This document shows, piece after piece, positions 1 through 64,000 of a stretch of 64,000 nt of DNA (positions are counted from its first letter, which is position 1; the number at the start of each line of letters is the position of its first letter). The DNA is from Actinocatenispora rupis (GTDB taxonomy: Bacteria > Actinomycetota > Actinomycetes > Mycobacteriales > Micromonosporaceae), in NCBI RefSeq assembly GCF_016861975.1, contig NZ_BOMB01000021.1:186001-250000 (forward strand), written 5' to 3'. A program made the position numbers and the translations under genes. The notes under the pieces are model-generated. The model was not told the DNA's origin. It worked only from the letters and a program-made list of their open reading frames with translations, and ran no database searches.

Positions 1-513
1 ACCCTTGTACTCCGGCGCCTCGCCGCCGAAGCGTTCGGCGATCACGCCGAGCATCGGCTCCCGGTCGATGGAGTACGTGGCGCCGATGCCGGCGCGGCCG
101 AGACCGAGGAGTACCACGGCGATCGGCAGGCAGAACAGCACGGAACCGAAGACGTGGCCGACCTCCTGGAGCAGCAGGGCGGCGCTGGACGCGCCGAGGT
201 TCTTCATCTCCGGGCCGATGAGCAGGCCGAGCCGGGCCATGAACACGGCGATGACGGGGGCGACGAGGCCGGCGGCCGTACGCTGCGCGGGGATCGGCAG
301 CGGGCGGATCCGCTGCATGCTGACGACGGCGCCGAGGACGACCGCGTAGATGATCGGCAGCAGCCCGATCTGGCTGCGCCACAGGTGGACGGTGACGGGG
401 CCGATGGCCTGGCTGATCGCGGCGACCACCAGGGCGAGGCCGGTGACGAGCCAGAACCCGCCGGTACGGCGGAGCAGCGAGCGGGACTCGGTGGGGGCGA
501 CGGTCTGGGACAT
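1..513 (-). CDS. DUF3100-like multi-pass membrane protein (3' end outside window)
   Basis: The reading frame starts at ATG 513 and runs off the window edge after 171 codons. It has four clear hydrophobic segments, around residues 17-37, 50-67, 85-108 and 115-140, and a soluble stretch containing SIDREPMLGVIAERFGG, which I associate with DUF3100 membrane proteins. The molecular function of that family is not established. It lies 32 bp downstream of the amidohydrolase gene on the same strand, so the two are probably one transcript. This suggests a transporter-like partner for the compound the hydrolase acts on; that link is inference. The family call is from memory of the motif and could be wrong; the membrane topology is secure. 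Confidence 0.6.
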   Translation of the reverse strand, partial: MSQTVAPTESRSLLRRTGGFWLVTGLALVVAAISQAIGPVTVHLWRSQIGLLPIIYAVVLGAVVSMQRIRPLPIPAQRTAAGLVAPVIAVFMARLGLLIGPEMKNLGASSAALLLQEVGHVFGSVLFCLPIAVVLLGLGRAGIGATYSIDREPMLGVIAERFGGEAPEYKG

Positions 514-545
514 GGCTGCCTTCCGGGGGGTCGGGGGCGGCGGGG

Positions 546-1736
546 TCAGCTCGGCAGCGCGCCGTACCGCAGCCGCCCGCGGCAGACGACCGCGACGACG
601 GCGTCGGCGGTCAGGTCGGTGATCCGCTGCCACGGCCGGCCGCGGACGACGACGAGGTCGGCGGCGTACCCCTCGGCGAGGCGGCCGATCCGGTGGCCGA
701 GGCCGACCGCGGCGGCGGCGTGCGAGGTGGCGGCGGTGAGCGCCTGTTCGGCGGTGGCGCCGAGGATCCGGGTGAACGCCGCCAGTTCCGGGTACACCGA
801 GCCCCAGGGCAGCAGCGAACCGTTCGAGTCGGTGCCGAGCACGTACCGGACGCCGGCGGCGTGCGCGGCCCGCATCTTCCCGTCCCGGTCGGCGACGAGT
901 GCCTTGGCCTTCGCCCGGCTCTCCGCCGACGCCGGTACGGTCCCGTCCGCGATGCCGTCGTTGATGACGAGCGTGGGCGCGACGGTGATGCCGCGGGCGG
1001 CGATCGTCTCGGCCTGCGCGGCGGACAGCAGCGTGCCGTGCTCGATCGAGTCGACTCCGGCATCCAGCGCCGCCTGTACGGCCGGCTCGGTGTGCGCGTG
1101 CGCGGCGACCGGCAGGCTCAGCGCGTGCGCCTCGTCGACGATCGCGTCGAGTTCCGCGGCGGTGTAGTTGCGCCATTCGGCCCGGTCTCCGGACGACAGG
1201 ACGCCGCCGCCGGTCATCACCTTGATGCCGTCCATCCCGGCCCGGGCGTACCGGCGGACGAGGGCGCGGCAGGCGTCGGGGCCGTCCGCCGTCGGGGGCC
1301 GGTCCGCGACGTCCGGCGGGGTGAACAGGTCCTGGTGCCCCGCGGTCATGTTCACCACCCCGTACGCGAGCACGCGCGGTCCGGGCAGCAGGCCCGCGTC
1401 GTACACCCGGCGCAGGGCGACGGGCCGCTCGTCGGACGCCATGTCCCGCACGGTCGTCACGCCGTACCGGAGGAGGGCCTGGGCGTTGGCCGCGGCGTGC
1501 AGGGTCCGTTCGGCGGTGGTGGTGACCAGCGGCCACGTGCCGTACGTGTAGTCGCCGGGCTGCGCCGGCCCGGTCAGGTGGACGTGTGTGTCGATGAGTC
1601 CGGGTATGACGGCGAGGTCGGGGTGCCGGTCGACCGGCGCCGCCGCGACCGTGTCCAGGATGTCCGACTCCCAGCTCAGGTCGGCGACGCCGAGCTGCTC
1701 GGTGCCGTCCCAGACCGTGATCCCGTTCAACCGCAT
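546..1736 (-). CDS. Metal-dependent amidohydrolase family protein
   Basis: The 396-residue protein belongs to the amidohydrolase superfamily, in the branch resembling Xaa-Pro dipeptidase or imidazolonepropionase. The metal-binding HVH motif is at residues 51-53 after VIPGLIDT, a second site is HAHTEP, and GTDSNGSLLPWG carries the late catalytic Asp. The tail (ATSHAAAAVGL, GRLAEGYAADLVV) is typical of this superfamily. ATG 1736 was chosen because GGAGG lies 9 bp upstream; the open frame extends further without a ribosome site. It is divergent from the PucR gene and leads the DUF3100 gene. It probably hydrolyses a cyclic amide or N-acyl compound in the cytoplasm; the substrate cannot be read from the sequence. 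Confidence 0.85.
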   Translation of the reverse strand: MRLNGITVWDGTEQLGVADLSWESDILDTVAAAPVDRHPDLAVIPGLIDTHVHLTGPAQPGDYTYGTWPLVTTTAERTLHAAANAQALLRYGVTTVRDMASDERPVALRRVYDAGLLPGPRVLAYGVVNMTAGHQDLFTPPDVADRPPTADGPDACRALVRRYARAGMDGIKVMTGGGVLSSGDRAEWRNYTAAELDAIVDEAHALSLPVAAHAHTEPAVQAALDAGVDSIEHGTLLSAAQAETIAARGITVAPTLVINDGIADGTVPASAESRAKAKALVADRDGKMRAAHAAGVRYVLGTDSNGSLLPWGSVYPELAAFTRILGATAEQALTAATSHAAAAVGLGHRIGRLAEGYAADLVVVRGRPWQRITDLTADAVVAVVCRGRLRYGALPS

Positions 1737-1936
1737 CGCGAGAACGACCTCCGTGACCGTACGTATCGCCGAAGGGGTCGACCGACCCGGCGGCCCGACC
1801 TCGCGACGGGCGCAGCCGCCAGTAGACCACGAGGTCAGCGCGGTACGTGAGGCGCCAGGTCGACAAAGCTCCCGGGTCACTCCCGGCCGCGCTTTGTAGC
1901 ATCGTCCAACGCGGAGCGGTGCGACGGAGGTGCGCG

Positions 1937-3436
1937 ATGCGACTGGGTCAACTGGTGGAACTGCCCGCGCTGCGGCTGACGGTCGTCGAGCCCGGCGGCG
2001 GGCTCGGCCGGCGCGTCCGCTGGGTGTACACGACCGACCTGCGGGAACCGGCGCGGTACATGGCCGGCGGCGAGCTGGTGCTGACCAGCCTGGGCTGGCA
2101 CCGCGCGCCGGGCGACGCGGCCACCTTCGTACGGTCGCTGGTCCGGGCGCGCGCCGCGGGGCTGGTCGCCGGGCTCGCCGAACGCGACGGGATGCCGCCG
2201 GACCTGCTCGACGCCTGCCGTACCGAGGGGTTGGCGCTGCTGACCGTACCGGTCGAGATGTCGTTCAACTTCCTCTCCGAGACCGTCGTCCGGTTGCTGC
2301 TGGACGAACGGTCCCGGCTCGCCCGGTTCGCCGGATCCGTCGAGCCGGGCGGGACCGGCGCGCTCCGGGTCGTCGCCGACGCGGCCGGTGGCACCTGCGC
2401 CCACCTGTCCGCCGCCGGCGCCGTACGCGGGTGCTGGCCGGGTCCACTGCCGGCCCGGGTACGTGCCCGGGTGTGGCGGGCCGGCGTCGGTTCACCGGGC
2501 CTGCCCGTCACCGCCGACGGCCACACGGTGCTTCCGGTACTCGCGCACGACGTGGGCCGGCTGTCCGGTTACCTGGCCGTACCGGGGGAGCGGCGCGACT
2601 GGTCGGACGACCTGGCGCTGACGGTCGAGGCGGCCGTCGAGCACCTCGGCGCGACCGCCGGCAACCCGCCCGTCGCCCCGGCGTGGACCGACCACGTGCA
2701 CGCGCTCGCCACCGGGGCCGCGCCCGCCGGAGCCGCGCCCGGAGGAGCCACGCCCGCCGGAGCTACGCCCGCCGGAGCCGTGCCCGCCCGAACCACGCCG
2801 GACCGCCCGTCGACCGTCGTCGTACTCAAGGCGGGGCTGACCGGGCCGCCGCCCGGCGTGCTGCGGCAGATCCTCGCCGAGACGCCCGGCGGCGCCGGCC
2901 TGGTGGACGGCCCCGACGGCACGGTCCTCGGGTACCTGCCGGGTCCGGCCGACGCGGTCCGCGCGCACCTGGACTGGTACGGCACGGCACTCGACGGCGG
3001 TGACCGGCTGCGGGTCGGCCTCAGCGAACCGGTACCGGTCGGGCCGGCGCTCGCCGACGCGCTGGCCGCCGCGACCGCCGCGTACGACTGGGCCGCCCGC
3101 GGTCCGCGCCCGCTCGCCGTGGTCGCCGAGTCGGCGGTCGGCACCCGCGAGTTCCTGCTCTCCCTGGTACCGCCGCGGGCCCGCGACGCGCACCGGGCCC
3201 GCCTGGTCGACCCCCTGGTACGGCACGACGAGCGGCACGGCAGCCAGCTGCTCGCCACCGTCGAGGTGTTCCTCGACTCGTCGGGGTCGTGGAAGCGGAC
3301 CGCGGCGACGCTGCACGTGCACGTCAACACCGTCCGGTACCGGCTGCGGCAGGCGGAGCGGCTGATCGGCCGCTCGCTGCGTACCGAGCGGGACCGCCTG
3401 GACCTGCACCTCGCGCTCGAACTGCGCGACACCTGA
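1937..3436 (+). CDS. PucR family transcriptional regulator
   Basis: A 499-residue protein. The N-terminal 150 residues match the PucR ligand-sensing domain (MRLGQLVELPALRLTVVEPG, GELVLTSLGWH). A GGDEF-like central region follows, and the C-terminal helix-turn-helix is VHVNTVRYRLRQAERLIG near residues 460-480. ATG 1937 has GGAGG 6 bp upstream. An Ala/Gly/Pro linker around residues 260-285 is encoded by tandem imperfect 15-bp repeats. PucR proteins control purine, amino-acid or nitrogen catabolism. Its divergence from the amidohydrolase/DUF3100 pair across 200 bp suggests it controls them and senses the substrate; this is inferred from position. Confidence 0.9.
   Translation: MRLGQLVELPALRLTVVEPGGGLGRRVRWVYTTDLREPARYMAGGELVLTSLGWHRAPGDAATFVRSLVRARAAGLVAGLAERDGMPPDLLDACRTEGLALLTVPVEMSFNFLSETVVRLLLDERSRLARFAGSVEPGGTGALRVVADAAGGTCAHLSAAGAVRGCWPGPLPARVRARVWRAGVGSPGLPVTADGHTVLPVLAHDVGRLSGYLAVPGERRDWSDDLALTVEAAVEHLGATAGNPPVAPAWTDHVHALATGAAPAGAAPGGATPAGATPAGAVPARTTPDRPSTVVVLKAGLTGPPPGVLRQILAETPGGAGLVDGPDGTVLGYLPGPADAVRAHLDWYGTALDGGDRLRVGLSEPVPVGPALADALAAATAAYDWAARGPRPLAVVAESAVGTREFLLSLVPPRARDAHRARLVDPLVRHDERHGSQLLATVEVFLDSSGSWKRTAATLHVHVNTVRYRLRQAERLIGRSLRTERDRLDLHLALELRDT
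2712..2796 (+). repeat. Imperfect 15-bp tandem repeat inside the PucR gene
   Basis: Units of the type GCCGGAGCC(G/A)CGCCC recur about five times in frame and encode an Ala-Pro-Gly-Ala linker between the sensory and central domains. The unit length is a multiple of three, so copy-number change would alter linker length without breaking the frame. Confidence 0.7.
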
Positions 3437-3560
3437 CCGGTCCGGGCCGTACCGGGAGGGCGGTCATCGGCCGTTCGGGCAGGGTTGCCGCGGAACCCGT
3501 TGACAGCGCCGCCCGGCGGGCCGACGGTGTGCACGTTCGAGGCACGACAGGGGGGCGACC

Positions 3561-3869
3561 ATGAAGTTCGTGCAGATGATCGAGTTCACCAGCGAACACG
3601 CCGACGAGATGGTCGAGCTGGACAAGAAGTGGTCGGAACGCGCCGGTGACGACGCCCGCGCCACGCATTCGATGCTCGTCCGGGACCGGGACCGCAAGGA
3701 CCACTACTACGCGATCGTCGAGTTCCCGTCGTACGAGGACGCGATGGTGAACAACGACCTGCCGGCGACGCAGGAGTTCGCGGCGGAGTTCCGGAAGCTG
3801 TCGAGCGGGGATCCGCACTTCGTCAACACCGACGTGCTCGACGAGCAGACCAACCCGCACCACGCCTGA
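3561..3869 (+). CDS. Small hypothetical protein, possible dimeric alpha-beta barrel
   Basis: A 102-residue soluble, acidic protein starting MKFVQMIEF, with an AGGGGGG ribosome site just upstream. The alternation of short strands (KFVQMIEF, HYYAIVEF) with helices (HADEMVELDKKW, EFAAEFRKL) and the phrase YAIVEFPSYEDAM resembles the ferredoxin-like fold of antibiotic-biosynthesis-monooxygenase or EthD-like proteins. I see no catalytic signature. A TTGACA hexamer lies at 3500-3505, but no convincing -10 box follows. It probably stands alone as a single-gene transcript. Function unknown. Confidence 0.75.
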   Translation: MKFVQMIEFTSEHADEMVELDKKWSERAGDDARATHSMLVRDRDRKDHYYAIVEFPSYEDAMVNNDLPATQEFAAEFRKLSSGDPHFVNTDVLDEQTNPHHA

Positions 3870-3929
3870 CGGCGACCCGCCCCGCACCGCACGCAGTCCG
3901 TACGCGCGGTCGGAACGCCGTGTCCCCGG

Positions 3930-5060
3930 TCAGCGTCCGACGGGGACGGCGGCGCCGCGGGAGCGGACCGCGGCCATGATCCGGTCGTACTCCCGCTGGT
4001 AGGTGGCGTCGCGGTGGGCGGCGAGCGCGGCGGGCAGGTCGACGAGGCGGATCTTCGGCGCGATGTCCACCCAGGTGGGCACCGCGTCGACGTGCGTGGC
4101 GCGCCAGTGGCCGGGCGCCGTCTCGGTGAACGTCACCCGCGGCATGACGCCCTCGCGGCTCGCCGCGACCGGGTCCGCGTGCCGGGCGATCTCGTTGCCC
4201 ATCCCGTACACGACCCACTTGTCGCCGATCTTCTCGAACGGCTGCACCACGTGCGCGTGGCAGCCGAGGATGAGGTCCACGTCGGGCGAGGCGAGCAGCG
4301 TCTTCGCCTGCGCCACCTGGAGATCCGTCGGCGCCTGCTGGTACTCGGTGCCCCAGTGCAGGGACAGTACGACGATCTGCGCGCCGGCCCGCCGGGCGGC
4401 GTGTGCCGCGGCCAGGATCCGGTGCGCGTCGGTGATGTTGACCAGCCACGGTTGCCCGGACGGCAGCGACAGCCCCGAGTTCAGCCCGAACGTGTACGCC
4501 ACGTCGGCGACCTTCACCCCGTGTACGTCGACCAGGTCGGGGCGGGCGGCCTCGGCCGCGGACCGGGCCGTACCGTCGTGCCGCAGGCCCACCTTGTCCA
4601 AAGTGGACAGTGTGCTGCGCACCCCGGCGGCGCCCTGGTCGTACGAGTGGTTCGAGGCGGTGGAGCAGTCGTCGAACCCGGTGTCCCGGACCGCGGTGGC
4701 GACCTGCGGCGGCGCGGCGAACCGCGGCCAGCCCACCGGGTGCGCGCCCGGCGCGGCGAGCGGCGTCTCCAGGTGGCACACGGCCAGATCCGCCTTCGAC
4801 ACCACCGGTTTCACGCCCGCGAAGATCGGCCCGAAGTCCATCCCGGTACGCCCCTCGGCCCGCGCGTCGGCCTGCGCCTGCCGCCACACCGGCGGATGTA
4901 CGAGCACGTCGCCCGCGCCCAGCACGGTCACCGTACGCGGGCCGCTCGCGGACGGCGACGCGGCCGACGCGTGCGGGCGCGGCTGCGCGGCGGACGGCGT
5001 ACACGCGGCGGCGGCGAGGCAGGTCGCGAGTACCGCGAGGACCTTGGCGGCGGGCGACAT
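3930..5060 (-). CDS. CapA family (PGA_cap) surface lipoprotein
   Basis: The 376-residue protein begins with a lipoprotein signal peptide, ending in the lipobox LAAAAC with Cys20 as the predicted lipidated residue. A Pro/Ala/Ser-rich spacer follows, then a CapA metallophosphoesterase-like domain. Motifs include GAGDVLVHPP after the spacer, CHLETPLA, ASNHSYDQG, LHWGTEYQ and GCHAHVVQP, which supply the His/Asp/Asn ligands of the fold. CapA-type proteins are linked to poly-gamma-glutamate or capsule biosynthesis, but most actinobacterial members have no proven substrate. It should sit on the outer face of the membrane. The slipin gene lies 25 bp upstream on the same strand, so co-transcription is plausible. 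Confidence 0.88.
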   Translation of the reverse strand: MSPAAKVLAVLATCLAAAACTPSAAQPRPHASAASPSASGPRTVTVLGAGDVLVHPPVWRQAQADARAEGRTGMDFGPIFAGVKPVVSKADLAVCHLETPLAAPGAHPVGWPRFAAPPQVATAVRDTGFDDCSTASNHSYDQGAAGVRSTLSTLDKVGLRHDGTARSAAEAARPDLVDVHGVKVADVAYTFGLNSGLSLPSGQPWLVNITDAHRILAAAHAARRAGAQIVVLSLHWGTEYQQAPTDLQVAQAKTLLASPDVDLILGCHAHVVQPFEKIGDKWVVYGMGNEIARHADPVAASREGVMPRVTFTETAPGHWRATHVDAVPTWVDIAPKIRLVDLPAALAAHRDATYQREYDRIMAAVRSRGAAVPVGR

Positions 5061-5085
5061 CCCGTCACCCTAGCCGCGGGCGGGG

Positions 5086-5901
5086 TCAGGATCCGGTCTT
5101 TCGGGGCAGCGCGTCGCGCAGCGGTGCGGGCAGGCGTTCGCGGTCCGCGGCGGGCAGCTTCTCCACGAACCGCAGCAGTTCCACCGGGAACGGCAGGACC
5201 AGCGTCGAGTTCTTCTCGGCGGCGACCTCGACCACGGTCTCCAGCAGGCGCAGCTGGAGCGCGCCGGGGGTGTCCGCCATCCGGCCGGCGGCCAGCGACA
5301 GCTTCTCCGACGCCTGCAACTCGCCGTCCGCGGAGATGACGCGGGCGCGGCGTTCGCGTTCGGCCTCGGCCTGGCGCGACATCGAACGCTTCATCGTCTC
5401 CGGCAGCGCCACGTCCTTGATCTCGACCCGGTCGATGTGGATGCCCCAGTTCAGTGCCGGGTTGTCGATCATGACCTCCAGGCCCTGGTTGAGCTTCTCC
5501 CGGTTGGACAGCAGGTCGTCCAGGTCGCTCTTGCCGATGATCGACCGCAGCGACGTCTGCGCCACCTGGGCCACGGCGAAGTCGTAGTCCTGCACGTTGA
5601 CGATCGCGCGTGCCGGGTCCAGGACGTTGAAGTACACGACCGCGTCGACCCGTACGGTCACGTTGTCACGCGTGATGCCCTCCTGCGCCGGTACGGGCAT
5701 CGTGACGATCTGCATGTTGACCTTGCGGAGCCGGTCCACGACCGGGGTGATCATCGCCAGCCCCGGCCCGCGCACCCCGGAACGCAACCGCCCGAAGCGG
5801 AAGACCAGACCCCGCTCGTACTGTTTGATGATGCGGGCGCTGGTGGCCAGCCACAGGCCGGCGACGCCGAGCGCCGCGATCACGATGTCGACGACAACCA
5901 T
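5086..5901 (-). CDS. Slipin / SPFH-domain (stomatin-like) membrane protein
   Basis: A 271-residue protein with one N-terminal membrane segment (residues 3-20, IVIAALGVAGLWLATSA) followed directly by the SPFH/Band 7 domain: QYERGLVFRFGRL, GPGLAMITPVVD, VTVRVDAVVYFNV and NWGIHIDRVEIKDVALPE. A charged helix rich in Ala, Glu and Arg (around residues 170-200) is the usual coiled-coil oligomerisation region. Length and order match prokaryotic slipins, which scaffold membrane microdomains. Slipins are often paired with an NfeD-type gene; none is seen here. ATG 5901 has GAGGAG 6 bp upstream. Confidence 0.92.
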   Translation of the reverse strand: MVVVDIVIAALGVAGLWLATSARIIKQYERGLVFRFGRLRSGVRGPGLAMITPVVDRLRKVNMQIVTMPVPAQEGITRDNVTVRVDAVVYFNVLDPARAIVNVQDYDFAVAQVAQTSLRSIIGKSDLDDLLSNREKLNQGLEVMIDNPALNWGIHIDRVEIKDVALPETMKRSMSRQAEAERERRARVISADGELQASEKLSLAAGRMADTPGALQLRLLETVVEVAAEKNSTLVLPFPVELLRFVEKLPAADRERLPAPLRDALPRKTGS

Positions 5902-5962
5902 GCCGCGCTCCTCGCGCGTGACCCTCTGTACGGATCGTAACGCGATCGGGGCGCGGTGGCGG

Positions 5963-6259
5963 CTACCGAGGCTGGAAGGCCGAGACGCCGGCGCGCAGCT
6001 CCTCGGCGTTCATCACCGGGGTCAGCTCCACCCTGGCCCGCATGGCGACCCACATCGGTTCCACCACCGACACGATCTGCGCCGGGTCGTCCAGGTCGAA
6101 GACCAGGACCCCGCCGCGGCTGCCCTCGGACGGGAAGAAGTACGCCGCCTCCGGCTTGAGCATCTCCAGCATCTGGTCGAGGCCCTTGAGCATCTCGCCC
6201 GTCCGGATCAGTTCGTTGCCGGCCTCGGTGTCGATCTCGAAGCGCGCCATCATGCGCAT
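5963..6259 (-). CDS. Small conserved hypothetical protein (about 98 aa)
   Basis: A short soluble protein beginning MRMMARFEIDTEAGNELI, with a DUF3303-like alternation of strands and helices. Conserved-looking parts are MLKGLDQMLEML, AAYFFPSEGSRGG and VFDLDDPAQIVSVVEPMW. Three in-frame ATG codons lie at 6259, 6253 and 6250. I chose 6259 because GGAAGG lies 11 bp upstream, but the others are possible. It is divergent from the conservon, with about 270 bp between. No catalytic signature; function unknown. Confidence 0.65.
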   Translation of the reverse strand: MRMMARFEIDTEAGNELIRTGEMLKGLDQMLEMLKPEAAYFFPSEGSRGGVLVFDLDDPAQIVSVVEPMWVAMRARVELTPVMNAEELRAGVSAFQPR

Positions 6260-6427
6260 GGCACCCACCGCCTTCCACGATGGCGCCATCGTCCCGCCGC
6301 CGGGTACGGGCGGAACACCGGCTGTCCGGGCCGTCGCGGGCGCTGATCGGTCCCCGGCCGGTGGGCCCGCCGGGCCGGCAGCCTGCCGGGCCTGTCCCGA
6401 CAGCGCAACGCCGTACACCCCCGCTCG

Positions 6428-6456
6428 TTGAGGTTTCGCGCCCGCAATGATTAACT
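6428..6456 (+). promoter_or_regulatory. Candidate promoter of the conservon operon
   Basis: TTGAGG at 6428-6433 and TTAACT at 6451-6456 are separated by 17 bp, resembling a housekeeping sigma promoter in an otherwise very GC-rich stretch. It lies about 70 bp before the histidine kinase start. Only the hexamers and spacing support it. Confidence 0.4.
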
Positions 6457-6525
6457 GACGCCCCGTGTCCGTCATCGTGGACAATCCGACGACGGAACGG
6501 GATTTGCTGTCGAATGAGGAGATCC

Positions 6526-7659
6526 ATGCGGCGCGAACGGCGCACGATGCTCGGCGGTACGCGTCGGCGGCTGGCCCGGTGGCTGGATCCGACCGCCCCG
6601 ACGGTGGACGACCCGGCGGCACTCCGGCCCGTCGCCCCGCCGCCGACCCGGCACCCGGTGCCGGTCGGTGGCCGCGGCCCGGCCGACGACGCCGCGCGGC
6701 AGTGGTCCGGCGTACTCGAACAGTTGTCGCTGCGGATCCTGTCCGCGGTCTACCAGACGGCCGGTCAGCTTGAGTCGATGGAGCACGACGAGCAGGACCC
6801 GGCGCGGCTCGACCGGCTGTACCGGGTCGACCACGCGGTCACCCGGATCCGCCGGCACGCCGAGAACATGCAGGTGCTGGCCGGCCGCCCGGTCGAGGAC
6901 GCGGACCGGCAGGTCACCGGCCTGCTCGACGTGATCCGGGCGGCGGCCTCCGCGATCGACCAGTACGACCGGGTGCAGCTCGGGCGGATCGCCGACCTCG
7001 CCGTGGTGGAGTTCGCCGCGGACGACGCGATGCGGGTCGTCACCGAGCTGCTCGACAACGCCACCCGGTACTCGCCGCCCAACACGCCGGTCACCGTGTC
7101 CGCGCACCTGACCGAGCAGGGCAGCGTACTGGTCCGGATCGAGGACACCGGTCTCGGCGTACGGCCGGCGGATCTGGCCGCGTTGAACGCGCTGCTGTCC
7201 GGTGAGCTGCCGGGCCGGCCGGACACCGGGCGGCTCGGCCTGCCCGTCGTCGCCCGGCTCGCCGCCGCGCACCACCTGCGGGTCAGCCTGACCGCCCGGC
7301 AGAGTGGCGGTACGACGGCGACCGTGCTGCTGCCGTCCGCGCTGCTGTGCGAGATCCCCTCCGCGGCGGCGCCGCCGCACGCCGCGCCGTCCGCGTCCGA
7401 CCGCCCGCATCTGGTACGGGTCGCGGACGCGCCGGCGGCCCCGCCCGGTGACGTGTGGCCGCACGAACGCGAGGCGCCGCGGGCCGCACCCGTACTGCCG
7501 CGCCGGGTCAAGGCGAGCCTGCGCGGTACGCCACCGGCGGACGAGACGGTCGAGGTGCCCGCGCTGCCGGTACCGGCGGACCGGCGGCCGTGGCACGAGG
7601 ACGTGGCGGCGTTCGCCGCCGGGGCCGAGGACGAACAACGCCACGAAGGGCAGGCGTGA
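6526..7659 (+). CDS. cvnA: Conservon sensor-like histidine kinase (short CvnA type)
   Basis: The 377-residue protein carries the conservon-kinase H region (YRVDHAVTRIRRHAENMQVLAGR) near residues 95-120. A GHKL ATPase domain follows, with N box NATRYSPP, G1 box EDTGLGV and G2 box GRLGLPVVARLAAAH. The C-terminal 120 residues are low-complexity and Pro/Arg-rich. Full-length CvnA proteins normally have membrane segments and an extracellular nitrate-sensor-like region of several hundred residues. None is present here, so this is a cytosolic, sensor-less form. ATG 6526 is preferred over ATG 6514 because GAGGAG precedes it. The gene abuts the roadblock gene (TGA then ATG with no gap). Confidence 0.9.
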   Translation: MRRERRTMLGGTRRRLARWLDPTAPTVDDPAALRPVAPPPTRHPVPVGGRGPADDAARQWSGVLEQLSLRILSAVYQTAGQLESMEHDEQDPARLDRLYRVDHAVTRIRRHAENMQVLAGRPVEDADRQVTGLLDVIRAAASAIDQYDRVQLGRIADLAVVEFAADDAMRVVTELLDNATRYSPPNTPVTVSAHLTEQGSVLVRIEDTGLGVRPADLAALNALLSGELPGRPDTGRLGLPVVARLAAAHHLRVSLTARQSGGTTATVLLPSALLCEIPSAAAPPHAAPSASDRPHLVRVADAPAAPPGDVWPHEREAPRAAPVLPRRVKASLRGTPPADETVEVPALPVPADRRPWHEDVAAFAAGAEDEQRHEGQA

Positions 7660-8082
7660 ATGAGCACATCCGCCGACAAGGCGAGCACCCCGGCCGACTT
7701 CGAGTGGCTGGTCAACCAGTTCACCGGGGAGGTGCCGGGTGTCCTGCACGCGCTGATCGTGTCGCTGGACGGGTTGCAGCTCGTCTCGTCCCGGTCGCTG
7801 TCGCGGGATCTCGGTGACCAGATGGCGGCGCTGACCGCCGGGTTGCTGTCGATGGCGGACCGTACGGCGGCGCTGCTGTCGCTCGGCGACTCGGAGTACA
7901 TCACGATCCGGTTGCCGCGCGGGCATCTGCTGTTCATGCGGGTGAGCGAGTCGGCCGGGCTGGCGGTGGTCGCGGACGCGAGCTGTGACCTACGGGTGGT
8001 GGCGTACCAGATGACGCAGTTCGTGGGCAGCGTCGGGCACGTGCTCACGCCGGACGTACGCACCGGCGTCTCGGCACGGTAG
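7660..8082 (+). CDS. cvnB: Roadblock/LC7 domain protein (CvnB)
   Basis: A 140-residue protein with the Roadblock/LC7 fold: DFEWLVNQFTGEVPGVLHALIVSLDGLQL, then DQMAALTAGLLSMADR and YITIRLPRGHLLFM. Such proteins act as partners or activators of small Ras-like GTPases, and CvnB is proposed to bind the conservon GTPase. It begins at the base following the kinase stop codon and is followed by the DUF742 gene, the fixed conservon order. Confidence 0.95.
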   Translation: MSTSADKASTPADFEWLVNQFTGEVPGVLHALIVSLDGLQLVSSRSLSRDLGDQMAALTAGLLSMADRTAALLSLGDSEYITIRLPRGHLLFMRVSESAGLAVVADASCDLRVVAYQMTQFVGSVGHVLTPDVRTGVSAR

Positions 8083-8109
8083 TTGGACCGGCAAGGGATC
8101 GAGGGAGTC

Positions 8110-8451
8110 GTGGCGACGCACTGGAAGGTCCGGCCGTACCTGCTGACCGGCGGGCGGACGCACGTGAGGCACCGGCTGCTCGTGCACACGCTGGTCTCCG
8201 TGCCGTACTACGACGCGGCGTTCGCCGGCGGCCTGCTGCCCGAGGCCCGCGGCCTGTACGAGCAGGCCAGGGTGACGCGGTCGGTGGCCGAGCTGTCCGC
8301 GTCGTGCGGGGTGTCGCTCGGGGTGACCCGGGTGATCCTCGGCGACCTGGCGGCGAGCGACCGGGTGCGCATCCACCCCGAGACGTACGACTCGCCGTAC
8401 GACCGCAACCTGCTGGAGAGGGTCCGTGACGGCCTGCTCCGGCTCGCCTGA
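8110..8451 (+). CDS. cvnC: DUF742 protein (CvnC)
   Basis: A 113-residue protein with the DUF742 signature VRPYLLTGGRT at the N-terminus and a C-terminal winged-helix-like half (SVAELSASCGVSLGVTRVILGDLAASDRV). DUF742 proteins are the third component of conservons, with no proven biochemical role. I chose GTG 8110, which is preceded by GAGGGA. A TTG start at 8083, immediately after the upstream stop, would add nine residues. Its 3' end lies 10 bp before the preferred GTPase start. Confidence 0.9.
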   Translation: MATHWKVRPYLLTGGRTHVRHRLLVHTLVSVPYYDAAFAGGLLPEARGLYEQARVTRSVAELSASCGVSLGVTRVILGDLAASDRVRIHPETYDSPYDRNLLERVRDGLLRLA

Positions 8452-8461
8452 AGGGGAAACG

Positions 8462-9031
8462 GTGCCAACTGACGGTACGGTTCCGACCTCGGCCAAGATC
8501 GTGGTGGCCGGCGGGTTCGGGGTCGGGAAGACGACGCTGGTGTCCGCCATCTCGGAGATCCCGCCGATCAACACCGAGGCGTGGATGACCGCCGCGTCCG
8601 AGCCGGTGGACCACCTGGACCCGGGCATCGACAAGCGGACGACGACGGTCGCGATGGACTTCGGCCGCCGGGCGATCGCCGACGACCTGGTGCTCTATCT
8701 GTTCGGTACGCCGGGGCAGGCCCGGTTCTGGCCGATGTGGGACGACCTGTGCCGGGGCGCGATGGGCGCTCTGGTACTCGTGGACACGCGGCGGTTGGAC
8801 GCCTCGTTCGCCGCGGTCAACTACTTCGAGCAGGACTCCGACGTGCCGTTCGCGGTCTGCGTCAACCTGTTCCACGGCCGGCAGACCCACCACCTCGACG
8901 ACGTACGCGAGGCGCTGTCGCTGTCGCCGGAGGTGCCGCTGCTGGCCGCGGACGTACGTGAGCCCGGTGCGGTGGCGCGCGCCCTGGTGGGCGTCGTCGA
9001 GCACACCATGTCGTCGACCGCGCGGCAGTGA
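8462..9031 (+). CDS. cvnD: Conservon Ras-like GTPase (CvnD)
   Basis: A 189-residue P-loop GTPase. Walker A is GGFGVGKTT at residues 17-25, the switch II equivalent is LYLFGTPGQARFW, and the base-recognition region is FAVCVNLFHG, where the usual NKxD is replaced as in other conservon GTPases. I chose GTG 8462, which has a strong AAGGGG 5-6 bp upstream. An alternative GTG at 8426 with GGAGAGG would overlap the DUF742 gene by 26 bp. In the conservon model this GTPase switches downstream effectors in response to the kinase complex at the membrane. Confidence 0.92.
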   Translation: MPTDGTVPTSAKIVVAGGFGVGKTTLVSAISEIPPINTEAWMTAASEPVDHLDPGIDKRTTTVAMDFGRRAIADDLVLYLFGTPGQARFWPMWDDLCRGAMGALVLVDTRRLDASFAAVNYFEQDSDVPFAVCVNLFHGRQTHHLDDVREALSLSPEVPLLAADVREPGAVARALVGVVEHTMSSTARQ

Positions 9032-9061
9032 CGCCGGCGCGCGAGGAGAGGTTTTAGTCGA

Positions 9062-10300
9062 ATGCGCAGGATCCTGATCGTCGGCGCCGGCCAGTGCGGG
9101 CTGCAGCTCGGGCTGGGGCTGCTGGCCGCCGGCTACGAGGTGACGATCATGTCGGCCCGGACGCCGGAGGAGATCCGTGCCGGCTGGCCGACGTCCACCC
9201 AGGCGATGTTCGAGCAGGCGCTGAACACCGAGCGCGCGCAGGGCCTGAACCTGTGGGACGACCCGGCGCCGAAGATCAACGGCATGCACATCGCGGTCGC
9301 CATGCCGCCCGGCACGATGGCGATGAGCATCATCGCCCACCTGAACTCGCCCGGTCAGTCGACGGACCAGCGGGTCAAGTTCCCGGCCTGGCTGGAACTG
9401 TTCGAGGAGCGCGGCGGCACGGTCATCTACCAGGGCGTCACGACCGGCGACCTGGACGGCCTCACCGCGCTCCTGCGGTACGACCTGACGATCGTGGCGG
9501 CCGGCAAGGGTGAGCTGACCGCGCTGTTCGACCGGGACGTGGACCGGTCGCCGTTCACCGTGCCGCAGCGCGGCCTGTCCGTGGCGTACGTGCACGGGCT
9601 GGCGCCGAACCCGTCGTACCCGGAGCGCAGCGGGGCGTTCAACGGGATCCCGGGCCTGGGCGAGATGTTCGCGATCCCGGGGTACACGCTGTCCGGCGAG
9701 TGCGACATCCTCTTCTTCGAGGCGGTGCCGGGCAGCCCGGCCGACATCTGGCAGAAGCGGCTGCCGCCCGACGAGCATCTGTCGCTGATGGTCAAGCAGG
9801 CCCGGGAGTACGCGCCGTGGCTGGGTGAGCGGTGCGACAACGTGGAGCTGACCGACGGCAAGGCGACCCTGTCCGGCCGGTACACGCCGGTGGTGCGGCG
9901 GCCGGTGGCGCAGCTGCCGTCCGGTGGGCTCGTGCTCGGCGCCGGTGACGTCGTCATCTCGAACGACCCGGTCACCGGGCAGGGCGCGAACGGTGCGGCG
10001 AAGATGGCCGCGGCGTACCTGGCGGCGATCGTGGCGCACGGCGACAAGCCGTTCGACCGGGAGTGGATGGAGCGTACGTTCGCCGACTTCTGGGAGACGT
10101 CGGGGCAGTGGGCGACCATGTGGACCAACGGCATGCTCGGCGAGATGCCGGAGCACGCGGCGAGGATCCTGATGAAGGCCACCACGCACACGCCGACCGC
10201 GGACCGGTTCGTCAACGGCTTCAGCGACCCGTCGGACTTCCAGCACTTCTTCTTCACACCGGAGGCGGCCGACGCGTACCTTGCGTCGATCGAGGAGTGA
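9062..10300 (+). CDS. Styrene/indole monooxygenase (StyA)-like FAD monooxygenase
   Basis: A 412-residue flavoprotein. The dinucleotide-binding GAGQCGLQLGLGL is at residues 8-20, and the family-typical SARTPEEIRAGWPTSTQAMF follows. The second FAD-contact region is GAGDVVISNDPVTGQGANGA near residue 300, with a C-terminal helical domain after it. StyA-type enzymes are group E flavin monooxygenases that epoxidise aryl alkenes or indole using FADH2 from a separate reductase (StyB). No StyB-like reductase is encoded in the window, so reduced flavin must come from elsewhere. The gene starts 30 bp after the conservon GTPase, the place where known conservons often carry a cytochrome P450, suggesting it is an effector of that module. 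Confidence 0.88.
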   Translation: MRRILIVGAGQCGLQLGLGLLAAGYEVTIMSARTPEEIRAGWPTSTQAMFEQALNTERAQGLNLWDDPAPKINGMHIAVAMPPGTMAMSIIAHLNSPGQSTDQRVKFPAWLELFEERGGTVIYQGVTTGDLDGLTALLRYDLTIVAAGKGELTALFDRDVDRSPFTVPQRGLSVAYVHGLAPNPSYPERSGAFNGIPGLGEMFAIPGYTLSGECDILFFEAVPGSPADIWQKRLPPDEHLSLMVKQAREYAPWLGERCDNVELTDGKATLSGRYTPVVRRPVAQLPSGGLVLGAGDVVISNDPVTGQGANGAAKMAAAYLAAIVAHGDKPFDREWMERTFADFWETSGQWATMWTNGMLGEMPEHAARILMKATTHTPTADRFVNGFSDPSDFQHFFFTPEAADAYLASIEE

Positions 10301-10344
10301 CGCCCGCCGGCGCCGCCGGTACGGGTCGAGCTGGAGGTGGCGCC

Positions 10345-10659
10345 GTGCAGCGCGTGTGTTTCGTCCTGACCGTACGACCGGACCGGCTCGACGAGTACCG
10401 GGAGCGGCATGCGGCGGTGTGGCCGGCGATGCTCGACGCGCTGCGGGCCGCCGGCTGGCGCAACTACTCGATCTTCCTGCGGCCGGACGGGCTGCTCGTC
10501 GGGTACCTGGAGACGGACGACTTCGCCGCGGCGCAGGCGGCGATGGACGCGACCGAGGTGAACGCCCGCTGGCAGCGGGAGATGGCCGGCTACTTCACCA
10601 CCGGCGACCGGCCGGACGAGCAGATGGCGCCGCTGGTGGAGATCTTCCACCTGGACTGA
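10345..10659 (+). CDS. L-rhamnose mutarotase family protein
   Basis: A 104-residue protein, the family's usual length, with a dimeric ferredoxin-like fold. Recognisable parts are VCFVLTVRPDRLDEYRERHAAVWPAML near the N-terminus, holding the Tyr and His used for anomer conversion, then NYSIFLRPDGLLVGYLE and a C-terminal MAPLVEIFHLD. GTG 10345 has GGAGG 7 bp upstream. It lies 44 bp after the StyA-like gene and is probably the last gene of the conservon transcript. No rhamnose catabolic genes are nearby, so a sugar role here is uncertain. Confidence 0.85.
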   Translation: MQRVCFVLTVRPDRLDEYRERHAAVWPAMLDALRAAGWRNYSIFLRPDGLLVGYLETDDFAAAQAAMDATEVNARWQREMAGYFTTGDRPDEQMAPLVEIFHLD

Positions 10660-10893
10660 CCGGTACGGACCCGGATCATGGGAAGATTCTCCGCCGGGCC
10701 GGCGCCGCTGGGTAGGGTCGCCGCAGACATCGACGTCAGGGGCCGCGGACCGACGCGCCCGCCGTTCCGGCGGGAGCCGTCCGGGGGTGCCGGGCCCCGT
10801 CTTCCCGGGCGACCGCGGTCGCCCGGCCGTGGCGTACCGCGGGGCGCGGCCACGGCAGTCCTCCAGTCGAGAGAAGTCGAGAGGCACGACAAC

Positions 10894-12327
10894 ATGAGCG
10901 CAGAGGCGAACATCGGTGTGACCGGACTTGCCGTGATGGGCCGCAACCTGGCCCGGAACCTGGCCCGGCACGGCCACACGGTGGCGCTGCACAACCGGAC
11001 CGAGGGCCGTACCCGGGACCTGGTCGAGCGGTACGGGGACGAGGGCACGTTCGTGCCGACGTACTCGGCGGAGGAGTTCGTGGCGGCGCTCGCCCGGCCG
11101 CGCAAGCTGGTCGTGATGGTGAAGGCGGGCCAGCCGACGGACGCGGTGATCGAGGAGTTCGCGCCGCTGCTGGAGCCGGGCGACATGATCGTCGACGCCG
11201 GCAACGCGCACTTCGCCGACACCCGCCGCCGGGAGCAGGCGCTGCGCGAGAAGGGCCTGCACTTCGTCGGTACGGGCGTGTCCGGTGGCGAGGAGGGCGC
11301 GCTGCACGGGCCGAGCATCATGCCGGGCGGCTCGGCGGAGGCGTACGCGGCGCTCGGGCCGATCCTGACCGACATCGCCGCGACCGTCGACGGCACGCCG
11401 TGCTGCACGCACATCGGCCCGGACGGCGCCGGCCACTTCGTGAAGATGGTCCACAACGGCATCGAGTACGCGGACATGCAGCTCATCGCCGAGGCGTACG
11501 ACCTGCTGCGGCACGCGTCGGGGCTTTCACCGGCGGAGATCGCGGAGGTGTTCCGCGGCTGGAACTCCGGCCGGCTCAACTCGTACCTGATCGAGATCAC
11601 GGCGGAGGTGCTGGCGCACACCGACGCGGCGACGGGCCAGCCGTTCGTGGACGTGGTGGCGGACCGGGCGGAGCAGAAGGGCACCGGCCGCTGGACCGTG
11701 CAGACCGCGCTGGACCTGGGGATCCCGGTGACCGGTATCGCGGAGGCCACGTTCGCCCGGTCGCTGTCCGGTGACGCGGCGCTGCGGGACGCGGCGCGCG
11801 GTCTGCCCGGCCCGGCGCGTACGCCGATCGAGGGCGGCGCCGACTTCGCCGCCGACATCGAGCGCGCGCTCTACGCCTCCAAGGTCGTCGCGTACGCGCA
11901 GGGCTTCAACCAGATCCAGGCCGGCGCCAAGGAGTACGGCTGGCCGATCGATCTCGGTGCGGTGGCGACGATCTGGCGCGGCGGCTGCATCATCCGCGCC
12001 GGCTTCCTCGACGACATCCGCGCGGCGTACGCGGCGGATCCGGCGCTGCCGACGCTGCTCACCGATGCCGGCTTCGCCGCCGCGGTACGCGACGCGCAGG
12101 ACTCGTGGCGTTCCGTGGTGGCCACCGCCGTACGGCTCGGCATCCCGGTGCCCGGCTTCTCCTCCGCCCTGGCGTACTACGACGGGCTGCGCGCCGAGCG
12201 GCTGCCCGCCGCGCTCGTACAGGGGCAGCGGGACTACTTTGGGGCCCACACGTACCAGCGGGTCGACCGGCCGGGCACGTTCCACACCGAGTGGGCCACC
12301 CGCGAACAGGCGGAAACCGAGGTGTAG
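10894..12327 (+). CDS. gndA: 6-phosphogluconate dehydrogenase, NADP-dependent, decarboxylating
   Basis: A 477-residue enzyme of the long form. The NADP-binding GLAVMGRNLARNLARHG is at residues 9-25. The substrate motif is GVSGGEEGALHGPSIMPGG, the catalytic Lys and Asn lie in FVKMVHNGIEYADMQ, and the C-terminal tail YQRVDRPGTFHTEW is characteristic. It oxidises 6-phosphogluconate to ribulose 5-phosphate plus CO2 in the pentose phosphate pathway, yielding NADPH. ATG 10894 was chosen by homology, since the open frame runs 72 codons further upstream through GC-rich non-conserved sequence. A 234-bp gap precedes it; the next gene starts 6 bp downstream. Confidence 0.97.
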   Translation: MSAEANIGVTGLAVMGRNLARNLARHGHTVALHNRTEGRTRDLVERYGDEGTFVPTYSAEEFVAALARPRKLVVMVKAGQPTDAVIEEFAPLLEPGDMIVDAGNAHFADTRRREQALREKGLHFVGTGVSGGEEGALHGPSIMPGGSAEAYAALGPILTDIAATVDGTPCCTHIGPDGAGHFVKMVHNGIEYADMQLIAEAYDLLRHASGLSPAEIAEVFRGWNSGRLNSYLIEITAEVLAHTDAATGQPFVDVVADRAEQKGTGRWTVQTALDLGIPVTGIAEATFARSLSGDAALRDAARGLPGPARTPIEGGADFAADIERALYASKVVAYAQGFNQIQAGAKEYGWPIDLGAVATIWRGGCIIRAGFLDDIRAAYAADPALPTLLTDAGFAAAVRDAQDSWRSVVATAVRLGIPVPGFSSALAYYDGLRAERLPAALVQGQRDYFGAHTYQRVDRPGTFHTEWATREQAETEV

Positions 12328-12333
12328 CAAGCA

Positions 12334-13074
12334 ATGTACGACGCGACGCAGGCCGAGACCGTCACCATCGGCGGGCACGGCGGCGACCGGATCGAGGCGT
12401 ACCTGGGGCGTCCGCTCGGCCCGGGGCCGTACGGCGCGGTCGTGGTCATCCACCACCTGCCCGGGTACGACCGCGAGACGAAGGAGTACGTGCGGCGCCT
12501 GGCCGACGCGGGCTTCCTCGTCCTGTGCCCCAACCTGTACTCCCGCGAGGCGCCCGGCGCGTCCCCGGACGACGCGGCGGCGCTCGTCCGCGCGGCGGGC
12601 GGAGTACCGGACGAGCGGTTGGTGGGGGACGTGGCCGGCGCCGCGGCGTACCTGCGGGAGATGACGTCGAGCAACGGCAAGGTGGGCGTGATCGGGCACT
12701 GCTCCGGTGGCCGGCACGCCTTCCTGTCGGCCTGCAACCTGGACCTCGACGCGGCGGTCGACTGCTACGGGGCGTTCGTCACGGGCACCGTGCCGGACGA
12801 CTTCCCGCTGGCCGTCACCCCGGTCGTGGACCAGGCGCCGAAGCTGTCGTGCCCGGTGCTCGGCATGTTCGGCAACGACGACCGCTACCCGTCCCCGGAG
12901 AACGTCGACGAGCTGGAGGCGGAGCTGACCCGCCTCGGCAAGCCGCACGAGTTCCACCGGTACGACGGGGCCGGGCACGGCTTCTTCGGCGCGGACCGCC
13001 CGAACTACCGGCCGGAGGCCGCGGTCGACGGCTGGGCGAAGATCCTGGACTTCTTCCGGAGGAATCTCGTCTGA
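12334..13074 (+). CDS. Dienelactone hydrolase family protein
   Basis: A 246-residue alpha/beta hydrolase. The Cys-His-Asp triad is visible: nucleophile Cys in GHCSGGRHA, Asp in GNDDRYPSPE and His in GAGHGFFG. VVVIHHLPGYD supplies the oxyanion region. The family cleaves dienelactone to maleylacetate, but many members act on other lactones or esters, and no aromatic catabolic pathway is nearby. It starts 6 bp after gndA and its stop overlaps the start of the DUF6295-like gene (TGATG), so all three may be co-transcribed. Confidence 0.92.
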   Translation: MYDATQAETVTIGGHGGDRIEAYLGRPLGPGPYGAVVVIHHLPGYDRETKEYVRRLADAGFLVLCPNLYSREAPGASPDDAAALVRAAGGVPDERLVGDVAGAAAYLREMTSSNGKVGVIGHCSGGRHAFLSACNLDLDAAVDCYGAFVTGTVPDDFPLAVTPVVDQAPKLSCPVLGMFGNDDRYPSPENVDELEAELTRLGKPHEFHRYDGAGHGFFGADRPNYRPEAAVDGWAKILDFFRRNLV

Positions 13075-13364
13075 TGTGCACCTACCTGACCGTCAAGGCG
13101 GACATGGAGGGCAGCGGCAAGGGGGCGCAGGGCTGGTTCCCCGTCACCGACGCCAGCGTGTACGTGGACCATCCGGTGCACGCGCCGTTCGGCCACACGG
13201 TGAACGTGGACTTCCTGAACCCGGCGCTCGGTGCCGGCGCGCGGGTCGCGGTGGAGCTGACCGAGGAGTCGGCGCGGGCGCTCGCGGGCGCGCTGCTCGC
13301 CGCGCTCGACGCGGCGCCGCCCGGCCTCGCCTCGGCGTCCGCGACACCCCCGCCCGGACACTGA
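13074..13364 (+). CDS. DUF6295-like small protein
   Basis: A 96-residue protein with N-terminal MCTYLTVKADMEGSGKGAQG and a DASVYVDHPVHAPFGHTVNVDF core, which I recognise as the DUF6295 type. Cys2, His33 and His36 could bind a metal, but this is only suggested by their conservation in memory. The start codon overlaps the stop of the dienelactone hydrolase, and GGAGG lies in the end of that gene, so translation is coupled. The shared operon suggests a joint role. Biochemical function unknown. Confidence 0.75.
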   Translation: MCTYLTVKADMEGSGKGAQGWFPVTDASVYVDHPVHAPFGHTVNVDFLNPALGAGARVAVELTEESARALAGALLAALDAAPPGLASASATPPPGH

Positions 13365-13388
13365 CCCAACACTGTCCACAGTGTACGA

Positions 13389-13423
13389 AGCGGCGCCGGC
13401 CCGGCTGGGTCGGCGCCGCTTTC
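13389..13423 (+). terminator. Hairpin terminator after the DUF6295-like gene
   Basis: AGCGGCGCCG (13389-13398) pairs with CGGCGCCGCT (13411-13420) around a 12-nt loop, followed by TTTCGCTT. A second small hairpin, ACACTGT-CC-ACAGTGT, lies at 13369-13384. The position between two convergent genes fits termination on the plus strand. Confidence 0.7.
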
Positions 13424-13441
13424 GCTTGCGTACCAGGGGAT

Positions 13442-14287
13442 CTAGAGGTGTGTGAGGGTGCGCACGATGTCGACGTAGAAGTTGCCCTCGATGTGCCGGA
13501 ACAGCGCGAAGCCCTCGCCCGGGCTGCCGACGAACGGGCGCAGCGTCCACGCGAGCTGCGTACCGACGAAGCCGAACACCACGATCCACACGTACAGCAG
13601 GCCCATGCTCGCCGACTTCTGCTGCGGTACGGGCCGGGCCCCGGCCGGGTGCGGCATCGGCACCGGCACCGTGCCGTTCGGGTGGGGCTGCTGCGCGGCG
13701 GGGTGCGCCGCACCGGCGCCGACGGCGACCGGTTCCGGCTGCGGTACCGGGACGGGCTGAGGTGTGGGCTGCGGCGCGGGCTCGGGCAGCGGGTTGGCGG
13801 CGATGTTCATCGCGCGCATGCCGGCGACCAGGAACCGCAACCCGACAATGGCGGTGAGGACGAGGATGCCGACGTTGAGCAGCTTGTAGAACGCGTAGTT
13901 CGGTGCGGTGATCAGGAAGAACAGGCTGATCGGCGCGAACGCCACGGACAGCATGGACAGCACCGTGACCGCGGTGGACACCAGCGCGACGGCCTGCCGG
14001 ATCGACAGCCGCGACCCGAACACCAGGTTGAACAGGTACAGCGTCGGCAGGCAGATCACCAGGGTGATCAGGAACAGCAGCGGCAGCTTCACCGCCGACG
14101 AGACCGCCTGCTGCCAACCGCTCGACGCGCCGAGCACCGCACCGTACGCGGCGAGCGCGATGGCGGACGACGCCAGCATCTGCCCCGACAACCGTCTCAG
14201 GTCGCGTTCCTCGACGATCTGCTGCCAGATGCCGGCCCGGTCGCGCAGGATCCGTTCGATGACCAGGAGGCCGTTCCCCGGTGTCAT
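13442..14287 (-). CDS. Multi-pass integral membrane protein, Yip1-like, with Pro-rich insert
   Basis: A 281-residue protein with about six hydrophobic segments. An N-terminal amphipathic region (LVIERILRDRAGIWQQIVEERDLRRLSG) precedes membrane spans near residues 40-60, 65-95, 100-125 and 135-155. A Pro/Gln/Val-rich cytoplasmic-like insert of about 60 residues and a last span (LLYVWIVVFGFVGTQLAW) follow. ATG 14287 has GAGGAG 5 bp upstream. The arrangement recalls Yip1-domain or uncharacterised bacterial membrane proteins; I cannot assign a function. It ends at the terminator region shared with the convergent operon. Confidence 0.8.
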   Translation of the reverse strand: MTPGNGLLVIERILRDRAGIWQQIVEERDLRRLSGQMLASSAIALAAYGAVLGASSGWQQAVSSAVKLPLLFLITLVICLPTLYLFNLVFGSRLSIRQAVALVSTAVTVLSMLSVAFAPISLFFLITAPNYAFYKLLNVGILVLTAIVGLRFLVAGMRAMNIAANPLPEPAPQPTPQPVPVPQPEPVAVGAGAAHPAAQQPHPNGTVPVPMPHPAGARPVPQQKSASMGLLYVWIVVFGFVGTQLAWTLRPFVGSPGEGFALFRHIEGNFYVDIVRTLTHL

Positions 14288-14372
14288 GGCCACTCCTCGG
14301 TACTCGGTTCGGTCAGAGGGTGCGATCCTGCCATGCGCCGGGCGATCTGTGGGTGGATGGTCCAGGACCACC

Positions 14373-15059
14373 TCAGTCGGTGGTTTCCTTGTCGCCGTGG
14401 GCGAATCGCCGCATCTCGGTGGCGATCAGGCCCGCCCGGTCGAGCTCGTCGGCGAGCCGGGACACCGGAGCCGTACCGTCGGGCGCAGGTTCCACGCCGT
14501 GCCCGCCGGCCGACTCGGCGAGTTCGGTCAGGCGGGTCACCTCGGCCGCCAGCCGCGCCCGGCCGGCGTCGTCCGCCGGCGCGCGCGCCGCCTCCACCAC
14601 CGACCACTCGATCCGCCGCAGCGCCACCCCGTCCACTGCCGCGGCCGGCGTACCCGGTGCGGCGCAACGGATCCGTTCGACCGCGGCCTGTGCCTGCGCC
14701 ACCAGGTCACCGGCGGCGGGATCGCGCGCGGCCAGCTCGGCCAGCGACCCGGCCGACACGTACCACCCGGCCCGTTCCGCGGTACGCCGGCGGCGCAGTG
14801 CGGCGGCCCCGCGTACGGCGAGGGCGGTGGAGACGAGCGCGACCAGCAGCCCGCCGCCGCCGACGACCGCGCCGAACACCGGCGACGCGCCGTCCGGCCG
14901 GGCGCCCGACACGAGCACGGCGGTACCGGCGACGCCGGCGAGCACGGCGACGACCGCGGCCAGCAGTACGGTCGCCGGGTCGGGGCCGGCGTCGCTGAGT
15001 CGCCGCCGCACCGCGTCCGGTACGTCCGGTGCGCAGACCCCGCGGTATCCGTCCGGCAT
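14373..15059 (-). CDS. Hypothetical membrane protein with two TM segments
   Basis: A 228-residue protein. After a soluble N-terminus of about 30 residues come two adjacent hydrophobic stretches, VLLAAVVAVLAGVAGTAVLV and VVGGGGLLVALVSTALAV. The remaining 130 residues are helical and charged (LVAQAQAAVERIRC, LAAEVTRLTELAES, RLADELDRAGLIATEMRRF), which suggests a coiled-coil-rich cytoplasmic domain. GGGAGGAG lies 5 bp before ATG 15059. Located 85 bp upstream of the Yip1-like gene on the same strand. No family recognised. Confidence 0.75.
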   Translation of the reverse strand: MPDGYRGVCAPDVPDAVRRRLSDAGPDPATVLLAAVVAVLAGVAGTAVLVSGARPDGASPVFGAVVGGGGLLVALVSTALAVRGAAALRRRRTAERAGWYVSAGSLAELAARDPAAGDLVAQAQAAVERIRCAAPGTPAAAVDGVALRRIEWSVVEAARAPADDAGRARLAAEVTRLTELAESAGGHGVEPAPDGTAPVSRLADELDRAGLIATEMRRFAHGDKETTD

Positions 15060-15203
15060 CACAGCTCCTCCCGAAGCGTCTGCGTTGTCGTACCACAGGG
15101 TCGGTGCCGCGTGGGGGTCCATCCGTTCGGGGGGTCGACAGGCGGTCTCGTGGCTGGTCACGATGGGTGAACACTCCCAGCGGGGCAGGGCGGGAGGTGT
15201 GTC

Positions 15204-15626
15204 ATGGCGACGACGGCACCGCGCCGATCCTCGACGGACGCCGATCTGTACGCGCGGATCCGGGACTTCGAGGAAGCGGTCGGCGCGCCGGCCGGACCGG
15301 GCTGGCGGAACCGCGCCGCGGGAACGCTCGACGCGCTGCGGGAGGCGTTCAGCGCGCACGTGGCCGCGTCCGAGGGCCCCGGCGGCCGGTACGCGGAACT
15401 CGTGGCCGCGGCGCCCCGGCTGGCCGGGCCGGTCGAGCGGTTGCTGCGCGAGCATCCGCGGATCGGCGTCGACCTCGCAGATCTGGCCCGGGTACTGGCG
15501 GAGACCGCGACGACCCGGCCGCCGGTCGGTGCCGCGGTCGCGTTGCGCACCATCGACCGGCACCACCGCCGCGGCACCGACCTGCTGTACGAGGCGTACG
15601 TGATCGATCTCGGCGGGGAGACCTGA
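15204..15626 (+). CDS. Hemerythrin-like helical protein
   Basis: A 140-residue all-helical protein. The pattern of spaced His and Glu (AHVAASEGP; LREHPRIGVDL; IDRHHRRGTDLLYEAYVIDLGGE) recalls actinobacterial proteins with a degenerate hemerythrin-like bundle, in which a late helix reads HxxGxDLxYEAY. The full set of seven iron ligands cannot be assigned. GGGAGG lies 6 bp before ATG 15204. It is divergent from the membrane protein gene and convergent with the AfsR-like gene. Role unknown. Confidence 0.6.
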   Translation: MATTAPRRSSTDADLYARIRDFEEAVGAPAGPGWRNRAAGTLDALREAFSAHVAASEGPGGRYAELVAAAPRLAGPVERLLREHPRIGVDLADLARVLAETATTRPPVGAAVALRTIDRHHRRGTDLLYEAYVIDLGGET

Positions 15627-15650
15627 GACCGTCCACTGTGGACGTATCGG

Positions 15651-18600
15651 TCAGCCGCCGGTCGCGGTGGCCGGATCCCGCACGTCCGCCGGGCGCGTGA
15701 GGCTGAGCAGGATCCGGATCCGCTCCGCGCCGTACCCGACGGGTTCGTCCGCGTCCGCGAGTACCGCGCCCGCCGCCGCGTCGTCGCCGGACCGGCGCAG
15801 CGCCTCGGCCAGCAGGTACCGGGTCTCGTTGAGCGGGCGGCCGCTGCCCAGCCGGCGGAACTCGGCCAGGCAGCCGCGCAGCGTGTCGGCGGCCTCCCGG
15901 GGCCGGCCCGCGCCGATCGCCGCGGCGGCGAGGTTCCGGGTCATCAGCGCGACCGCCATCTCGTTGCCGGCGGCCCGCGTCACGTCCCGTACCTCCGTGA
16001 ACAGTCGTACCGCGGTGGCCCGGTTGCCGAGCGCCGCCTCCACCAGCGACAGTTGCGACCGCATCGCCGCGGCGCCCTCGTAGTCGCCGATCCGGTGGGC
16101 CAGGCTCACCCCGCGTTCCGCCGCCTCCCGCGCCGGTTCCGGCCGGCGCAGCGCCAGCTGGATCGGCACGTACGCGTTCAGGACGTGCTGCATCAGCATC
16201 GGGTCGATCAGCCCGTCGATGTCCAGCTCCGTGCAGATCCGGTACGCCCGCTCGATCACCTCGGCGGCCTCGGCGGTGCGGCCGTTCTCGTTCAGCGCCA
16301 GGCCGAGCGCCCGCAACGCCGCCGCGGTACGACGCCGGTCGCCGCGCCCGGTGAAGATCCGGACCGCCTCGCGCGCCAGTACCTCGGCGTGCGCGTGCGC
16401 GCCACGTACGGTCGGCAGGAACGCGGCCTGCGCGATCCGGCAGCAGCCCAGTAGTACCTCCGCGTCGTGGTGGCGGGCGGCGAGCGCGCACTCCTCGAAC
16501 TCGCCCAGCGCCCGGGACAGTCGGCCGCGCAGGGTGTCCGCCTGCGCCATGGTGAACCGGCTGTGCAGCGCGGCGACGGTCGCGCCGGCGGCGGTCGCGG
16601 CCCGGCGCAGCCGTTCGTGCAGCGCCCACAGTTCGTGCGCGCGGCCGTCCCGCCGCAGCAGGCCGGTGATCCGCGCGGCCAGGCGTACCGCGAGCGACAG
16701 GTCGACCGCCGCGACCCGGAACACCAGCGACGTCAGATAGTGGTACTCGGCGGTCAGCCAGTCGGTGCCGCACCGCTCGGCGGGACGTACCAGGTGGTCG
16801 GCGAGGGTGGCGGGCGGCTCGGGCACCGGTTCCCACGGGTCGAACGGCGAGTCGGGGATCTGCGTCGTCGCCGCGGCAGCCAGCCGTACGGCGGTGTCGG
16901 CGAGCCGGCGCAGCGCGTCCCCGTGGTCCGGCCGGGGCTCCTCCTCGGCCGCCGCCCGCTCCCGGCCGAAGTCGCGCAACAGGTCGTGCATCCGGTACCG
17001 CGGCTGGCCGGCGGCGTCCGCGCCGACCGGCTCCAGCAGGTGCGCGTCGACGAGGCGGTCGAGTACGGCGTCGGCGTCGTCCCGGCCGAGCAGCGCCGCG
17101 GCACTCCACGCGGCGAAGTCCGTCGGCCCGTACTCGGCCAGCAGCCGCAACGCCCGCTGCTCGGTGGCGCCCAGCCCGGCGTAGCTGTCCGTGAGCGTCG
17201 CCCGCACGGTCAGCCCGGCGACGGCCAGCTCGTCCAGCCGGTGCCGCGCCAACCGGTCCGCCAGGTACGCCAGGGTCCAGTCGGTACGGCCGGCGAGGCG
17301 GGCGCCGGCGATGCGCAGCGCGAGCGGCAGGTAGCCGCAGGCGCGGGCGATCCGGTCCGCCGCGGCCGGCTCGGCGGCCACCCGTTCCGCCCCGGCGAGC
17401 GTCGCCAGCATCGCGGTCGCCTCGTCCGGGCCGAGCGGTTCGAGCGTGCCGACCCGCGCCGACTCCAGCCCCGCCAGCCGCAGCCGGCTCGTCACCAGCA
17501 CCGCGCAGCCGGCCGTACCGGGGACCAGGGGTCGGACCTGCGCCGCCTCGTGCGCGTCGTCGAGGACGACGAGGACCCGGCGGTCGGACAGCCGCGCCCG
17601 GTACGCGTCGGTCCGCGCCGCCAACCCGTCCGGTACGGACTGCGCCGGCATGCCGAGCGCCGGCAGCAGCTCGCCGAGTACGTCGGAGGCGTCGCGCGCG
17701 GCGCCCGCGTCGTCGCTCAGCCGTACGAACAGCTGCCCGTCCGGGAAGCGGTCCCGTACCCGGTGCGCGACGTGCAGCGCGAACGCGGTCTTGCCGACGC
17801 CGGGCGCACCCGCGGCGACGAGCAGCGGCACCGCACGCCCCGGTACGGTCAGCGCCGCGGCGCACCGGTCGATCCGGTCGGCCCGGCCGGTGAAGTCGGC
17901 GACGTCCGGCGGCAGCTGGCACACCGGGAACGCGCCGGACTGCGGCGGAACGGTCTCGCCGCGCAGGATCTCCACCTGGATCCGGCGCAGCTGCGGCCCC
18001 GGCTCGACGCCGAGCGCGTCCACGGACCGGTCTCGACCGGTGGCGTACACGTCGAGGGCCCGGGCGGGTTGACCGGCCCGGGCCAGGGCGCGCATCAGCT
18101 GGCCGCGCAGGCGTTCCCGGAGCGGGTGGTCGGCGACCAGGGCGTGCAGCTCGCCGAGCAGCTCGGGGCCGCCGCCCGCGGCGAGTTCCGCGTCGAGCCG
18201 GTCCTCGACGAGTACCAGCCGGTCGGTCTCCAGCGCGGTGATCTCCCCGGCCAGCACCGGTACGGGCAGGCCCGCGAGCGGCGTGTCCCGCCACATCGCC
18301 AGCGCGGCGCGGAACCGGTCGGCCGCGGCGGCGTGTGCACCGCGCGCGGCGTACCGGCGGGCGTCGGCGGCGGTGTCCCGGAACGCGGTCAGGTCCAGCT
18401 CCGCCGCCGACACCCGCAACCGGTACGCGCCGCCGGTGTGCTCGATCGCGCCGGCCGGCAGCACCCGGCGCAGCCGCGACACGTAGCTCTGCAGGTTCGC
18501 CTGGTACGACGCGGGCGGCGTGCCGTGCCACAGCGCCTCGGTGAGCTTCTCCACCGGTACCGCGGTGCCGGCGTGGAAGAGGAGGACGGCCAGCACCGTG

Positions 18601-18680
18601 CGGGCGTGCCGGCCGGGGACGCGGACCGGGCTCCCGTCGTCGTCGCACACGAGCAGGGGACCGAGCACCTGGTACCTCAC
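15651..18680 (-). CDS. AfsR/SARP family regulator with BTAD, NB-ARC and TPR domains
   Basis: A 1009-residue regulator. An OmpR-type winged helix (about 1-95) leads, then a BTAD domain (95-245). An NB-ARC ATPase follows, with Walker A GAPGVGKTA at 291-299 and Walker B RVLVVLDDA. The C-terminal 400 residues are tetratricopeptide-like. The order equals AfsR of Streptomyces, a cytoplasmic ATP-dependent activator of secondary metabolism. No PKS, NRPS or terpene genes lie in the window, so its targets are unknown; the 410-bp gap to the next gene may hold its control region. ATG 18680 gives the canonical start MRYQVLGPL. Confidence 0.95.
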   Translation of the reverse strand: MRYQVLGPLLVCDDDGSPVRVPGRHARTVLAVLLFHAGTAVPVEKLTEALWHGTPPASYQANLQSYVSRLRRVLPAGAIEHTGGAYRLRVSAAELDLTAFRDTAADARRYAARGAHAAAADRFRAALAMWRDTPLAGLPVPVLAGEITALETDRLVLVEDRLDAELAAGGGPELLGELHALVADHPLRERLRGQLMRALARAGQPARALDVYATGRDRSVDALGVEPGPQLRRIQVEILRGETVPPQSGAFPVCQLPPDVADFTGRADRIDRCAAALTVPGRAVPLLVAAGAPGVGKTAFALHVAHRVRDRFPDGQLFVRLSDDAGAARDASDVLGELLPALGMPAQSVPDGLAARTDAYRARLSDRRVLVVLDDAHEAAQVRPLVPGTAGCAVLVTSRLRLAGLESARVGTLEPLGPDEATAMLATLAGAERVAAEPAAADRIARACGYLPLALRIAGARLAGRTDWTLAYLADRLARHRLDELAVAGLTVRATLTDSYAGLGATEQRALRLLAEYGPTDFAAWSAAALLGRDDADAVLDRLVDAHLLEPVGADAAGQPRYRMHDLLRDFGRERAAAEEEPRPDHGDALRRLADTAVRLAAAATTQIPDSPFDPWEPVPEPPATLADHLVRPAERCGTDWLTAEYHYLTSLVFRVAAVDLSLAVRLAARITGLLRRDGRAHELWALHERLRRAATAAGATVAALHSRFTMAQADTLRGRLSRALGEFEECALAARHHDAEVLLGCCRIAQAAFLPTVRGAHAHAEVLAREAVRIFTGRGDRRRTAAALRALGLALNENGRTAEAAEVIERAYRICTELDIDGLIDPMLMQHVLNAYVPIQLALRRPEPAREAAERGVSLAHRIGDYEGAAAMRSQLSLVEAALGNRATAVRLFTEVRDVTRAAGNEMAVALMTRNLAAAAIGAGRPREAADTLRGCLAEFRRLGSGRPLNETRYLLAEALRRSGDDAAAGAVLADADEPVGYGAERIRILLSLTRPADVRDPATATGG

Positions 18681-19090
18681 GCCGCTCCACTTCCCTCGTC
18701 GCCGCGCCGCCGGTCCCCGTGTCGTTCGGCCGCACGTGTTTCTCCGCCAGGTGTACGGAGGGTAGACGGCGTGATCAACCGGAGCGGCAACCGGTACGCG
18801 ACCGGCCCGTCACGGAGCGACCGGTACGCCATGGTTGCGCCATACAGCCGCCATACGACGCGGCTTTTGGGCGATATGGTGCTTTGCGTCGCCCGGCGCC
18901 GATGACTACTTTCTGTTGCGCGCCGTCCGGCCGATCCCCGTGGCCCCCGCGTGCCACCCGGCAGCGTACGGAGAGCACCGCCGCACCGGCGGGCGACCGT
19001 GCGGTACGGCTGCCTGTCGTTCCCCGAGAGCGGTGGGCGGCGCCGTCAACGCACACCGCGTGCCACGAGCGCGCAGAACCCAGGAGAACC
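18681..19090. other. Intergenic region between divergent AfsR-like and LppU-like genes
   Basis: About 410 bp without a supported gene. It has a pair of direct GCCATAC heptamers near 18839-18856 and a GATATGG at 18880s that could be regulator half-sites. No convincing promoter hexamer pair or RNA structure was found. It presumably holds promoters for both flanking genes. Confidence 0.4.
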
Positions 19091-19651
19091 ATGTCGACGA
19101 TCCCGCCGACCGGCGGCCCCGCCCCCGACGGTCAGCCGCACTGGTCGGGCCAGGAACCCCCGGCGTACCCGCAGCAGAACGGGCCGGGGATGCCGCCGCC
19201 GCCCGGGATGGGCGCGCCCGGCATGCCCCCGCCGCCGGCGCCGCCGAAGAAGAGCAAGGCACCGATGATCATCCTGATCATCGTCGGCGTCCTCGTACTC
19301 TGCTGCGGCGGTGGCGGCGCCGCCGCGTACTTCAGCAAGGACGACACGTCGACCTCGGCGTCCGGTGACTCGTCGTCCGGTGACTCGGCCACGCCGACCG
19401 CGCCGACCACCGGCGACGTCAACTCGGACCTCGACGGCTACCACACCGGCGACTGCCTCACGATCGAGAACGGCTCGAACGACGTGAGCGAGGCGCAGTG
19501 CACCGACCCGGGCGCGTACAAGGTGCTGCTGCGGGTCAACTACACGACCGCGGACAGCGCGTGCGACAGTACCGACGCGACCGAGACGCTGACCCAGGAC
19601 GGCACCGGTACGAAGGACGACTTCATCCTGTGCATCGCCAAGGCGCAGTGA
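19091..19651 (+). CDS. LppU/SCO3897-like membrane-anchored secreted protein
   Basis: A 186-residue protein. A Pro/Gly/Met-rich cytoplasmic N-terminus (about 55 residues) is followed by one membrane span (PMIILIIVGVLVLCCGGGG), a Ser/Thr/Asp linker, and an external domain with four Cys (DCLTIENG, EAQCTDPGAYKVLL, ADSACDST, DDFILCIAK). The Cys spacing fits the LppU/SCO3897 family. Function in the family is not established. AGGAG lies just before ATG 19091. Only 7 bp separate it from the next gene, so it probably leads a three-gene transcript. Confidence 0.75.
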   Translation: MSTIPPTGGPAPDGQPHWSGQEPPAYPQQNGPGMPPPPGMGAPGMPPPPAPPKKSKAPMIILIIVGVLVLCCGGGGAAAYFSKDDTSTSASGDSSSGDSATPTAPTTGDVNSDLDGYHTGDCLTIENGSNDVSEAQCTDPGAYKVLLRVNYTTADSACDSTDATETLTQDGTGTKDDFILCIAKAQ

Positions 19652-19658
19652 GGCACGC

Positions 19659-20933
19659 ATGACGTACACCCCGCCGGAGTGGTGGGGGTCGCTCGCGGAA
19701 CCCGGGGCCGAGCTGGGCATCGACTGGCTCGACCCCGGGGCGTTCCGGCCCGCGGACGACCTCGGCGACGACTTCGACCAGAGCCCGCGGACGATCGTGC
19801 CACACGGCCGCGACGAGTACGACCGCGCGCAGCGGGCGGGGCGGTTCCTCGTCGGTACCGGGCCGTCGGTGACGGCGCGGCTGATGGGCTTCGAACAGGA
19901 CGTGCACTGGTACGCCGACGAGAAGGGCGGCCTGTGGTGCGCGCTCGCCGGCTACTACCCGGCGTGGCTGTGGGTGGAGGTGGCGCCGACCGCGGACGGG
20001 TTGCGTGAGGTGCTGTCCTCGACGTTCCCGCGGCGGGACCTGTTCCGTACCGGGCTGCCCGCCAGCGCCCGCGGCTTCCTCGGCTACACGCACGACGTCG
20101 AGGTGCCGAACGTGTACAGCGGCGAGTTCACCGAGATCAACGGCCACGACCTCGACCGGTACTTCCTGATGGTGGCGTACACGATGCAGGGTGCCTGGGG
20201 CAGCCGGTACGTGGACGACCCGCTGCGTACCGACATCGGCTTCGTGAAGCCGCTGGAGATGATGGGCGTCTCGCGCGGCAGCCTCACCCAGCGGCTCGGC
20301 CGGGTGCCGTCGATGACGTGGCGGACCATGCAGTCCCAGTCGTACCTGAGCGTCGAGATCCACACCCGCGAGGTGGTGTGCGCCGCCGTGCGGTACGAGC
20401 CGACGCCGGCCAGCCACCGCGCCACCGTCGAGCGGCTCAACGCCGAGTTCGACACGGCGTACCCGGTGGACCTGCCGCTGGACGTGATCGGCGCGCTGAC
20501 CGGGTTCACCTGGGGCACCGAGGAGACGCTCGCGCACAACCTCGCCCCGGACGTACCGGCCGGGCAGGTCGGCGAGATGGTCCGCGTCATGTACGCGCTG
20601 CGGCACGACGACCTCGGCGCCGTCGCCCGGCTGCGCGAGTTCGCCCGCCACCCCGAGTCCGAGGTACGCGACGCGACCGTGCGCGCCGCCGCCTGGTACG
20701 GGCACCACTTCCTGCTGTACGAGGCGCTCGCGGCGGAGACCGACCCGCAGCGCCGCGCCGCGGTCGTGGACCTGATCCAGGCCGGCGGGTTCGGCCCCGA
20801 CACGTTCAACGCGTTCGGCGACTACTTCGGCGACGAGCCCGTCATGATCGACGACGCCGGCGAACCGGTACCCACCTGGGCCACCGGCGACGAGTACGAG
20901 GACGACGAGGACGAGGACGAGGACGAGTCGTGA
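19659..20933 (+). CDS. Hypothetical protein with HEAT-like C-terminus and acidic tail
   Basis: A 424-residue soluble protein with no recognised family. It is rich in aromatic residues at the N-terminus (PPEWWGSLAEPGAELGIDWLD). Residues 295-370 contain helical repeats of HEAT type (MVRVMYALRHDDLGAVARLREFARHPESEVRDATVRAAAWYG). The last 14 residues are almost entirely Asp/Glu. It shares the repeat style and a 4-bp GTGA overlap with the following gene, so the two products probably act together. A distant possibility is an anti-phage or polymorphic-toxin accessory pair, but nothing in the sequence proves that. Confidence 0.75.
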   Translation: MTYTPPEWWGSLAEPGAELGIDWLDPGAFRPADDLGDDFDQSPRTIVPHGRDEYDRAQRAGRFLVGTGPSVTARLMGFEQDVHWYADEKGGLWCALAGYYPAWLWVEVAPTADGLREVLSSTFPRRDLFRTGLPASARGFLGYTHDVEVPNVYSGEFTEINGHDLDRYFLMVAYTMQGAWGSRYVDDPLRTDIGFVKPLEMMGVSRGSLTQRLGRVPSMTWRTMQSQSYLSVEIHTREVVCAAVRYEPTPASHRATVERLNAEFDTAYPVDLPLDVIGALTGFTWGTEETLAHNLAPDVPAGQVGEMVRVMYALRHDDLGAVARLREFARHPESEVRDATVRAAAWYGHHFLLYEALAAETDPQRRAAVVDLIQAGGFGPDTFNAFGDYFGDEPVMIDDAGEPVPTWATGDEYEDDEDEDEDES

Positions 20934-21553
20934 CCGACGACCAGTGGGCCCACGAACGCACCCTGGTACTGGCCGAGAGCGCCGAGCTGGCCGACCTCGA
21001 CCGGTACGCCAGCGGCCGCGGCTGGCCGCGCACCGCCGACACGCCGCCCGGGTACGCCACCATGCGCCAGGTCGGCTGGGAGAACGGCGACACGTCCGCG
21101 CTGTGGATGGAGTCCGGCCGGTACGGCGTGCGCTTCGTCTGCGTCGCCGGCCCGTCCGGCACCGACGTGGCGGCGACCGCCGAGGCGCTGGCCGGCGTAC
21201 TCCCGGTCGTCACCGAGGACGCGATGCTCGCCGTCCTCACCGCCGACGACCCGGCCGAACCGGCGGAGGCGCTGCGCGCGCTGCACCGGCTCGCCACGCA
21301 GTACCTGATCCGGCGGTTGCGGGGGATGCCGACCACGCCCGACGACCGGTACCGGACGATGGCGGAGCGCACCGTCGCGCACCCGGACCCGACCGTGCGG
21401 CACGCGCTGCTGATGCTGTTCGCCGACCTGATGACCGAGCGCCCCGAGGTGGTGCCGCCGATCCTCGCGTACGACGCGGACGGCGGCGAGCTGGCCGACC
21501 TGGCTGGGGCGTTCGCCGCGATCGCCGCCGAGAAGGGCATCCCCGTGGCCTGA
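20930..21553 (+). CDS. Hypothetical protein, HEAT-like, partner of the preceding gene
   Basis: A 207-residue protein starting at GTG 20930, which overlaps the upstream stop (GTGA). Its N-terminal half has an alpha/beta pattern (GYATMRQVGWENGD, GVRFVCVAGPSG). The C-terminal half has HEAT-like helices, notably MAERTVAHPDPTVRHALLMLFADLM, closely resembling the repeat in the upstream protein. No catalytic motif is seen. It ends before the terminator palindrome shared with the convergent NTPase. Function unknown. Confidence 0.75.
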   Translation: MTDDQWAHERTLVLAESAELADLDRYASGRGWPRTADTPPGYATMRQVGWENGDTSALWMESGRYGVRFVCVAGPSGTDVAATAEALAGVLPVVTEDAMLAVLTADDPAEPAEALRALHRLATQYLIRRLRGMPTTPDDRYRTMAERTVAHPDPTVRHALLMLFADLMTERPEVVPPILAYDADGGELADLAGAFAAIAAEKGIPVA

Positions 21554-21680
21554 CCGGCGGTTCCGGCCGGCGGATCCGTCCACCGGCGGGACGGCGCGCG
21601 ACTCCGCGACCGCGGCCGGAGTCGGCCGCGTCGGACCCACCGTCGTACGCCCGGGTCGTCTCCGAGCGCGCGGCGGCGGG

Positions 21681-24019
21681 TCACGGAACGGGGAGGACCA
21701 CCGGTGGTCCTTCCCGTTTCCCTTGCGTACCAACGGATCGCGGATCGACCCGGAGGGCGCCGGAGCCGGCGCGGTCGGTGAAGCGGGCCAGCGCGTCACG
21801 GGCCCGGTCCGGTTGCCGCCACGCCGCGTCCCGCGCGGCCACCAGCGGCTCGAACAGCTCGCCGATCGCCGGCAGCAGCGCCGTACGCGGGTCGGGCGGT
21901 GGCGGCGGCGGTCCGGACTCCGCCTCGTCGACCCCGACGTACCCGCCGCTGGCGTCCTGCTCGTACCGGATCCCGTTGTAGGAGAAGCCGATCCGGCCCT
22001 CGCCCGCCTCGTACGGGCGCAGCGCGGACAGCCACGGGTCCGCCGGCGGCGGCGTCTCCGGCGGCGCGGCGAACAGCGCGGCCACCTCGTCGGCGCGCCG
22101 GCTGAACACGTCCAGCAGCGTCGCCGTCACCCGCCATCCCGCGTCCAGCCGGTCGACCGCGGCCGCCAGCTCCGGCTCGTCGGTACGCAGGCCGCGCAGG
22201 ACGTCCGCCGGCCCGGCCGCGCCGTCCGGCAGCGCGAGCAGCGCGTCGGCGCCGGGGACCGCGGCGAACGGCGACAGCAGCGACGCGTGCGCGGCGCGGG
22301 CGTCGGCGAGCAGCACGTGCCGGGCGATCGCGGCCAGCTCGTTGCGGCGGGTCTCCCGGCGCGCGGCGACGATCCGCCGCGCCACCCGGATCAGTTCCCG
22401 CGGCAGCCCGGCCGCCAGGCAGTGACACAACAGCAGGAACGGGTACGGCAGGCCCACCACCCGCCGCTGCACCAGCGCCACCGCCGTCGGCAGATCCATC
22501 GCCGGTACCCGGACCAGCTCCTCGAACGTCGAGTCCAGCGCCGTCCGGGCGCCCCGGGCCCGACCCTCCACACTGGACAGAGCCTCGTCCGACACGGTCA
22601 CCAGGTACACGCAGTCGCGGGTGCCGAACATCGCCTTGAGATCGTTGACGAACCGCTCCACCTTGGCCGGATCGGCGATCCGGTCGACCTCGTCGATGCC
22701 GACGACGAGCCGGCCCGTCGGGCTCCGGCGCCGCCACCACGCCGTCGCCGCCTCCACGAACTCCCGGTAGCTCGCCACCAGCTCCGGCAGCGTCAGCGGC
22801 TGCTCCGCCAACTGCCGGCCCGTACTCCGGGCCCACTCCAGCCCACCGCCCGACGCCCCGACACTGTGCCCCGTCGTGTACGTCCGCACGTAGCGGAGCT
22901 GCTCCAGCCGGTGCCGGGCCCGTTCCGCCAGCGACCGGCCCCGGTCGTCCGCCCGCCGCCGCACCAGCCGCCGGTACCCGAGGCCCGCGGCGACCAGCGC
23001 CACCCCCAGCGCGAGCAGCCCCTCCCGTACCGTCGGGCGGGGTGGCGCCACCTCCGGCCACCCGAGCTGCCAGCCGACCAGCGCGAGACCCGCGAGCACC
23101 GACAGGGCGGGGACGATCCGGAGCCGGCGACGGCGGCCGGTCAGGTCGCGCACCGTCTCGCAGAGCCGCAGGTACACGTGGATCAGGAAGTCCCGCGCGT
23201 CGTAGTCGACCGGCGCGGACACCAGCACCCGCAGATCCGGCGACCCCGGGCTCGCGTACTCGGGGGAGCAGAGCACCCGCAGCAGCGTCGTCTTGCCGCC
23301 CCGCGCGAGCCGGCCACCGCGATCGCGCCCGAGTCCAGGTCGTTGACCAGCTCGCGGGTCGTGTCGATCACCCGCCGGTCCACCACCCGCGACATGCCGT
23401 CCGCCGCGCCCAGGCCCGGCACGTGCCGCAACGCCAGCACCTGCCCGTCCGTCGCCCGCCGGTTCAGGTACTCCCGCAGGTACGGCAGCACCGCCTCCTC
23501 GCGTACCCGGGTGCGCCAGCGGGTGCCGTCCGCCCGGCCGAGCCGGGTGAGCAGCCGCACCACCCGGGCCCGTACGGCCAGGGCCACGACGACAGCGAGG
23601 ACGACCGCCGGGACGGTCACGAGACCGGGCACCGACACCGGAGCCCGGAGTACGACGAGGACCGCGGCGGAGGCGACGGCGAGCATCGTCACCAGCGCGG
23701 CGCCCGTCTGCGCGAGGACGACCTGCACCGGGTCGCGGTCGAGCGGGATCGGCCGGCCCCGCCAGTTCACCCCCACGGACGTGATCCCGGCGCCGGTCAG
23801 GATCCGCTCCGCGTTGTCGACGCAGCTCCGGTACAGCAGCTCGGCAGGCCGCGGGTCGTCCAGGAGCTCGGTGGCGGCCACCCGGATCTCCGGACTGTTC
23901 ACCGCGTCGAGCGCCACCGCGGCGTAGTCGGCGAGGGCCAGATCCCTGACGGTGGGCCGGATCCAGCGCCCGACGGCCGCCGCCACGGCCGCCCCCCGGT
24001 CCCGTCGCCGGTCGTCCAT
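21681..24019 (-). pseudogene. Membrane P-loop NTPase (KAP-like), frameshifted in the Walker A motif
   Basis: Two overlapping frames encode one protein of roughly 780 residues. The first (from ATG 24019) carries about 240 residues with two membrane spans and ends VAGSRG. The second continues as GKTTLLRVLCSPEY. Restoring one G between 23295 and 23303 rejoins them as a Walker A GSRGAGKTT. The rest has two more membrane spans, Walker B LVVGIDEVDRI, a sensor-like CVYLVTVSDEAL and a helical C-terminus, resembling KAP-type membrane NTPases. Both halves keep normal codon use and no other lesion, so the frameshift is recent or a sequencing error in a G-run. If real, no functional ATPase can be made. 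The GNAT gene lies 5 bp upstream. Confidence 0.8.
21686..21720. terminator. Long near-perfect palindrome, bidirectional terminator
   Basis: AACGGGGAGGACCACC and GGTGGTCCTTCCCGTT form a 16-bp stem with one mismatch and essentially no loop, followed on the plus strand by TCCCTTGCGTACC. It lies between the convergent HEAT-like operon and the NTPase gene. The formal NTPase frame reads through it, so the last residues of that frame are encoded by the hairpin. Confidence 0.7.
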
Positions 24020-24024
24020 TGTGC

Positions 24025-24507
24025 TCACTCCGTCGTACCGACAGTCCACTGTGGACTGTCTCGGGTCGAGCGGAGGGTGAGCGACGGCAGCCGTTCCATG
24101 TTGTCGCAGTCCCGGGAGACCACCGTGAAACCGTGCCGGGCGTAGAACGCGCGCGCGTCCACGTTCGCCTCGAACACGTGCAGCCGCAACCCGCCCGGCG
24201 CGCGCCGCCGTACCGCCGCGAGCAGCCGGCTGCCGACACCGCGCCGCAGCACGTCCGGCCGCACGTACAGGTGGTCGAGGACGTCGCCGTCGAGCGCCGC
24301 GTACCCGAGGACGGTGGTGCCCCGCACGGCGACCAGGACCGTGACCGGGCCGCCGATCAGCGCCTCCGCCCACGCCACCACCTGCTCCCGGGTACGCCGT
24401 TGCGGCGGCAGGTACGGCATCGTCGCGGCACGCGCGTCCCGGTGCACGTCGGCCACCGCGCCCGCGTCGGCCGGCACCGCGGGCCGTACCGTGATCGGCT
24501 CGGTCAT
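24025..24507 (-). CDS. GNAT family N-acetyltransferase
   Basis: A 160-residue GNAT. The acetyl-CoA pyrophosphate-binding loop is LRRGVGSRLLAAVRRR, preceded by beta-4 VLDHLYVRPD and followed by LHVFEANVDARAFYARHGF, the usual motif B. Length is normal. The acceptor substrate cannot be predicted. Its stop codon lies 5 bp before the start of the frameshifted NTPase, and the palindrome ACAGTCCACTGTGGACTGT (24041-24059) falls inside its last codons. It is divergent from the MerR gene with 68 bp between. Confidence 0.92.
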   Translation of the reverse strand: MTEPITVRPAVPADAGAVADVHRDARAATMPYLPPQRRTREQVVAWAEALIGGPVTVLVAVRGTTVLGYAALDGDVLDHLYVRPDVLRRGVGSRLLAAVRRRAPGGLRLHVFEANVDARAFYARHGFTVVSRDCDNMERLPSLTLRSTRDSPQWTVGTTE

Positions 24508-24575
24508 CCGGCGAGCGTAGCGCCGGCCCGCACCGTTCTTGACCCTGCCGCGACGTCAACGTCTCTACTGGACAC

Positions 24576-25307
24576 ATGCGAATCGGCGAACTCGCCGCAC
24601 TCGTCGGGGTCACCACCCGGACCGTGCGCCACTACCACCACCTCGGCCTGCTGCCCGAACCGACCCGGCTCGGCAACGGATACCGCGAGTACCGGCTGCG
24701 CGACGCCGTCGAACTCGCCCGGGTACGCCGGCTCACCGAACTCGGGCTCAGCCTCGACGAGGTCCGCGACGTACTCGCCGACGACCGCGGCCGCGAGCTC
24801 CGCGAAGTACTGGAGGAACTCGACGCCGACCTCGCCCGGCAACAGGAGGCCATCGGCGCCCAGCGCGACCGGCTCGCCGCCCTCCTCGCCGCCGGCGAAC
24901 CCGACCCCGACGCCGCCGTCTCACCCGACCTCGCCGCCGTACTCCGCGGCCTGCCCGTCGCCGGCTCACCGTCCGCCGCACTCGACCGCGACATGCTCGC
25001 CCTCATCGACACCGGCGCCGCACCCGCCGAACGCGCCGCGTTCACCGCACTTCTCCAACCACTCGCCGACCCCGACATCGCCGCCCGCCTGCCCGACCTG
25101 TACGCCCGGCTCGACGACCTCGCCGACGCCGACCCCACCGACCCCCGCGTCCCCGTACTCGCCACCGACCTCGCCGACTGCCTGCCCGCCGAACTCCTCG
25201 CCGCCATGCGCGACCCGCGCGGCCGTACCTGGCTCGACGAACTGTCCCGCGAACTCGGCCCCGCCCAGGCCGCCGTCTTCCGCCACCTGTCCGGCGGTAC
25301 GCCATGA
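24576..25307 (+). CDS. MerR family transcriptional regulator
   Basis: A 243-residue regulator. The N-terminal winged HTH is canonical (MRIGELAALVGVTTRTVRHYHHLGLLPEP), followed by the dimerisation coiled coil around residues 70-115 (DRGRELREVLEELDADLARQQEAIGAQRDRLAALLAAG). The C-terminal 120 residues form a helical, Asp/Ala-rich effector domain without metal-binding Cys, so a drug- or small-molecule-sensing type is likelier than a metal sensor. Its stop overlaps the next start (ATGA), so it is co-translated with the membrane protein. The divergent GNAT may share its promoter region. Confidence 0.93.
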   Translation: MRIGELAALVGVTTRTVRHYHHLGLLPEPTRLGNGYREYRLRDAVELARVRRLTELGLSLDEVRDVLADDRGRELREVLEELDADLARQQEAIGAQRDRLAALLAAGEPDPDAAVSPDLAAVLRGLPVAGSPSAALDRDMLALIDTGAAPAERAAFTALLQPLADPDIAARLPDLYARLDDLADADPTDPRVPVLATDLADCLPAELLAAMRDPRGRTWLDELSRELGPAQAAVFRHLSGGTP

Positions 25308-26071
25308 CGGTGCGGCGAACCGCGACGCGCTGGTGTCGCCGGGTGGTGCGTGGAGCGTCGGCGGGGTGGCGCCGATGGACTCCGCCGAAGAGGGTGCTCA
25401 TGCGCGGCGGATCGGGGGCTGGGCGGCCGGTCGCGAGCCTGATGCGGGTGTACCAGCGGGTTGTGCCGGTGGCGGTGCGGCGGCTGATCGGCTTTGACAG
25501 CAAGGGAATCGTCAGTCTCGGGCTCTGGGTCACCGGGCGCCGGCACGGTGTTCCGCGCGGGGCCGTCGCCCTCACGTACTCGAAGACGCAGACGGCGCTG
25601 CTCGCCACGTTCCTGGCGCTGTCCGTCGCCGAACTCGTCGCCGTCGAACTGCTGCTCCGCGCACTCGGTGTCGCCGTGGCGGTACGGACACCGCTGCTGA
25701 TCCTCGACGCGTACGGCGTGCTCATCGGGGTCACCGTCATCGCGGGCTGCGTCACCCGACCGCACGTGGTCACGACCGACGAGATACGCATCCGGTACGG
25801 CGTGTTCTTCGACCTGCGCGTCCCGCGCACCCGAATCGCCTCGGTACGACGCGTCCGCGAGTACGGGGAACGCGGTGCAGTACGGGTGGCCGACGGTGTC
25901 GCCGTCGTCGCCGTCGCCGGGCAGACATCGATCCTGCTCGAATTGGACGGCCCGGTGGGCGTGGTGCGGCCATTCGGGCGACCGGCCGAAGTCACGCGCG
26001 TACGGTTCCACGCCGACGACCCGGACACTGCCATTGCCGTACTGCGGGGGGAGGTGGCTGCGGTGCGGTGA
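25304..26071 (+). CDS. Hypothetical membrane protein with PH-like domain
   Basis: A 255-residue protein. After a basic N-terminal stretch of about 85 residues come two hydrophobic segments (LLATFLALSVAELVAVELLL and LLILDAYGVLIGVTVIAGCV). A beta-rich C-terminal domain follows (VVTTDEIRIRYGVFFDLRVPRTRIASVRRV), resembling bacterial PH-like membrane-associated domains. The start overlaps the MerR stop; a later start at an internal Met near 25400 is possible, because the first 30 residues look unlike a conserved domain. It is probably a target or partner of the MerR regulator. Function unknown. Confidence 0.7.
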   Translation: MTVRRTATRWCRRVVRGASAGWRRWTPPKRVLMRGGSGAGRPVASLMRVYQRVVPVAVRRLIGFDSKGIVSLGLWVTGRRHGVPRGAVALTYSKTQTALLATFLALSVAELVAVELLLRALGVAVAVRTPLLILDAYGVLIGVTVIAGCVTRPHVVTTDEIRIRYGVFFDLRVPRTRIASVRRVREYGERGAVRVADGVAVVAVAGQTSILLELDGPVGVVRPFGRPAEVTRVRFHADDPDTAIAVLRGEVAAVR

Positions 26072-26259
26072 GTCCGGGGTGTGTGGTTCGTCGGGGGCGG
26101 CCGGGGTGGCGGGTGGTGGGTCGTGGGGCTGAGTGCGGTTGGGTTCTCCGGGAGGCGGGCGCCGGGTGGGCGCCGCTGCTGGCGAGGCCGATGTCGGGGC
26201 GCGCTTCCGGCACTGCGGTGAGCGTGGCGCCGTCGGCGGCAAGATCAACTAGCCGCGGA

Positions 26260-26334
26260 TTGTCCAATTGTTCAACTGTTCAATTGTCTCATTGTTCAAC
26301 AATTGAACAGTTGAACAATGAGACAATTGAACAA
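26260..26334. repeat. AT-rich 16-bp-period repeat with 24-bp perfect inverted repeat
   Basis: After GATTGTC come units CAATTGTTCAACTGTT (26265) and CAATTGTCTCATTGTT (26281). Positions 26277-26300 and 26310-26333 are exact 24-bp inverted repeats with a 9-nt spacer. A second pairing, 26274-26286 with 26300-26312, is also perfect and excludes the first. Its base composition contrasts sharply with the surroundings, and it could act as a bidirectional terminator. Confidence 0.8.
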
Positions 26335-26396
26335 ACAAAAGGCGGCACAAAACCAGCGCGCCACCTCGTCAACCGCCCCACGCGCAGTCACCTGCT

Positions 26397-26507
26397 CACG
26401 CGCAGCCCCGCGCCCACGCGCAGCCCCGCGCCCACGCGCAGCCCCGCGCCCACGCGCAGCCCCCACGCGGAGCCCCGCGCCCACACCAAGCCCCGCGCCC
26501 ACGCGGA
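26397..26507. repeat. 18-bp tandem repeat array
   Basis: The unit CACGCGCAGCCCCGCGCC occurs three times exactly from 26397 to 26450, followed by degenerate copies to about 26507. There are no spacers, so it is not a CRISPR array. Related short GC-rich units continue beyond it. Confidence 0.8.
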
Positions 26508-26769
26508 GCCCGCGCGCGGAGTCCGGCTCGCCCGCAGTCCGGCTCGCGCGCAACCCCGTGCGCCCGCGGGTACCAGGAGCCGGCGGTGTGCTGACCGAGC
26601 CGAACGGGTTCACCCATCTCGACCCGCAGCCGGCGGCGTGACCAGCGGCCTGGCGCTGACTCTGCAGCCCCGCAACCCGACCACGCACAGCCCCCGCCCG
26701 CGCAGTCCGGCTCGCGCAACCCCGCCCGCGCAACCCGTCTGCGCGAAACCCGCCCGCGCGCAACCCCGT

Positions 26770-27978
26770 CTAGTACCGACCGAGTTCCTGTCGAGCCACG
26801 GTCCGCCGGTGCACCTCGTCGGGCCCGTCGGCGATCCGCAGCGTCCGGGCGTGCGCGTACAGTTCCGCGAGTGGCGTGTCGCCCGACACCCCGGCCGCAC
26901 CGTACGCCTGGATGGCGCGGTCGATGACCCAGCCGGCCATCTCGGGTACGACGACCTTGATGGCGGCGATTTCGGTTGCGGCGCCCCGGTTTCCGACGGT
27001 GTCCATGAGCCAGGCGGTCTTGAGGACGAGGAGCCGGGCCTGTTCGATGCGGATGCGCGCTTCGGCGATCCAGTCGCGGATGACACCCTGGTCGGCGAGC
27101 GGTCGGCCGAACGCGGTGCGGGTACGGACCCGTTGGCACATCAGGGAAAGCGCTCGTTCGGCCATGCCGATGAGTCGCATGCAGTGGTGGATGCGGCCGG
27201 GGCCGAGGCGGGCCTGGGCGATGGCGAAGCCTTCGTTCTCGCCGCCGAGCAGGTTGCCGGCGGGCACCCGCACCTGGTCGTACTCGATCTCGGCGTGGCC
27301 GCCGTGGGTGCGCTCGTCGTACCCGAAGACGGTGGTGGCGCGGCGGATCCGGACGCCGGGGGTGTCGAGGGGGACGAGGATCATGCTGTGCCGGCGGTGG
27401 CGTGGCCCGTCGGGGTCGGTGACGCCGAGGACGATCGCGATGCGGCAGCGGGGGTTCATGCCGCCGGAGGACCACCATTTGTGGCCGGTGACGACGTACG
27501 TGTCGCCGTCGCGTTCGATGCGGGTGGTGACGTTGGACGCGTCGGAGCTGGCGACGTCGGGTTCGGTCATGGAGAAGCAGGAGCGGATCTCCCCGCGCAG
27601 CAACGGTTCCAGCCAGGTGGCGCGTTGCTCGTCGGTACCGAACATGGCGAGCAGTTCCATGTTGCCGGTGTCGGGGGCGGAGCAGTTCATGGCTTCGGGC
27701 ATGATGCGCGGGCTGTGCCCGGACAGTTCGGCGATCGGCGCGTACTCCACAATGGACAGTCCGGCGCCGAGGTCGGGGTCGGGCAGGAACAGGTTCCACA
27801 GGCCGAGTTCCCGGGCCTTCGCCCTGAGTCCGGCCATGGCGGGCGGGGCGTCCCAGACGTCGGGTGCGGCGGCGGCCTGCGCGGCGAACTCGGGTTCGGC
27901 GGGGAGTACGTGGTCGGTCAGGAACCGTTCGGCGGCGCGGTGCAGTGCCGTCGCGCGCTCGCCGTACCCGAAGTCCAT
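26770..27978 (-). CDS. Acyl-CoA dehydrogenase family protein (ACAD10/11-like)
   Basis: A 402-residue flavoenzyme with the three-domain ACAD architecture. CFSMTEPDVASSDASN contacts FAD and substrate, GHKWWSSGGMNPRC follows, RTRTAFGRPLADQGV is the Arg-containing FAD motif, and YGAAGVSGDTPLAELYAHARTLRIADGPDEVH is the C-terminal active-site strand. In this strand Asp replaces the Glu of the common EGT motif, as in ACAD10/11-type enzymes. It likely oxidises or rearranges branched or hydroxylated acyl-CoA. ATG 27978 lies 11 bp after the phosphotransferase stop; both follow an SDR gene, giving a three-gene operon. Confidence 0.93.
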   Translation of the reverse strand: MDFGYGERATALHRAAERFLTDHVLPAEPEFAAQAAAAPDVWDAPPAMAGLRAKARELGLWNLFLPDPDLGAGLSIVEYAPIAELSGHSPRIMPEAMNCSAPDTGNMELLAMFGTDEQRATWLEPLLRGEIRSCFSMTEPDVASSDASNVTTRIERDGDTYVVTGHKWWSSGGMNPRCRIAIVLGVTDPDGPRHRRHSMILVPLDTPGVRIRRATTVFGYDERTHGGHAEIEYDQVRVPAGNLLGGENEGFAIAQARLGPGRIHHCMRLIGMAERALSLMCQRVRTRTAFGRPLADQGVIRDWIAEARIRIEQARLLVLKTAWLMDTVGNRGAATEIAAIKVVVPEMAGWVIDRAIQAYGAAGVSGDTPLAELYAHARTLRIADGPDEVHRRTVARQELGRY

Positions 27979-27989
27979 GGCTGGTCCTC

Positions 27990-29027
27990 TCAGTGCGGTC
28001 CGGACAGGGCGGTCAGGCCGAGGTCGACGAGGTCCGGTACGCGCGCGCCGATCGCGTCGAAGTCGGCGCCGACGGTCTCGCCGGCCAGGTAGCGCGCGTG
28101 GATGCCTTCGGAGATGATCGCGAGCTTGTAGTACCCGAGGCCGACGTACCAGTCGAGGCGGTGGAGCCGGATGCCGCGCGCGTCGGCGTACGCGGTGCGC
28201 AGCTCGGCGCCGGTGGGGAAGCCGAGCGACGCGGGCGGTGGTTCGGCGGCGGTGCCGAGGCCGTGCCGGGCCAGGTCGGTGTAGACGACGAGCAGTCCGA
28301 CGTCGGCGAGCGGATCGCCGGTGGTGGCCATCTCCCAGTCGAGTACGGCGGTGACGCGGGTGAGGTCCGGGTCGTACATGAGGTTGTCGAGGCGGTAGTC
28401 GCCGTGCACGATCCCGTACCGCGGGGTGTCCGGGACGGCGGCGGCGAGCCGGTCGTGCAGCTCGTCGAGCGCGGGCAGCACCCGGGTCGCCGACCCGCCC
28501 CACTGCCGGTACCACCGCTCGACCTGGCGGGTCAGGTAGCCGGCGGGGCGGCCGAAGTCGCCCAACCCCACCGTGTCCGGCTCGATGCCGTGCAGCGTCA
28601 CGAGCGTGTCGACCAGCAGCCGCGCGGCGCGCGCCATCCCGGCCCGGTCGACGCCCGCGTAGTCGGCGGCGGTTCGCAGCACGACCCCGGGCACCTCGGC
28701 CATCAGGTAGAACGGCGCGCCGAGCACGGTCTCGTCGGTGCACAGCAGCAGCGCCTCCGGTACCGGCACCGCCGTCGCCCCCAGCGCCGAGATCACCCGG
28801 TACTCGCGGCCCATGTCGTGCGCGGTCGGCAGCACGTGGCCGAGCGGCGGCCGGCGCAGTACCCAGCGGGAGGTCCCGTCGGTCACCCGGTACGTGAGGT
28901 TGGAGCGGCCGCCGGCGATGACCTCGGCGCGCAGCTCGCCGACCGGCCCGTCCAACCGGTCCACCAGGTACGCCCGGAGCTGCGCCGGGTCCAGCCCCGG
29001 TACGGCACCCGCCGGTCGCGCGTCCAT
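27990..29027 (-). CDS. Aminoglycoside-phosphotransferase-like kinase (APH family)
   Basis: A 345-residue kinase-fold protein. The N-lobe GGRSNLTYRVTDGTSRWVLRRPP is typical of APH/choline-kinase-like enzymes. The catalytic loop is HGDYRLDNLMYD near residue 212, and the metal-binding motif is VLDWEMATTGDP. ATG 29027 has GAAAGG 7 bp upstream. Members beside acyl-CoA dehydrogenases correspond to the kinase half of mammalian ACAD10/11, where phosphorylation of hydroxyacyl-CoA precedes elimination. The same role is inferred here from the shared operon, not from an antibiotic-resistance motif. Confidence 0.9.
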   Translation of the reverse strand: MDARPAGAVPGLDPAQLRAYLVDRLDGPVGELRAEVIAGGRSNLTYRVTDGTSRWVLRRPPLGHVLPTAHDMGREYRVISALGATAVPVPEALLLCTDETVLGAPFYLMAEVPGVVLRTAADYAGVDRAGMARAARLLVDTLVTLHGIEPDTVGLGDFGRPAGYLTRQVERWYRQWGGSATRVLPALDELHDRLAAAVPDTPRYGIVHGDYRLDNLMYDPDLTRVTAVLDWEMATTGDPLADVGLLVVYTDLARHGLGTAAEPPPASLGFPTGAELRTAYADARGIRLHRLDWYVGLGYYKLAIISEGIHARYLAGETVGADFDAIGARVPDLVDLGLTALSGPH

Positions 29028-29080
29028 CCGCACACCTTTCGTTCGGTGGCCGGTTCGCACCCTACCGGCCGGCGGGGGCG

Positions 29081-29860
29081 TCAGCCGCCGGTGAGCGCGG
29101 GTCGGACGGCCGCGCCGCCGTCGACGACGAGGGTCTGCCCGGTCAGCCAGGACGCGCCGTCCCCGGCAAGGAACACGGCCGCGGACGCGATGTCGTCGGG
29201 TTCGCCGATCCGGCCGAGCGGCAGCGCCGCGGACAGCGCCGCCTCGTGCGGTTCCCAGAGTGCCCTGGCCAGTTTCGTACGGACGACGCCGGGTGCGATC
29301 GCGTTCACCCGTACCCGGGGCGCGAGTTCGGCGGCGAACTGCCGGGTGAGGTGGATGACCGCGGCCTTCGTCGCGTTGTAGTACCCGATGCCGGGCTCGG
29401 TGAGCATGCCGCCGAGGGACGCGAGGTTGACGATCGCGCCGCCCCGGTCGGCCATCGACGCGTGCCACACCGCCTGCGTCCACAGCACCACCGAGAGCTG
29501 GTTGACCTGCACGGTCTTCTCCGCGCGCGGCACGTCGAGGTCGACCATGGGCCCGAAGTACGGGTTGGTGCCGGCATTGTTGACCAGCACGTCCACCGCG
29601 CCGAACGTGTCCACGGCCGCGGCGACGCAGGCCCGCGCCGCGTCCGGTTCACCGACGTGCGCCGCGTACGGCAGGAACCGGCTCTCCGGGTACGCCGCGC
29701 CCAGCTCGGCGGCGACCTCGTCCAGGGCCTCCTGCCGGCGGGAGACGAGGACGACGTGGCAGCCCTCGGCGGCGAGCGCGCCGGCGACCGCCCGCCCGAT
29801 GCCCCGCGACGCACCCGTCACCAGCGCCGTCTTTCCGCTCAGTCCCGTCCGCACCGGCAT
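29081..29860 (-). CDS. SDR family NAD(P)-dependent oxidoreductase
   Basis: A 259-residue classical short-chain dehydrogenase: cofactor motif TGASRGIG near residues 16-23, NNAGTNPY, catalytic Ser in NLASLGG, and YxxxK as YYNATKA. The C-terminal LTGQTLVVDGG is standard. It starts the operon that continues into the APH kinase and acyl-CoA dehydrogenase, so it probably reduces or oxidises the hydroxy/keto group of the same acyl-CoA substrates. It is divergent from the FabG-like gene over 76 bp, which holds a promoter for the latter. Confidence 0.93.
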   Translation of the reverse strand: MPVRTGLSGKTALVTGASRGIGRAVAGALAAEGCHVVLVSRRQEALDEVAAELGAAYPESRFLPYAAHVGEPDAARACVAAAVDTFGAVDVLVNNAGTNPYFGPMVDLDVPRAEKTVQVNQLSVVLWTQAVWHASMADRGGAIVNLASLGGMLTEPGIGYYNATKAAVIHLTRQFAAELAPRVRVNAIAPGVVRTKLARALWEPHEAALSAALPLGRIGEPDDIASAAVFLAGDGASWLTGQTLVVDGGAAVRPALTGG

Positions 29861-29874
29861 CCTCCGCGGGTCGA

Positions 29875-29904
29875 TTGACGCGGCTGTCCCGCCGTGCCTA
29901 CCTT
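29875..29904 (+). promoter_or_regulatory. Candidate promoter of the FabG-like gene with flanking inverted repeat
   Basis: TTGACG (29875-29880) and TACCTT (29899-29904) are 18 bp apart, 33 bp before the GTG start. CTACC and GGTAG half-sites (29898-29916) overlap and follow the -10 box, forming a possible operator for a repressor. No regulator gene is adjacent. Confidence 0.45.
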
Positions 29905-29936
29905 ACCGATGGGTAGCGACGCCGAGGGGGTCCACT

Positions 29937-30701
29937 GTGGACAGGTTCGCCGATCGGGTGGCGGTGGTGACCGGTGCCGGCCGGGGGATCGGTGCGGCCA
30001 CGGCCCGGCGGCTGGCGGCGGACGGTGCCGCGGTGGCGGTCCTGGACCTGACCGAGGAACGTACCGAGGAGACGGTGACGGCGATCCGGGCGTCCGGGCG
30101 GCGGGCCGACGGGTTCCGGGTGGACGTGGCGGACGCGGTGTCGGTGGCCGCGGGGGTGGACGCCGTTGCCGGGGCGTACGGGCGGATCGACGTCCTCGTC
30201 AACAACGCCGGCGTGACCCGGGACAACCTGATCCACAAGCTGACCGAGGACGACTGGGACACCGTGCTCGACGTCAACCTCAAGGGCGCGTACCTGGTCA
30301 GTCGCGCGGTGCAGCGGCACATGGTCGCCGCGCGGTACGGCCGGATCGTGAACCTGAGCAGCGTGTCCGCGCTCGGCAACCGCGGCCAGGCCAACTACTC
30401 CGCGGCGAAGGCCGGCGTGCAGGGCCTGACCGCGACGCTCGCGATCGAACTGGCGCGCTACGGCATCACCGTCAACGCCGTCGCCCCCGGGTACGTCGAG
30501 ACGCCGATGACCGCGGCGACGGCCGAGCGGCTGGGGATGAGCCCGGCGGACCACGGGCGCGCGGTGGCGGAGCACATCCCCCTCGGCCGGGTCGCGCAGC
30601 CGGCCGAGATCGCCGCGGTCATCGCGTTCCTGGCCTCCGACGACGCCGGGTACGTCACGGGCCAGACCCTGTACGTCGACGGCGGCCTCCACAACGCCTG
30701 A
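29937..30701 (+). CDS. SDR oxidoreductase, 3-oxoacyl-ACP reductase (FabG)-like
   Basis: A 254-residue protein very close to the FabG pattern: TGAGRGIG at residues 13-20, NNAGVTRD near 87, VNLSSVSALGNRGQANYSAAKAG holding the catalytic Ser, Tyr and Lys, and the terminal TGQTLYVDGG. GTG 29937 has GAGGGGG 6 bp upstream. The start codon lies within the palindrome GTCCACTGTGGAC (29930-29942). Together with the divergent SDR/APH/ACAD operon it suggests acyl-CoA or ketoacyl metabolism. Whether it acts on ACP or CoA thioesters is undecided. Confidence 0.92.
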   Translation: MDRFADRVAVVTGAGRGIGAATARRLAADGAAVAVLDLTEERTEETVTAIRASGRRADGFRVDVADAVSVAAGVDAVAGAYGRIDVLVNNAGVTRDNLIHKLTEDDWDTVLDVNLKGAYLVSRAVQRHMVAARYGRIVNLSSVSALGNRGQANYSAAKAGVQGLTATLAIELARYGITVNAVAPGYVETPMTAATAERLGMSPADHGRAVAEHIPLGRVAQPAEIAAVIAFLASDDAGYVTGQTLYVDGGLHNA

Positions 30702-30874
30702 CCGGCCCGCAGCGGCCCGTACTGCCTGTCAGCGTCCGTGCCGGCACCCGTACCGTCCGGCCGGCGGGTTGCCGTGGACCGGGCGGGACGGGGTGATGGC
30801 GGGTGAGGCGTTGCGGTGATGGGGTTTCCGGGCCGCGGCGGTGCTCGGTGCGAGGGGGTCGAGTGCACAAATCG

Positions 30875-30915
30875 ATTGTCCAATTGTGCACTTGTTCAAT
30901 TGTGCACTTGTTCAA
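30875..30915. repeat. Second copy of the AT-rich 16-bp-period repeat
   Basis: GATTGTC is followed by two exact CAATTGTGCACTTGTT units (30881-30896 and 30897-30912). The same leader and period occur at 26260. It lies between convergent genes and contains the stop codon of the minus-strand SDR (30912-30914). Confidence 0.8.
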
Positions 30916-31694
30916 CAGGAGAGCTGGCGGTCGGTTGCGGCGGCCAGCCGCGCCCGGAACCCCGGGTCGTACGCGAGCGGGTGGGCGCGCGCCTCGCGGG
31001 TGCCGTCGTAGTACCGGCCGGTGACGCCGGCGAGGGCGGGGTCGGTGGCGAGCCGGAGTACCGCGGCGGTGCCTTCGTCCACTGTGGACAGTGGGGTGAT
31101 GCCGGCGGCGCGGACCATCGCGGTGTCCATGTACGTCGCGGGATGCAGCACGGTCGCGGTGACGCCAGTGCCGGCCAGCGACTCCGCCAGGTCGAACGTC
31201 CAGGCCGCGAGCGCCAGCTTGCTCCGCGCGTACGCCAGCTGTGGGTCGTACCCGGCGTCCAGTCGCGGGTCGTCCGGGTCCGGCGGCGCCTGGCCGGCCG
31301 ATCCGACGTTGACGATGCGGGCGGATCCGTTGCGCCGCAACACGTCCAGCAGTCCGCGGGTGAGCGCGACGGGCGCCAGGTAGTTCACCGCCCAGTGCAT
31401 CTCGTACCCGTCGGCGGACAGCTGCCGCCGGTGCAGCCCGCCGACGCCGGCGTTGTTGACGAGCACGTCGAGCGAGTCGATGCGCGCGGCGAGCGCGCGG
31501 ACCTCGGCGAGGACCGACAGGTCCGCCACGTACTCCCGGGCGGTGCCCCCGGTGGACCGTACGGCGCGGGCGGTGTCGGCGACCTTCGCCGGATCCCGGC
31601 CGTGCACGAGGACGGTGGCGCCGGCCTGGCCCAGGCGTACGGCGAGGTGGCGGCCGACGCCGGCGGTCGCGCCGGTGACGAGTACCTCAGGCAC
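30912..31694 (-). CDS. SDR family oxidoreductase, extended/retinol-dehydrogenase-like
   Basis: A 260-residue short-chain dehydrogenase with TGATAGVG near the start, NNAGVGGLHR, catalytic Ser in VNVGSAGQ and YARSK as the Tyr-Lys pair. The region after NNAG and the LHPATYMDTAM loop resemble the retinol-dehydrogenase-like group. Start is uncertain: GTG 31694 overlaps the upstream SDR by 8 bp, while GTG 31706 adds four residues. It follows the catalytically atypical SDR in one operon controlled by the divergent TetR gene. Its stop lies inside the AT-rich repeat. Confidence 0.88.
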   Translation of the reverse strand: MPEVLVTGATAGVGRHLAVRLGQAGATVLVHGRDPAKVADTARAVRSTGGTAREYVADLSVLAEVRALAARIDSLDVLVNNAGVGGLHRRQLSADGYEMHWAVNYLAPVALTRGLLDVLRRNGSARIVNVGSAGQAPPDPDDPRLDAGYDPQLAYARSKLALAAWTFDLAESLAGTGVTATVLHPATYMDTAMVRAAGITPLSTVDEGTAAVLRLATDPALAGVTGRYYDGTREARAHPLAYDPGFRARLAAATDRQLSC

Positions 31695-32403
31695 CGGTCG
31701 GCCCACCGTCGACGGCGAGCACCGCGCCGGTGACGAAACCGTTGGTGGCCAAGGAGAGTACGGCGGCGGCGACCTCCTCGGCGCGACCCACCCGGCCGAC
31801 CGCGACCGTCCTCCCGTACTGCTCGAAGGTGGCGGCGCGGGCCTCCGGCCCGAACCCGGACCACCAGTCGGTGTCGACGACGCCGGGGGAGACCGCGTTG
31901 ACGCGGACCGGCGCGAGTTCCGCCGCGAGGCTCGGTACGACGGCCTCGACGGCGCCGTTGATCAGCGCGAGGCCGGCGGCACCGGGTGCGGGGTGCCGGG
32001 CGCTGGCCGCACCGACCAGGGTGATCGAGCCCCCGTCACCGAACGCGGGCAGCGCCACCTGCACCGCCGTCAGGTACCCGATGGCCTTGGTCTCCAGGCC
32101 GGCGCGGACCCCGGCGAGGTCGAGGCCGGCGACGGGGCCGATCCCCGCGCTGTCCCCGGCGGCGAGGACGAGGTGGTCGAGCCGTTCCGGTACGGCGGCG
32201 GCGAGCGCGGTGCGGTCGGTGATGTCGGCGACGTGCCAGGTGATGCCGTCGCCGGCGGCGCGCAGCCGCGCCTCGTTCCGGCCGGTCACGGTGACGTCGG
32301 CGCCGGCCGCGTGGGCGGCGCGGGCGACGGCGAGCCCGATGCCGGAGCTGCCGCCGACGACGAGGACGGAGCGACCTTCGAGAGCTTCTTTCTGAGACAT
32401 CAT
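31687..32403 (-). CDS. Atypical SDR protein lacking the YxxxK catalytic pair
   Basis: A 238-residue SDR fold. The cofactor motif VGGSSGIG (residues 17-24) and the C-terminal TGAVLAVDGG are intact, and ASARHPAPG aligns with the catalytic-Ser region. Where YxxxK is expected the sequence reads GLALINGAVE, so both Tyr and Lys are missing. It may bind NAD(P) without acting as a normal dehydrogenase, or have another role such as sensing. The start is the first of two ATG codons (32403, 32400), embedded in a perfect GAGACAT-C-ATGTCTC palindrome. It is divergent from the TetR gene. Confidence 0.85.
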   Translation of the reverse strand: MMSQKEALEGRSVLVVGGSSGIGLAVARAAHAAGADVTVTGRNEARLRAAGDGITWHVADITDRTALAAAVPERLDHLVLAAGDSAGIGPVAGLDLAGVRAGLETKAIGYLTAVQVALPAFGDGGSITLVGAASARHPAPGAAGLALINGAVEAVVPSLAAELAPVRVNAVSPGVVDTDWWSGFGPEARAATFEQYGRTVAVGRVGRAEEVAAAVLSLATNGFVTGAVLAVDGGPTGA

Positions 32404-32438
32404 GTCTCGTAATATATACGAGTCAGGCTGTCTCGTAA
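32394..32438. promoter_or_regulatory. Operator sites between the SDR operon and the TetR gene
   Basis: A perfect 7-1-7 palindrome GAGACAT-C-ATGTCTC lies at 32394-32408, an AT-rich CTCGTAATATATACGAG follows, and the sequence TGTCTCGTAA occurs at 32403-32412 and again at 32429-32438, ending 10 bp before the TetR start. Placement over both starts fits autorepression plus repression of the SDR operon by the TetR protein. Confidence 0.6.
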
Positions 32439-32448
32439 ACTGGCTGGC

Positions 32449-32979
32449 ATGGAGAAGAAGCGGGGCCGGCCCCGGGACGAGAACGTCCGCGCCGCCATCC
32501 ACCGCGCCGCCCGCGACCTGCTCGTCGAGCACGGGTACGGCCGGCTCACCATCGACGGGATCGCCCGCCGCGCCGGCGTCGGACGGCAGACCGTCTACCG
32601 CTGGTGGCACACCAAGGCCGACGTCGTACTGGAGGCGATCGGTGCGCAGGCCGACCTGGAGATCCCCGCCGACGACCTCGCCACGTTCCTGCGCGCGACG
32701 TTCACCGTGGCCCCGGAGTACGTGCCGGTGCTCAGCGGGCTGATGGCCGAGGCGCAGCTCGACCCCGGCTTCGCCGCGCGGTTCCGCACCGACTTCCTGG
32801 ACCGCCGCCGCGCCACCCTGACCACCCTCGTACGCCGGGAACTGCCCGCCGCCGACCCCGAACTCGCCGCCGACCTCGTCTTCGGCACCCTCTGGTACCT
32901 GGTGCTGACCCGCCCCGACCGCCTCGGCCCGGAGTACGCGGAGTGGTTGCTGGCGCGGCTCGACGTGTCGCCGCCCTGA
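32449..32979 (+). CDS. TetR family transcriptional regulator
   Basis: A 176-residue repressor. The N-terminal KKRGRPRDENVRAAIHRAARDLL leads into the HTH region TIDGIARRAGVGRQTVYRWWHTKADV, typical of TetR. The C-terminal ligand-binding helices (residues 70-176) include the TetR_C-like PVLSGLMAEAQLDPGFAARFRTDFL. It is divergent from the SDR pair with 45 bp between and repeated TGTCTCGTAA sites in that gap. It likely represses those genes until a hydrophobic ligand binds. No ribosome site is evident, so leaderless translation is possible. Confidence 0.93.
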   Translation: MEKKRGRPRDENVRAAIHRAARDLLVEHGYGRLTIDGIARRAGVGRQTVYRWWHTKADVVLEAIGAQADLEIPADDLATFLRATFTVAPEYVPVLSGLMAEAQLDPGFAARFRTDFLDRRRATLTTLVRRELPAADPELAADLVFGTLWYLVLTRPDRLGPEYAEWLLARLDVSPP

Positions 32980-33585
32980 CCCGACCCGGCTCCGCCGCTT
33001 TCGCTTGTGTACCAACGTCTTCCGGTGCCGCGACGGCGCGGCGATGCGTGGGGCGTGCGGAGCGTGCTCTGCCTACCCGTGCATCACTCGGCCGGTGACG
33101 CGAGGGTGCGGTGACGCGCCCAGGTGTGCAGGGCGTGCTCTGGCTACCCACACGCATCACGCGGCCGGATCCCGCCGCGCGGCAGACCGCGGCACACCGT
33201 CGCCCACCCCCCACCGGGCCGTCCGTGCCGGATCCCCGTGCTGGTCGGCGGGGGTGTGATGCGAACGGCGTCATGTTGACGGTGGACGAACTGGCCGGAT
33301 AGTTTCCCGGTCATGGGGACACACCTCCGGGTCGGCTACGAGCTGGCGCTGCTCGCCGTGCACGAGCACAGCGTCGCCGACGTGCACTGTCGCTGAAACG
33401 CGACCCGACTTCGTCCCTCGCTGTGCGGTCGTCCGGGCCGGGACGGCATTCTGTGTGGTTCTCACCCCTTTTCCCCGCGATGTCGCTGGCTTAGAGTCGT
33501 GCCAGCCGAGGCGCCTCCTCGGTGGTACGTCGGCCGGCGCGCGCTGTCGTGTGCCGGTACCCCTCCGGCGTTTCGAGGAGCCCTC
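32980..33585. other. Intergenic region upstream of the peptide ABC operon
   Basis: About 600 bp. It starts with a GCCGCTTTCGCTTGTGTACCAACG element (32994-33017), then an imperfect direct repeat of about 35 bp (33062-33095 and 33133-33168), then a 27-codon frame (33313-33396) without a ribosome site. TTAGAGT near 33491 is a weak -10 candidate for the ABC operon. No RNA gene recognised. Confidence 0.5.
33062..33168. repeat. Imperfect 35-bp direct repeat
   Basis: GCGTGCTCTGCCTACCC (33062) recurs as GCGTGCTCTGGCTACCC (33133), each followed by a GCATCAC and GCGGCCGG-like tail. The period is 71 bp. It is non-coding; purpose unknown. Confidence 0.65.
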
Positions 33586-35295
33586 GTGATCAGAAAGACC
33601 GTCGTGCTGGTCGGCGCCGGCGCGCTGCTGGCGGGCACGCTCGCCGCGTGCGGCCAGAGCGGCAGCGGCACGTCCACCACCGCGTTCGACCCGAAGACGT
33701 GCCAGGGCGGCACGCTGAAGGTGTTGAACCAGAAGGACATCACGCACCTGGACCCGGCCCGGATCTACACCTCGGGCGGCGGCAACATCCCGTCGCTGCT
33801 GTTCCGTACGTTGACGACGCGGAACCGGGAGGCGGGCGCCGCGGGTGCGAAGGTGGTGCCGGACCTCGCCACCGACACCGGTACGCCGTCGGACAACGCG
33901 AAGACCTGGACGTACCACCTGCGCGCCGGGGTGAAGTTCGAGGACGGCACGGCGATCACGAGCCAGGACGTCAAGTACGGGATCGAGCGGTCGTTCTCGC
34001 CGGACCTGCCGGGCGGCGCCGCGTACCTGCGGGACTGGCTGGTCGGCGCGAAGAACTACGCCGGGCCGTACAAGGGGGACGCGAAGTCTCGTGACCTGGC
34101 GGCGATCGAGACGCCGAACACCACGACGATCGTGTTCCACCTGAACAGTCCGCACGGCGACTTCCCGTACCTGGCGACGGCGACGCAGTTCGCGCCGGTG
34201 CCGAAGGCGAAGGACACCGGGGTGGACTACGAGAAGCACCCGGTGTCGAGCGGCCCGTACAAGATCAAGTCGTACCAGAAGAACAAGAGTCTGGTACTGG
34301 AGCGCAACACGAACTGGTCGCGCAAGGTCGACCCGGAGCGGCTGGCGTGCCCGGACGTGGTCGACGTGACCTCGGGGCTGAACCCCGACGTGATCAACCA
34401 GCGGCTCGCCGCCGGCAGCGGCGACGACGCGAACGCGGTCACCACCGACACCGATCTCGGCCCGGCGCAGCTGTCCCAGCTGAACAGCAACCCGGAGCTG
34501 GCGAAGCGGGTGGCGAAGGGCAACTTCCCGTACACGTACTACCTGACGTACGACACGACGAAGGCGCCGTTCGACAAGCCGCAGGTACGCGAGGCGTTCT
34601 CGTACGCGGTGAACCGGAACTCGGTGATCAACGCGGTGGGCGGCAGTTCGCTGGCGTACCCGGCGACGACGTTCCTGCCGGCGCAGAAGTCGATGGGCTA
34701 CCAGGCGTACGACTACTTCCCGGCCGGCAAGAGCGGCAACCCGGCGAAGGCGAAGCAGCTGCTGGCCCAGGCGGGCTACCCGCACGGGCTGACGGTCACC
34801 CTGGCGCACAACAACGCCGCGGCCGACCCGAGCGGCCCGGAGGTGGCGACCGCGCTGCAGGACGCGCTGAAGAAGGCCGGCATCACGGTCAAGCTGTCCA
34901 CTGTGGACAGCAACTCGTTCTACGACCAGCTCAACAACCCGAAGACGCAGCCGCAGCTCGCGGTCGCCGGCTGGGGTGCGGACTGGCCGAGCGGCGGGCC
35001 GTTCCTGATCCCGCTGTTCGACGGGCGGCAGATCATCCCGTCCGGCGGCAACTTCAACACCGCGATGGTGAACGACAAGGCCGTCAACGCCGAGATCGAC
35101 AAGATCAACGGGATCACCGACCCGGCGCAGGCGGCGAAGGCGTGGGGCGCGCTCGACGCGTCGATGGGCAAGCAGGCGTGGTACGTGCCGCTCTACCACG
35201 GCAAGAACCTCGCCCTGTTCGGCAAGAACGTCAAGAACGCCTGGGTCAGCGACTGGACCGGCGTGTACGACGTGTCGCAGGTGTCCGTCAAGTAG
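33586..35295 (+). CDS. Peptide-type ABC transporter substrate-binding lipoprotein
   Basis: A 569-residue extracytoplasmic solute-binding protein of family 5. GTG 33586 (GAGGAG 5 bp upstream) gives a lipoprotein signal, VIRKTVVLVGAGALLAG, with lipobox LAAC. The mature part shows the family features LDPARIYTSGG, TYHLRAGVKFEDGTAITSQDVKYGIER and VREAFSYAVNRN. Lys and Asn content is higher than in neighbouring genes, common for secreted binding proteins. It likely delivers oligopeptides or a related solute to the permeases that follow. A hairpin after the gene would favour its excess over the permeases. Confidence 0.93.
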   Translation: MIRKTVVLVGAGALLAGTLAACGQSGSGTSTTAFDPKTCQGGTLKVLNQKDITHLDPARIYTSGGGNIPSLLFRTLTTRNREAGAAGAKVVPDLATDTGTPSDNAKTWTYHLRAGVKFEDGTAITSQDVKYGIERSFSPDLPGGAAYLRDWLVGAKNYAGPYKGDAKSRDLAAIETPNTTTIVFHLNSPHGDFPYLATATQFAPVPKAKDTGVDYEKHPVSSGPYKIKSYQKNKSLVLERNTNWSRKVDPERLACPDVVDVTSGLNPDVINQRLAAGSGDDANAVTTDTDLGPAQLSQLNSNPELAKRVAKGNFPYTYYLTYDTTKAPFDKPQVREAFSYAVNRNSVINAVGGSSLAYPATTFLPAQKSMGYQAYDYFPAGKSGNPAKAKQLLAQAGYPHGLTVTLAHNNAAADPSGPEVATALQDALKKAGITVKLSTVDSNSFYDQLNNPKTQPQLAVAGWGADWPSGGPFLIPLFDGRQIIPSGGNFNTAMVNDKAVNAEIDKINGITDPAQAAKAWGALDASMGKQAWYVPLYHGKNLALFGKNVKNAWVSDWTGVYDVSQVSVK

Positions 35296-35310
35296 CCGGA
35301 CGATCCGACG

Positions 35311-35330
35311 CGGCACCGGGCCGGGTGCCG
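35311..35330 (+). terminator. Intra-operon hairpin after the binding-protein gene
   Basis: CGGCACC (35311-35317) pairs with GGTGCCG (35324-35330) around a 6-nt loop, 15 bp after the stop codon, without a T tract. Such hairpins commonly stabilise binding-protein mRNA or cause partial termination before permease genes. Confidence 0.45.
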
Positions 35331-35398
35331 TCCGGGCGCGCCGTACTGTCCACTGTGGATGGTACGGCGCGCCGCGATCCGAACGTGGAGAAGGAAAC

Positions 35399-36367
35399 GT
35401 GACGACCGAGGCCCTCGCGGCCGACGAGATCGGGCCGCCCGCACCGGTTCCGGCCAGTACCGGTGCCCGTGCGGTCTGGCGCAAGCTGCGCCGGGAACGC
35501 GCCGCCATGGTCGGCCTTGCCGTGGTGGTCCTGCTCATCCTGGTCGCCGTCGCGGCACCGCTGCTGACCGCGATCGAGGGCCAGGACTACACCACCTACC
35601 ACGACACCCTGCTGAACTCCGCGCGCGGCGGCGTACCGACCGGTGATCTCGGCGGGATCGGCGGCGCGCACTGGCTGGGCGTGGAGCCGCAGACCGGCCG
35701 GGACCTGTTCGCCCGCGTCGTGTACGGCGCGCGCGTCTCGCTCGCCGTGGCGATCAGCGCGACCGTGCTGCAACTGCTGATCGGCCTCGCGGTCGGCCTC
35801 ACCGCGGGTCTCGCCGGCCGCATCGCCGACGGCGTACTGTCCCGCTTCACGGACCTGATCCTCGCGTTCCCGTCGCTGATCTTCTCGATCGCGCTGCTCG
35901 GTATCGTGCCGCAGTCGTTCCCGCGGCCGGTGCTGCTGGTCCTCGTACTGGCGCTGTTCGGGTGGGCGGGCACGGCCCGGATCGCCCGCGGCCAGGCCCT
36001 GACCCTCAAGACCCGGGACTACGTGGCGGCCGCGCGGCTCGCCGGCGGCGGCGGGTTCCGGTTGGCGCGCCGGGAGATCCTGCCCGGCCTCGCCGCCCCC
36101 GTCATCACGTACGCGGCGCTCATGGTGCCCGGCAACATCATCGCCGAGGCCGGCCTGTCGTTCCTCGGGGTGGGCATCAACCCGCCGACCCCGTCGTGGG
36201 GGCAGATGCTGTCGGCGGCCACCACCTGGTTCGGCGGCGACCCGATGTACGTGTTCGTGCCCGGCGTCCTGCTGTTCGTCACCGTACTGTCCTTCACGCT
36301 GCTCGGCGACGGCCTGCGCAACGCGCTGGATCCCCGCAGTACCAACCTTTCCCGCAGGGCGGAGTAG
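35399..36367 (+). CDS. ABC transporter permease (DppC/OppC-like)
   Basis: A 322-residue integral membrane protein. The cytoplasmic N-terminus contains VWRKLRRERAAMVGLAVVVLLILVAVAAPLL (an OppC_N-like first span). The BPD transporter domain follows with HWLGVEPQTGRDLFARVVYGARVSLAVA, and the EAA loop is YVAAARLAGGGGFRLARREILPGLAAPV. GTG 35399 lies after AAGGA. It pairs with the DppB-like permease whose start is 3 bp downstream. Unusually the DppC-type gene precedes the DppB-type gene. Confidence 0.93.
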   Translation: MTTEALAADEIGPPAPVPASTGARAVWRKLRRERAAMVGLAVVVLLILVAVAAPLLTAIEGQDYTTYHDTLLNSARGGVPTGDLGGIGGAHWLGVEPQTGRDLFARVVYGARVSLAVAISATVLQLLIGLAVGLTAGLAGRIADGVLSRFTDLILAFPSLIFSIALLGIVPQSFPRPVLLVLVLALFGWAGTARIARGQALTLKTRDYVAAARLAGGGGFRLARREILPGLAAPVITYAALMVPGNIIAEAGLSFLGVGINPPTPSWGQMLSAATTWFGGDPMYVFVPGVLLFVTVLSFTLLGDGLRNALDPRSTNLSRRAE

Positions 36368-36369
36368 CC

Positions 36370-37362
36370 GTGGCGCGTTACCTTCTCAAGCGGGTGCTCG
36401 GCGCGCTCGTGGTGCTGCTGGTGCTGTCCGCCGTCGTCTACCTCATCTTCTACGCGCTGCCCGGAAACCCGGCGCAGCTCGTCTGCGGTCCCAAGACCTG
36501 CCAGGCCGACCAGCTGCACCGGATCGAGGTCGGGCTGGGGCTCGACCAACCCATCTGGTTGCAGTACTGGCACTTCCTGGTCGGCATCGTGGCCGGCCGC
36601 ACGTACTCCGGCGGGCCGGAGGTGATCCACTGCGCGGCGCCGTGCCTGGGCTACTCGTACCAGACGGGGGAGCCGGTGACGGGGCTGCTGCTGGACCGGC
36701 TGCCGGTGTCGCTGTCGCTGATCGTGGGCGGGTTCGTGATCTGGGTGACCGTCGGCGTCGCCCTCGGCGTACTGTCCGCGCTGCGTCGCGGGCGCGCGGT
36801 GGACCGGATCGCGACCGGCCTGACCCTGGCCGGCAACTCGACGCCGGTGTTCCTGGTGGGCCTGCTGCTGCTCATCGTGTTCTGCGTGTACCTGCGCTGG
36901 CTGCCGTTCCCCGGATACCAGGCGCTGACGGTGAATCCGTTGCTGTGGGCGCAGAACCTGATCCTGCCCTGGGTGGCGCTGTCGGTCGTCTCGGCCGCCG
37001 TGTACACCCGGCTGACGCGTACGTCGATGCTGGAAACCCTGTCGGAGGACCACATCCGCACGTTCCGGGCGTACGGGCTGCCGGAGCGGCGGGTGATCGG
37101 GCGGCATGCGCTGCGCGGCGCGCTCACCCCGCTCATCACGATCGGCACGATCGACCTGGCCACCTCGCTGACCGGTACGACGCTGACGGAGAGCCTGTTC
37201 GGCCTGCCCGGTCTCGGCCAGCTCCTCGTCTCCTCGGTACGCAACATCGACCTGCCGGTGGTCGTCGGGGTGACGCTGCTGGCCGGCGCCGTCATCGTCG
37301 TCGCGAACGCGGCCGCCGACGTCCTCTACTCGGTGGCCGACCGAAGGGTGGCCCTGGCATGA
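36370..37362 (+). CDS. ABC transporter permease (DppB/OppB-like)
   Basis: A 330-residue membrane protein with the DppB pattern: N-terminal span [29 protein letters not shown], an external loop with two Cys pairs ([17 protein letters not shown]), about six spans, and the EAA loop [27 protein letters not shown]. The C-terminal [23 protein letters not shown] is standard. GTG 36370 follows GGCGGAG. Its stop overlaps the ATPase start (ATGA). With the DppC-like partner it forms the translocation channel. Confidence 0.93.
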
Positions 37363-39062
37363 GTACCGGGAAGACATCGGCCGCCGTCGGTACGGAGTCC
37401 ACTGTGGACACCCCGGTGGTCTCGGTGGCCGACCTGTCCATCGAGTTCCCTGGCGTACGAGCGGTCGACGGGCTGTCGTTCGAGCTGGCACCCGGCGCGG
37501 CGCTCGGGATCGTGGGCGAGTCCGGGTCGGGCAAGAGCGCCACCGCGCTCGCGTTGCTGGGCCTGCACCACGGCACCGGCGCCCGGGTGTCCGGCCGGAT
37601 CACGGTCGCCGGCACCGAGGTCACCGCCGCCACCCCCGAGCAGGTACGCCGGCTGCGCGGGGCGACCGCCGCGATGGTGTTCCAGGACCCGATGTCCGCG
37701 CTCGACCCGTACTTCAGCGTCGGTAGCCAGATCGCCGAGGTATACCGGCTGCACACCGGCGCCACGAAGCAGGCGGCGCGCTCGCGGGCGATCGAGGTGC
37801 TCGACCACGTCGGCATCCCGGATGCGGCGCGGCGCGCCGGCGACTTCCCGCACCAGTTCTCGGGCGGGCAGCGGCAGCGCGCGCTGATCGCGATGGCGCT
37901 GGCCTGCGAGCCGCGGCTGCTCATCGCCGACGAGCCGACGACCGCGCTGGACGTGACCGTACAGGCGCAGATCCTGGACCTGCTGCACCAGCTGCGGGCC
38001 GAGACCGGCATGGCGCTGCTGCTCGTCACGCACGACCTCGGGGTGATCGCCGGCACCGTCGACGACGTCCTCGTCATGCAGCACGGCCGTTCCGTCGAAC
38101 GCGGCCCGGTCGGCCGGGTGCTCGCCGCGCCCGAGCACCCGTACACTCGGGACCTGCTCGCCGCGGTCCCGCGCATCGACGCGCCCCGGCAGCTGTCCCT
38201 CGCCGACCGCCCCACCACCCCGGATCCCCTGGTACGCCTGGTCGACGTGCGGCAGGACTTCCCGGCGGGGCACGGCCTGCTGCCGGGCCGGCGGCGTACG
38301 GTGGCCGCGGTCGACGGCGTCACCCTCGACGTACGCCGGGGCGAAACCCTTGGTGTGGTGGGGGAGTCGGGGTCCGGCAAGACCACGCTGGCCCGGATGA
38401 TGGTGCGGCTGCTGCGGCCGACCGGCGGCCGGGTCGAGTTCGACGGCACCGACATCGGGCAGCTCCCGGACCGGCGGCTCGCACCGTACCGGCGGGACCT
38501 GCAGATGGTGTTCCAGGACCCGATCTCCGCGCTCAACCCCCGCCGTACGGTGGGGGAGAGCGTCGCGGATCCGTTGCGCGCGGCCGGAATCCGGGACGAG
38601 CGGCGGATCCGCGACACGGTCCGCGACTGGCTGTCCCGGGTCGGCCTCGACCCGGACCGGTACGACGCCTACCCGCACGAGTTCTCCGGCGGGCAGCGGC
38701 AGCGGATCGGCATCGCCCGCGCGCTGGTCCGCTCGCCGCGGCTGGTCGTCTGCGACGAGCCGGTGTCCGCGCTCGACGTGTCCACCCAGGCCCAGGTCAT
38801 CGAACTGCTCGCCGAGCTGCGCGCCGAGTTGGACCTGACGCTGGTGTTCGTCGCGCACGACCTCGCCGTCGTACGCCAGGTGTCGGACCGGGTGGCGGTC
38901 ATGCACCACGGCCGGCTCGTCGAACTCGCCGACGCGGAGACCGTCTACACCGACCCGCAGCAGACCTACACCCGGGAACTGATCGCCGCGGTGCCGGTGC
39001 TCGATCCGGCCCTCGCCGCCGAACGCCGGGCCGAACGCGCCGCCCTCCGCGCCGCCGGCTGA
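37359..39062 (+). CDS. Fused dual ATP-binding protein of the peptide ABC importer
   Basis: A 567-residue protein carrying two complete ABC ATPases, equivalent to DppD plus DppF in one chain. Domain 1: Walker [12 protein letters not shown], signature [15 protein letters not shown], Walker [13 protein letters not shown]. Domain 2: [38 protein letters not shown]. Oligopeptide-type C-terminal segments follow each ([27 protein letters not shown]). It powers import through the two upstream permeases. The N-terminal ESTVDTPVV is encoded by the GTCCACTGTGGAC palindrome (37397-37409). Confidence 0.95.
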
Positions 39063-39159
39063 CCCTCCACAATGGACGGCCAGCCGGCGCGCCGGCGGCA
39101 TTGACGGCACCGGGCGTCGGCGTCGGCCGCGCCGGCGGTTCGGGGGAGGCGGCCGATCG

Positions 39160-40071
39160 TCAGTCCGGCAGGGTGGCGAGGAAGTCGGCGACGAGCGCGG
39201 TGACCTCGTCCGGGCGCTGCCAGAGCATCGCGTGGTTGGCGTCCACCCACACCGACCGTACGGCCGGCAGGGCCGCGAGCCGCCACGCCACGTACTCCCG
39301 GTATGCGGCGCTCAGCTCCGCGAACGCCTGCTGCTCCGGCAGGTCCCGCGTCGCGGACAGCACCAGCGCGGGGCACGACAGCCCGGCGTACAGCGGGTAC
39401 GGGTCGGCCTCGGCCAGCACCGTACGCAGCGCGCGCACGGTCGCCGGGCCCGGCCGCAGCCGCGTCCGGCCGTCCCGGGTGTCGACGTTGCGGTGCAGCG
39501 CGGCGAGCAACGGCCCCGCCGGCAGTCCGTACGCCTCGGCCACCTGCCGGCGCTGCTCCTCCAGCTGCGCCAGCATCCCGTCCGGCAGTACCTCGGGGGC
39601 GCCGTCGGCGAGCGCGGCGAACATGCCGTTCAGCTCGCCGAGGAGCGCCTCGGCGCGGGCCGGGTCCAACCCCGGCACCTGCTCGGTACGGGTCGGCGTC
39701 GGGTGGCCGTCCAGGTTGACGATCCCCGCACACCCCGGCGTACGGGCCGCCCAGTGCAGCGCGACGAGCCCGCCGAGCGACATGCCGACCACGGCGGGGG
39801 AGCGCAGGTCCAGCGCGCCGGCCAGTTCGGTCAGGTCGTCGCACGCCGCCCCGAAACTCCACGCCGCCGGCCCGTCGTCCGGCCAGCCGTCCGCCGGGCC
39901 CGGGTTCGTGGGGCCGTCGGGGGAGGCGCCGTGGCCGCGCAGGTCCACCGCCACCGTCCGGTACCCGGTGAGCCGGGTGCGCAGCGGCTCCCAGTCGGCC
40001 AGGTTGCCGCCGGCGCCGTGCAGCAGCAGGACGGGGCGGCCGGCGCCACCGTCGTCGTCGTACGCGATCAT
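39160..40071 (-). CDS. Alpha/beta hydrolase
   Basis: A 303-residue hydrolase. The oxyanion region LLLHGAGGNLADWEPL is followed by VDLRGHGASP, the nucleophile elbow VVGMSLGGLVAL, the acid in VLSATRDLPEQQAF, and His in WVDANHAMLWQRPDEV. A helical cap (residues 145-230) lies between. This is the general esterase/haloperoxidase-like group; the substrate is unknown. ATG 40071 has GGAAGGA 4 bp upstream and overlaps the stop of the preceding HTH gene (ATGA), so they are co-translated. Confidence 0.92.
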   Translation of the reverse strand: MIAYDDDGGAGRPVLLLHGAGGNLADWEPLRTRLTGYRTVAVDLRGHGASPDGPTNPGPADGWPDDGPAAWSFGAACDDLTELAGALDLRSPAVVGMSLGGLVALHWAARTPGCAGIVNLDGHPTPTRTEQVPGLDPARAEALLGELNGMFAALADGAPEVLPDGMLAQLEEQRRQVAEAYGLPAGPLLAALHRNVDTRDGRTRLRPGPATVRALRTVLAEADPYPLYAGLSCPALVLSATRDLPEQQAFAELSAAYREYVAWRLAALPAVRSVWVDANHAMLWQRPDEVTALVADFLATLPD

Positions 40072-40544
40072 GTCGTCCTTCCGGAGAGCTGGTGGAGGCG
40101 GTCGCGCACCGAGTCGGTACGCACGCCGCCGTCGGGGTGCCGGTCGAGCTTGTGCCGGGTGACGAGGTCGTGGACGCCCTGCCGGGTGACGCCGAGCATC
40201 GCCCCGGCCACCGCGTACGACACGGCGGTGGCGCCGGGGTGGCCGACGCGGTGCGCGACGACCCGGCCGAGCGGGGTGGCCCACCAGTCGAGCGGCGGGT
40301 CGAACGCGGTGTCGCCGGGGTACAGCGCGGCGACGAGGCGGGCGGCGGTCATGGTCGCGGCGGCCGGGTCGGCGCCGAGCAGCGTGCCGGCCCAGTCGTC
40401 GGCGCCGCGGTGCGCCGCGCGCCGGGCGACCCGTACGGCGGTGTCGTCGAGCAGGATCTCCAGCGGGTCGAGCAGGCGCGCGTCGACGAGCCGGACGAGC
40501 TGGTCGCGCAGCTCGTCCCGGCCCGGCAGGTCCCGGGTGGTCAT
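40068..40544 (-). CDS. Small putative HTH regulator coupled to the hydrolase
   Basis: A 158-residue protein. The C-terminal part AVAGAMLGVTRQGVHDLVTRHKLDRHPDGGVR resembles a helix-turn-helix with a wing, as in proteins that read a site and then set the specificity with a short C-terminal helix. The N-terminal 90 residues are helical with no family recognised. I chose ATG 40544; an upstream TTG at 40559 would place the start inside the palindrome. No Shine-Dalgarno sequence precedes it, so it may be leaderless. The perfect palindrome at 40554-40569 lies directly upstream, fitting autoregulation. Confidence 0.7.
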   Translation of the reverse strand: MTTRDLPGRDELRDQLVRLVDARLLDPLEILLDDTAVRVARRAAHRGADDWAGTLLGADPAAATMTAARLVAALYPGDTAFDPPLDWWATPLGRVVAHRVGHPGATAVSYAVAGAMLGVTRQGVHDLVTRHKLDRHPDGGVRTDSVRDRLHQLSGRTT

Positions 40545-40553
40545 GACAGTGAT

Positions 40554-40569
40554 CGTCAAGTACTTGACG
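40554..40569. promoter_or_regulatory. Perfect 16-bp palindrome, candidate operator
   Basis: CGTCAAGTACTTGACG is exactly self-complementary. A further half-site GTCAAGTA lies at 40576-40583. It sits 9 bp before the HTH gene start and just past the glycosyltransferase stop (40572), so it could control the HTH/hydrolase pair. Confidence 0.6.
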
Positions 40570-40571
40570 CG

Positions 40572-41606
40572 CTATGTCAAGTAGCGAATCGGTTCCTCGG
40601 CGCGCCTCCGGTGCGCGGGGCAGAGCAGGGCGAGGACGACCAGCCAGCGGCGGGCCAGCACGTACGGCGGGAGCAGCCACGCCGGCCGCAGCGCCCGCGC
40701 GAGCAGCGCCGACTCGGCCACGAGCAGCGCGGCCCAGCCCAGCAGTACCACCGGGTCCGCGGTGAGCAGCCCGTACGCGGCGCACACGTCGGCGACCGGC
40801 GCGGCGAGCGTCACCAGCCAGACCAGTACCAGGTAGCCGGCCGTACGCCGGGCCGCGCCGCCCGCCGCCCCCGGGCGCAACTGGCGGACGGCGCGCAGGC
40901 TGCGCCGCCAGTACCGCCGGTGGTCGGCGAGATGTCCCGCGGCGGTGGCCGGGGGCCGGGTCGTCGCCCCCACGTCCGGCAGGTACTCCACGCGCCACCC
41001 CGTACGGGCCAGCGACAGCAACGGATCCGCGCCCGCCGCGTCCGTCAGTGCCGCCTTCCGGTACGCGACGAGCGTGCCCGGCGTGGTCGGCAGCCAGCCG
41101 AGCGCGTCGTGGCCGCGCCGGTCGAGCGCCAGCACCGCGTCGTCCACGCGGCGCAGCCGGTACCCGGGCCCGTCCGGTACGGCCGGGGCGCCGCACACCG
41201 CACCGACCTCCGGGTCGCCGAGCGGATGCACCAGCCGGCCGAGCGTGTCCGGGCCGAACGCGGTGTGCCCGTCGGTACCCACCACCACGTCGGCGTGCGC
41301 GGCGGCCACCCCGGCGTCCACGTCCACCCCGGTCAGTACGGTCACGTCCGGTCGGGCCAGGTCGTCCGCCGCGTGCCCGGGCGCCAGCACGATCACCTCG
41401 ACCCACGGGTACCGGCCGGTGGTGATCGACCGGACCGCGGCGGCGAGGGTGGCGGGCTCGTCGGCGCCGGCCCGGACCAGCACCGAGACGGCGGGCAGGC
41501 CCGGCCCCGGATCCCGCGCCGGCCGCGGCCGGACCAGCGCCGGTACGAGCAGCCGCAGCAGGATCAGCGTGCCGACGGCGGCGAGCACCCACGCCCCGGC
41601 GGTCAT
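40572..41606 (-). CDS. Membrane glycosyltransferase family 2-like protein, partly degenerate
   Basis: A 344-residue protein. An N-terminal span (VLAAVGTLILLRLLVPALV) is followed by a GT2-like catalytic domain (PAVSVLVRAGADEPATL, WVEVIVLAPGH, ADVVVGTDGHTAFGPDTLGRL). At least three C-terminal spans follow (AGYLVLVWLVTLAAPVADV, VVLLGWAALLVAESALL). The DxD-equivalent is weak (GTDGH) and the Q/RxxRW motif appears as HRRYWRRSL. It could add sugars to a lipid or wall polymer, or be a diverged, inactive copy. No partner genes are adjacent. Confidence 0.78.
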   Translation of the reverse strand: MTAGAWVLAAVGTLILLRLLVPALVRPRPARDPGPGLPAVSVLVRAGADEPATLAAAVRSITTGRYPWVEVIVLAPGHAADDLARPDVTVLTGVDVDAGVAAAHADVVVGTDGHTAFGPDTLGRLVHPLGDPEVGAVCGAPAVPDGPGYRLRRVDDAVLALDRRGHDALGWLPTTPGTLVAYRKAALTDAAGADPLLSLARTGWRVEYLPDVGATTRPPATAAGHLADHRRYWRRSLRAVRQLRPGAAGGAARRTAGYLVLVWLVTLAAPVADVCAAYGLLTADPVVLLGWAALLVAESALLARALRPAWLLPPYVLARRWLVVLALLCPAHRRRAEEPIRYLT

Positions 41607-41696
41607 CGCCGTCCCCGGGGTCCACCGGACGTACCTGCGGCATCGGCCGAACGGAGGAGCCTCACACCCGGATAGTTCGCTGACCGAAGGACCGTG

Positions 41697-42047
41697 TTAC
41701 ACGGGCTCATCGATCAGCGTGAATACCTCGTCCAGGTTGGTGATGCGCAGCAGGTGACGCAGCGGTGCCGGTACGTGTGCCAGCTCCAGCCGGCCGCCCG
41801 CCGCCGCGCGCGTCTTGTGCAGCGCGATCAGCGCGCCCAGTCCGCTGGAGTCGCAGAACGTCACGTCCGTCAGGTCGAGTACCAGGCGGGCCAGGGCGGG
41901 GTCGGCGGCCGGCCCCGCCGCCCGGGCCCGGAGTACGTGCGCGGACTGGAAGTCGATCTCGCCGCCCACCGCGAGCCGGAGCCCGTCCGGCAGGTCGCCG
42001 GTGCGGAACGTGAGCCCGGCGCCGTCGCCGGAGTACGTGGAGGTCAT
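41697..42047 (-). CDS. STAS-domain anti-sigma factor antagonist
   Basis: A 116-residue STAS protein. The phosphorylatable Ser lies in [16 protein letters not shown], the standard site, preceded by RLVLDLTDV. Such antagonists release a sigma factor from its anti-sigma factor when dephosphorylated by a PP2C phosphatase. Its start overlaps the stop of the SpoIIE gene (ATGA), so the two are translationally coupled and form an obvious phosphatase-substrate pair. No sigma factor is encoded nearby. Confidence 0.93.
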
Positions 42048-44503
42048 GGTGCCGCTCCCGTCGCCGCGGGCCGCAGCTCGGCCCAGACCAGTTTGCCGTC
42101 CTCGGTGGCGCGGACGCCCCACCGGTGGCTCAACGATTCGACGATCTGCAGGCCGCGGTGCCCCTCGTCGTACGGGCCGGTCGGGATCCGGCGCGGCAGC
42201 CGCGGATCGTGGTCGGCCACGTCCACCTGGATCCGGCCGTCCGCCCGGTGCACCCGCAGCCGCGCGTCCGTACCGGCGTGCCGGACCGCGTTGACGACCA
42301 GCTCGTCGGCGACCGCCACCGCGTCCGCCACCAGATCCTCCGGTACGTCCCAGGCGCGCAGCGTGTCCGCCACGAACCGGCGCGCGGCCCGCGCGGACCC
42401 GGGGCTCGGCGCCAGCCGGCACGCCGCCGTACGCCGGGGTGTCGTCGGCCGCCACCGCGCGAGCAGTACGGCCGTGTCGTCGGACTGTTCGGCGGCGGCG
42501 ACGAGCCGGTCGACGAGCCGCTCGTCGCTGTCCGCCGGTACGGCGAGCTGCGCGGCGAGCCGGGACAGCCCGTCGACGATGTCCTGCCCGCGCCGTTCGA
42601 TCAGCCCGTCGGTGAACAGCAGCAGCGCCGCGCCCGCGCCGAACGGCACCCGCCGCTGCACGAACGGCCGCGAGCCGACACCCAGCGGCGGGCCCAACCG
42701 GTCGTCCACGTACCGGACGGTGCCGTCGCCGCCGAGTACCGCCGGCGGTACGTGTCCGGCGCTGGCCACGGACAGCGTGTCGGCGAGCGGGTCGTGCACC
42801 GCGTACACGCAGGTGGCGAGCTGCGGGACGGGCAGCTGGCCGAGCAGCGTGTCGAGCCGGCGCAGCACCTCGGCCGGGGGCAGGTCGAGCCCCGCGTACG
42901 CCCGGACCGCGGTGCGCAGCTGCCCCATCACCGCCGCGGCCTTCATCCCCTTGCCCATCACGTCCCCCACCACCAGCGCGGTACGCCCGGCCGGCAGCGG
43001 GATCACGTCCACCCAGTCCCCGCCCACCTGGTACCCGCGGGTCGCGGGCAGGTACCGGGAGGTGAGCGTCATGCCGGGCAGTACCGGCAGGGTGGGTAGC
43101 AGGCTGCGCTGGAGTTCGGCCGCGGCGTGCCGCTGCTGGCGGTACAGGCCGGCGTTGTCCATGGCGATCGCGGTCTGCGCGGCGATCCCGACGGCGATCC
43201 GTTCGTGCCGGTCGGAGAACCGGCCCGGCTCCGGGTCGCCGAGGAAGAAGCCGCCGATCACCACGCCGGTCGGGCTGATCACCGGCACCGCCAGGTAGCT
43301 CACCACCGGCAGGTGCCCCGGCGGCGTCCCCGTGTACGGCGGGTTGTGCCCGTACCGGGGGTCGGTGCGGATGTCGGCGGAGCGCACGACCGCGGTGCCG
43401 TCGAACGTCGGCCCGAACACCTGCGTGTTGCGCGGCATCGGGAACCGCTCGAACCGGTCCCGCGGCACCCCGGACAGCGCGTACAGCAGGTACGACTCGC
43501 CGTTCTCGTCGGTCACGTTGTAGAAGAACGACCCGAACGCCGCGCCCACCAGCCGCGTCACCGCATCCGTCGCGTACTGGACGAGGGTGTTGAGGTCGAG
43601 CACGGCGGACAGCTTGGAGCCGACCGAGTAGAGCGTCTCGACGAGTTCGGCCTCGGCGGTGAGCCGGTGCTGCGAGGTGACCAGCCGGTCCCGGGTACGG
43701 CTCAGGTCGGTGACGCTGGACTCCAGCCGCAGCGCCTGTTCCGTCAGCGTCGACTCCATCGCGCCGACCAGCCGCTCCCACGCCAGCCGGCGCTCCACCC
43801 GCCCGGTCGGCTCGTCCACCGGCGCGTGCTCCAGCAACCCGAGCTGTACGTTCACCGCGATGCTGTGGAACAGTTCGGCGGTCTGCGCGGTCACCGGCGT
43901 ACGGCTGAACAGCAGGACGGCGAAGAAGTCGGCACCGGTCAGCGCGCCGCCGAAGCCGACGATGGACCGTACCCGGTGGTCCGCGACGAACGCCTGCTCG
44001 GCGACGACCGGGCTGCCGGCCGGGTCCGGCACGTGCAACACCCCGAACCACGACGGCAACCCGACGCCGGTGAGGATGCCGGCCGGATCCAGTCCCAGCT
44101 CCCGCAGCAGCGCGGCGACCAGTGGCGCGGTACGGCCGGCGGCGACGTCGGCCAGCGGGATCCGCCGGTACCGGTCGAGCGCCAGGTCCGGTACGTCCCC
44201 GGCGGTCCCGGCCAACCCCAGGTACCGGTCGGGCGCGTCGGCGTCGCCGGCCGGTTCGGTCAGGAACAACCGGGCCAGCGCGCAGCTCGGCTCCCCGTCG
44301 TCCCCGCCGTGCAGCGCCTTGACCAGGTAGTCGACGACCGCCTGAGCGGCCGAGTGGAGGTCCGGAGCGCCGCGCGCGGCGTGCCGCAGGTCCCGGCCGC
44401 ACCGTACGGTGTCCGACAGCGAGAACGTCGCCAGGTCGTACCCGCCGGTGGCGTCCAGGGCCGCGGTCGGATCCGGTACGTGCGTCGGTTCCTGCGGTGT
44501 CAT
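42044..44503 (-). CDS. SpoIIE-type PP2C phosphatase with GAF and HATPase domains
   Basis: An 819-residue multidomain protein. It has an N-terminal sensor-like region (1-230), a short coiled coil (about 235-275), and a GAF domain (280-450, containing [15 protein letters not shown] and [21 protein letters not shown]). A SpoIIE phosphatase follows (about 465-680; [48 protein letters not shown]), then a C-terminal serine-kinase-like HATPase (690-815; [24 protein letters not shown]). Phosphatase and anti-sigma kinase in one chain is a common actinobacterial arrangement. It presumably sets the phosphorylation of the coupled STAS protein in response to a GAF ligand. Confidence 0.94.
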
Positions 44504-44609
44504 CCCCGCCCCGATCGTGCCGCGCTACCCGTACCGTGACGGGCCTGTCCACCCACGGTATCTGTCGAGCGGCCTTTCCCGCGTCCCCCGCCGGGTACGG
44601 GCATGCACG

Positions 44610-46721
44610 TCACCGACCGACCCGGCTGGGCTCTCCGGCCGTCTCGACCGACCCGGCCTCCGGCGCCCGGGACAGCTTCCCCGGCCACCAGATGTGCCGC
44701 CCGATGTCCAGGTTCAGCGCCGTGACCAGGATCGAGCGCACCACGATCGTGTCCAGCAGGACGCCCAGCGCCACCGCGAACCCGATCTCCGCGAACGCCG
44801 TCAGCGGCAGGGTCGCGAGTACCGCGAAGGTGCCGGCGAGGACCAGCCCGGCCGACGTGATCACGCCACCGGTCGCGGCGAGCCCGACCACCGCGGCGCG
44901 TCTCGTACCGACCCGGGCGGACTCCTCCCGTACCCGGGTCATCAGGAAGATGTTGTAGTCGATCCCCAGCGCCACCAGGAACACGAACACGAACAGCGGC
45001 AGCGACGTGTCCGCGCCGCCGAACCCGAACACGTACCTGAAGACGAGCGCGCTGGCGCCGAGCGCGGCGGCGAACGACAGCACCACGGTGCCGATCAGGA
45101 TCAGCGGCCCGAGTACCGCGCGCAGCAGCAGCGCCAGGATCACGAACACCACGGCCAGGACGATCGGGATGATCAGGTTCCGGTCCCGGGCGGCGGCCCG
45201 CTGCACGTCCAGGTTGATCGCGGTGTTCCCGCCGACCTGCGCGTGCGCGTCCGGTATCGCGTGCACCCGGTCCCGCACCCGGTCGATCGTGTCGTACGCG
45301 GCCTGGCTGTCCGGCGCCGACGTCAACGTCCCCTGCAGGTACGCGGTGCCGCCGCGGCTGATCGGCGGGGTGACGGTCGCGGGGTCGATGCCCTGCGTGG
45401 TGGCGAACGCGGCGCGTACCGCCGTCGCCCGCGCGCTGTGCGCGACGACCACCACCGGACTGCCCGCGCCGGCCGGGAAGTGCGCGGCGAGCGCCCGTTC
45501 ACCGGCCACCGAGTCCGGATGCCCCCGGTACGACTCCGCGTTCGTCAGCCCGGTCGCGTCCAGCGTGACCAGTCCGATCGACAGCGTGCCCAGTACGACG
45601 GCGGTGGTGATCCAGGTCCAGCGGGGGCGGCGGGCGATCCGGGCGCCGGTCCGTGCCCACAGGCCGCGGCTCGTCGGCTCGGGCGAGCCGTACCGCGGGA
45701 CGGCCGGCCAGAACACCCAGCGGCCGACGATCACCAGCAGCGCCGGCAGCAGCGTCAGCATCACCGCGAGCGCCACGAAGATGCCGATCGCGGCGACCGG
45801 CCCCAGCCCGCGCGTCGAGTTCGTCTCCGCGACCAGCAGGCACAGCATCCCGACGATCACGGTGCAGCCGCTGGCCAGGATCGCCGGCCCGGCCCGGTGC
45901 AGCGCCACCGCCATCGCCTCGCGCCGGTCGGTGTGCCGGCGCAACTCCTCCCGGTACCGGGCGATCAGCAGCAACGCGTAGTCGGTGCCGGCCCCGAACA
46001 CCAGTACGGTCAGGATGCCGGCGCTCTGCGCGTTCACCGTCAGGTGCGCGTACCGCGCCAGCAGGTAGATCACGCCCTGGGCGACCGCCAGCGCCACCCC
46101 GGCCGACACCACCGGCAGCAGCCACAACATCGGACTCCGGTACGTCAGCAGCAGGATCACCACGACCACGCCGACCGTCGCGTACAGCAGGGTGCTGTCG
46201 ATGCCGGAGAACGCCTTGGACGAGTCCGCCGCACTGCCCGCCGGCCCGGTGACGTGCACCGTCATCCCCGCGGCGCCGGCCGTCGCGATCGTACGGATCC
46301 GGTCGACCTCGGTGCCAGCCTTCGACCAGCCGTTACTGCCGAGGTTGAGCGGGATCACCGTCTGCGCGGCCTTGCCGTCCCGGGACGGCACCGGCCCGAC
46401 GACCTTCCCGTCCAGCGAACCGAACCGGCCGAAGGCGCGCGCGTCCGCCGCCGCCTTCACCAGATCCGCCCGGGTCAGCCCGGTCGACCGCGTGTACACG
46501 AGGACCGCCGGCAGCGTGTTCGGCGACGAGAACCGGGACTGGACGGCGAGTACCTGGGTGGACTCCGCGCTGCCCGGCAGCCACGACTTCGCCTCGTTCT
46601 TCTCGACCCCGGTCAGCTTGCCCGCCATCGAGCCCAGCGCCGCCACCACGACGAGCCAGAACAGTACGACCGCGAACCTGCTCCACTTTCCGGTACCGAT
46701 GCGCCCGAGCGCACGACTCAT
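44610..46721 (-). CDS. MMPL/RND superfamily transporter
   Basis: A 703-residue membrane protein with the internally duplicated RND layout. Span 1 is FAVVLFWLVVVAALGSMAG, a large external loop covers residues 45-190, and five clustered spans follow (YATVGVVVVILLLTYRSPMLW; GAGTDYALLLIARYREELR). The same set is repeated in the second half (LVALGIDYNIFLMTRVREESAR). GTDYALLLI and GIDYNIFLM carry the proton-relay Asp-Tyr pairs of MMPL proteins. It probably exports a lipid or lipophilic compound. ATG 46721 has AGGGGGG 5 bp upstream. No regulator adjoins it. Confidence 0.94.
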   Translation of the reverse strand: MSRALGRIGTGKWSRFAVVLFWLVVVAALGSMAGKLTGVEKNEAKSWLPGSAESTQVLAVQSRFSSPNTLPAVLVYTRSTGLTRADLVKAAADARAFGRFGSLDGKVVGPVPSRDGKAAQTVIPLNLGSNGWSKAGTEVDRIRTIATAGAAGMTVHVTGPAGSAADSSKAFSGIDSTLLYATVGVVVVILLLTYRSPMLWLLPVVSAGVALAVAQGVIYLLARYAHLTVNAQSAGILTVLVFGAGTDYALLLIARYREELRRHTDRREAMAVALHRAGPAILASGCTVIVGMLCLLVAETNSTRGLGPVAAIGIFVALAVMLTLLPALLVIVGRWVFWPAVPRYGSPEPTSRGLWARTGARIARRPRWTWITTAVVLGTLSIGLVTLDATGLTNAESYRGHPDSVAGERALAAHFPAGAGSPVVVVAHSARATAVRAAFATTQGIDPATVTPPISRGGTAYLQGTLTSAPDSQAAYDTIDRVRDRVHAIPDAHAQVGGNTAINLDVQRAAARDRNLIIPIVLAVVFVILALLLRAVLGPLILIGTVVLSFAAALGASALVFRYVFGFGGADTSLPLFVFVFLVALGIDYNIFLMTRVREESARVGTRRAAVVGLAATGGVITSAGLVLAGTFAVLATLPLTAFAEIGFAVALGVLLDTIVVRSILVTALNLDIGRHIWWPGKLSRAPEAGSVETAGEPSRVGR

Positions 46722-46964
46722 GACAGCCCCCCTGGTGCCGTCGCGCGCTCGCCCCCCGCGACCGCGCCAGGGCACCTCCCGGCCATGGTGCGCCCGATGC
46801 GTCCCGGTCCCCATCGGCCGTCCGTACGGCCCCACCCGGACCGGCCGCCCGAGGTCACGCCCGGTCCGTCGCCCGGGAGTACCGCCGGCACGGGTCTATC
46901 GCCTTCGACCGCGACACACCGGAATCACCCGGTCGACGGACACCCGCGCGGTACCGCCGGGCGG

Positions 46965-47777
46965 TCAGGCGGCGCCGTTCTCCTCGGCCTCCCGTTCGGC
47001 GCGCTTGGCGACCCGGAACGCCTCGTCGTCCATGCCGCGCCGCCAGTACCCGGAGATGGAGACCTGGTCGCGGTCGAGGCCGAGCGTGCCGAACAGGTGG
47101 CCGCGCAGCTCCTTCACCATGCCGGCCTCGCCGTGTACGAACACCTGGCCGCGGCCGGTGGGCAGGTCGAGCGCGCGGACCGCGGCGGGCAGCGTGTCGC
47201 CCGTACCGCGGTGCAGCCAGCGCACGGTGGTCGCGTCGCCGGTGTCGAGCGGCAGCTCCTCGTCCGGCCCGGCCACCTCGACGAACGCCCACGCCGGTAC
47301 GCCGGCCGGGACGCGCTCCAGCGCCGCCGCGATCGCCGGCAGGGCCGCCTCGTCACCCACCAGCAGGTGCCAGTCGGCCGCCTGGTCCGGCGCGTACGCC
47401 CCACCGGGGCCGAGGAACAGCACCTCGTCGCCCGGCTTGAGCCCGGCGGCCCACGGCCCGGCCAGACCCTCCTCCCCGTGGTACACGAAGTCGAGGACGA
47501 GCTCGTCGTCGGTGCACCGCCGCACCGTGTACGTCCGCAGTACCGGCCACTGCTCGCGCGGCAGCTGCTCGCGCGCGCTCGCCATGTCGAACGGCTCGGG
47601 GTAGTCCACCCCCGGCCGCCGGAAGATGATCTTCACGTACTGGTCGGAGTACGCGTTCGGCGTGAACTCCGCCAGCTCCGGCCCGCCCGCCACGATCCGT
47701 ACCAGGTGCGGGGTGAGCCACTCGGTGCGCAGCACCGTCAGGCGCGTGGTGCGCCCGCGCCCGGCCTTCTCGGGCAT
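46965..47777 (-). CDS. Siderophore-interacting protein (flavin-dependent ferric reductase)
   Basis: A 270-residue protein of the SIP family. The N-terminal FAD-binding half contains YVKIIFRRPG and RTYTVRR. The C-terminal NAD(P)H half contains HLLVGDEAALPAIAAALE, FVHGEAGMVKELRGHL and the closing VSISGYWRRGMDDEAF. SIP enzymes reduce ferric siderophores in the cytoplasm to release iron. An iron-box-like sequence at 47822-47838 lies 45 bp upstream, so repression by an IdeR/DmdR regulator under iron sufficiency is likely. No siderophore synthesis genes are in the window. Confidence 0.95.
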   Translation of the reverse strand: MPEKAGRGRTTRLTVLRTEWLTPHLVRIVAGGPELAEFTPNAYSDQYVKIIFRRPGVDYPEPFDMASAREQLPREQWPVLRTYTVRRCTDDELVLDFVYHGEEGLAGPWAAGLKPGDEVLFLGPGGAYAPDQAADWHLLVGDEAALPAIAAALERVPAGVPAWAFVEVAGPDEELPLDTGDATTVRWLHRGTGDTLPAAVRALDLPTGRGQVFVHGEAGMVKELRGHLFGTLGLDRDQVSISGYWRRGMDDEAFRVAKRAEREAEENGAA

Positions 47778-47819
47778 CCAAGCCTCCGTGCGGTGAGGGG
47801 GACGGCCACGAGGCCGCCA

Positions 47820-47840
47820 GGTGAGGTAAGCCTAACTCCG
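47820..47840 (-). promoter_or_regulatory. IdeR/DmdR-like iron box upstream of the SIP gene
   Basis: On the minus strand the sequence contains GTTAGGCTTACCT, matching 13 of 19 positions of the consensus TTAGGTTAGGCTCACCTAA with an intact core. It is placed 45-63 bp before the start of the siderophore-interacting protein, consistent with an iron-dependent operator. Confidence 0.65.
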
Positions 47841-47911
47841 ATCTTGGCGGGCCCGCGAATCTGACCAATCGGCTGATCTGTCCCATCCATGTCCAGTCAT
47901 AGCCTCAACGG

Positions 47912-48127
47912 ATGATCGATCTGGAGGCCGAGATCCGCCGTTTCGTCCGCGTCCGGTACCAGTCCGTGTTCGACCACGTGCACCGTACCCATGCCCGCCG
48001 GCCCGTCCCGATCGTCCGGCAGGCGATCCTCGACGAACTGCGCCGCCTGGGTACGACGCCGCGGATGGAGCTGGTCGACACCGCCGCCGAGTTCATCTCG
48101 TCCGGCGGCCGGTTCGAACTGCGCTGA
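47912..48127 (+). CDS. Small hypothetical protein (71 aa)
   Basis: A short, basic, helical protein: MIDLEAEIRRFVRVRY, then HVHRTHARRPVPIVRQAILDELRRLG. It may be related to actinobacterial three-helix-bundle dimerisation proteins, but the match is weak. No ribosome site is seen before ATG 47912, so translation may be leaderless. It is divergent from the SIP gene and 30 bp before the M20 peptidase. It has normal codon bias (third-position GC), supporting a real gene. Function unknown. Confidence 0.55.
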   Translation: MIDLEAEIRRFVRVRYQSVFDHVHRTHARRPVPIVRQAILDELRRLGTTPRMELVDTAAEFISSGGRFELR

Positions 48128-48157
48128 CGCCGCGGCCGGCGATGGCAGGATGACGGC

Positions 48158-49279
48158 GTGGACGAGGCGCTGCTGGCGGACGCGGAGGCGTTGCTCGCCG
48201 TGCAGTCCACCGCCGCGTCCCCGCGCGCCCTCCGCCACGCCCTCGACCTGGTACTCGACGTCGTCGGCCCCGGCTTCACCGTCGAACGGTTCACCTCCGG
48301 CGACCGCCCCAGCGCCCTCGTGTACCCGCCGGCCCGGCGGCGGCCCGAGTTCCGGGTGATCCTCAACTCCCATCTCGACGTCGTACCGGGGCGGCCGGAG
48401 CAGTTCGTGCCGCGCCGCGACGGCGACCGGCTGTACGCCCGGGGCGCGCAGGACATGAAGGTCACCGCGCTCGCCCAGGCGTACGTGTTCCGTGCGCTGG
48501 CGCGCGACCTGCCGTACCCGGTGGCGCTGCAACTGGTCACCGACGAGGAGACCGGCGGGTACGACGGGACCGCGCACCAGCTCGCCGCCGGAGTACGCGG
48601 GCGGTTCGTGGTGATCGGGGAGCACAGCGGGCTGGCGCTGGTCGTCGAGTCGAAGGGGATCGCCGACGTCACGCTGACGGCGGACGGCCGCGCCGCGCAC
48701 GGGGCGTACCCGTGGCTGGGGGACAACGCGCTGGTGAAGCTGACCGGCAGCGTGCAGGAACTGCTGCGCCACTACCCGGTGCCGGCCGGCGAGGTCTGGC
48801 GCACCACCGTCAACCTGGCCCGGATCGCCACCGACAACACCGCCGTCAACCAGGTCCCCGCGTACGCGGAGGCCCGGCTCGACGTACGGTTCCCGCCGGA
48901 GGACCCCGACCTCGCCGGGCGTACGCCGGAGCAGGTGGCGGCGCACCTCGCCGCGCTGTGCACCGACGGCGTACTGGTGCGGGTGGACCGGCTGGACCCG
49001 CCGCACCACACCGCCGAGGACCGCGCCGAGGTGGTGGCACTGCGCGCCGCGGCCCGCGCCGAGGGGTACCCGGGTGGCTTCCTGCGCAAGCACGGCGCCG
49101 CCGACTCCCGGCACTACGCGGCGCGCGGCGTCGACACGGTCGTGTTCGGCATCGGCGGCGGGGGACAGCACGGGCCCGACGAGTACGCCGACCTGACGAC
49201 GGTCGCGCCGTACCGGCGGATCCTCACGCGGTTCCTGACGGCTCTGCCGGCAGCGGACGGTCCGCGTACACCAGCATGA
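48158..49279 (+). CDS. M20 family metallopeptidase
   Basis: A 373-residue dizinc hydrolase. Metal ligands are visible in NSHLDVV (His near 71), GAQDMK (Asp near 98), TDEETGG (catalytic Glu and ligand Glu near 127) and GGGGQHGPDEYADL (His near 345). A lid/dimerisation domain (residues 170-285) contains RAAHGAYPWLGDNALVK. This is the ArgE/DapE/CPG2-like family that hydrolyses N-acyl amino acids or dipeptides; the substrate is unknown. The start is GTG 48158. Its last 56 bp overlap the convergent GNAT gene. Confidence 0.92.
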   Translation: MDEALLADAEALLAVQSTAASPRALRHALDLVLDVVGPGFTVERFTSGDRPSALVYPPARRRPEFRVILNSHLDVVPGRPEQFVPRRDGDRLYARGAQDMKVTALAQAYVFRALARDLPYPVALQLVTDEETGGYDGTAHQLAAGVRGRFVVIGEHSGLALVVESKGIADVTLTADGRAAHGAYPWLGDNALVKLTGSVQELLRHYPVPAGEVWRTTVNLARIATDNTAVNQVPAYAEARLDVRFPPEDPDLAGRTPEQVAAHLAALCTDGVLVRVDRLDPPHHTAEDRAEVVALRAAARAEGYPGGFLRKHGAADSRHYAARGVDTVVFGIGGGGQHGPDEYADLTTVAPYRRILTRFLTALPAADGPRTPA

Positions 49280-49763
49280 GCGTGCCGTCCGCGTTCGTCC
49301 GCTTTCCCTGGTACGCCAGGCCGATCCGCTCGGCGACCCGTACCGAGGCCGGGTTGGTCTCGTCGATCCACGCCACCACCGGCTGCGCCGGGTCGACCTC
49401 GCCGGCCGCCGCGAGCCCGGCCCGCGCCACCTCCTGCGCGTACCCGTGGCCGCGGGCCGACGTCGCGAACCGGTACGCCAGGTTCCACGTGCCGTCCGGC
49501 AGCCGGCGTACACCGCCGAGCCCGATCACCGTCTCCGCGTCGCGCGGCCGGACCGTCCAGTAGCTCAGGCCGTCCGCCCGCCAGCCGTCGACGACCAGCT
49601 CCAGGAACGCGCGCGTGGTGCCGATCTCGGTGTGCCGGCCGGCCGGGAAGTGGTGCCAGCCCTCGGGGTCGGCGTGCAGCTCGTACATCGGCGCCAGGTC
49701 GTCGTACGACACCGCGCGCAGGTCGAGCCGTTCGGTCCGCAGGTGGGCGTGGGGCGAGGTCAC
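49224..49763 (-). CDS. GNAT family N-acetyltransferase (RimJ/RimL-like)
   Basis: A 179-residue GNAT of the type that acetylates ribosomal proteins or small molecules: LRTERLDLRAVSYDDLAPMYEL at the start, VIGLGGVRRLPDGTWNLAYRF, the acetyl-CoA loop ATSARGHGYAQEVARAGL, and the final NPASVRVAERIGLAYQGKR. The start GTG 49763 follows only a weak TTAGGT; the open frame upstream is not conserved-looking. The convergent M20 gene overlaps its 3' end by 56 bp. Substrate unknown. Confidence 0.9.
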   Translation of the reverse strand: MTSPHAHLRTERLDLRAVSYDDLAPMYELHADPEGWHHFPAGRHTEIGTTRAFLELVVDGWRADGLSYWTVRPRDAETVIGLGGVRRLPDGTWNLAYRFATSARGHGYAQEVARAGLAAAGEVDPAQPVVAWIDETNPASVRVAERIGLAYQGKRTNADGTLMLVYADRPLPAEPSGTA

Positions 49764-49814
49764 GCCGGCAAACCTAACGCGCGCCGGGCCCGGCCCGTAC
49801 GCAAGATCTTGGCA

Positions 49815-49862
49815 AAGTAGTTGACTATGACTAGTTGGTTGTGGATAGTTGGAGTCAACCAG
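49815..49862. promoter_or_regulatory. AGTTG-repeat regulatory region upstream of the PadR operon
   Basis: A 50-bp AT-richer stretch with AGTTG repeated five times, an ACTA-TGAC-TAGT near-palindrome (49826-49837) and outer GTTGACT and AGTCAAC arms (49820-49826 and 49853-49859). It precedes the toastrack-like/PadR/monooxygenase genes and is a good candidate PadR operator plus promoter. Confidence 0.5.
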
Positions 49863-49889
49863 TTGGTTCCGATCCGAGAGGACACCGCG

Positions 49890-50360
49890 ATGACCACCAC
49901 CGAGAGCCCCGTCCGCATCCCGGCCAACCACACCGCCACCCGGCGGCTCGGGCACTGGACCACCGAGCGCGCGTTCGAGGTGCGGGCCCACCGCGGCACC
50001 GCCCTGCTCGACCTGCGGTCACCGCAGATCCCGGCCGGCGACGTCGAGGTCGCCGTCGACCTCGACCACGCGACGCTCAAGCTGCTGCTGCCCGAGGACG
50101 CCGTCGTCGACGACTGGAACCTGCGGATCGACGGCCGCGGCAAGGTGAAGGACGCCGCCGGCCCGGCCACGCCCGGCGGCCGCCGCGTCGTACTGACCGG
50201 CACGCTGCGGCACGCCGAAGTGCGGATCAACCGCGGCGGCGTCGCCCAGCTCGCCGCCATGTTCACCCGGGAGTACGTGGCGGACCTGCGGCGCGCGCAC
50301 CGTGAGGGTGGCGTGCCGACCGTCGACGACCCGACCCGGACCGACGACCGTACCGTCTGA
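49890..50360 (+). CDS. Hypothetical protein with repetitive beta-strand fold
   Basis: A 156-residue protein with an alternating strand pattern (FEVRAHRGTALLDLRS, VEVAVDLDHATLKLLLPEDAVV, NLRIDGRGKVKD, RRVVLTGTLRHAEVRINRGG). It resembles DUF4097/toastrack-like or cell-wall-active-antibiotic-response domains, but that is a fold-level impression. ATG 49890 has GAGAGG 9 bp upstream. It heads the operon containing a PadR repressor and a FAD monooxygenase, and could be the ligand- or envelope-related component controlled by PadR. Confidence 0.7.
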   Translation: MTTTESPVRIPANHTATRRLGHWTTERAFEVRAHRGTALLDLRSPQIPAGDVEVAVDLDHATLKLLLPEDAVVDDWNLRIDGRGKVKDAAGPATPGGRRVVLTGTLRHAEVRINRGGVAQLAAMFTREYVADLRRAHREGGVPTVDDPTRTDDRTV

Positions 50361-50398
50361 GCACGAGTCGGACGGCGCGTCTTTCGGAGGAACGATCG

Positions 50399-51028
50399 AT
50401 GGCAACGAAGCGGAAGGTCGGCAACCTGCTCGCCCTGGCGGTGCTGTCCTACCTCAGTCAGCGACCCATGCACCCGTACGAGTTGAGCCGCACGCTGCGG
50501 GACAACGACGACGCGCGGAGCATCAAGTACAACCACGGGTCGCTGTACATGGTGGTGGGGCAGCTCGCCAAGGCCGGCTTCATCACCGCGCAGGAGACCC
50601 ACCGCGAGGGCCAACGCCCCGAACGCACCGTCTACGCGCTGACCGACGCCGGCCGCGCCGAGCTGCGCGACTGGCTGCGCGACCTGGTCGGCGACCCGAA
50701 GCACGAGTACCCGCAGTTCGTGGCGGCGCTGTCGCTGATCGGCGCGCTGCCGCCCAGCGAGGTGCTGGCGCTGTTCGCCGAGCGGCTCGACCGCCTCGCC
50801 GAGCAGCGGACCGAGATCCGGCGCCTCATCGACGACTCGCTCGCGCAGGGCGTACCGGGGCTGTTCCTCGTGGAGGAGGAGTACCGGCTGGCGCTGCTGG
50901 ACGCGGAGGTGGAGTTCGTCGGGTCGTTCCGCGACCGGATCACCGACCCGGCCACCGAGTGGGGCCGGACCTGGGCGGAGTTCCACCACGAGCCCGCCCC
51001 CGCAGCCGAAGGGCACGAGAAGACATGA
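50399..51028 (+). CDS. PadR family transcriptional regulator
   Basis: A 209-residue PadR protein. The winged HTH (residues 8-90) includes LSYLSQRPMHPYELSRTLRD, a wing region YNHGSLYMVVGQLAKAGFI and RPERTVYALTDAGRAEL. A long C-terminal helical domain (VLALFAERLDRLAEQRTEIRR...) is of the Vir_act_alpha_C type used for dimerisation. GGAGG lies 8 bp before ATG 50399. Its stop overlaps the monooxygenase start. It probably represses its own operon through the AGTTG-rich region at 49815-49862. Confidence 0.95.
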   Translation: MATKRKVGNLLALAVLSYLSQRPMHPYELSRTLRDNDDARSIKYNHGSLYMVVGQLAKAGFITAQETHREGQRPERTVYALTDAGRAELRDWLRDLVGDPKHEYPQFVAALSLIGALPPSEVLALFAERLDRLAEQRTEIRRLIDDSLAQGVPGLFLVEEEYRLALLDAEVEFVGSFRDRITDPATEWGRTWAEFHHEPAPAAEGHEKT

Positions 51029-52218
51029 CCGAGACCTCCACGGCCGTCGTGGTCGGTGGCGGCATCGCCGGGCCGGTGACGGCGATGGCGTTGCAGCGGG
51101 CCGGCATCGAGGCCACCGTGTACGAGGCGTACGACTCGACCGCCGACGGTGTCGGCGCCATGCTCAGCATCGCCCCGAACGGGCAGGCCGCGCTGGACGT
51201 CCTCGCCGCCGGGCACGTACTCGACGGCATCGCCCGGCCGATGACCGCGATGGCCATCCGCAGCTGGACCGGCAAGAACCTGGCCGACCTGCGGATGCCG
51301 TCCGGCCTGCCACCGCAACGCGTCGTCGCGCGCAGCGACCTCTACCGCGCCCTGTACGACGAGGCCACCGCGCGCGGCATCCGCGTCGAGCACGGCAGGC
51401 GACTCGTCGGGCTGGCCGACAGCGGCAGCGCGGTGACCGCCACGTTCGCCGACGGGACCACCGCGACCGGCGACATCCTCGTCGGCGCGGACGGCATCCG
51501 GTCCACCACCCGCGGCCTCATCGACCCGGCCGCCCCCACCCCGCGGTACGGCGGGCTGCTCAACTTCGGCGCGTACGTCACCGACGCCGGGCCGTCCACG
51601 CACGGCGCGATGCACATGGTGTTCGGCCGCCGCGCGTTCTGCGGCTACCAGGCGTACGACGACGGCACCGGCGGCTGGTTCGTGAACCTGCCGCACGAGT
51701 ACCTGTCGCTGGCCGAGCAGCGCGCCGTGCCCGCCGAACGCTGGCTGGCCGAGCTGCGCGAGACGTTCCGCGGGGACCGTACCCGGGCGCCCGACCTGCT
51801 CGCCCGCACCGACCCCGCCGACCTGCTGCTCGTCGGCCCCGTCGAGGACCTGCCCCGGGTACCGACCTGGCACCGCGGCCGGGTCGTCCTCGTCGGCGAC
51901 GCCGCGCACGCCACCTCGCCGAGTTCCGGGCAGGGCGCGTCGCTCGCCGTCGAGTCCGCCGTCCAGCTCGGCCGCTGCCTGCGCGACCTGCCGCCCGGCC
52001 CCGCCTTCACCGCGTACGAGACGCTGCGGCGGGAACGCGTCGAGCGCATCATCGCGATGGGCGCCCGTACCAACTCCGACAAGGCCGCCGGCCCGGTGGC
52101 CCGGGTGCTGCGCGACCTGCTCATGCCGGTCGCGATGCGCGCGTTCGCCAAGCCCGAGAAGATGGCCTGGCAGTACGGCTACCGCATCGACTGGGACGCC
52201 CCCGCCCTCGCCGCCTGA
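51025..52218 (+). CDS. FAD-dependent monooxygenase (aromatic hydroxylase-like)
   Basis: A 397-residue group A flavoprotein monooxygenase. The GxGxxG motif is VVVGGGIAGPVTAMALQRAG (residues 8-27), followed by DG-containing ILVGADGIRSTTR near 152 and the second FAD motif VVLVGDAAHATSPSSGQGA near 287. The order is that of PHBH-like hydroxylases and TetX-like enzymes. It overlaps the PadR stop (ATGA). PadR-linked monooxygenases often modify or detoxify aromatic compounds or antibiotics; substrate is not known here. Confidence 0.94.
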   Translation: MTETSTAVVVGGGIAGPVTAMALQRAGIEATVYEAYDSTADGVGAMLSIAPNGQAALDVLAAGHVLDGIARPMTAMAIRSWTGKNLADLRMPSGLPPQRVVARSDLYRALYDEATARGIRVEHGRRLVGLADSGSAVTATFADGTTATGDILVGADGIRSTTRGLIDPAAPTPRYGGLLNFGAYVTDAGPSTHGAMHMVFGRRAFCGYQAYDDGTGGWFVNLPHEYLSLAEQRAVPAERWLAELRETFRGDRTRAPDLLARTDPADLLLVGPVEDLPRVPTWHRGRVVLVGDAAHATSPSSGQGASLAVESAVQLGRCLRDLPPGPAFTAYETLRRERVERIIAMGARTNSDKAAGPVARVLRDLLMPVAMRAFAKPEKMAWQYGYRIDWDAPALAA

Positions 52219-52258
52219 CCGCCCGGTCACGCCTCCGCCGCCCGCATCGCTTGTGGTG

Positions 52259-55200
52259 TCAGGGGATCCGGTCGCTGGCGCGGTTCGTGTCGCTTGTCGT
52301 GTCGGGGGATCGACTCGCGCCCGCGCTCGCGCTCTCGCCCGAGTTGCCGGGGACGTCCGCACCGTCGCCGGCCGCGACCGGTCCGGGCGAGCCGGGTGCC
52401 ACACCGGCACCGGGCGCACCGCTCGCTGTGCCGGTGGCGTACGCGGTGGTGAAGGTGGCGGGGGTGAGGGCGGCGCGGGCGGCGGCGGTGATGCGGTCGA
52501 CGTCGCCGCGTTCGGCGGGTGGGAGCGGCGCGCCGACGGACTCGCGGGCGTACGCGGCGGCGCCGAGGAGTTCGGCGGCGTGCCGCGGGTCGCCGGCGAG
52601 TACCGCGGCACCGGCCAGCCCCTCGTACGCGAGGGCGACGGCGCGCGGGTCACCGGTGCGGCGCGCGTACCGGAGGCTCTCTGCGTGGCGGGCGCGGGCG
52701 GTGCTGGCGTCGCCGCGGTGCTCGGCGACGAAGCCGAGTTCGGCGAGGATCAGCGTGGTGCCGGGGTGTCCGTCGAGGTCACGGCACCAGTCGAGCCAGC
52801 GGGTGAGGTGCCGTTCGGCGTCGTCGAGGCGGCCCTGGCGGCGGGCGGTCATGCCGAGCCCGACCTCGGCGAACTGCACGCCGCGCTGGTGGGACTGTTC
52901 GGCGGCGAGCCGCATCGCGGTGCCGTGCAGCGCCGCCGAGCCGTCGAGGTCGCCGGCCAGCAGCGCGAGCCGGCCGAGCCCCGCCACCTGGTACGACTCC
53001 TCGATGGTGAGGCCCAGCTCCCGTGCGTGCCGCAGCGACCGGCGGCGCAGCTCCCCGGCGCGTGCGTGGTCGCCGGCGATCTCCGCGAACGAGGCGAGCA
53101 GCTCGCCGGAACGGATCAGTCCCCAGCCGTCGCCCAGCTCGGCGAACAGCGCGGCCGAGCGTTCGGCGGCGCGGCGGGCGCCGGGCAGGTCGCCGGTCGG
53201 CAGGATCTGCGAGGCCCGGCTGGTGAGCGCCGCGGCCGTGCCCCAGCGGTCGCCGGCCGCCTCGAACCACGCCGCGGCCCGCCCGATCCGTCGCTCGCTC
53301 TCGGCCGGGTCGCCGGCCCCCACCGCGGCCATCGCCAGGAACCACTCCGCGTACGCCCGGTCCCGGCCGGCGGGCAGCGCCGCCACCGCCCGTTCCGCCG
53401 GGCCGAGCAGGCCAGTACCGTCGCCGAGGAGTACGGCGACGACGGCCCGGATCGCCGCCACCGCAAGCCTTTCCGTACCCGGGGTGGCCGGGACGGCGAG
53501 GGCGGCGGACAGCGCGCGGTGCGCCTCGCCGAGCCGCCCGCGCAGGAACCAGTACCACCACAGGGCCCGGACCATCCGGTACGCGTCGGCCGCGGCGCCG
53601 CGGTCGACGGCGTGGTCGAGCGCGGCGCGCAGGTTCGGCGTCTCCGCGTCGAGGGTGGCCAGCCAGCGGCGCTGGTCGGCGCCGCGCAGCAGCGGGTCGG
53701 CGCGCTCGGCCAGCGCCAGGTACCACTCCCGGTGGGCGAGCCGGGCGGCCGGCCCGTCACCCGACTCCGCCAACCGGTCCGTCGCGTACGCCGCGACCGA
53801 CTCCAGCATCCGGTAACGCCCGTCCGGTGCGGCGACCACCAGCGACCGCTCCACCAGCCCGGCCAGCATCCCCGGTACGTCCGCGGCGGTGACCGCGCCG
53901 CCGGCGCCGATCCGTACGGCGGCGGGCAGGGTCCAGCCGCCCGCGGTGACCGCGAGCCGGCGCAGGAGTACGCGGTCCGGGTCGGCGAGCAGGTCCCAGC
54001 TCCAGTCGAGCATCGCGCGCAGGCTGTGGTGCCGCGCCGGGGTGCCGCGCCGGCCGTCGAGCAGCCGGAACCGGTCGTCGAGCCGGGCCGCCAGCTCGCC
54101 CGGACCGAACGCGGCGAGCCGCGGCGCGGCCAGCTCCAACGCCAGCGGTACGCCGTCGAGCCGGGCGCAGATCGCCGCCACCGCGGGGTCCGCCGGGTCC
54201 ACGAGCGCCCCGGCCGCAGCGGCCCGCTCCACGAACAGCCGTACCGCGTCGGCGGGCGGCAGCGGGCCGACGGCGTACCGGATCTCGCCGGGGATGCCGA
54301 GCGGCGCCTGACCGGTCGCCAGGACGCGCAGCCCCGGCGCGGCCCGGAGCAGGTGGTCGGCCAGCTCCGCGGCGGGCGCCAGTACGTGTTCGCAGTTGTC
54401 GAGGACGAGCAGGGCGCGGCGGGCGCGGACGGCGGCGGCGAGCCGGTCGGGCAGCGCGCCACCACCCGCGTCCCGTACGCCGAGGGCCGCCGCGACGGCC
54501 TCCGCGACCCCGCCCGGGTCGGCCGACGTTCCGGTGAGGTCCACCAACCACACCCCGTCCGGTACGTCCGCGGCGAGGGCGGTGGCGGCGGCGAGCGCCA
54601 GCCGGGTCTTGCCCACCCCGCCCGGCCCCGTCAGGGTGACGAGCCGGGCGGCGCCGAGCCGGTCGACGACCTCGCGTACCGCGTCGTCCCGGCCGACCAG
54701 CGCGGTCAGCGGCACGGGCAGCGGCGTACCGGTGGGGCGCGGCGGGTCCAGCGTCGGGTCCTGGCGCAGGATCGCCCGGTGCAGCGCGACGAGCCGCGGC
54801 CCCGGATCGGTACCCAGCTCGTCGGCCAGCCGGGCGCGCAGCCCCGCGTACGACGTCAGCGCCTCGGCGACGCGGCCGGACCGGTAGAGCGCGCGCAGCG
54901 ACAGTTCGTGCAGCCGTTCCCGCAGCGGGTACGCGGCGGTCAGGTCCGCGAGGTCGACCGGCTCGCCCAGCTCCAGCCGTGCCTCGGCCAGGTCCTCGGT
55001 CGCCGCCAGCCGGGCCTCGGTGAGCCGCTGGATCTCGGCCCGCGCGTACGGTTCGTCCGCGACGTCCGCGTACGCCTCGCCGCGCCACACCTCCAGCGCC
55101 GCGGCCAGCCCGGCCGCCCGGGTCGCCGGATCGGTCGCCTGCCGGGCGGCCGCCACCGCGGCGGTGAACCGGTCCGCGTCCAGCTCGCCGTCCGCCAGCC

Positions 55201-55468
55201 GCAACGCGTACCCGGCCGGGCCGTAGCGGACGAGGTCGCGGTCGCCGAGCGCGCGGCGCAGCTGCGACACCTTCGCCTGGAGCGCGGCGGTCGGGTTGCC
55301 CGGCGCGGCGTCACCCCACAGGTCGGCGACGAGCCGGTCGGGCGGCACCGGACGCCCCGCGTACCGGAGGAGGTCGGTGAGGAGGGCACGGACCTTGGCG
55401 CCCGGTACGGGAACCGGAACGCCGGCGTCGGTCCACACCGCCAGCGGCCCGAGCACCCCGTATCGCAC
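52259..55468 (-). CDS. Second AfsR/SARP-like regulator with BTAD, NB-ARC and TPR domains
   Basis: A 1069-residue protein. OmpR-type winged helix (1-90, MRYGVLGPLAVWTDAGVPVPVPG), BTAD (95-240), NB-ARC with Walker A GPGGVGKTR at 281-289 and LLVLDNCEHVL as Walker B, and a long helical TPR-like C-terminus, ending in a Ser/Thr/Pro-rich tail. It differs from the first copy in the NB-ARC details (LTGPGGVGKT and LDNCEHV belong to the LuxR/ATPase-like subgroup). It is divergent from the imine-reductase pair with only 67 bp between, so control of that operon is likely by position. Confidence 0.95.
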   Translation of the reverse strand: MRYGVLGPLAVWTDAGVPVPVPGAKVRALLTDLLRYAGRPVPPDRLVADLWGDAAPGNPTAALQAKVSQLRRALGDRDLVRYGPAGYALRLADGELDADRFTAAVAAARQATDPATRAAGLAAALEVWRGEAYADVADEPYARAEIQRLTEARLAATEDLAEARLELGEPVDLADLTAAYPLRERLHELSLRALYRSGRVAEALTSYAGLRARLADELGTDPGPRLVALHRAILRQDPTLDPPRPTGTPLPVPLTALVGRDDAVREVVDRLGAARLVTLTGPGGVGKTRLALAAATALAADVPDGVWLVDLTGTSADPGGVAEAVAAALGVRDAGGGALPDRLAAAVRARRALLVLDNCEHVLAPAAELADHLLRAAPGLRVLATGQAPLGIPGEIRYAVGPLPPADAVRLFVERAAAAGALVDPADPAVAAICARLDGVPLALELAAPRLAAFGPGELAARLDDRFRLLDGRRGTPARHHSLRAMLDWSWDLLADPDRVLLRRLAVTAGGWTLPAAVRIGAGGAVTAADVPGMLAGLVERSLVVAAPDGRYRMLESVAAYATDRLAESGDGPAARLAHREWYLALAERADPLLRGADQRRWLATLDAETPNLRAALDHAVDRGAAADAYRMVRALWWYWFLRGRLGEAHRALSAALAVPATPGTERLAVAAIRAVVAVLLGDGTGLLGPAERAVAALPAGRDRAYAEWFLAMAAVGAGDPAESERRIGRAAAWFEAAGDRWGTAAALTSRASQILPTGDLPGARRAAERSAALFAELGDGWGLIRSGELLASFAEIAGDHARAGELRRRSLRHARELGLTIEESYQVAGLGRLALLAGDLDGSAALHGTAMRLAAEQSHQRGVQFAEVGLGMTARRQGRLDDAERHLTRWLDWCRDLDGHPGTTLILAELGFVAEHRGDASTARARHAESLRYARRTGDPRAVALAYEGLAGAAVLAGDPRHAAELLGAAAYARESVGAPLPPAERGDVDRITAAARAALTPATFTTAYATGTASGAPGAGVAPGSPGPVAAGDGADVPGNSGESASAGASRSPDTTSDTNRASDRIP

Positions 55469-55535
55469 GCCGGCAACGGTAGCCGGTCAGCCGATCGGCA
55501 GCCGACGGTAAGTGGTGGGCCGCACCGTGGCGGGC

Positions 55536-56396
55536 ATGACGAACAACCCACCGGTCACGGTGCTCGGGCTCGGCGCGATGGGGCGGGCGCTGGCCCGTAC
55601 GCTGCTCGCCGCCGGACACCCGACCACCGTCTGGAACCGCACCCCCGGCAAGGACGACGAGCTGGTCGCCGCCGGCGCCGTCCGCGCCGCCACGGTCGCC
55701 GACGCCGTCGCCGCGCACCGGATCGTGCTGGCCTGCCTGCTCACCAACGACACCGTCGACGAGGTACTCACCGGCGTACCGCTGGACGGGAGGATCCTCG
55801 TCAACCTCACCAACGGCACGCCCGCGCAGGCCCGCGCGCTCGCCACCGCGTACGGGCCGGACCGCTACCTGGACGGCGGGATCATGGCCGTGCCGCCGAC
55901 CATCGGCGGGCCGCACGCGTTCGTGCTGTACAGCGGCTCGGCCCCGGCGTACGACGAGGCGCGGCCGGCGCTGGAGACGTTCGGCGAGGCGCGCTACCTG
56001 GGTGCCGACCCCGGCCTCGCCGCGCTGCACGACATCGCCCTGCTGTCCGGCATGTACGGCATGGTCGGCGGCGTCCTGCACGCCCTCGCCCTCGTACGCG
56101 CCGCCGGGGTGTCCGCGACCGGGTTCGCCCCGCTGCTCACCCGCTGGCTCACCGCGATGGCCGGCGGCGTCGGCCGGTACGCGGCGCAGCTCGACGCCGG
56201 CGAGTACGGGCGCGACGTGGTGTCGAACCTCGGCATGCAGGCCGCCGCCTGGGACAACCTCACCGACACGGCCCGCGCGGAGGGCGTCGACCCGCGGCTG
56301 CTCGCCCCGCTCGGTGACCTGATGCGGCGCCGCGCCGCCGACCACCCGGACGAGGACCTCACCGGCATCGTCGAACTGTTGAAGGAGACCGCATGA
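55536..56396 (+). CDS. Imine reductase-like NAD(P)-dependent oxidoreductase, D-type
   Basis: A 286-residue beta-hydroxyacid-dehydrogenase-superfamily protein with the imine-reductase pattern. The NADP-binding GLGAMGRALARTLLAAGH leads; WNRTPGKDDEL suggests NADPH preference via the Arg. The long interdomain helix follows LDGGIMAVPPTIGG, and the active-site LAALHDIALLSGMYG has Asp166 at the catalytic position, making it D-type. A cap domain with WLTAMAGGVGRYA completes it. Its stop overlaps the next start (ATGA). These enzymes reduce cyclic imines, with few known natural substrates. The ribosome site is weak. Confidence 0.88.
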   Translation: MTNNPPVTVLGLGAMGRALARTLLAAGHPTTVWNRTPGKDDELVAAGAVRAATVADAVAAHRIVLACLLTNDTVDEVLTGVPLDGRILVNLTNGTPAQARALATAYGPDRYLDGGIMAVPPTIGGPHAFVLYSGSAPAYDEARPALETFGEARYLGADPGLAALHDIALLSGMYGMVGGVLHALALVRAAGVSATGFAPLLTRWLTAMAGGVGRYAAQLDAGEYGRDVVSNLGMQAAAWDNLTDTARAEGVDPRLLAPLGDLMRRRAADHPDEDLTGIVELLKETA

Positions 56397-57250
56397 GCAC
56401 GCCCGTCACCGTCCTCGGACTGGGCCCGATGGGTCGCGGGATGGCCCGCGCACTGCTGGCCGCCGGCCACCCGACGACCGTCTGGAACCGTACGCCGGGC
56501 CGCGCCGACGAGCTCGTCACCGCCGGTGCCGTACCGGCCGGGAGTCCCGGTGCGGCGGTCGCGGCGAGCCCGCTGACCATCCTCAGCCTCACCGACTACC
56601 AGGCGATGTACGACATCCTCGGCGACGTCGACCTCGCCGGCCGGGTGCTCGTCAACCTCAGCTCCGACACCCCGGAACGCACGCGCGAGGCCGCGACGTG
56701 GGCGGCCGGCCGCGGCGCCCGGTTCGTCGCCGGCGGTGTCATGGTGCCCGCCCCGCTCCTCGGCACCGACGCCGCGTACGTCTACTACTCGGGCGACGAG
56801 GCCGCGTTCGACGAGTACGCGGGGGTGCTGGCGCGGATCGGTCGGCCGCACCGGCTCGGCCCCGACCCCGCCCTCGCCCAGCTGTACTACCAGGCGAACC
56901 TCGACATGTTCCTCACCGCGCTCGCCGGGTACCTGCACGCGACGGCGCTGGTCGGCAGCGCCGGGGTGAGCGCCGCCGAGTTCGCGCCGTGGGCGGCGGA
57001 CCTGTTCGACTCGCTGTCCGCGTACCTGCCGGCGGCGGCCGGGCACATCGACAGCGGCGAGCACCCGGGGACGTTGAGTACCGTCCGGATGATGGGGGCG
57101 ACGGCCGACCACGTCGTCGGCGCCAGCGACGCCGCCGGCCTCCACACCGGCCTGCCCGCCGCCGTCCGCGACCTGTACGACCGGGCCGTCGCCGCAGGTC
57201 ACGCCACGGACAACTGGACCAGCTTGATCGACGTCATCCGGACACCCTGA
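56393..57250 (+). CDS. Imine reductase-like NAD(P)-dependent oxidoreductase, Y-type
   Basis: A 285-residue paralogue of the upstream gene with GLGPMGRGMARALLAAGH and WNRTPGRADEL at the N-terminus and VAGGVMVPAPLLG before the interdomain helix. The catalytic position reads LAQLYYQANLDMF: Tyr166 aligns with Asp166 of the partner, so this is Y-type. C-terminal helices include HIDSGEHPGTLSTVRMMGATADHV. Translation is coupled to the D-type gene by an ATGA overlap. The last 17 bp overlap the convergent SCO6045-like gene. Two active-site types in one operon suggest two related imines or opposite faces. Confidence 0.88.
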   Translation: MSTPVTVLGLGPMGRGMARALLAAGHPTTVWNRTPGRADELVTAGAVPAGSPGAAVAASPLTILSLTDYQAMYDILGDVDLAGRVLVNLSSDTPERTREAATWAAGRGARFVAGGVMVPAPLLGTDAAYVYYSGDEAAFDEYAGVLARIGRPHRLGPDPALAQLYYQANLDMFLTALAGYLHATALVGSAGVSAAEFAPWAADLFDSLSAYLPAAAGHIDSGEHPGTLSTVRMMGATADHVVGASDAAGLHTGLPAAVRDLYDRAVAAGHATDNWTSLIDVIRTP

Positions 57251-57731
57251 CCCGCCCGAACGCCTGCACGGCGACGGCGCCGCCGACCCGGCGTACCGCG
57301 GGGAGGCGGCGCCGGCGTGGCGCGGACTCCCCGTCGTACCGGGCGGTGGCCTCGCGGGCGGCCAGTTCGGCGGCAGCCGGCGGGGGCAACGTGCCGGCCG
57401 TGGCCAGCTCGCGCGCCAGGTCCCAGCCGTCCCGCAGCGCGCCCGCCGGCACCCGGCCGTCCGCCCACTGTGCGAACGTCGCCGCGAAGTCCGGACACGA
57501 CCCGGCCAGCAGCGGCCACACCCGGCGTACCTCGCCGGATCGCTTGCGCAGCAACGCCCGGCGGGCCACCCCGAGGTCGTCGGCGTCGAACCCGGCCGGC
57601 ACCGTACCGCCGGCGACCAGTGCCGCGACCAGCTCCGCCTGCCGCGCCGCCAACTCCGCCCGCGCATCGGGTGCCGGCTCGCCCATCCGCCGATCCGGGC
57701 GCGGCGGCGGGTCGGGGACCGCTGCGTTCAT
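57234..57731 (-). CDS. SCO6045-like partner protein of the MNIO enzyme
   Basis: A 165-residue protein with an N-terminal Pro/Arg-rich stretch, then ARQAELVAALVAGGTVPAGFD, RRALLRKRSGEVRRVWPLLAG and PDFAATFAQWADGRVPAGAL. This matches what I recall as the SCO6045-like C-terminal domain found beside DUF692 genes in actinobacteria, distantly similar to the partner (HI or MbnC-like) proteins of other MNIO systems. Its start overlaps the MNIO stop (ATGA), so the pair is coupled. It may bind the substrate or its leader; that is inferred from the family setting. Confidence 0.7.
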   Translation of the reverse strand: MNAAVPDPPPRPDRRMGEPAPDARAELAARQAELVAALVAGGTVPAGFDADDLGVARRALLRKRSGEVRRVWPLLAGSCPDFAATFAQWADGRVPAGALRDGWDLARELATAGTLPPPAAAELAAREATARYDGESAPRRRRLPAVRRVGGAVAVQAFGRVRVSG

Positions 57732-58546
57732 CCGGTGATCCGGGGGTACCCGGCGGCGTCGGCCAGCGCGTCGAGTTCGCGGCGCAGCTCGGCGGCGGGC
57801 GGGTAGTGGCCGTCGCGTTCGAGCATCAGGGCCGGCGGGCGCCGCCGCGCGCACAGGGCCGCCACCAGCTCGTACACCTCCGGCGGGGTCGGGTCGGTGT
57901 GCGTGTCGTGGTACCGGCCGTCGTGCTCGGACCCGCCGGCCACGTGCACGTACGCGACGCGGTCGAGGGGGAGGCGGTCGAGCAGCGCGGCTGGATCCTG
58001 GCCGCGGTTGCGGGCGTTGGCGTACACGTTGGCGAGGTCGAGGAGCAGCAGCGCGCCGGTCCGGTCGAGCAGCTCGGTCAGGAAGTCCGCCTCCTCGTAC
58101 TCCGCGTCGGGCCAGTCGAACAGCGCCGCGATCGGCTCCAACGCCAGCGGTACGGGCAGCTCGGCCTGCGTGGCGCGGACGTTGGCGACGAGTACGGCGA
58201 GGGAGTCCCGGGTACGCGGGACGGGCAGCAGGTGGCCGGCCTCGACGCCACCGCCGCGGACGAACGCGACATGCTCGCTGACCAGCGGCGCGGACAGCGC
58301 GTCGGCGGCGGCGGCGAGCCGGGCCACCCGCGCCGGGTCGACAGGGTCGGCGCCGCCCAGGGACAGCCGGGTGCCGTGCGGGACGACGGTGACGTCGCGG
58401 TCGCGGAGCGCGGCGAGCAGCGCGGGCGGACCGTCCGGCGGCAGCGACTCGGCGACCACCTCGGTGAACCGCAGACCGGGCAGATCCCGTACCACGCCGG
58501 CGATCTCGGGCCGCCAGCCGATGCCGACCCCCAGCTCCGGCATCAT
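57728..58546 (-). CDS. DUF692 multinuclear non-heme iron oxidative enzyme (MNIO)
   Basis: A 272-residue TIM-barrel enzyme of the MbnB/TglH/ChrH family. Predicted iron ligands all appear present: His57 (VPHGTR), Glu91/His92 (SEHVAF), His105 (GHLLP), Glu137 (LEPIAAL), Asp170 and Asn173 (DLANVYAN), His201 (YVHVAGG), Asp214 and His216 (HDTHTDP), Glu243 (LERDG). MNIOs oxidatively remodel Cys residues of ribosomally made peptides, for example to oxazolone-thioamide or thiooxazole. ATG 58546 overlaps the stop of the upstream TIGR04222 gene (ATGA), which ends in a Cys-Gly-rich tail; the partner gene overlaps its own stop. Confidence 0.93.
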   Translation of the reverse strand: MMPELGVGIGWRPEIAGVVRDLPGLRFTEVVAESLPPDGPPALLAALRDRDVTVVPHGTRLSLGGADPVDPARVARLAAAADALSAPLVSEHVAFVRGGGVEAGHLLPVPRTRDSLAVLVANVRATQAELPVPLALEPIAALFDWPDAEYEEADFLTELLDRTGALLLLDLANVYANARNRGQDPAALLDRLPLDRVAYVHVAGGSEHDGRYHDTHTDPTPPEVYELVAALCARRRPPALMLERDGHYPPAAELRRELDALADAAGYPRITG

Positions 58547-59553
58547 CCGCCGCACCCCCCGCATCCGCCGCCGCCACAGCCACCACCACCGCAGCCGTGC
58601 CCGCCACATCCGTGGCCCCCGGCGTCACCGCCGCCGCACCCGCCGCCGAGACCGCTGGTGAACAGCGCGCCGGACGCCGCCGCGGTGCCCGCCGCGTACC
58701 CGGTGGCCGGCTTGGGCCGGAACGCCCGCCGCATCACCGCATCCTTGCGTACCGGCAGGTGGGCGGCGAGGTCGGGATCGGCGACGGCCACCGCCTCGTG
58801 GCCGTACAGGGCGACGCTGAGCGCCGCGCCGGCCGGCCCGTACGTCCGCCAGCTCGGGCGCATCCCCGGCGCGAGGTCCCCGTGCCGGGCGCGCAGCCGC
58901 CGCAGGACAGCGCTGCGGTGCCCGTGCCCGCCACGTACGCGGGGGGCGACGAGGATCGTGAGGACGACCGTGCCGACGATCTCGACCAGCATCAGCAGCT
59001 TCAGGTAGAGCGCCTGCTCGGGCGTGCCGGTGCCGGCGACCAGCCGGGCCACCCCGAGCGCGAGGACCGGCAGCGCGACCAGCCACGCGTACCGGCGCCA
59101 GCGCGGCACCGCCTGCGGCGTCAGGCCCAACCGGCCGACCCGCGCGGCGACCGCGTCCAGCTCGTCCACGATCCGCCGGTGCGCCCGCAGGTACCGCTGG
59201 TGCCGCCCGTCGCCCGCCGCCGCGTGCACCCGTACGGACAGCCGGGGCAGGTCGTCGGGCAGCGGCACCGGCCGCGCGGCGAGCGCACCGTCGGCGCGCA
59301 CGTCCAGCGCGTCCACCGCCCGCAGCGCCGCGCACGCGGCCAGCACCACCAGATCCCGCCCCGCGTTCAGGTACGCCACCTCCAGCGGCGCCCCGTCCAG
59401 CCGCGCCACCACACCGTCCATGGTGGACAGACGCTCCGGTACGACCCGGCGCAGCAGCGCCACGCCCGCCGTCGACACCACGACCAGCACCACGTACGCC
59501 ACCAGGAACGCGCCGTCCCCGATCCGCCACGCGCCATCCGCGAACCCCTGCAC
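58543..59553 (-). CDS. TIGR04222 membrane protein with Cys/Gly/His-rich C-terminal tail
   Basis: A 336-residue protein. One N-terminal span (AFLVAYVVLVVVSTAGVALL), a soluble TIGR04222 region (LEVAYLNAGRDLVVLAACAALRA), and two central spans (YAWLVALPVLALGVARLVAG; LLMLVEIVGTVVLTILVAP). A segment LAPGMRPSWRTYGPAGAALSVALYG then leads into about 36 terminal residues made almost only of Gly, six Cys and two His (motifs HGCGG and GGGGC). GTG 59553 has GGAGG 7 bp upstream. The tail is positioned like a substrate for the coupled MNIO enzyme, which starts at the overlapping ATG. Function of TIGR04222 proteins is unknown. Confidence 0.88.
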   Translation of the reverse strand: MQGFADGAWRIGDGAFLVAYVVLVVVSTAGVALLRRVVPERLSTMDGVVARLDGAPLEVAYLNAGRDLVVLAACAALRAVDALDVRADGALAARPVPLPDDLPRLSVRVHAAAGDGRHQRYLRAHRRIVDELDAVAARVGRLGLTPQAVPRWRRYAWLVALPVLALGVARLVAGTGTPEQALYLKLLMLVEIVGTVVLTILVAPRVRGGHGHRSAVLRRLRARHGDLAPGMRPSWRTYGPAGAALSVALYGHEAVAVADPDLAAHLPVRKDAVMRRAFRPKPATGYAAGTAAASGALFTSGLGGGCGGGDAGGHGCGGHGCGGGGCGGGGCGGCGG

Positions 59554-59705
59554 CGCGCCACCTCCGCCCGGCTCACCGCTCCGCCGTGGTACGCCCCGTC
59601 GCCATCGTCGCCGACCCGGGCCACCCCGACCACAGCGTCCCGCAGCCGGCCGGGGACCAGTCCCCACCAGTACCGGAAAGGCAGGCGCGGCAAGCGATCC
59701 GCGGG

Positions 59706-60602
59706 TCAGCCGCCGCAGCCGCCGCCACCGCCGCAGCTCGACCCGCCGCCGCAACTCGACGAACTGGAGCCGCTGTCGGACGAGCCGCCCGAGCCGCCCG
59801 ACGACGGCTGGCTCAGCCCGAGACCGCCGGCGAACGTCGGGTCGGCGGCCCACAACGCGGCCACCCCGAACACGCCGACGCTCAGCGCCGCCTTGTTCGG
59901 CCCGTAGCTGGACCAGCTGGGCTTCATGCCGGGCGACAGCGCGTGGTTGCGCTGGCGTACCTGCTGGAGGGCGCGCTGGCCGGCGGGCGTCGCGCGGCGG
60001 ACCGTCACCTGGTAGGCGATCGTGGCGATCGCGACGGCGATCAGCAGCAGCACCAGGTTGCCGACCGGGCGGCCGTTGTCGATGCCCGCCACCAGCCGCA
60101 CCACACCGAGACCGAGTACGGCGGCCAGCAGCAGGCCGATGCCCCGCTGCGCGCGCCGCGCGGAGTCGGTGACGAGCAGCCCGGCGCGGGTCAGCCGGTC
60201 GGCGGTCGCCGCCAGCTCCGTCGCGACCGCCGGCTGCGCGGGGAGCGCGCCGAGCCGGACCGGCCGGGCCGCCGCCTGGTACACGTACCAGGAGAGTCGC
60301 GGCAGGTCCGGCGGCAGGTCGACCGGTCGCGCCACGACCGTCCTGCGCGAGTCGGTGGCCAGCGCCCCCGCGGCCTTCAACGCCCCGCAGGCCGCGAGTA
60401 CCGCGAGCGTCGGCCCCTTGTTCAGGTACGCCGCGTCGACCGGTGTCGCCGCCAGGTCCACCGCCGGCACGTCCCGCGGACCGCTCCGCACCACCGCCCG
60501 CCGTGCCACGAGGACGACGACGAGCGTCACCACCGCGAGCACCGCGTACAGGCCGAGGAACGCCGGCCCGCTGATTCCCCACGTGTCCGCCGCCATCGGC
60601 AC
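59706..60602 (-). CDS. Second TIGR04222 membrane protein with Ser/Gly/Cys-rich tail
   Basis: A 298-residue paralogue. N-terminal span FLGLYAVLAVVTLVVVLVA, then DAAYLNKGPTLAVLAACGALKAAG, paired central spans (GIGLLLAAVLGLGVVRLVAG; LVLLLIAVAIATIAYQVTV), and LSPGMKPSWSSYGPNKAALSVGVFG, which is nearly the same as in the downstream copy. It ends with a Ser/Gly tail carrying three Cys in CGG contexts. GTG 60602 follows AAAGGGGG. It leads the four-gene set; a 152-bp gap separates it from the second copy. It shares the tail idea but with fewer Cys. Confidence 0.85.
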   Translation of the reverse strand: MPMAADTWGISGPAFLGLYAVLAVVTLVVVLVARRAVVRSGPRDVPAVDLAATPVDAAYLNKGPTLAVLAACGALKAAGALATDSRRTVVARPVDLPPDLPRLSWYVYQAAARPVRLGALPAQPAVATELAATADRLTRAGLLVTDSARRAQRGIGLLLAAVLGLGVVRLVAGIDNGRPVGNLVLLLIAVAIATIAYQVTVRRATPAGQRALQQVRQRNHALSPGMKPSWSSYGPNKAALSVGVFGVAALWAADPTFAGGLGLSQPSSGGSGGSSDSGSSSSSCGGGSSCGGGGGCGG

Positions 60603-60723
60603 GTCGGCCCCCTTTCGCCCGCCCCATTCTGCGGTACTCCCGCACCCGTCGCCGTCCGTCGACCGGACGGTGCCCGTCGCCCGGGGCGGATCCGGCTCCG
60701 TTGTGCCGATCCGTACGGACGAC

Positions 60724-60751
60724 GGAGGGCCCGCCGGGTGGCGGGCCCTCC
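60724..60751 (-). terminator. Strong hairpin after the aconitase gene
   Basis: A perfect 12-bp stem, GGAGGGCCCGCC at 60724-60735 with GGCGGGCCCTCC at 60740-60751, closes a 4-nt loop, 14 bp past the aconitase stop. There is no T tract, as is common in actinomycetes. Confidence 0.75.
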
Positions 60752-60765
60752 GAGTGGTGCGTGGG

Positions 60766-63534
<2,769 letters not shown>

Positions 63535-63597
63535 GTCGTACTCCTTCGTCCTGGGTATGCAGGTGCAGTCTCGCGCACGGGCCGGTCCGGGACCGAC

Positions 63598-63611
63598 TTA
63601 GGCAAGCCTCA
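63598..63611 (-). promoter_or_regulatory. Possible iron-responsive half-palindrome upstream of acnA
   Basis: TTAGGC-AA-GCCTCA, with perfect AGGC/GCCT arms, resembles a compact IdeR/DtxR site and lies 64 bp before the acnA start, between divergent genes. Match to the full 19-bp consensus is partial. Confidence 0.35.
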
Positions 63612-63717
63612 GCAGGGCTGTCAGCACCGCGTTTTCTCGTAAACCGTACGTCCGTCTTGCTATTCGCGCAACCCGCGGGCATCGTGGTCCGCGTACCCGA
63701 TCGCAGCGGAGGTATTC

Positions 63718-64000
63718 GTGATCCACCACGTCCAGATCTCCTGCCCGGCCGGCAGCGAGGACACCCTGCGCGCCTTCTACACCGGCGTACTCGGCCTCGC
63801 CGAGATCACCAAACCCCCGGTACTCGCCGCCCGCGGCGGCTGCTGGTTCCGCGGCAACGGCATCGAACTGCACCTCGGCGTCGAGGCCGACTTCCGTCCC
63901 GCCCGCAAGGCGCACCCCGGCCTGATCTGGCCCGACCTCGACGCTCTCGCCGACCGGCTCACCTCCGCCGGCCACCCCGTCGACTGGGACGACAACTTCC
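63718..64000 (+). CDS. VOC (glyoxalase) family protein, 3' end outside window
   Basis: The first 94 residues of a vicinal-oxygen-chelate protein: VIHHVQISCPAGSEDTLRAFYTGVLGLAEITKPP is the opening beta-alpha-beta of the glyoxalase/bleomycin-resistance fold, with a metal-ligand His at residue 3-4. IELHLGVEADFRPARKAHPGL carries the Glu/His of the second half. GTG 63718 has GGAGG 5 bp upstream. Divergent from acnA. The specific reaction cannot be told from the fragment. Confidence 0.9.
   Translation, partial: MIHHVQISCPAGSEDTLRAFYTGVLGLAEITKPPVLAARGGCWFRGNGIELHLGVEADFRPARKAHPGLIWPDLDALADRLTSAGHPVDWDDNF

Follow-up and report, generated by a model that had tools for sequence, protein, structure and literature searches.

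The window analysed here, a stretch of 64,000 nucleotides of the Actinocatenispora rupis genome, carries on its minus strand one unit composed of four genes (T1, T2, MNIO and partner), with two short sequence elements ahead of it:

60724-60751, no strand assigned: 12-bp perfect inverted repeat with a 4-base loop, between the aconitase gene and T1 (read from the sequence)
60625-60631, minus strand: CAGAATG, candidate -10 promoter element of T1 (pattern match, putative function)
59706-60602, minus strand: T1, TIGR04222 membrane protein, 298 amino acids from a GTG start, 296 from the ATG at 60596
58543-59553, minus strand: T2, TIGR04222 membrane protein, 336 amino acids
57728-58546, minus strand: MNIO (DUF692; MbnB/TglH/ChrH family), 272 amino acids
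57234-57731, minus strand: partner, PME-type 2-like, 165 amino acids

ATGA overlaps are present at T2/MNIO and at MNIO/partner, while the gap of 152 nt between T1 and T2 means that no overlap joins T1. The initial annotation had described two tailed TIGR04222 proteins, an MNIO and its partner, the last three joined by ATGA, and coordinates, profiles and overlaps all agree with it. T1 likely has a promoter of its own, as suggested by the CAGAATG element. Of 71 related loci, 50 have a CACAATG-like element in the 130 nt ahead of the TIGR04222 gene by a loose pattern and 47 by a strict one, the pattern having been picked after inspection of 16 of these 71 loci; among 694 control stretches the loose pattern occurs in 3. 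The inverted repeat, which has no T run, is terminator-like and may act as a terminator.

The gene 5' of the unit is, as read from its sequence, an aconitase; acnA is found inside the flank in 5 of the 80 loci which were retrieved with the MNIO as query (the named set). On the 3' side are two RedAm-like oxidoreductases and a BTAD regulator, the tandem oxidoreductase pair and the regulator, on the opposite strand, being located at window positions 55512-57250 and 52259-55468. As first annotated, neither a peptidase nor an exporter gene directly adjoins the unit. Among 28 recurrent neighbour families, named mostly by eye, no fixed metal gene adjoining the module was recognised. Elsewhere in the window are a siderophore-interacting-protein family gene (46965-47777; PF04954, PF08021) and the gene of a styrene monooxygenase substrate-binding domain protein (9062-10300; PF17885).

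The two TIGR04222 matches and the single PF05114 match of the whole genome all lie in this unit, and 72 of the 80 named loci share its architecture, with a Cys-tailed TIGR04222-type ORF directly upstream of the MNIO, so the grouping is beyond chance. Six of the remaining eight loci are cut by a contig end, one (L208) is tailless and one (L267) has no TIGR04222 gene at this place and a Cys-tailed one elsewhere in the genome. Since the named set was retrieved by the MNIO query, it informs on architecture and not on co-occurrence.

The membrane proteins and the placement of their tails

T1 and T2 score 134.5 and 70.4 bits against TIGR04222, both over the NCBIfam cut-off of 43. Within the last 60 amino acids T1 has three Cys and T2 six Cys and two His, and both proteins terminate in CGG. 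The same terminus, with Cys third from the end, is present in 63 of 71 tails of the named set, where the most frequent Cys spacing is 6. A Cys is among the last five residues in 43 of 51 tails from a draw of 296 genomes of the class (the class draw).

The soluble domain of the TIGR04222 proteins may distantly resemble GPP34/GOLPH3. T1 remains below the PF05719 (GPP34) cut-off and is not matched even at an E of 5, one weak match (E 0.072) was found among 58 T1 homologues, and Foldseek with the T1 model returned nothing at E up to 0.001; one of 30 entries of the GPP34 locus set, a partial one, was omitted. Such a link would give the TIGR04222 family its first structural hypothesis.

Basic residues are concentrated in the segment linking TM1 to TM2 and downstream of TM3. 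The AlphaFold2 model of T1 (58 sequences, pLDDT 87.4, pTM 0.80), in which no membrane is modelled, predicts helices at 10-37, 144-173 and 179-197 and disorder at 268-296; it breaks the fourth hydrophobic stretch, with high pLDDT, into helices of 4, 11, 7 and 6 residues. In a dG-like sum with weights set by us, 73 sequences of the named set have medians of -0.86, 0.63 and -0.89 for TM1-3 and of 2.10 for the fourth stretch, and 50 sequences of the class draw have medians of -0.55, 1.28 and -0.08 versus 4.95; the fourth stretch scores 3.34 in T1 and 5.93 in T2. In the named set this stretch is just moderately poor, 44% of the sequences scoring under 2, and from there to the first Cys there are more acidic than basic residues (3.53 versus 1.37), which gives no support for an inside location, so that the sequence alone is ambiguous at this point. 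Charge pattern, hydropathy and model taken together, the proteins probably have three TM helices and a cytosolic tail. The predicted arrangement would include an N-terminal TM helix with the N-terminus outside and a cytosolic GPP34-like domain into which a TM hairpin is inserted; the tail would follow as a disordered cytosolic segment whose Cys lie amid Gly and Ser and whose terminus is Cys-Gly-Gly.

Antoine et al. 2025 (PMC12452194) argue from predicted topology for a periplasmic tail. The tail would then be an MNIO substrate modified in the cytosol, translocated, and acting outside like a tethered bufferin. The fourth segment of T1 (237-253) is indeed moderately hydrophobic, and the acidic residues which follow this segment in the named set point the same way. 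We consider an outside tail unlikely, as the best 17-residue span of the fourth stretch includes charged residues or His in 38 of 50 Cys-tailed proteins (two or more in 22), the model breaks the stretch into short helices, and six basic residues come after it in T2.

The MNIO and its partner protein

The MNIO scores 254.9 bits against PF05114 (Pfam cut-off 25). The iron ligands given for TglH in PMC10880893 are His71, His107, Glu151, Asp184, Asn187, His216, Asp229, His231 and Glu258, and all nine are identical in the alignment with the window MNIO. The full set is present in 78 of the 86 MNIO matches of the class draw, the remaining eight being fragments or divergent. The enzyme is no BufB by the equivalog NF050167, against which it scores 176.7 bits with a cut-off of 310.

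The partner has no match in Pfam or NCBIfam, nor by sequence to solved chains. An ORF overlapping the MNIO by 4 nt follows in 74 of the 80 named loci. The partner profile matches the domain at the C-terminus of fused MNIOs with an hhalign probability of 98.8 (P 6.3e-17, 36% identity over 120 columns), and these MNIO-partner fusions were found in one bacterial family, f18, which is Streptomyces-like as judged from neighbouring genes. The model of the PME-type 2 proteins in PMC12452194 is a 158-residue protein of Micromonospora matsumotoense; the partner at locus L196 is also 158 amino acids long and is 60% identical to the window partner. As expected of a PME-type 2 partner, the window partner follows the MNIO, has no DUF2063 signature and is homologous to the published example. 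An ordinary DUF2063 protein was considered and rejected, as the signature is absent in both Pfam and NCBIfam and three BufC-like proteins were not matched in a profile comparison (P 0.18). By sequence, DUF2063 matches one of 50 partner homologues (E 0.018).

In the f18 loci L093, L078 and L080 the fusions are located near genes for a DUF4142 protein, a TAP-like hydrolase, a flavin amine-oxidase-type (HemY-like) protein and chlorite dismutase/HemQ. In L093, the f18 locus scanned, the MNIO fusion is followed by the DUF4142 protein, a tailless TIGR04222 protein and the TAP-like hydrolase, so that in this case a peptidase-like gene adjoins.

Co-occurrence of Cys tails with the MNIO

A protein was counted as Cys-tailed when its last 80 residues held three or more [GSA]C[GSA] and G+S+C made up 40% or more of its last 40. 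TIGR04222 is found at E up to 0.001 in 109 genomes of the class draw; the 84 with a match over the cut-off were used, and genomes with matches only below it and second pieces of split hits were omitted. MNIO is present in 76 genomes, and 62 have both. Of the 84 genomes, 45 have tail and MNIO, one the tail only, 17 MNIO only and 21 neither (Fisher p 1.4e-8), raw counts which are inflated by shared descent, the module occupying lineage-specific slots (neighbours named mostly by eye). The single tail without a counted MNIO (genome G067) is followed by a truncated MNIO reading frame that runs into the contig end, so that all 46 genomes with a Cys-Gly tail have an MNIO, one of them as a contig-end fragment only. 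The initial annotation would have been contradicted by Cys tails being equally common in genomes without DUF692, and on these 84 genomes it stands. By gene, the tail is present in 44 of 63 TIGR04222 proteins with an adjacent MNIO, in 6 of 22 with the MNIO elsewhere in the genome and in 1 of 23 with none. At the level of genera (n=33), 22 have both, nine neither, one MNIO only and one the tail only (the contig-end case); the MNIO of the MNIO-only genus (g88) scores 366 bits versus about 250 for the window type. Among 32 MNIO matches without an over-cut-off TIGR04222, ten adjoin a Cys-Gly-tailed ORF (13 found, three judged spurious by eye).

A Cys tail on the same strand is found at 41 of 54 TIGR04222-adjacent MNIOs by a mechanical frame-based search, versus 40 of 54 by the count used here, one locus being different. 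Fourteen of the 54 MNIO-TIGR04222 operons, 13 of them in f18 and one in genome G160, have no Cys-tailed TIGR04222 protein, and their MNIOs retain the full ligand set. In Virgisporangium aurantiacum the single TIGR04222 protein is tailless and next to an intact MNIO. A phylum-wide draw of 246 genomes, some of them common to the class draw, contributed little, with TIGR04222 over the cut-off in 11 and MNIO in 15. In this draw over-cut-off TIGR04222 outside the class is confined to a pair of genomes from the same genus; the first has a single-Cys tail next to an MNIO, the second is cut by a contig end and no MNIO was found in it. At locus L277, outside the class, the lone Cys is third from the end and the gene directly precedes an overlapping MNIO. 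From L277 and the tailless loci it follows that a many-Cys tail is not needed for MNIO retention. Another target for the MNIO, with the Cys-tailed protein in an auxiliary role, for instance as anchor or metal donor to the enzyme, would account for the 14 operons and for V. aurantiacum; it would not account for Cys tails not being found without an MNIO in the class draw, and we regard it as quite improbable.

None of the 21 MNIO-less genomes has a Cys tail, and some of them retain Gly/Ser tails without Cys. When only Gly/Ser-tailed proteins are compared, Cys tails are present in 44 of 45 with the MNIO adjacent, in 6 of 13 with it elsewhere and in 1 of 11 with none (Fisher p 1.2e-6), a control which counters a chance origin of the Cys within Gly tracts. 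A quick tree was built from the TIGR04222 bodies without tails (105 rows, three of the 108 proteins, under 42 bits, being omitted). Nine independent pairs on it differ in the tail; MNIO adjacency differs the same way in a mean of 6.0, the opposite way in 0.0 and not at all in 3.0 (median p 0.031, range 0.0156-0.125). The tree-corrected comparison for an MNIO anywhere in the genome is not significant (2.2 the same way, 0.0 opposite, 6.8 without difference; median p 0.5). That low-complexity tails acquired their Cys by chance from GC-rich Gly codons, for which the lineage-specific slots of the module and the inflation of raw counts by descent could be cited, is highly improbable, given that 10 of the 11 Gly/Ser tails in MNIO-less genomes have no Cys (the eleventh is the contig-end case), that on average no independent pair opposes MNIO adjacency, and that Cys occupies position -3 in 63 of 71 tails.

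Proposed function and known systems

We infer, with a probability of about 0.6, that the unit is a membrane-tethered counterpart of RiPP modification, in which the cytosolic TIGR04222 tail would be modified by the MNIO and its partner and the product retained in the membrane. The cytosolic enzyme and partner would dock on the tail at the membrane face. Other Cys-modifying MNIOs make thiooxazole or oxazolone/thioamide, and the MNIO would oxidise at least one tail Cys, most likely to one of these. Kept in the membrane, the product might form an array active in metal binding or redox chemistry. The initial annotation had named the tails as the substrates; co-occurrence, adjacency, operon architecture and the MNIO-partner fusion support this, while the MNIOs persisting beside Cys-tail-less TIGR04222 proteins, mostly in f18, speak against it. 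Its membrane-retained product is consistent with our data, since the tail forms the C-terminus of an integral membrane protein; this tail probably faces the cytosol.

More tentatively, this may be a resident system in which the MNIO turns the C-terminal tail of a GOLPH3-like membrane protein into a heterocycle array, serving as a redox or metal buffer at the inner membrane face, perhaps in oxidative stress. In Streptomyces coelicolor the MNIO is presumably SCO6045. According to PMC4991794, SCO6045 is 3.01-fold up with H2O2, alongside cysteine-synthesis genes, and the response is lost without HbpS-SenS-SenR. SCO6041 and SCO6042 are given as protoporphyrinogen oxidase and chlorite dismutase in PMC5069765; the proximity of SCO6045 to them fits the f18 loci, where the MNIO neighbours such genes.

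The substrate idea is already published as a hypothesis: PMC12452194 proposes TIGR04222 proteins as putative substrates of MNIOs with PME-type 2 partners, and reports MNIO to be absent from 490 of 1372 TIGR04222 genomes and more than a quarter of TIGR04222 proteins to have no C-proximal Cys. No experimental test of TIGR04222-MNIO proteins was found in the literature searched, largely open-access papers. Added here are the tail-MNIO co-occurrence test, the probable cytosolic topology, the possible GPP34 likeness and the MNIO-partner fusion in one family. If the tail is modified and retained in the membrane, MNIO chemistry would extend from free peptides to resident membrane proteins of many Actinomycetes. 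Co-occurrence reduces the range of likely substrates, the predicted three-helix topology indicates where a modified tail should be sought, and the single-Cys relative at L277 is a simple candidate substrate.

The nearest known systems are the TIGR04222/MNIO/PME-type 2 clusters of PMC12452194, which have identical protein families and gene order; the window differs in its tandem TIGR04222 pair, in a tail argued to be cytosolic and in a soluble domain tentatively tied to GPP34. GPP34/GOLPH3/Vps74 is itself among the candidate nearest systems for this soluble domain. The bufferins and oxazolins (BufABC, HvfABC) likewise combine an MNIO with a partner, and BufB and HvfB give the best NCBIfam scores of the window MNIO; however, these scores are under the cut-offs, the partner is without the DUF2063 signature, and the candidate substrate is a membrane protein and not a signal-peptide precursor. 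With TglHI and MbnBC the unit shares the nine iron ligands, as in TglH, and Cys close to the C-terminus, whereas a free precursor peptide is absent here and the partner is unmatched by sequence to solved chains.
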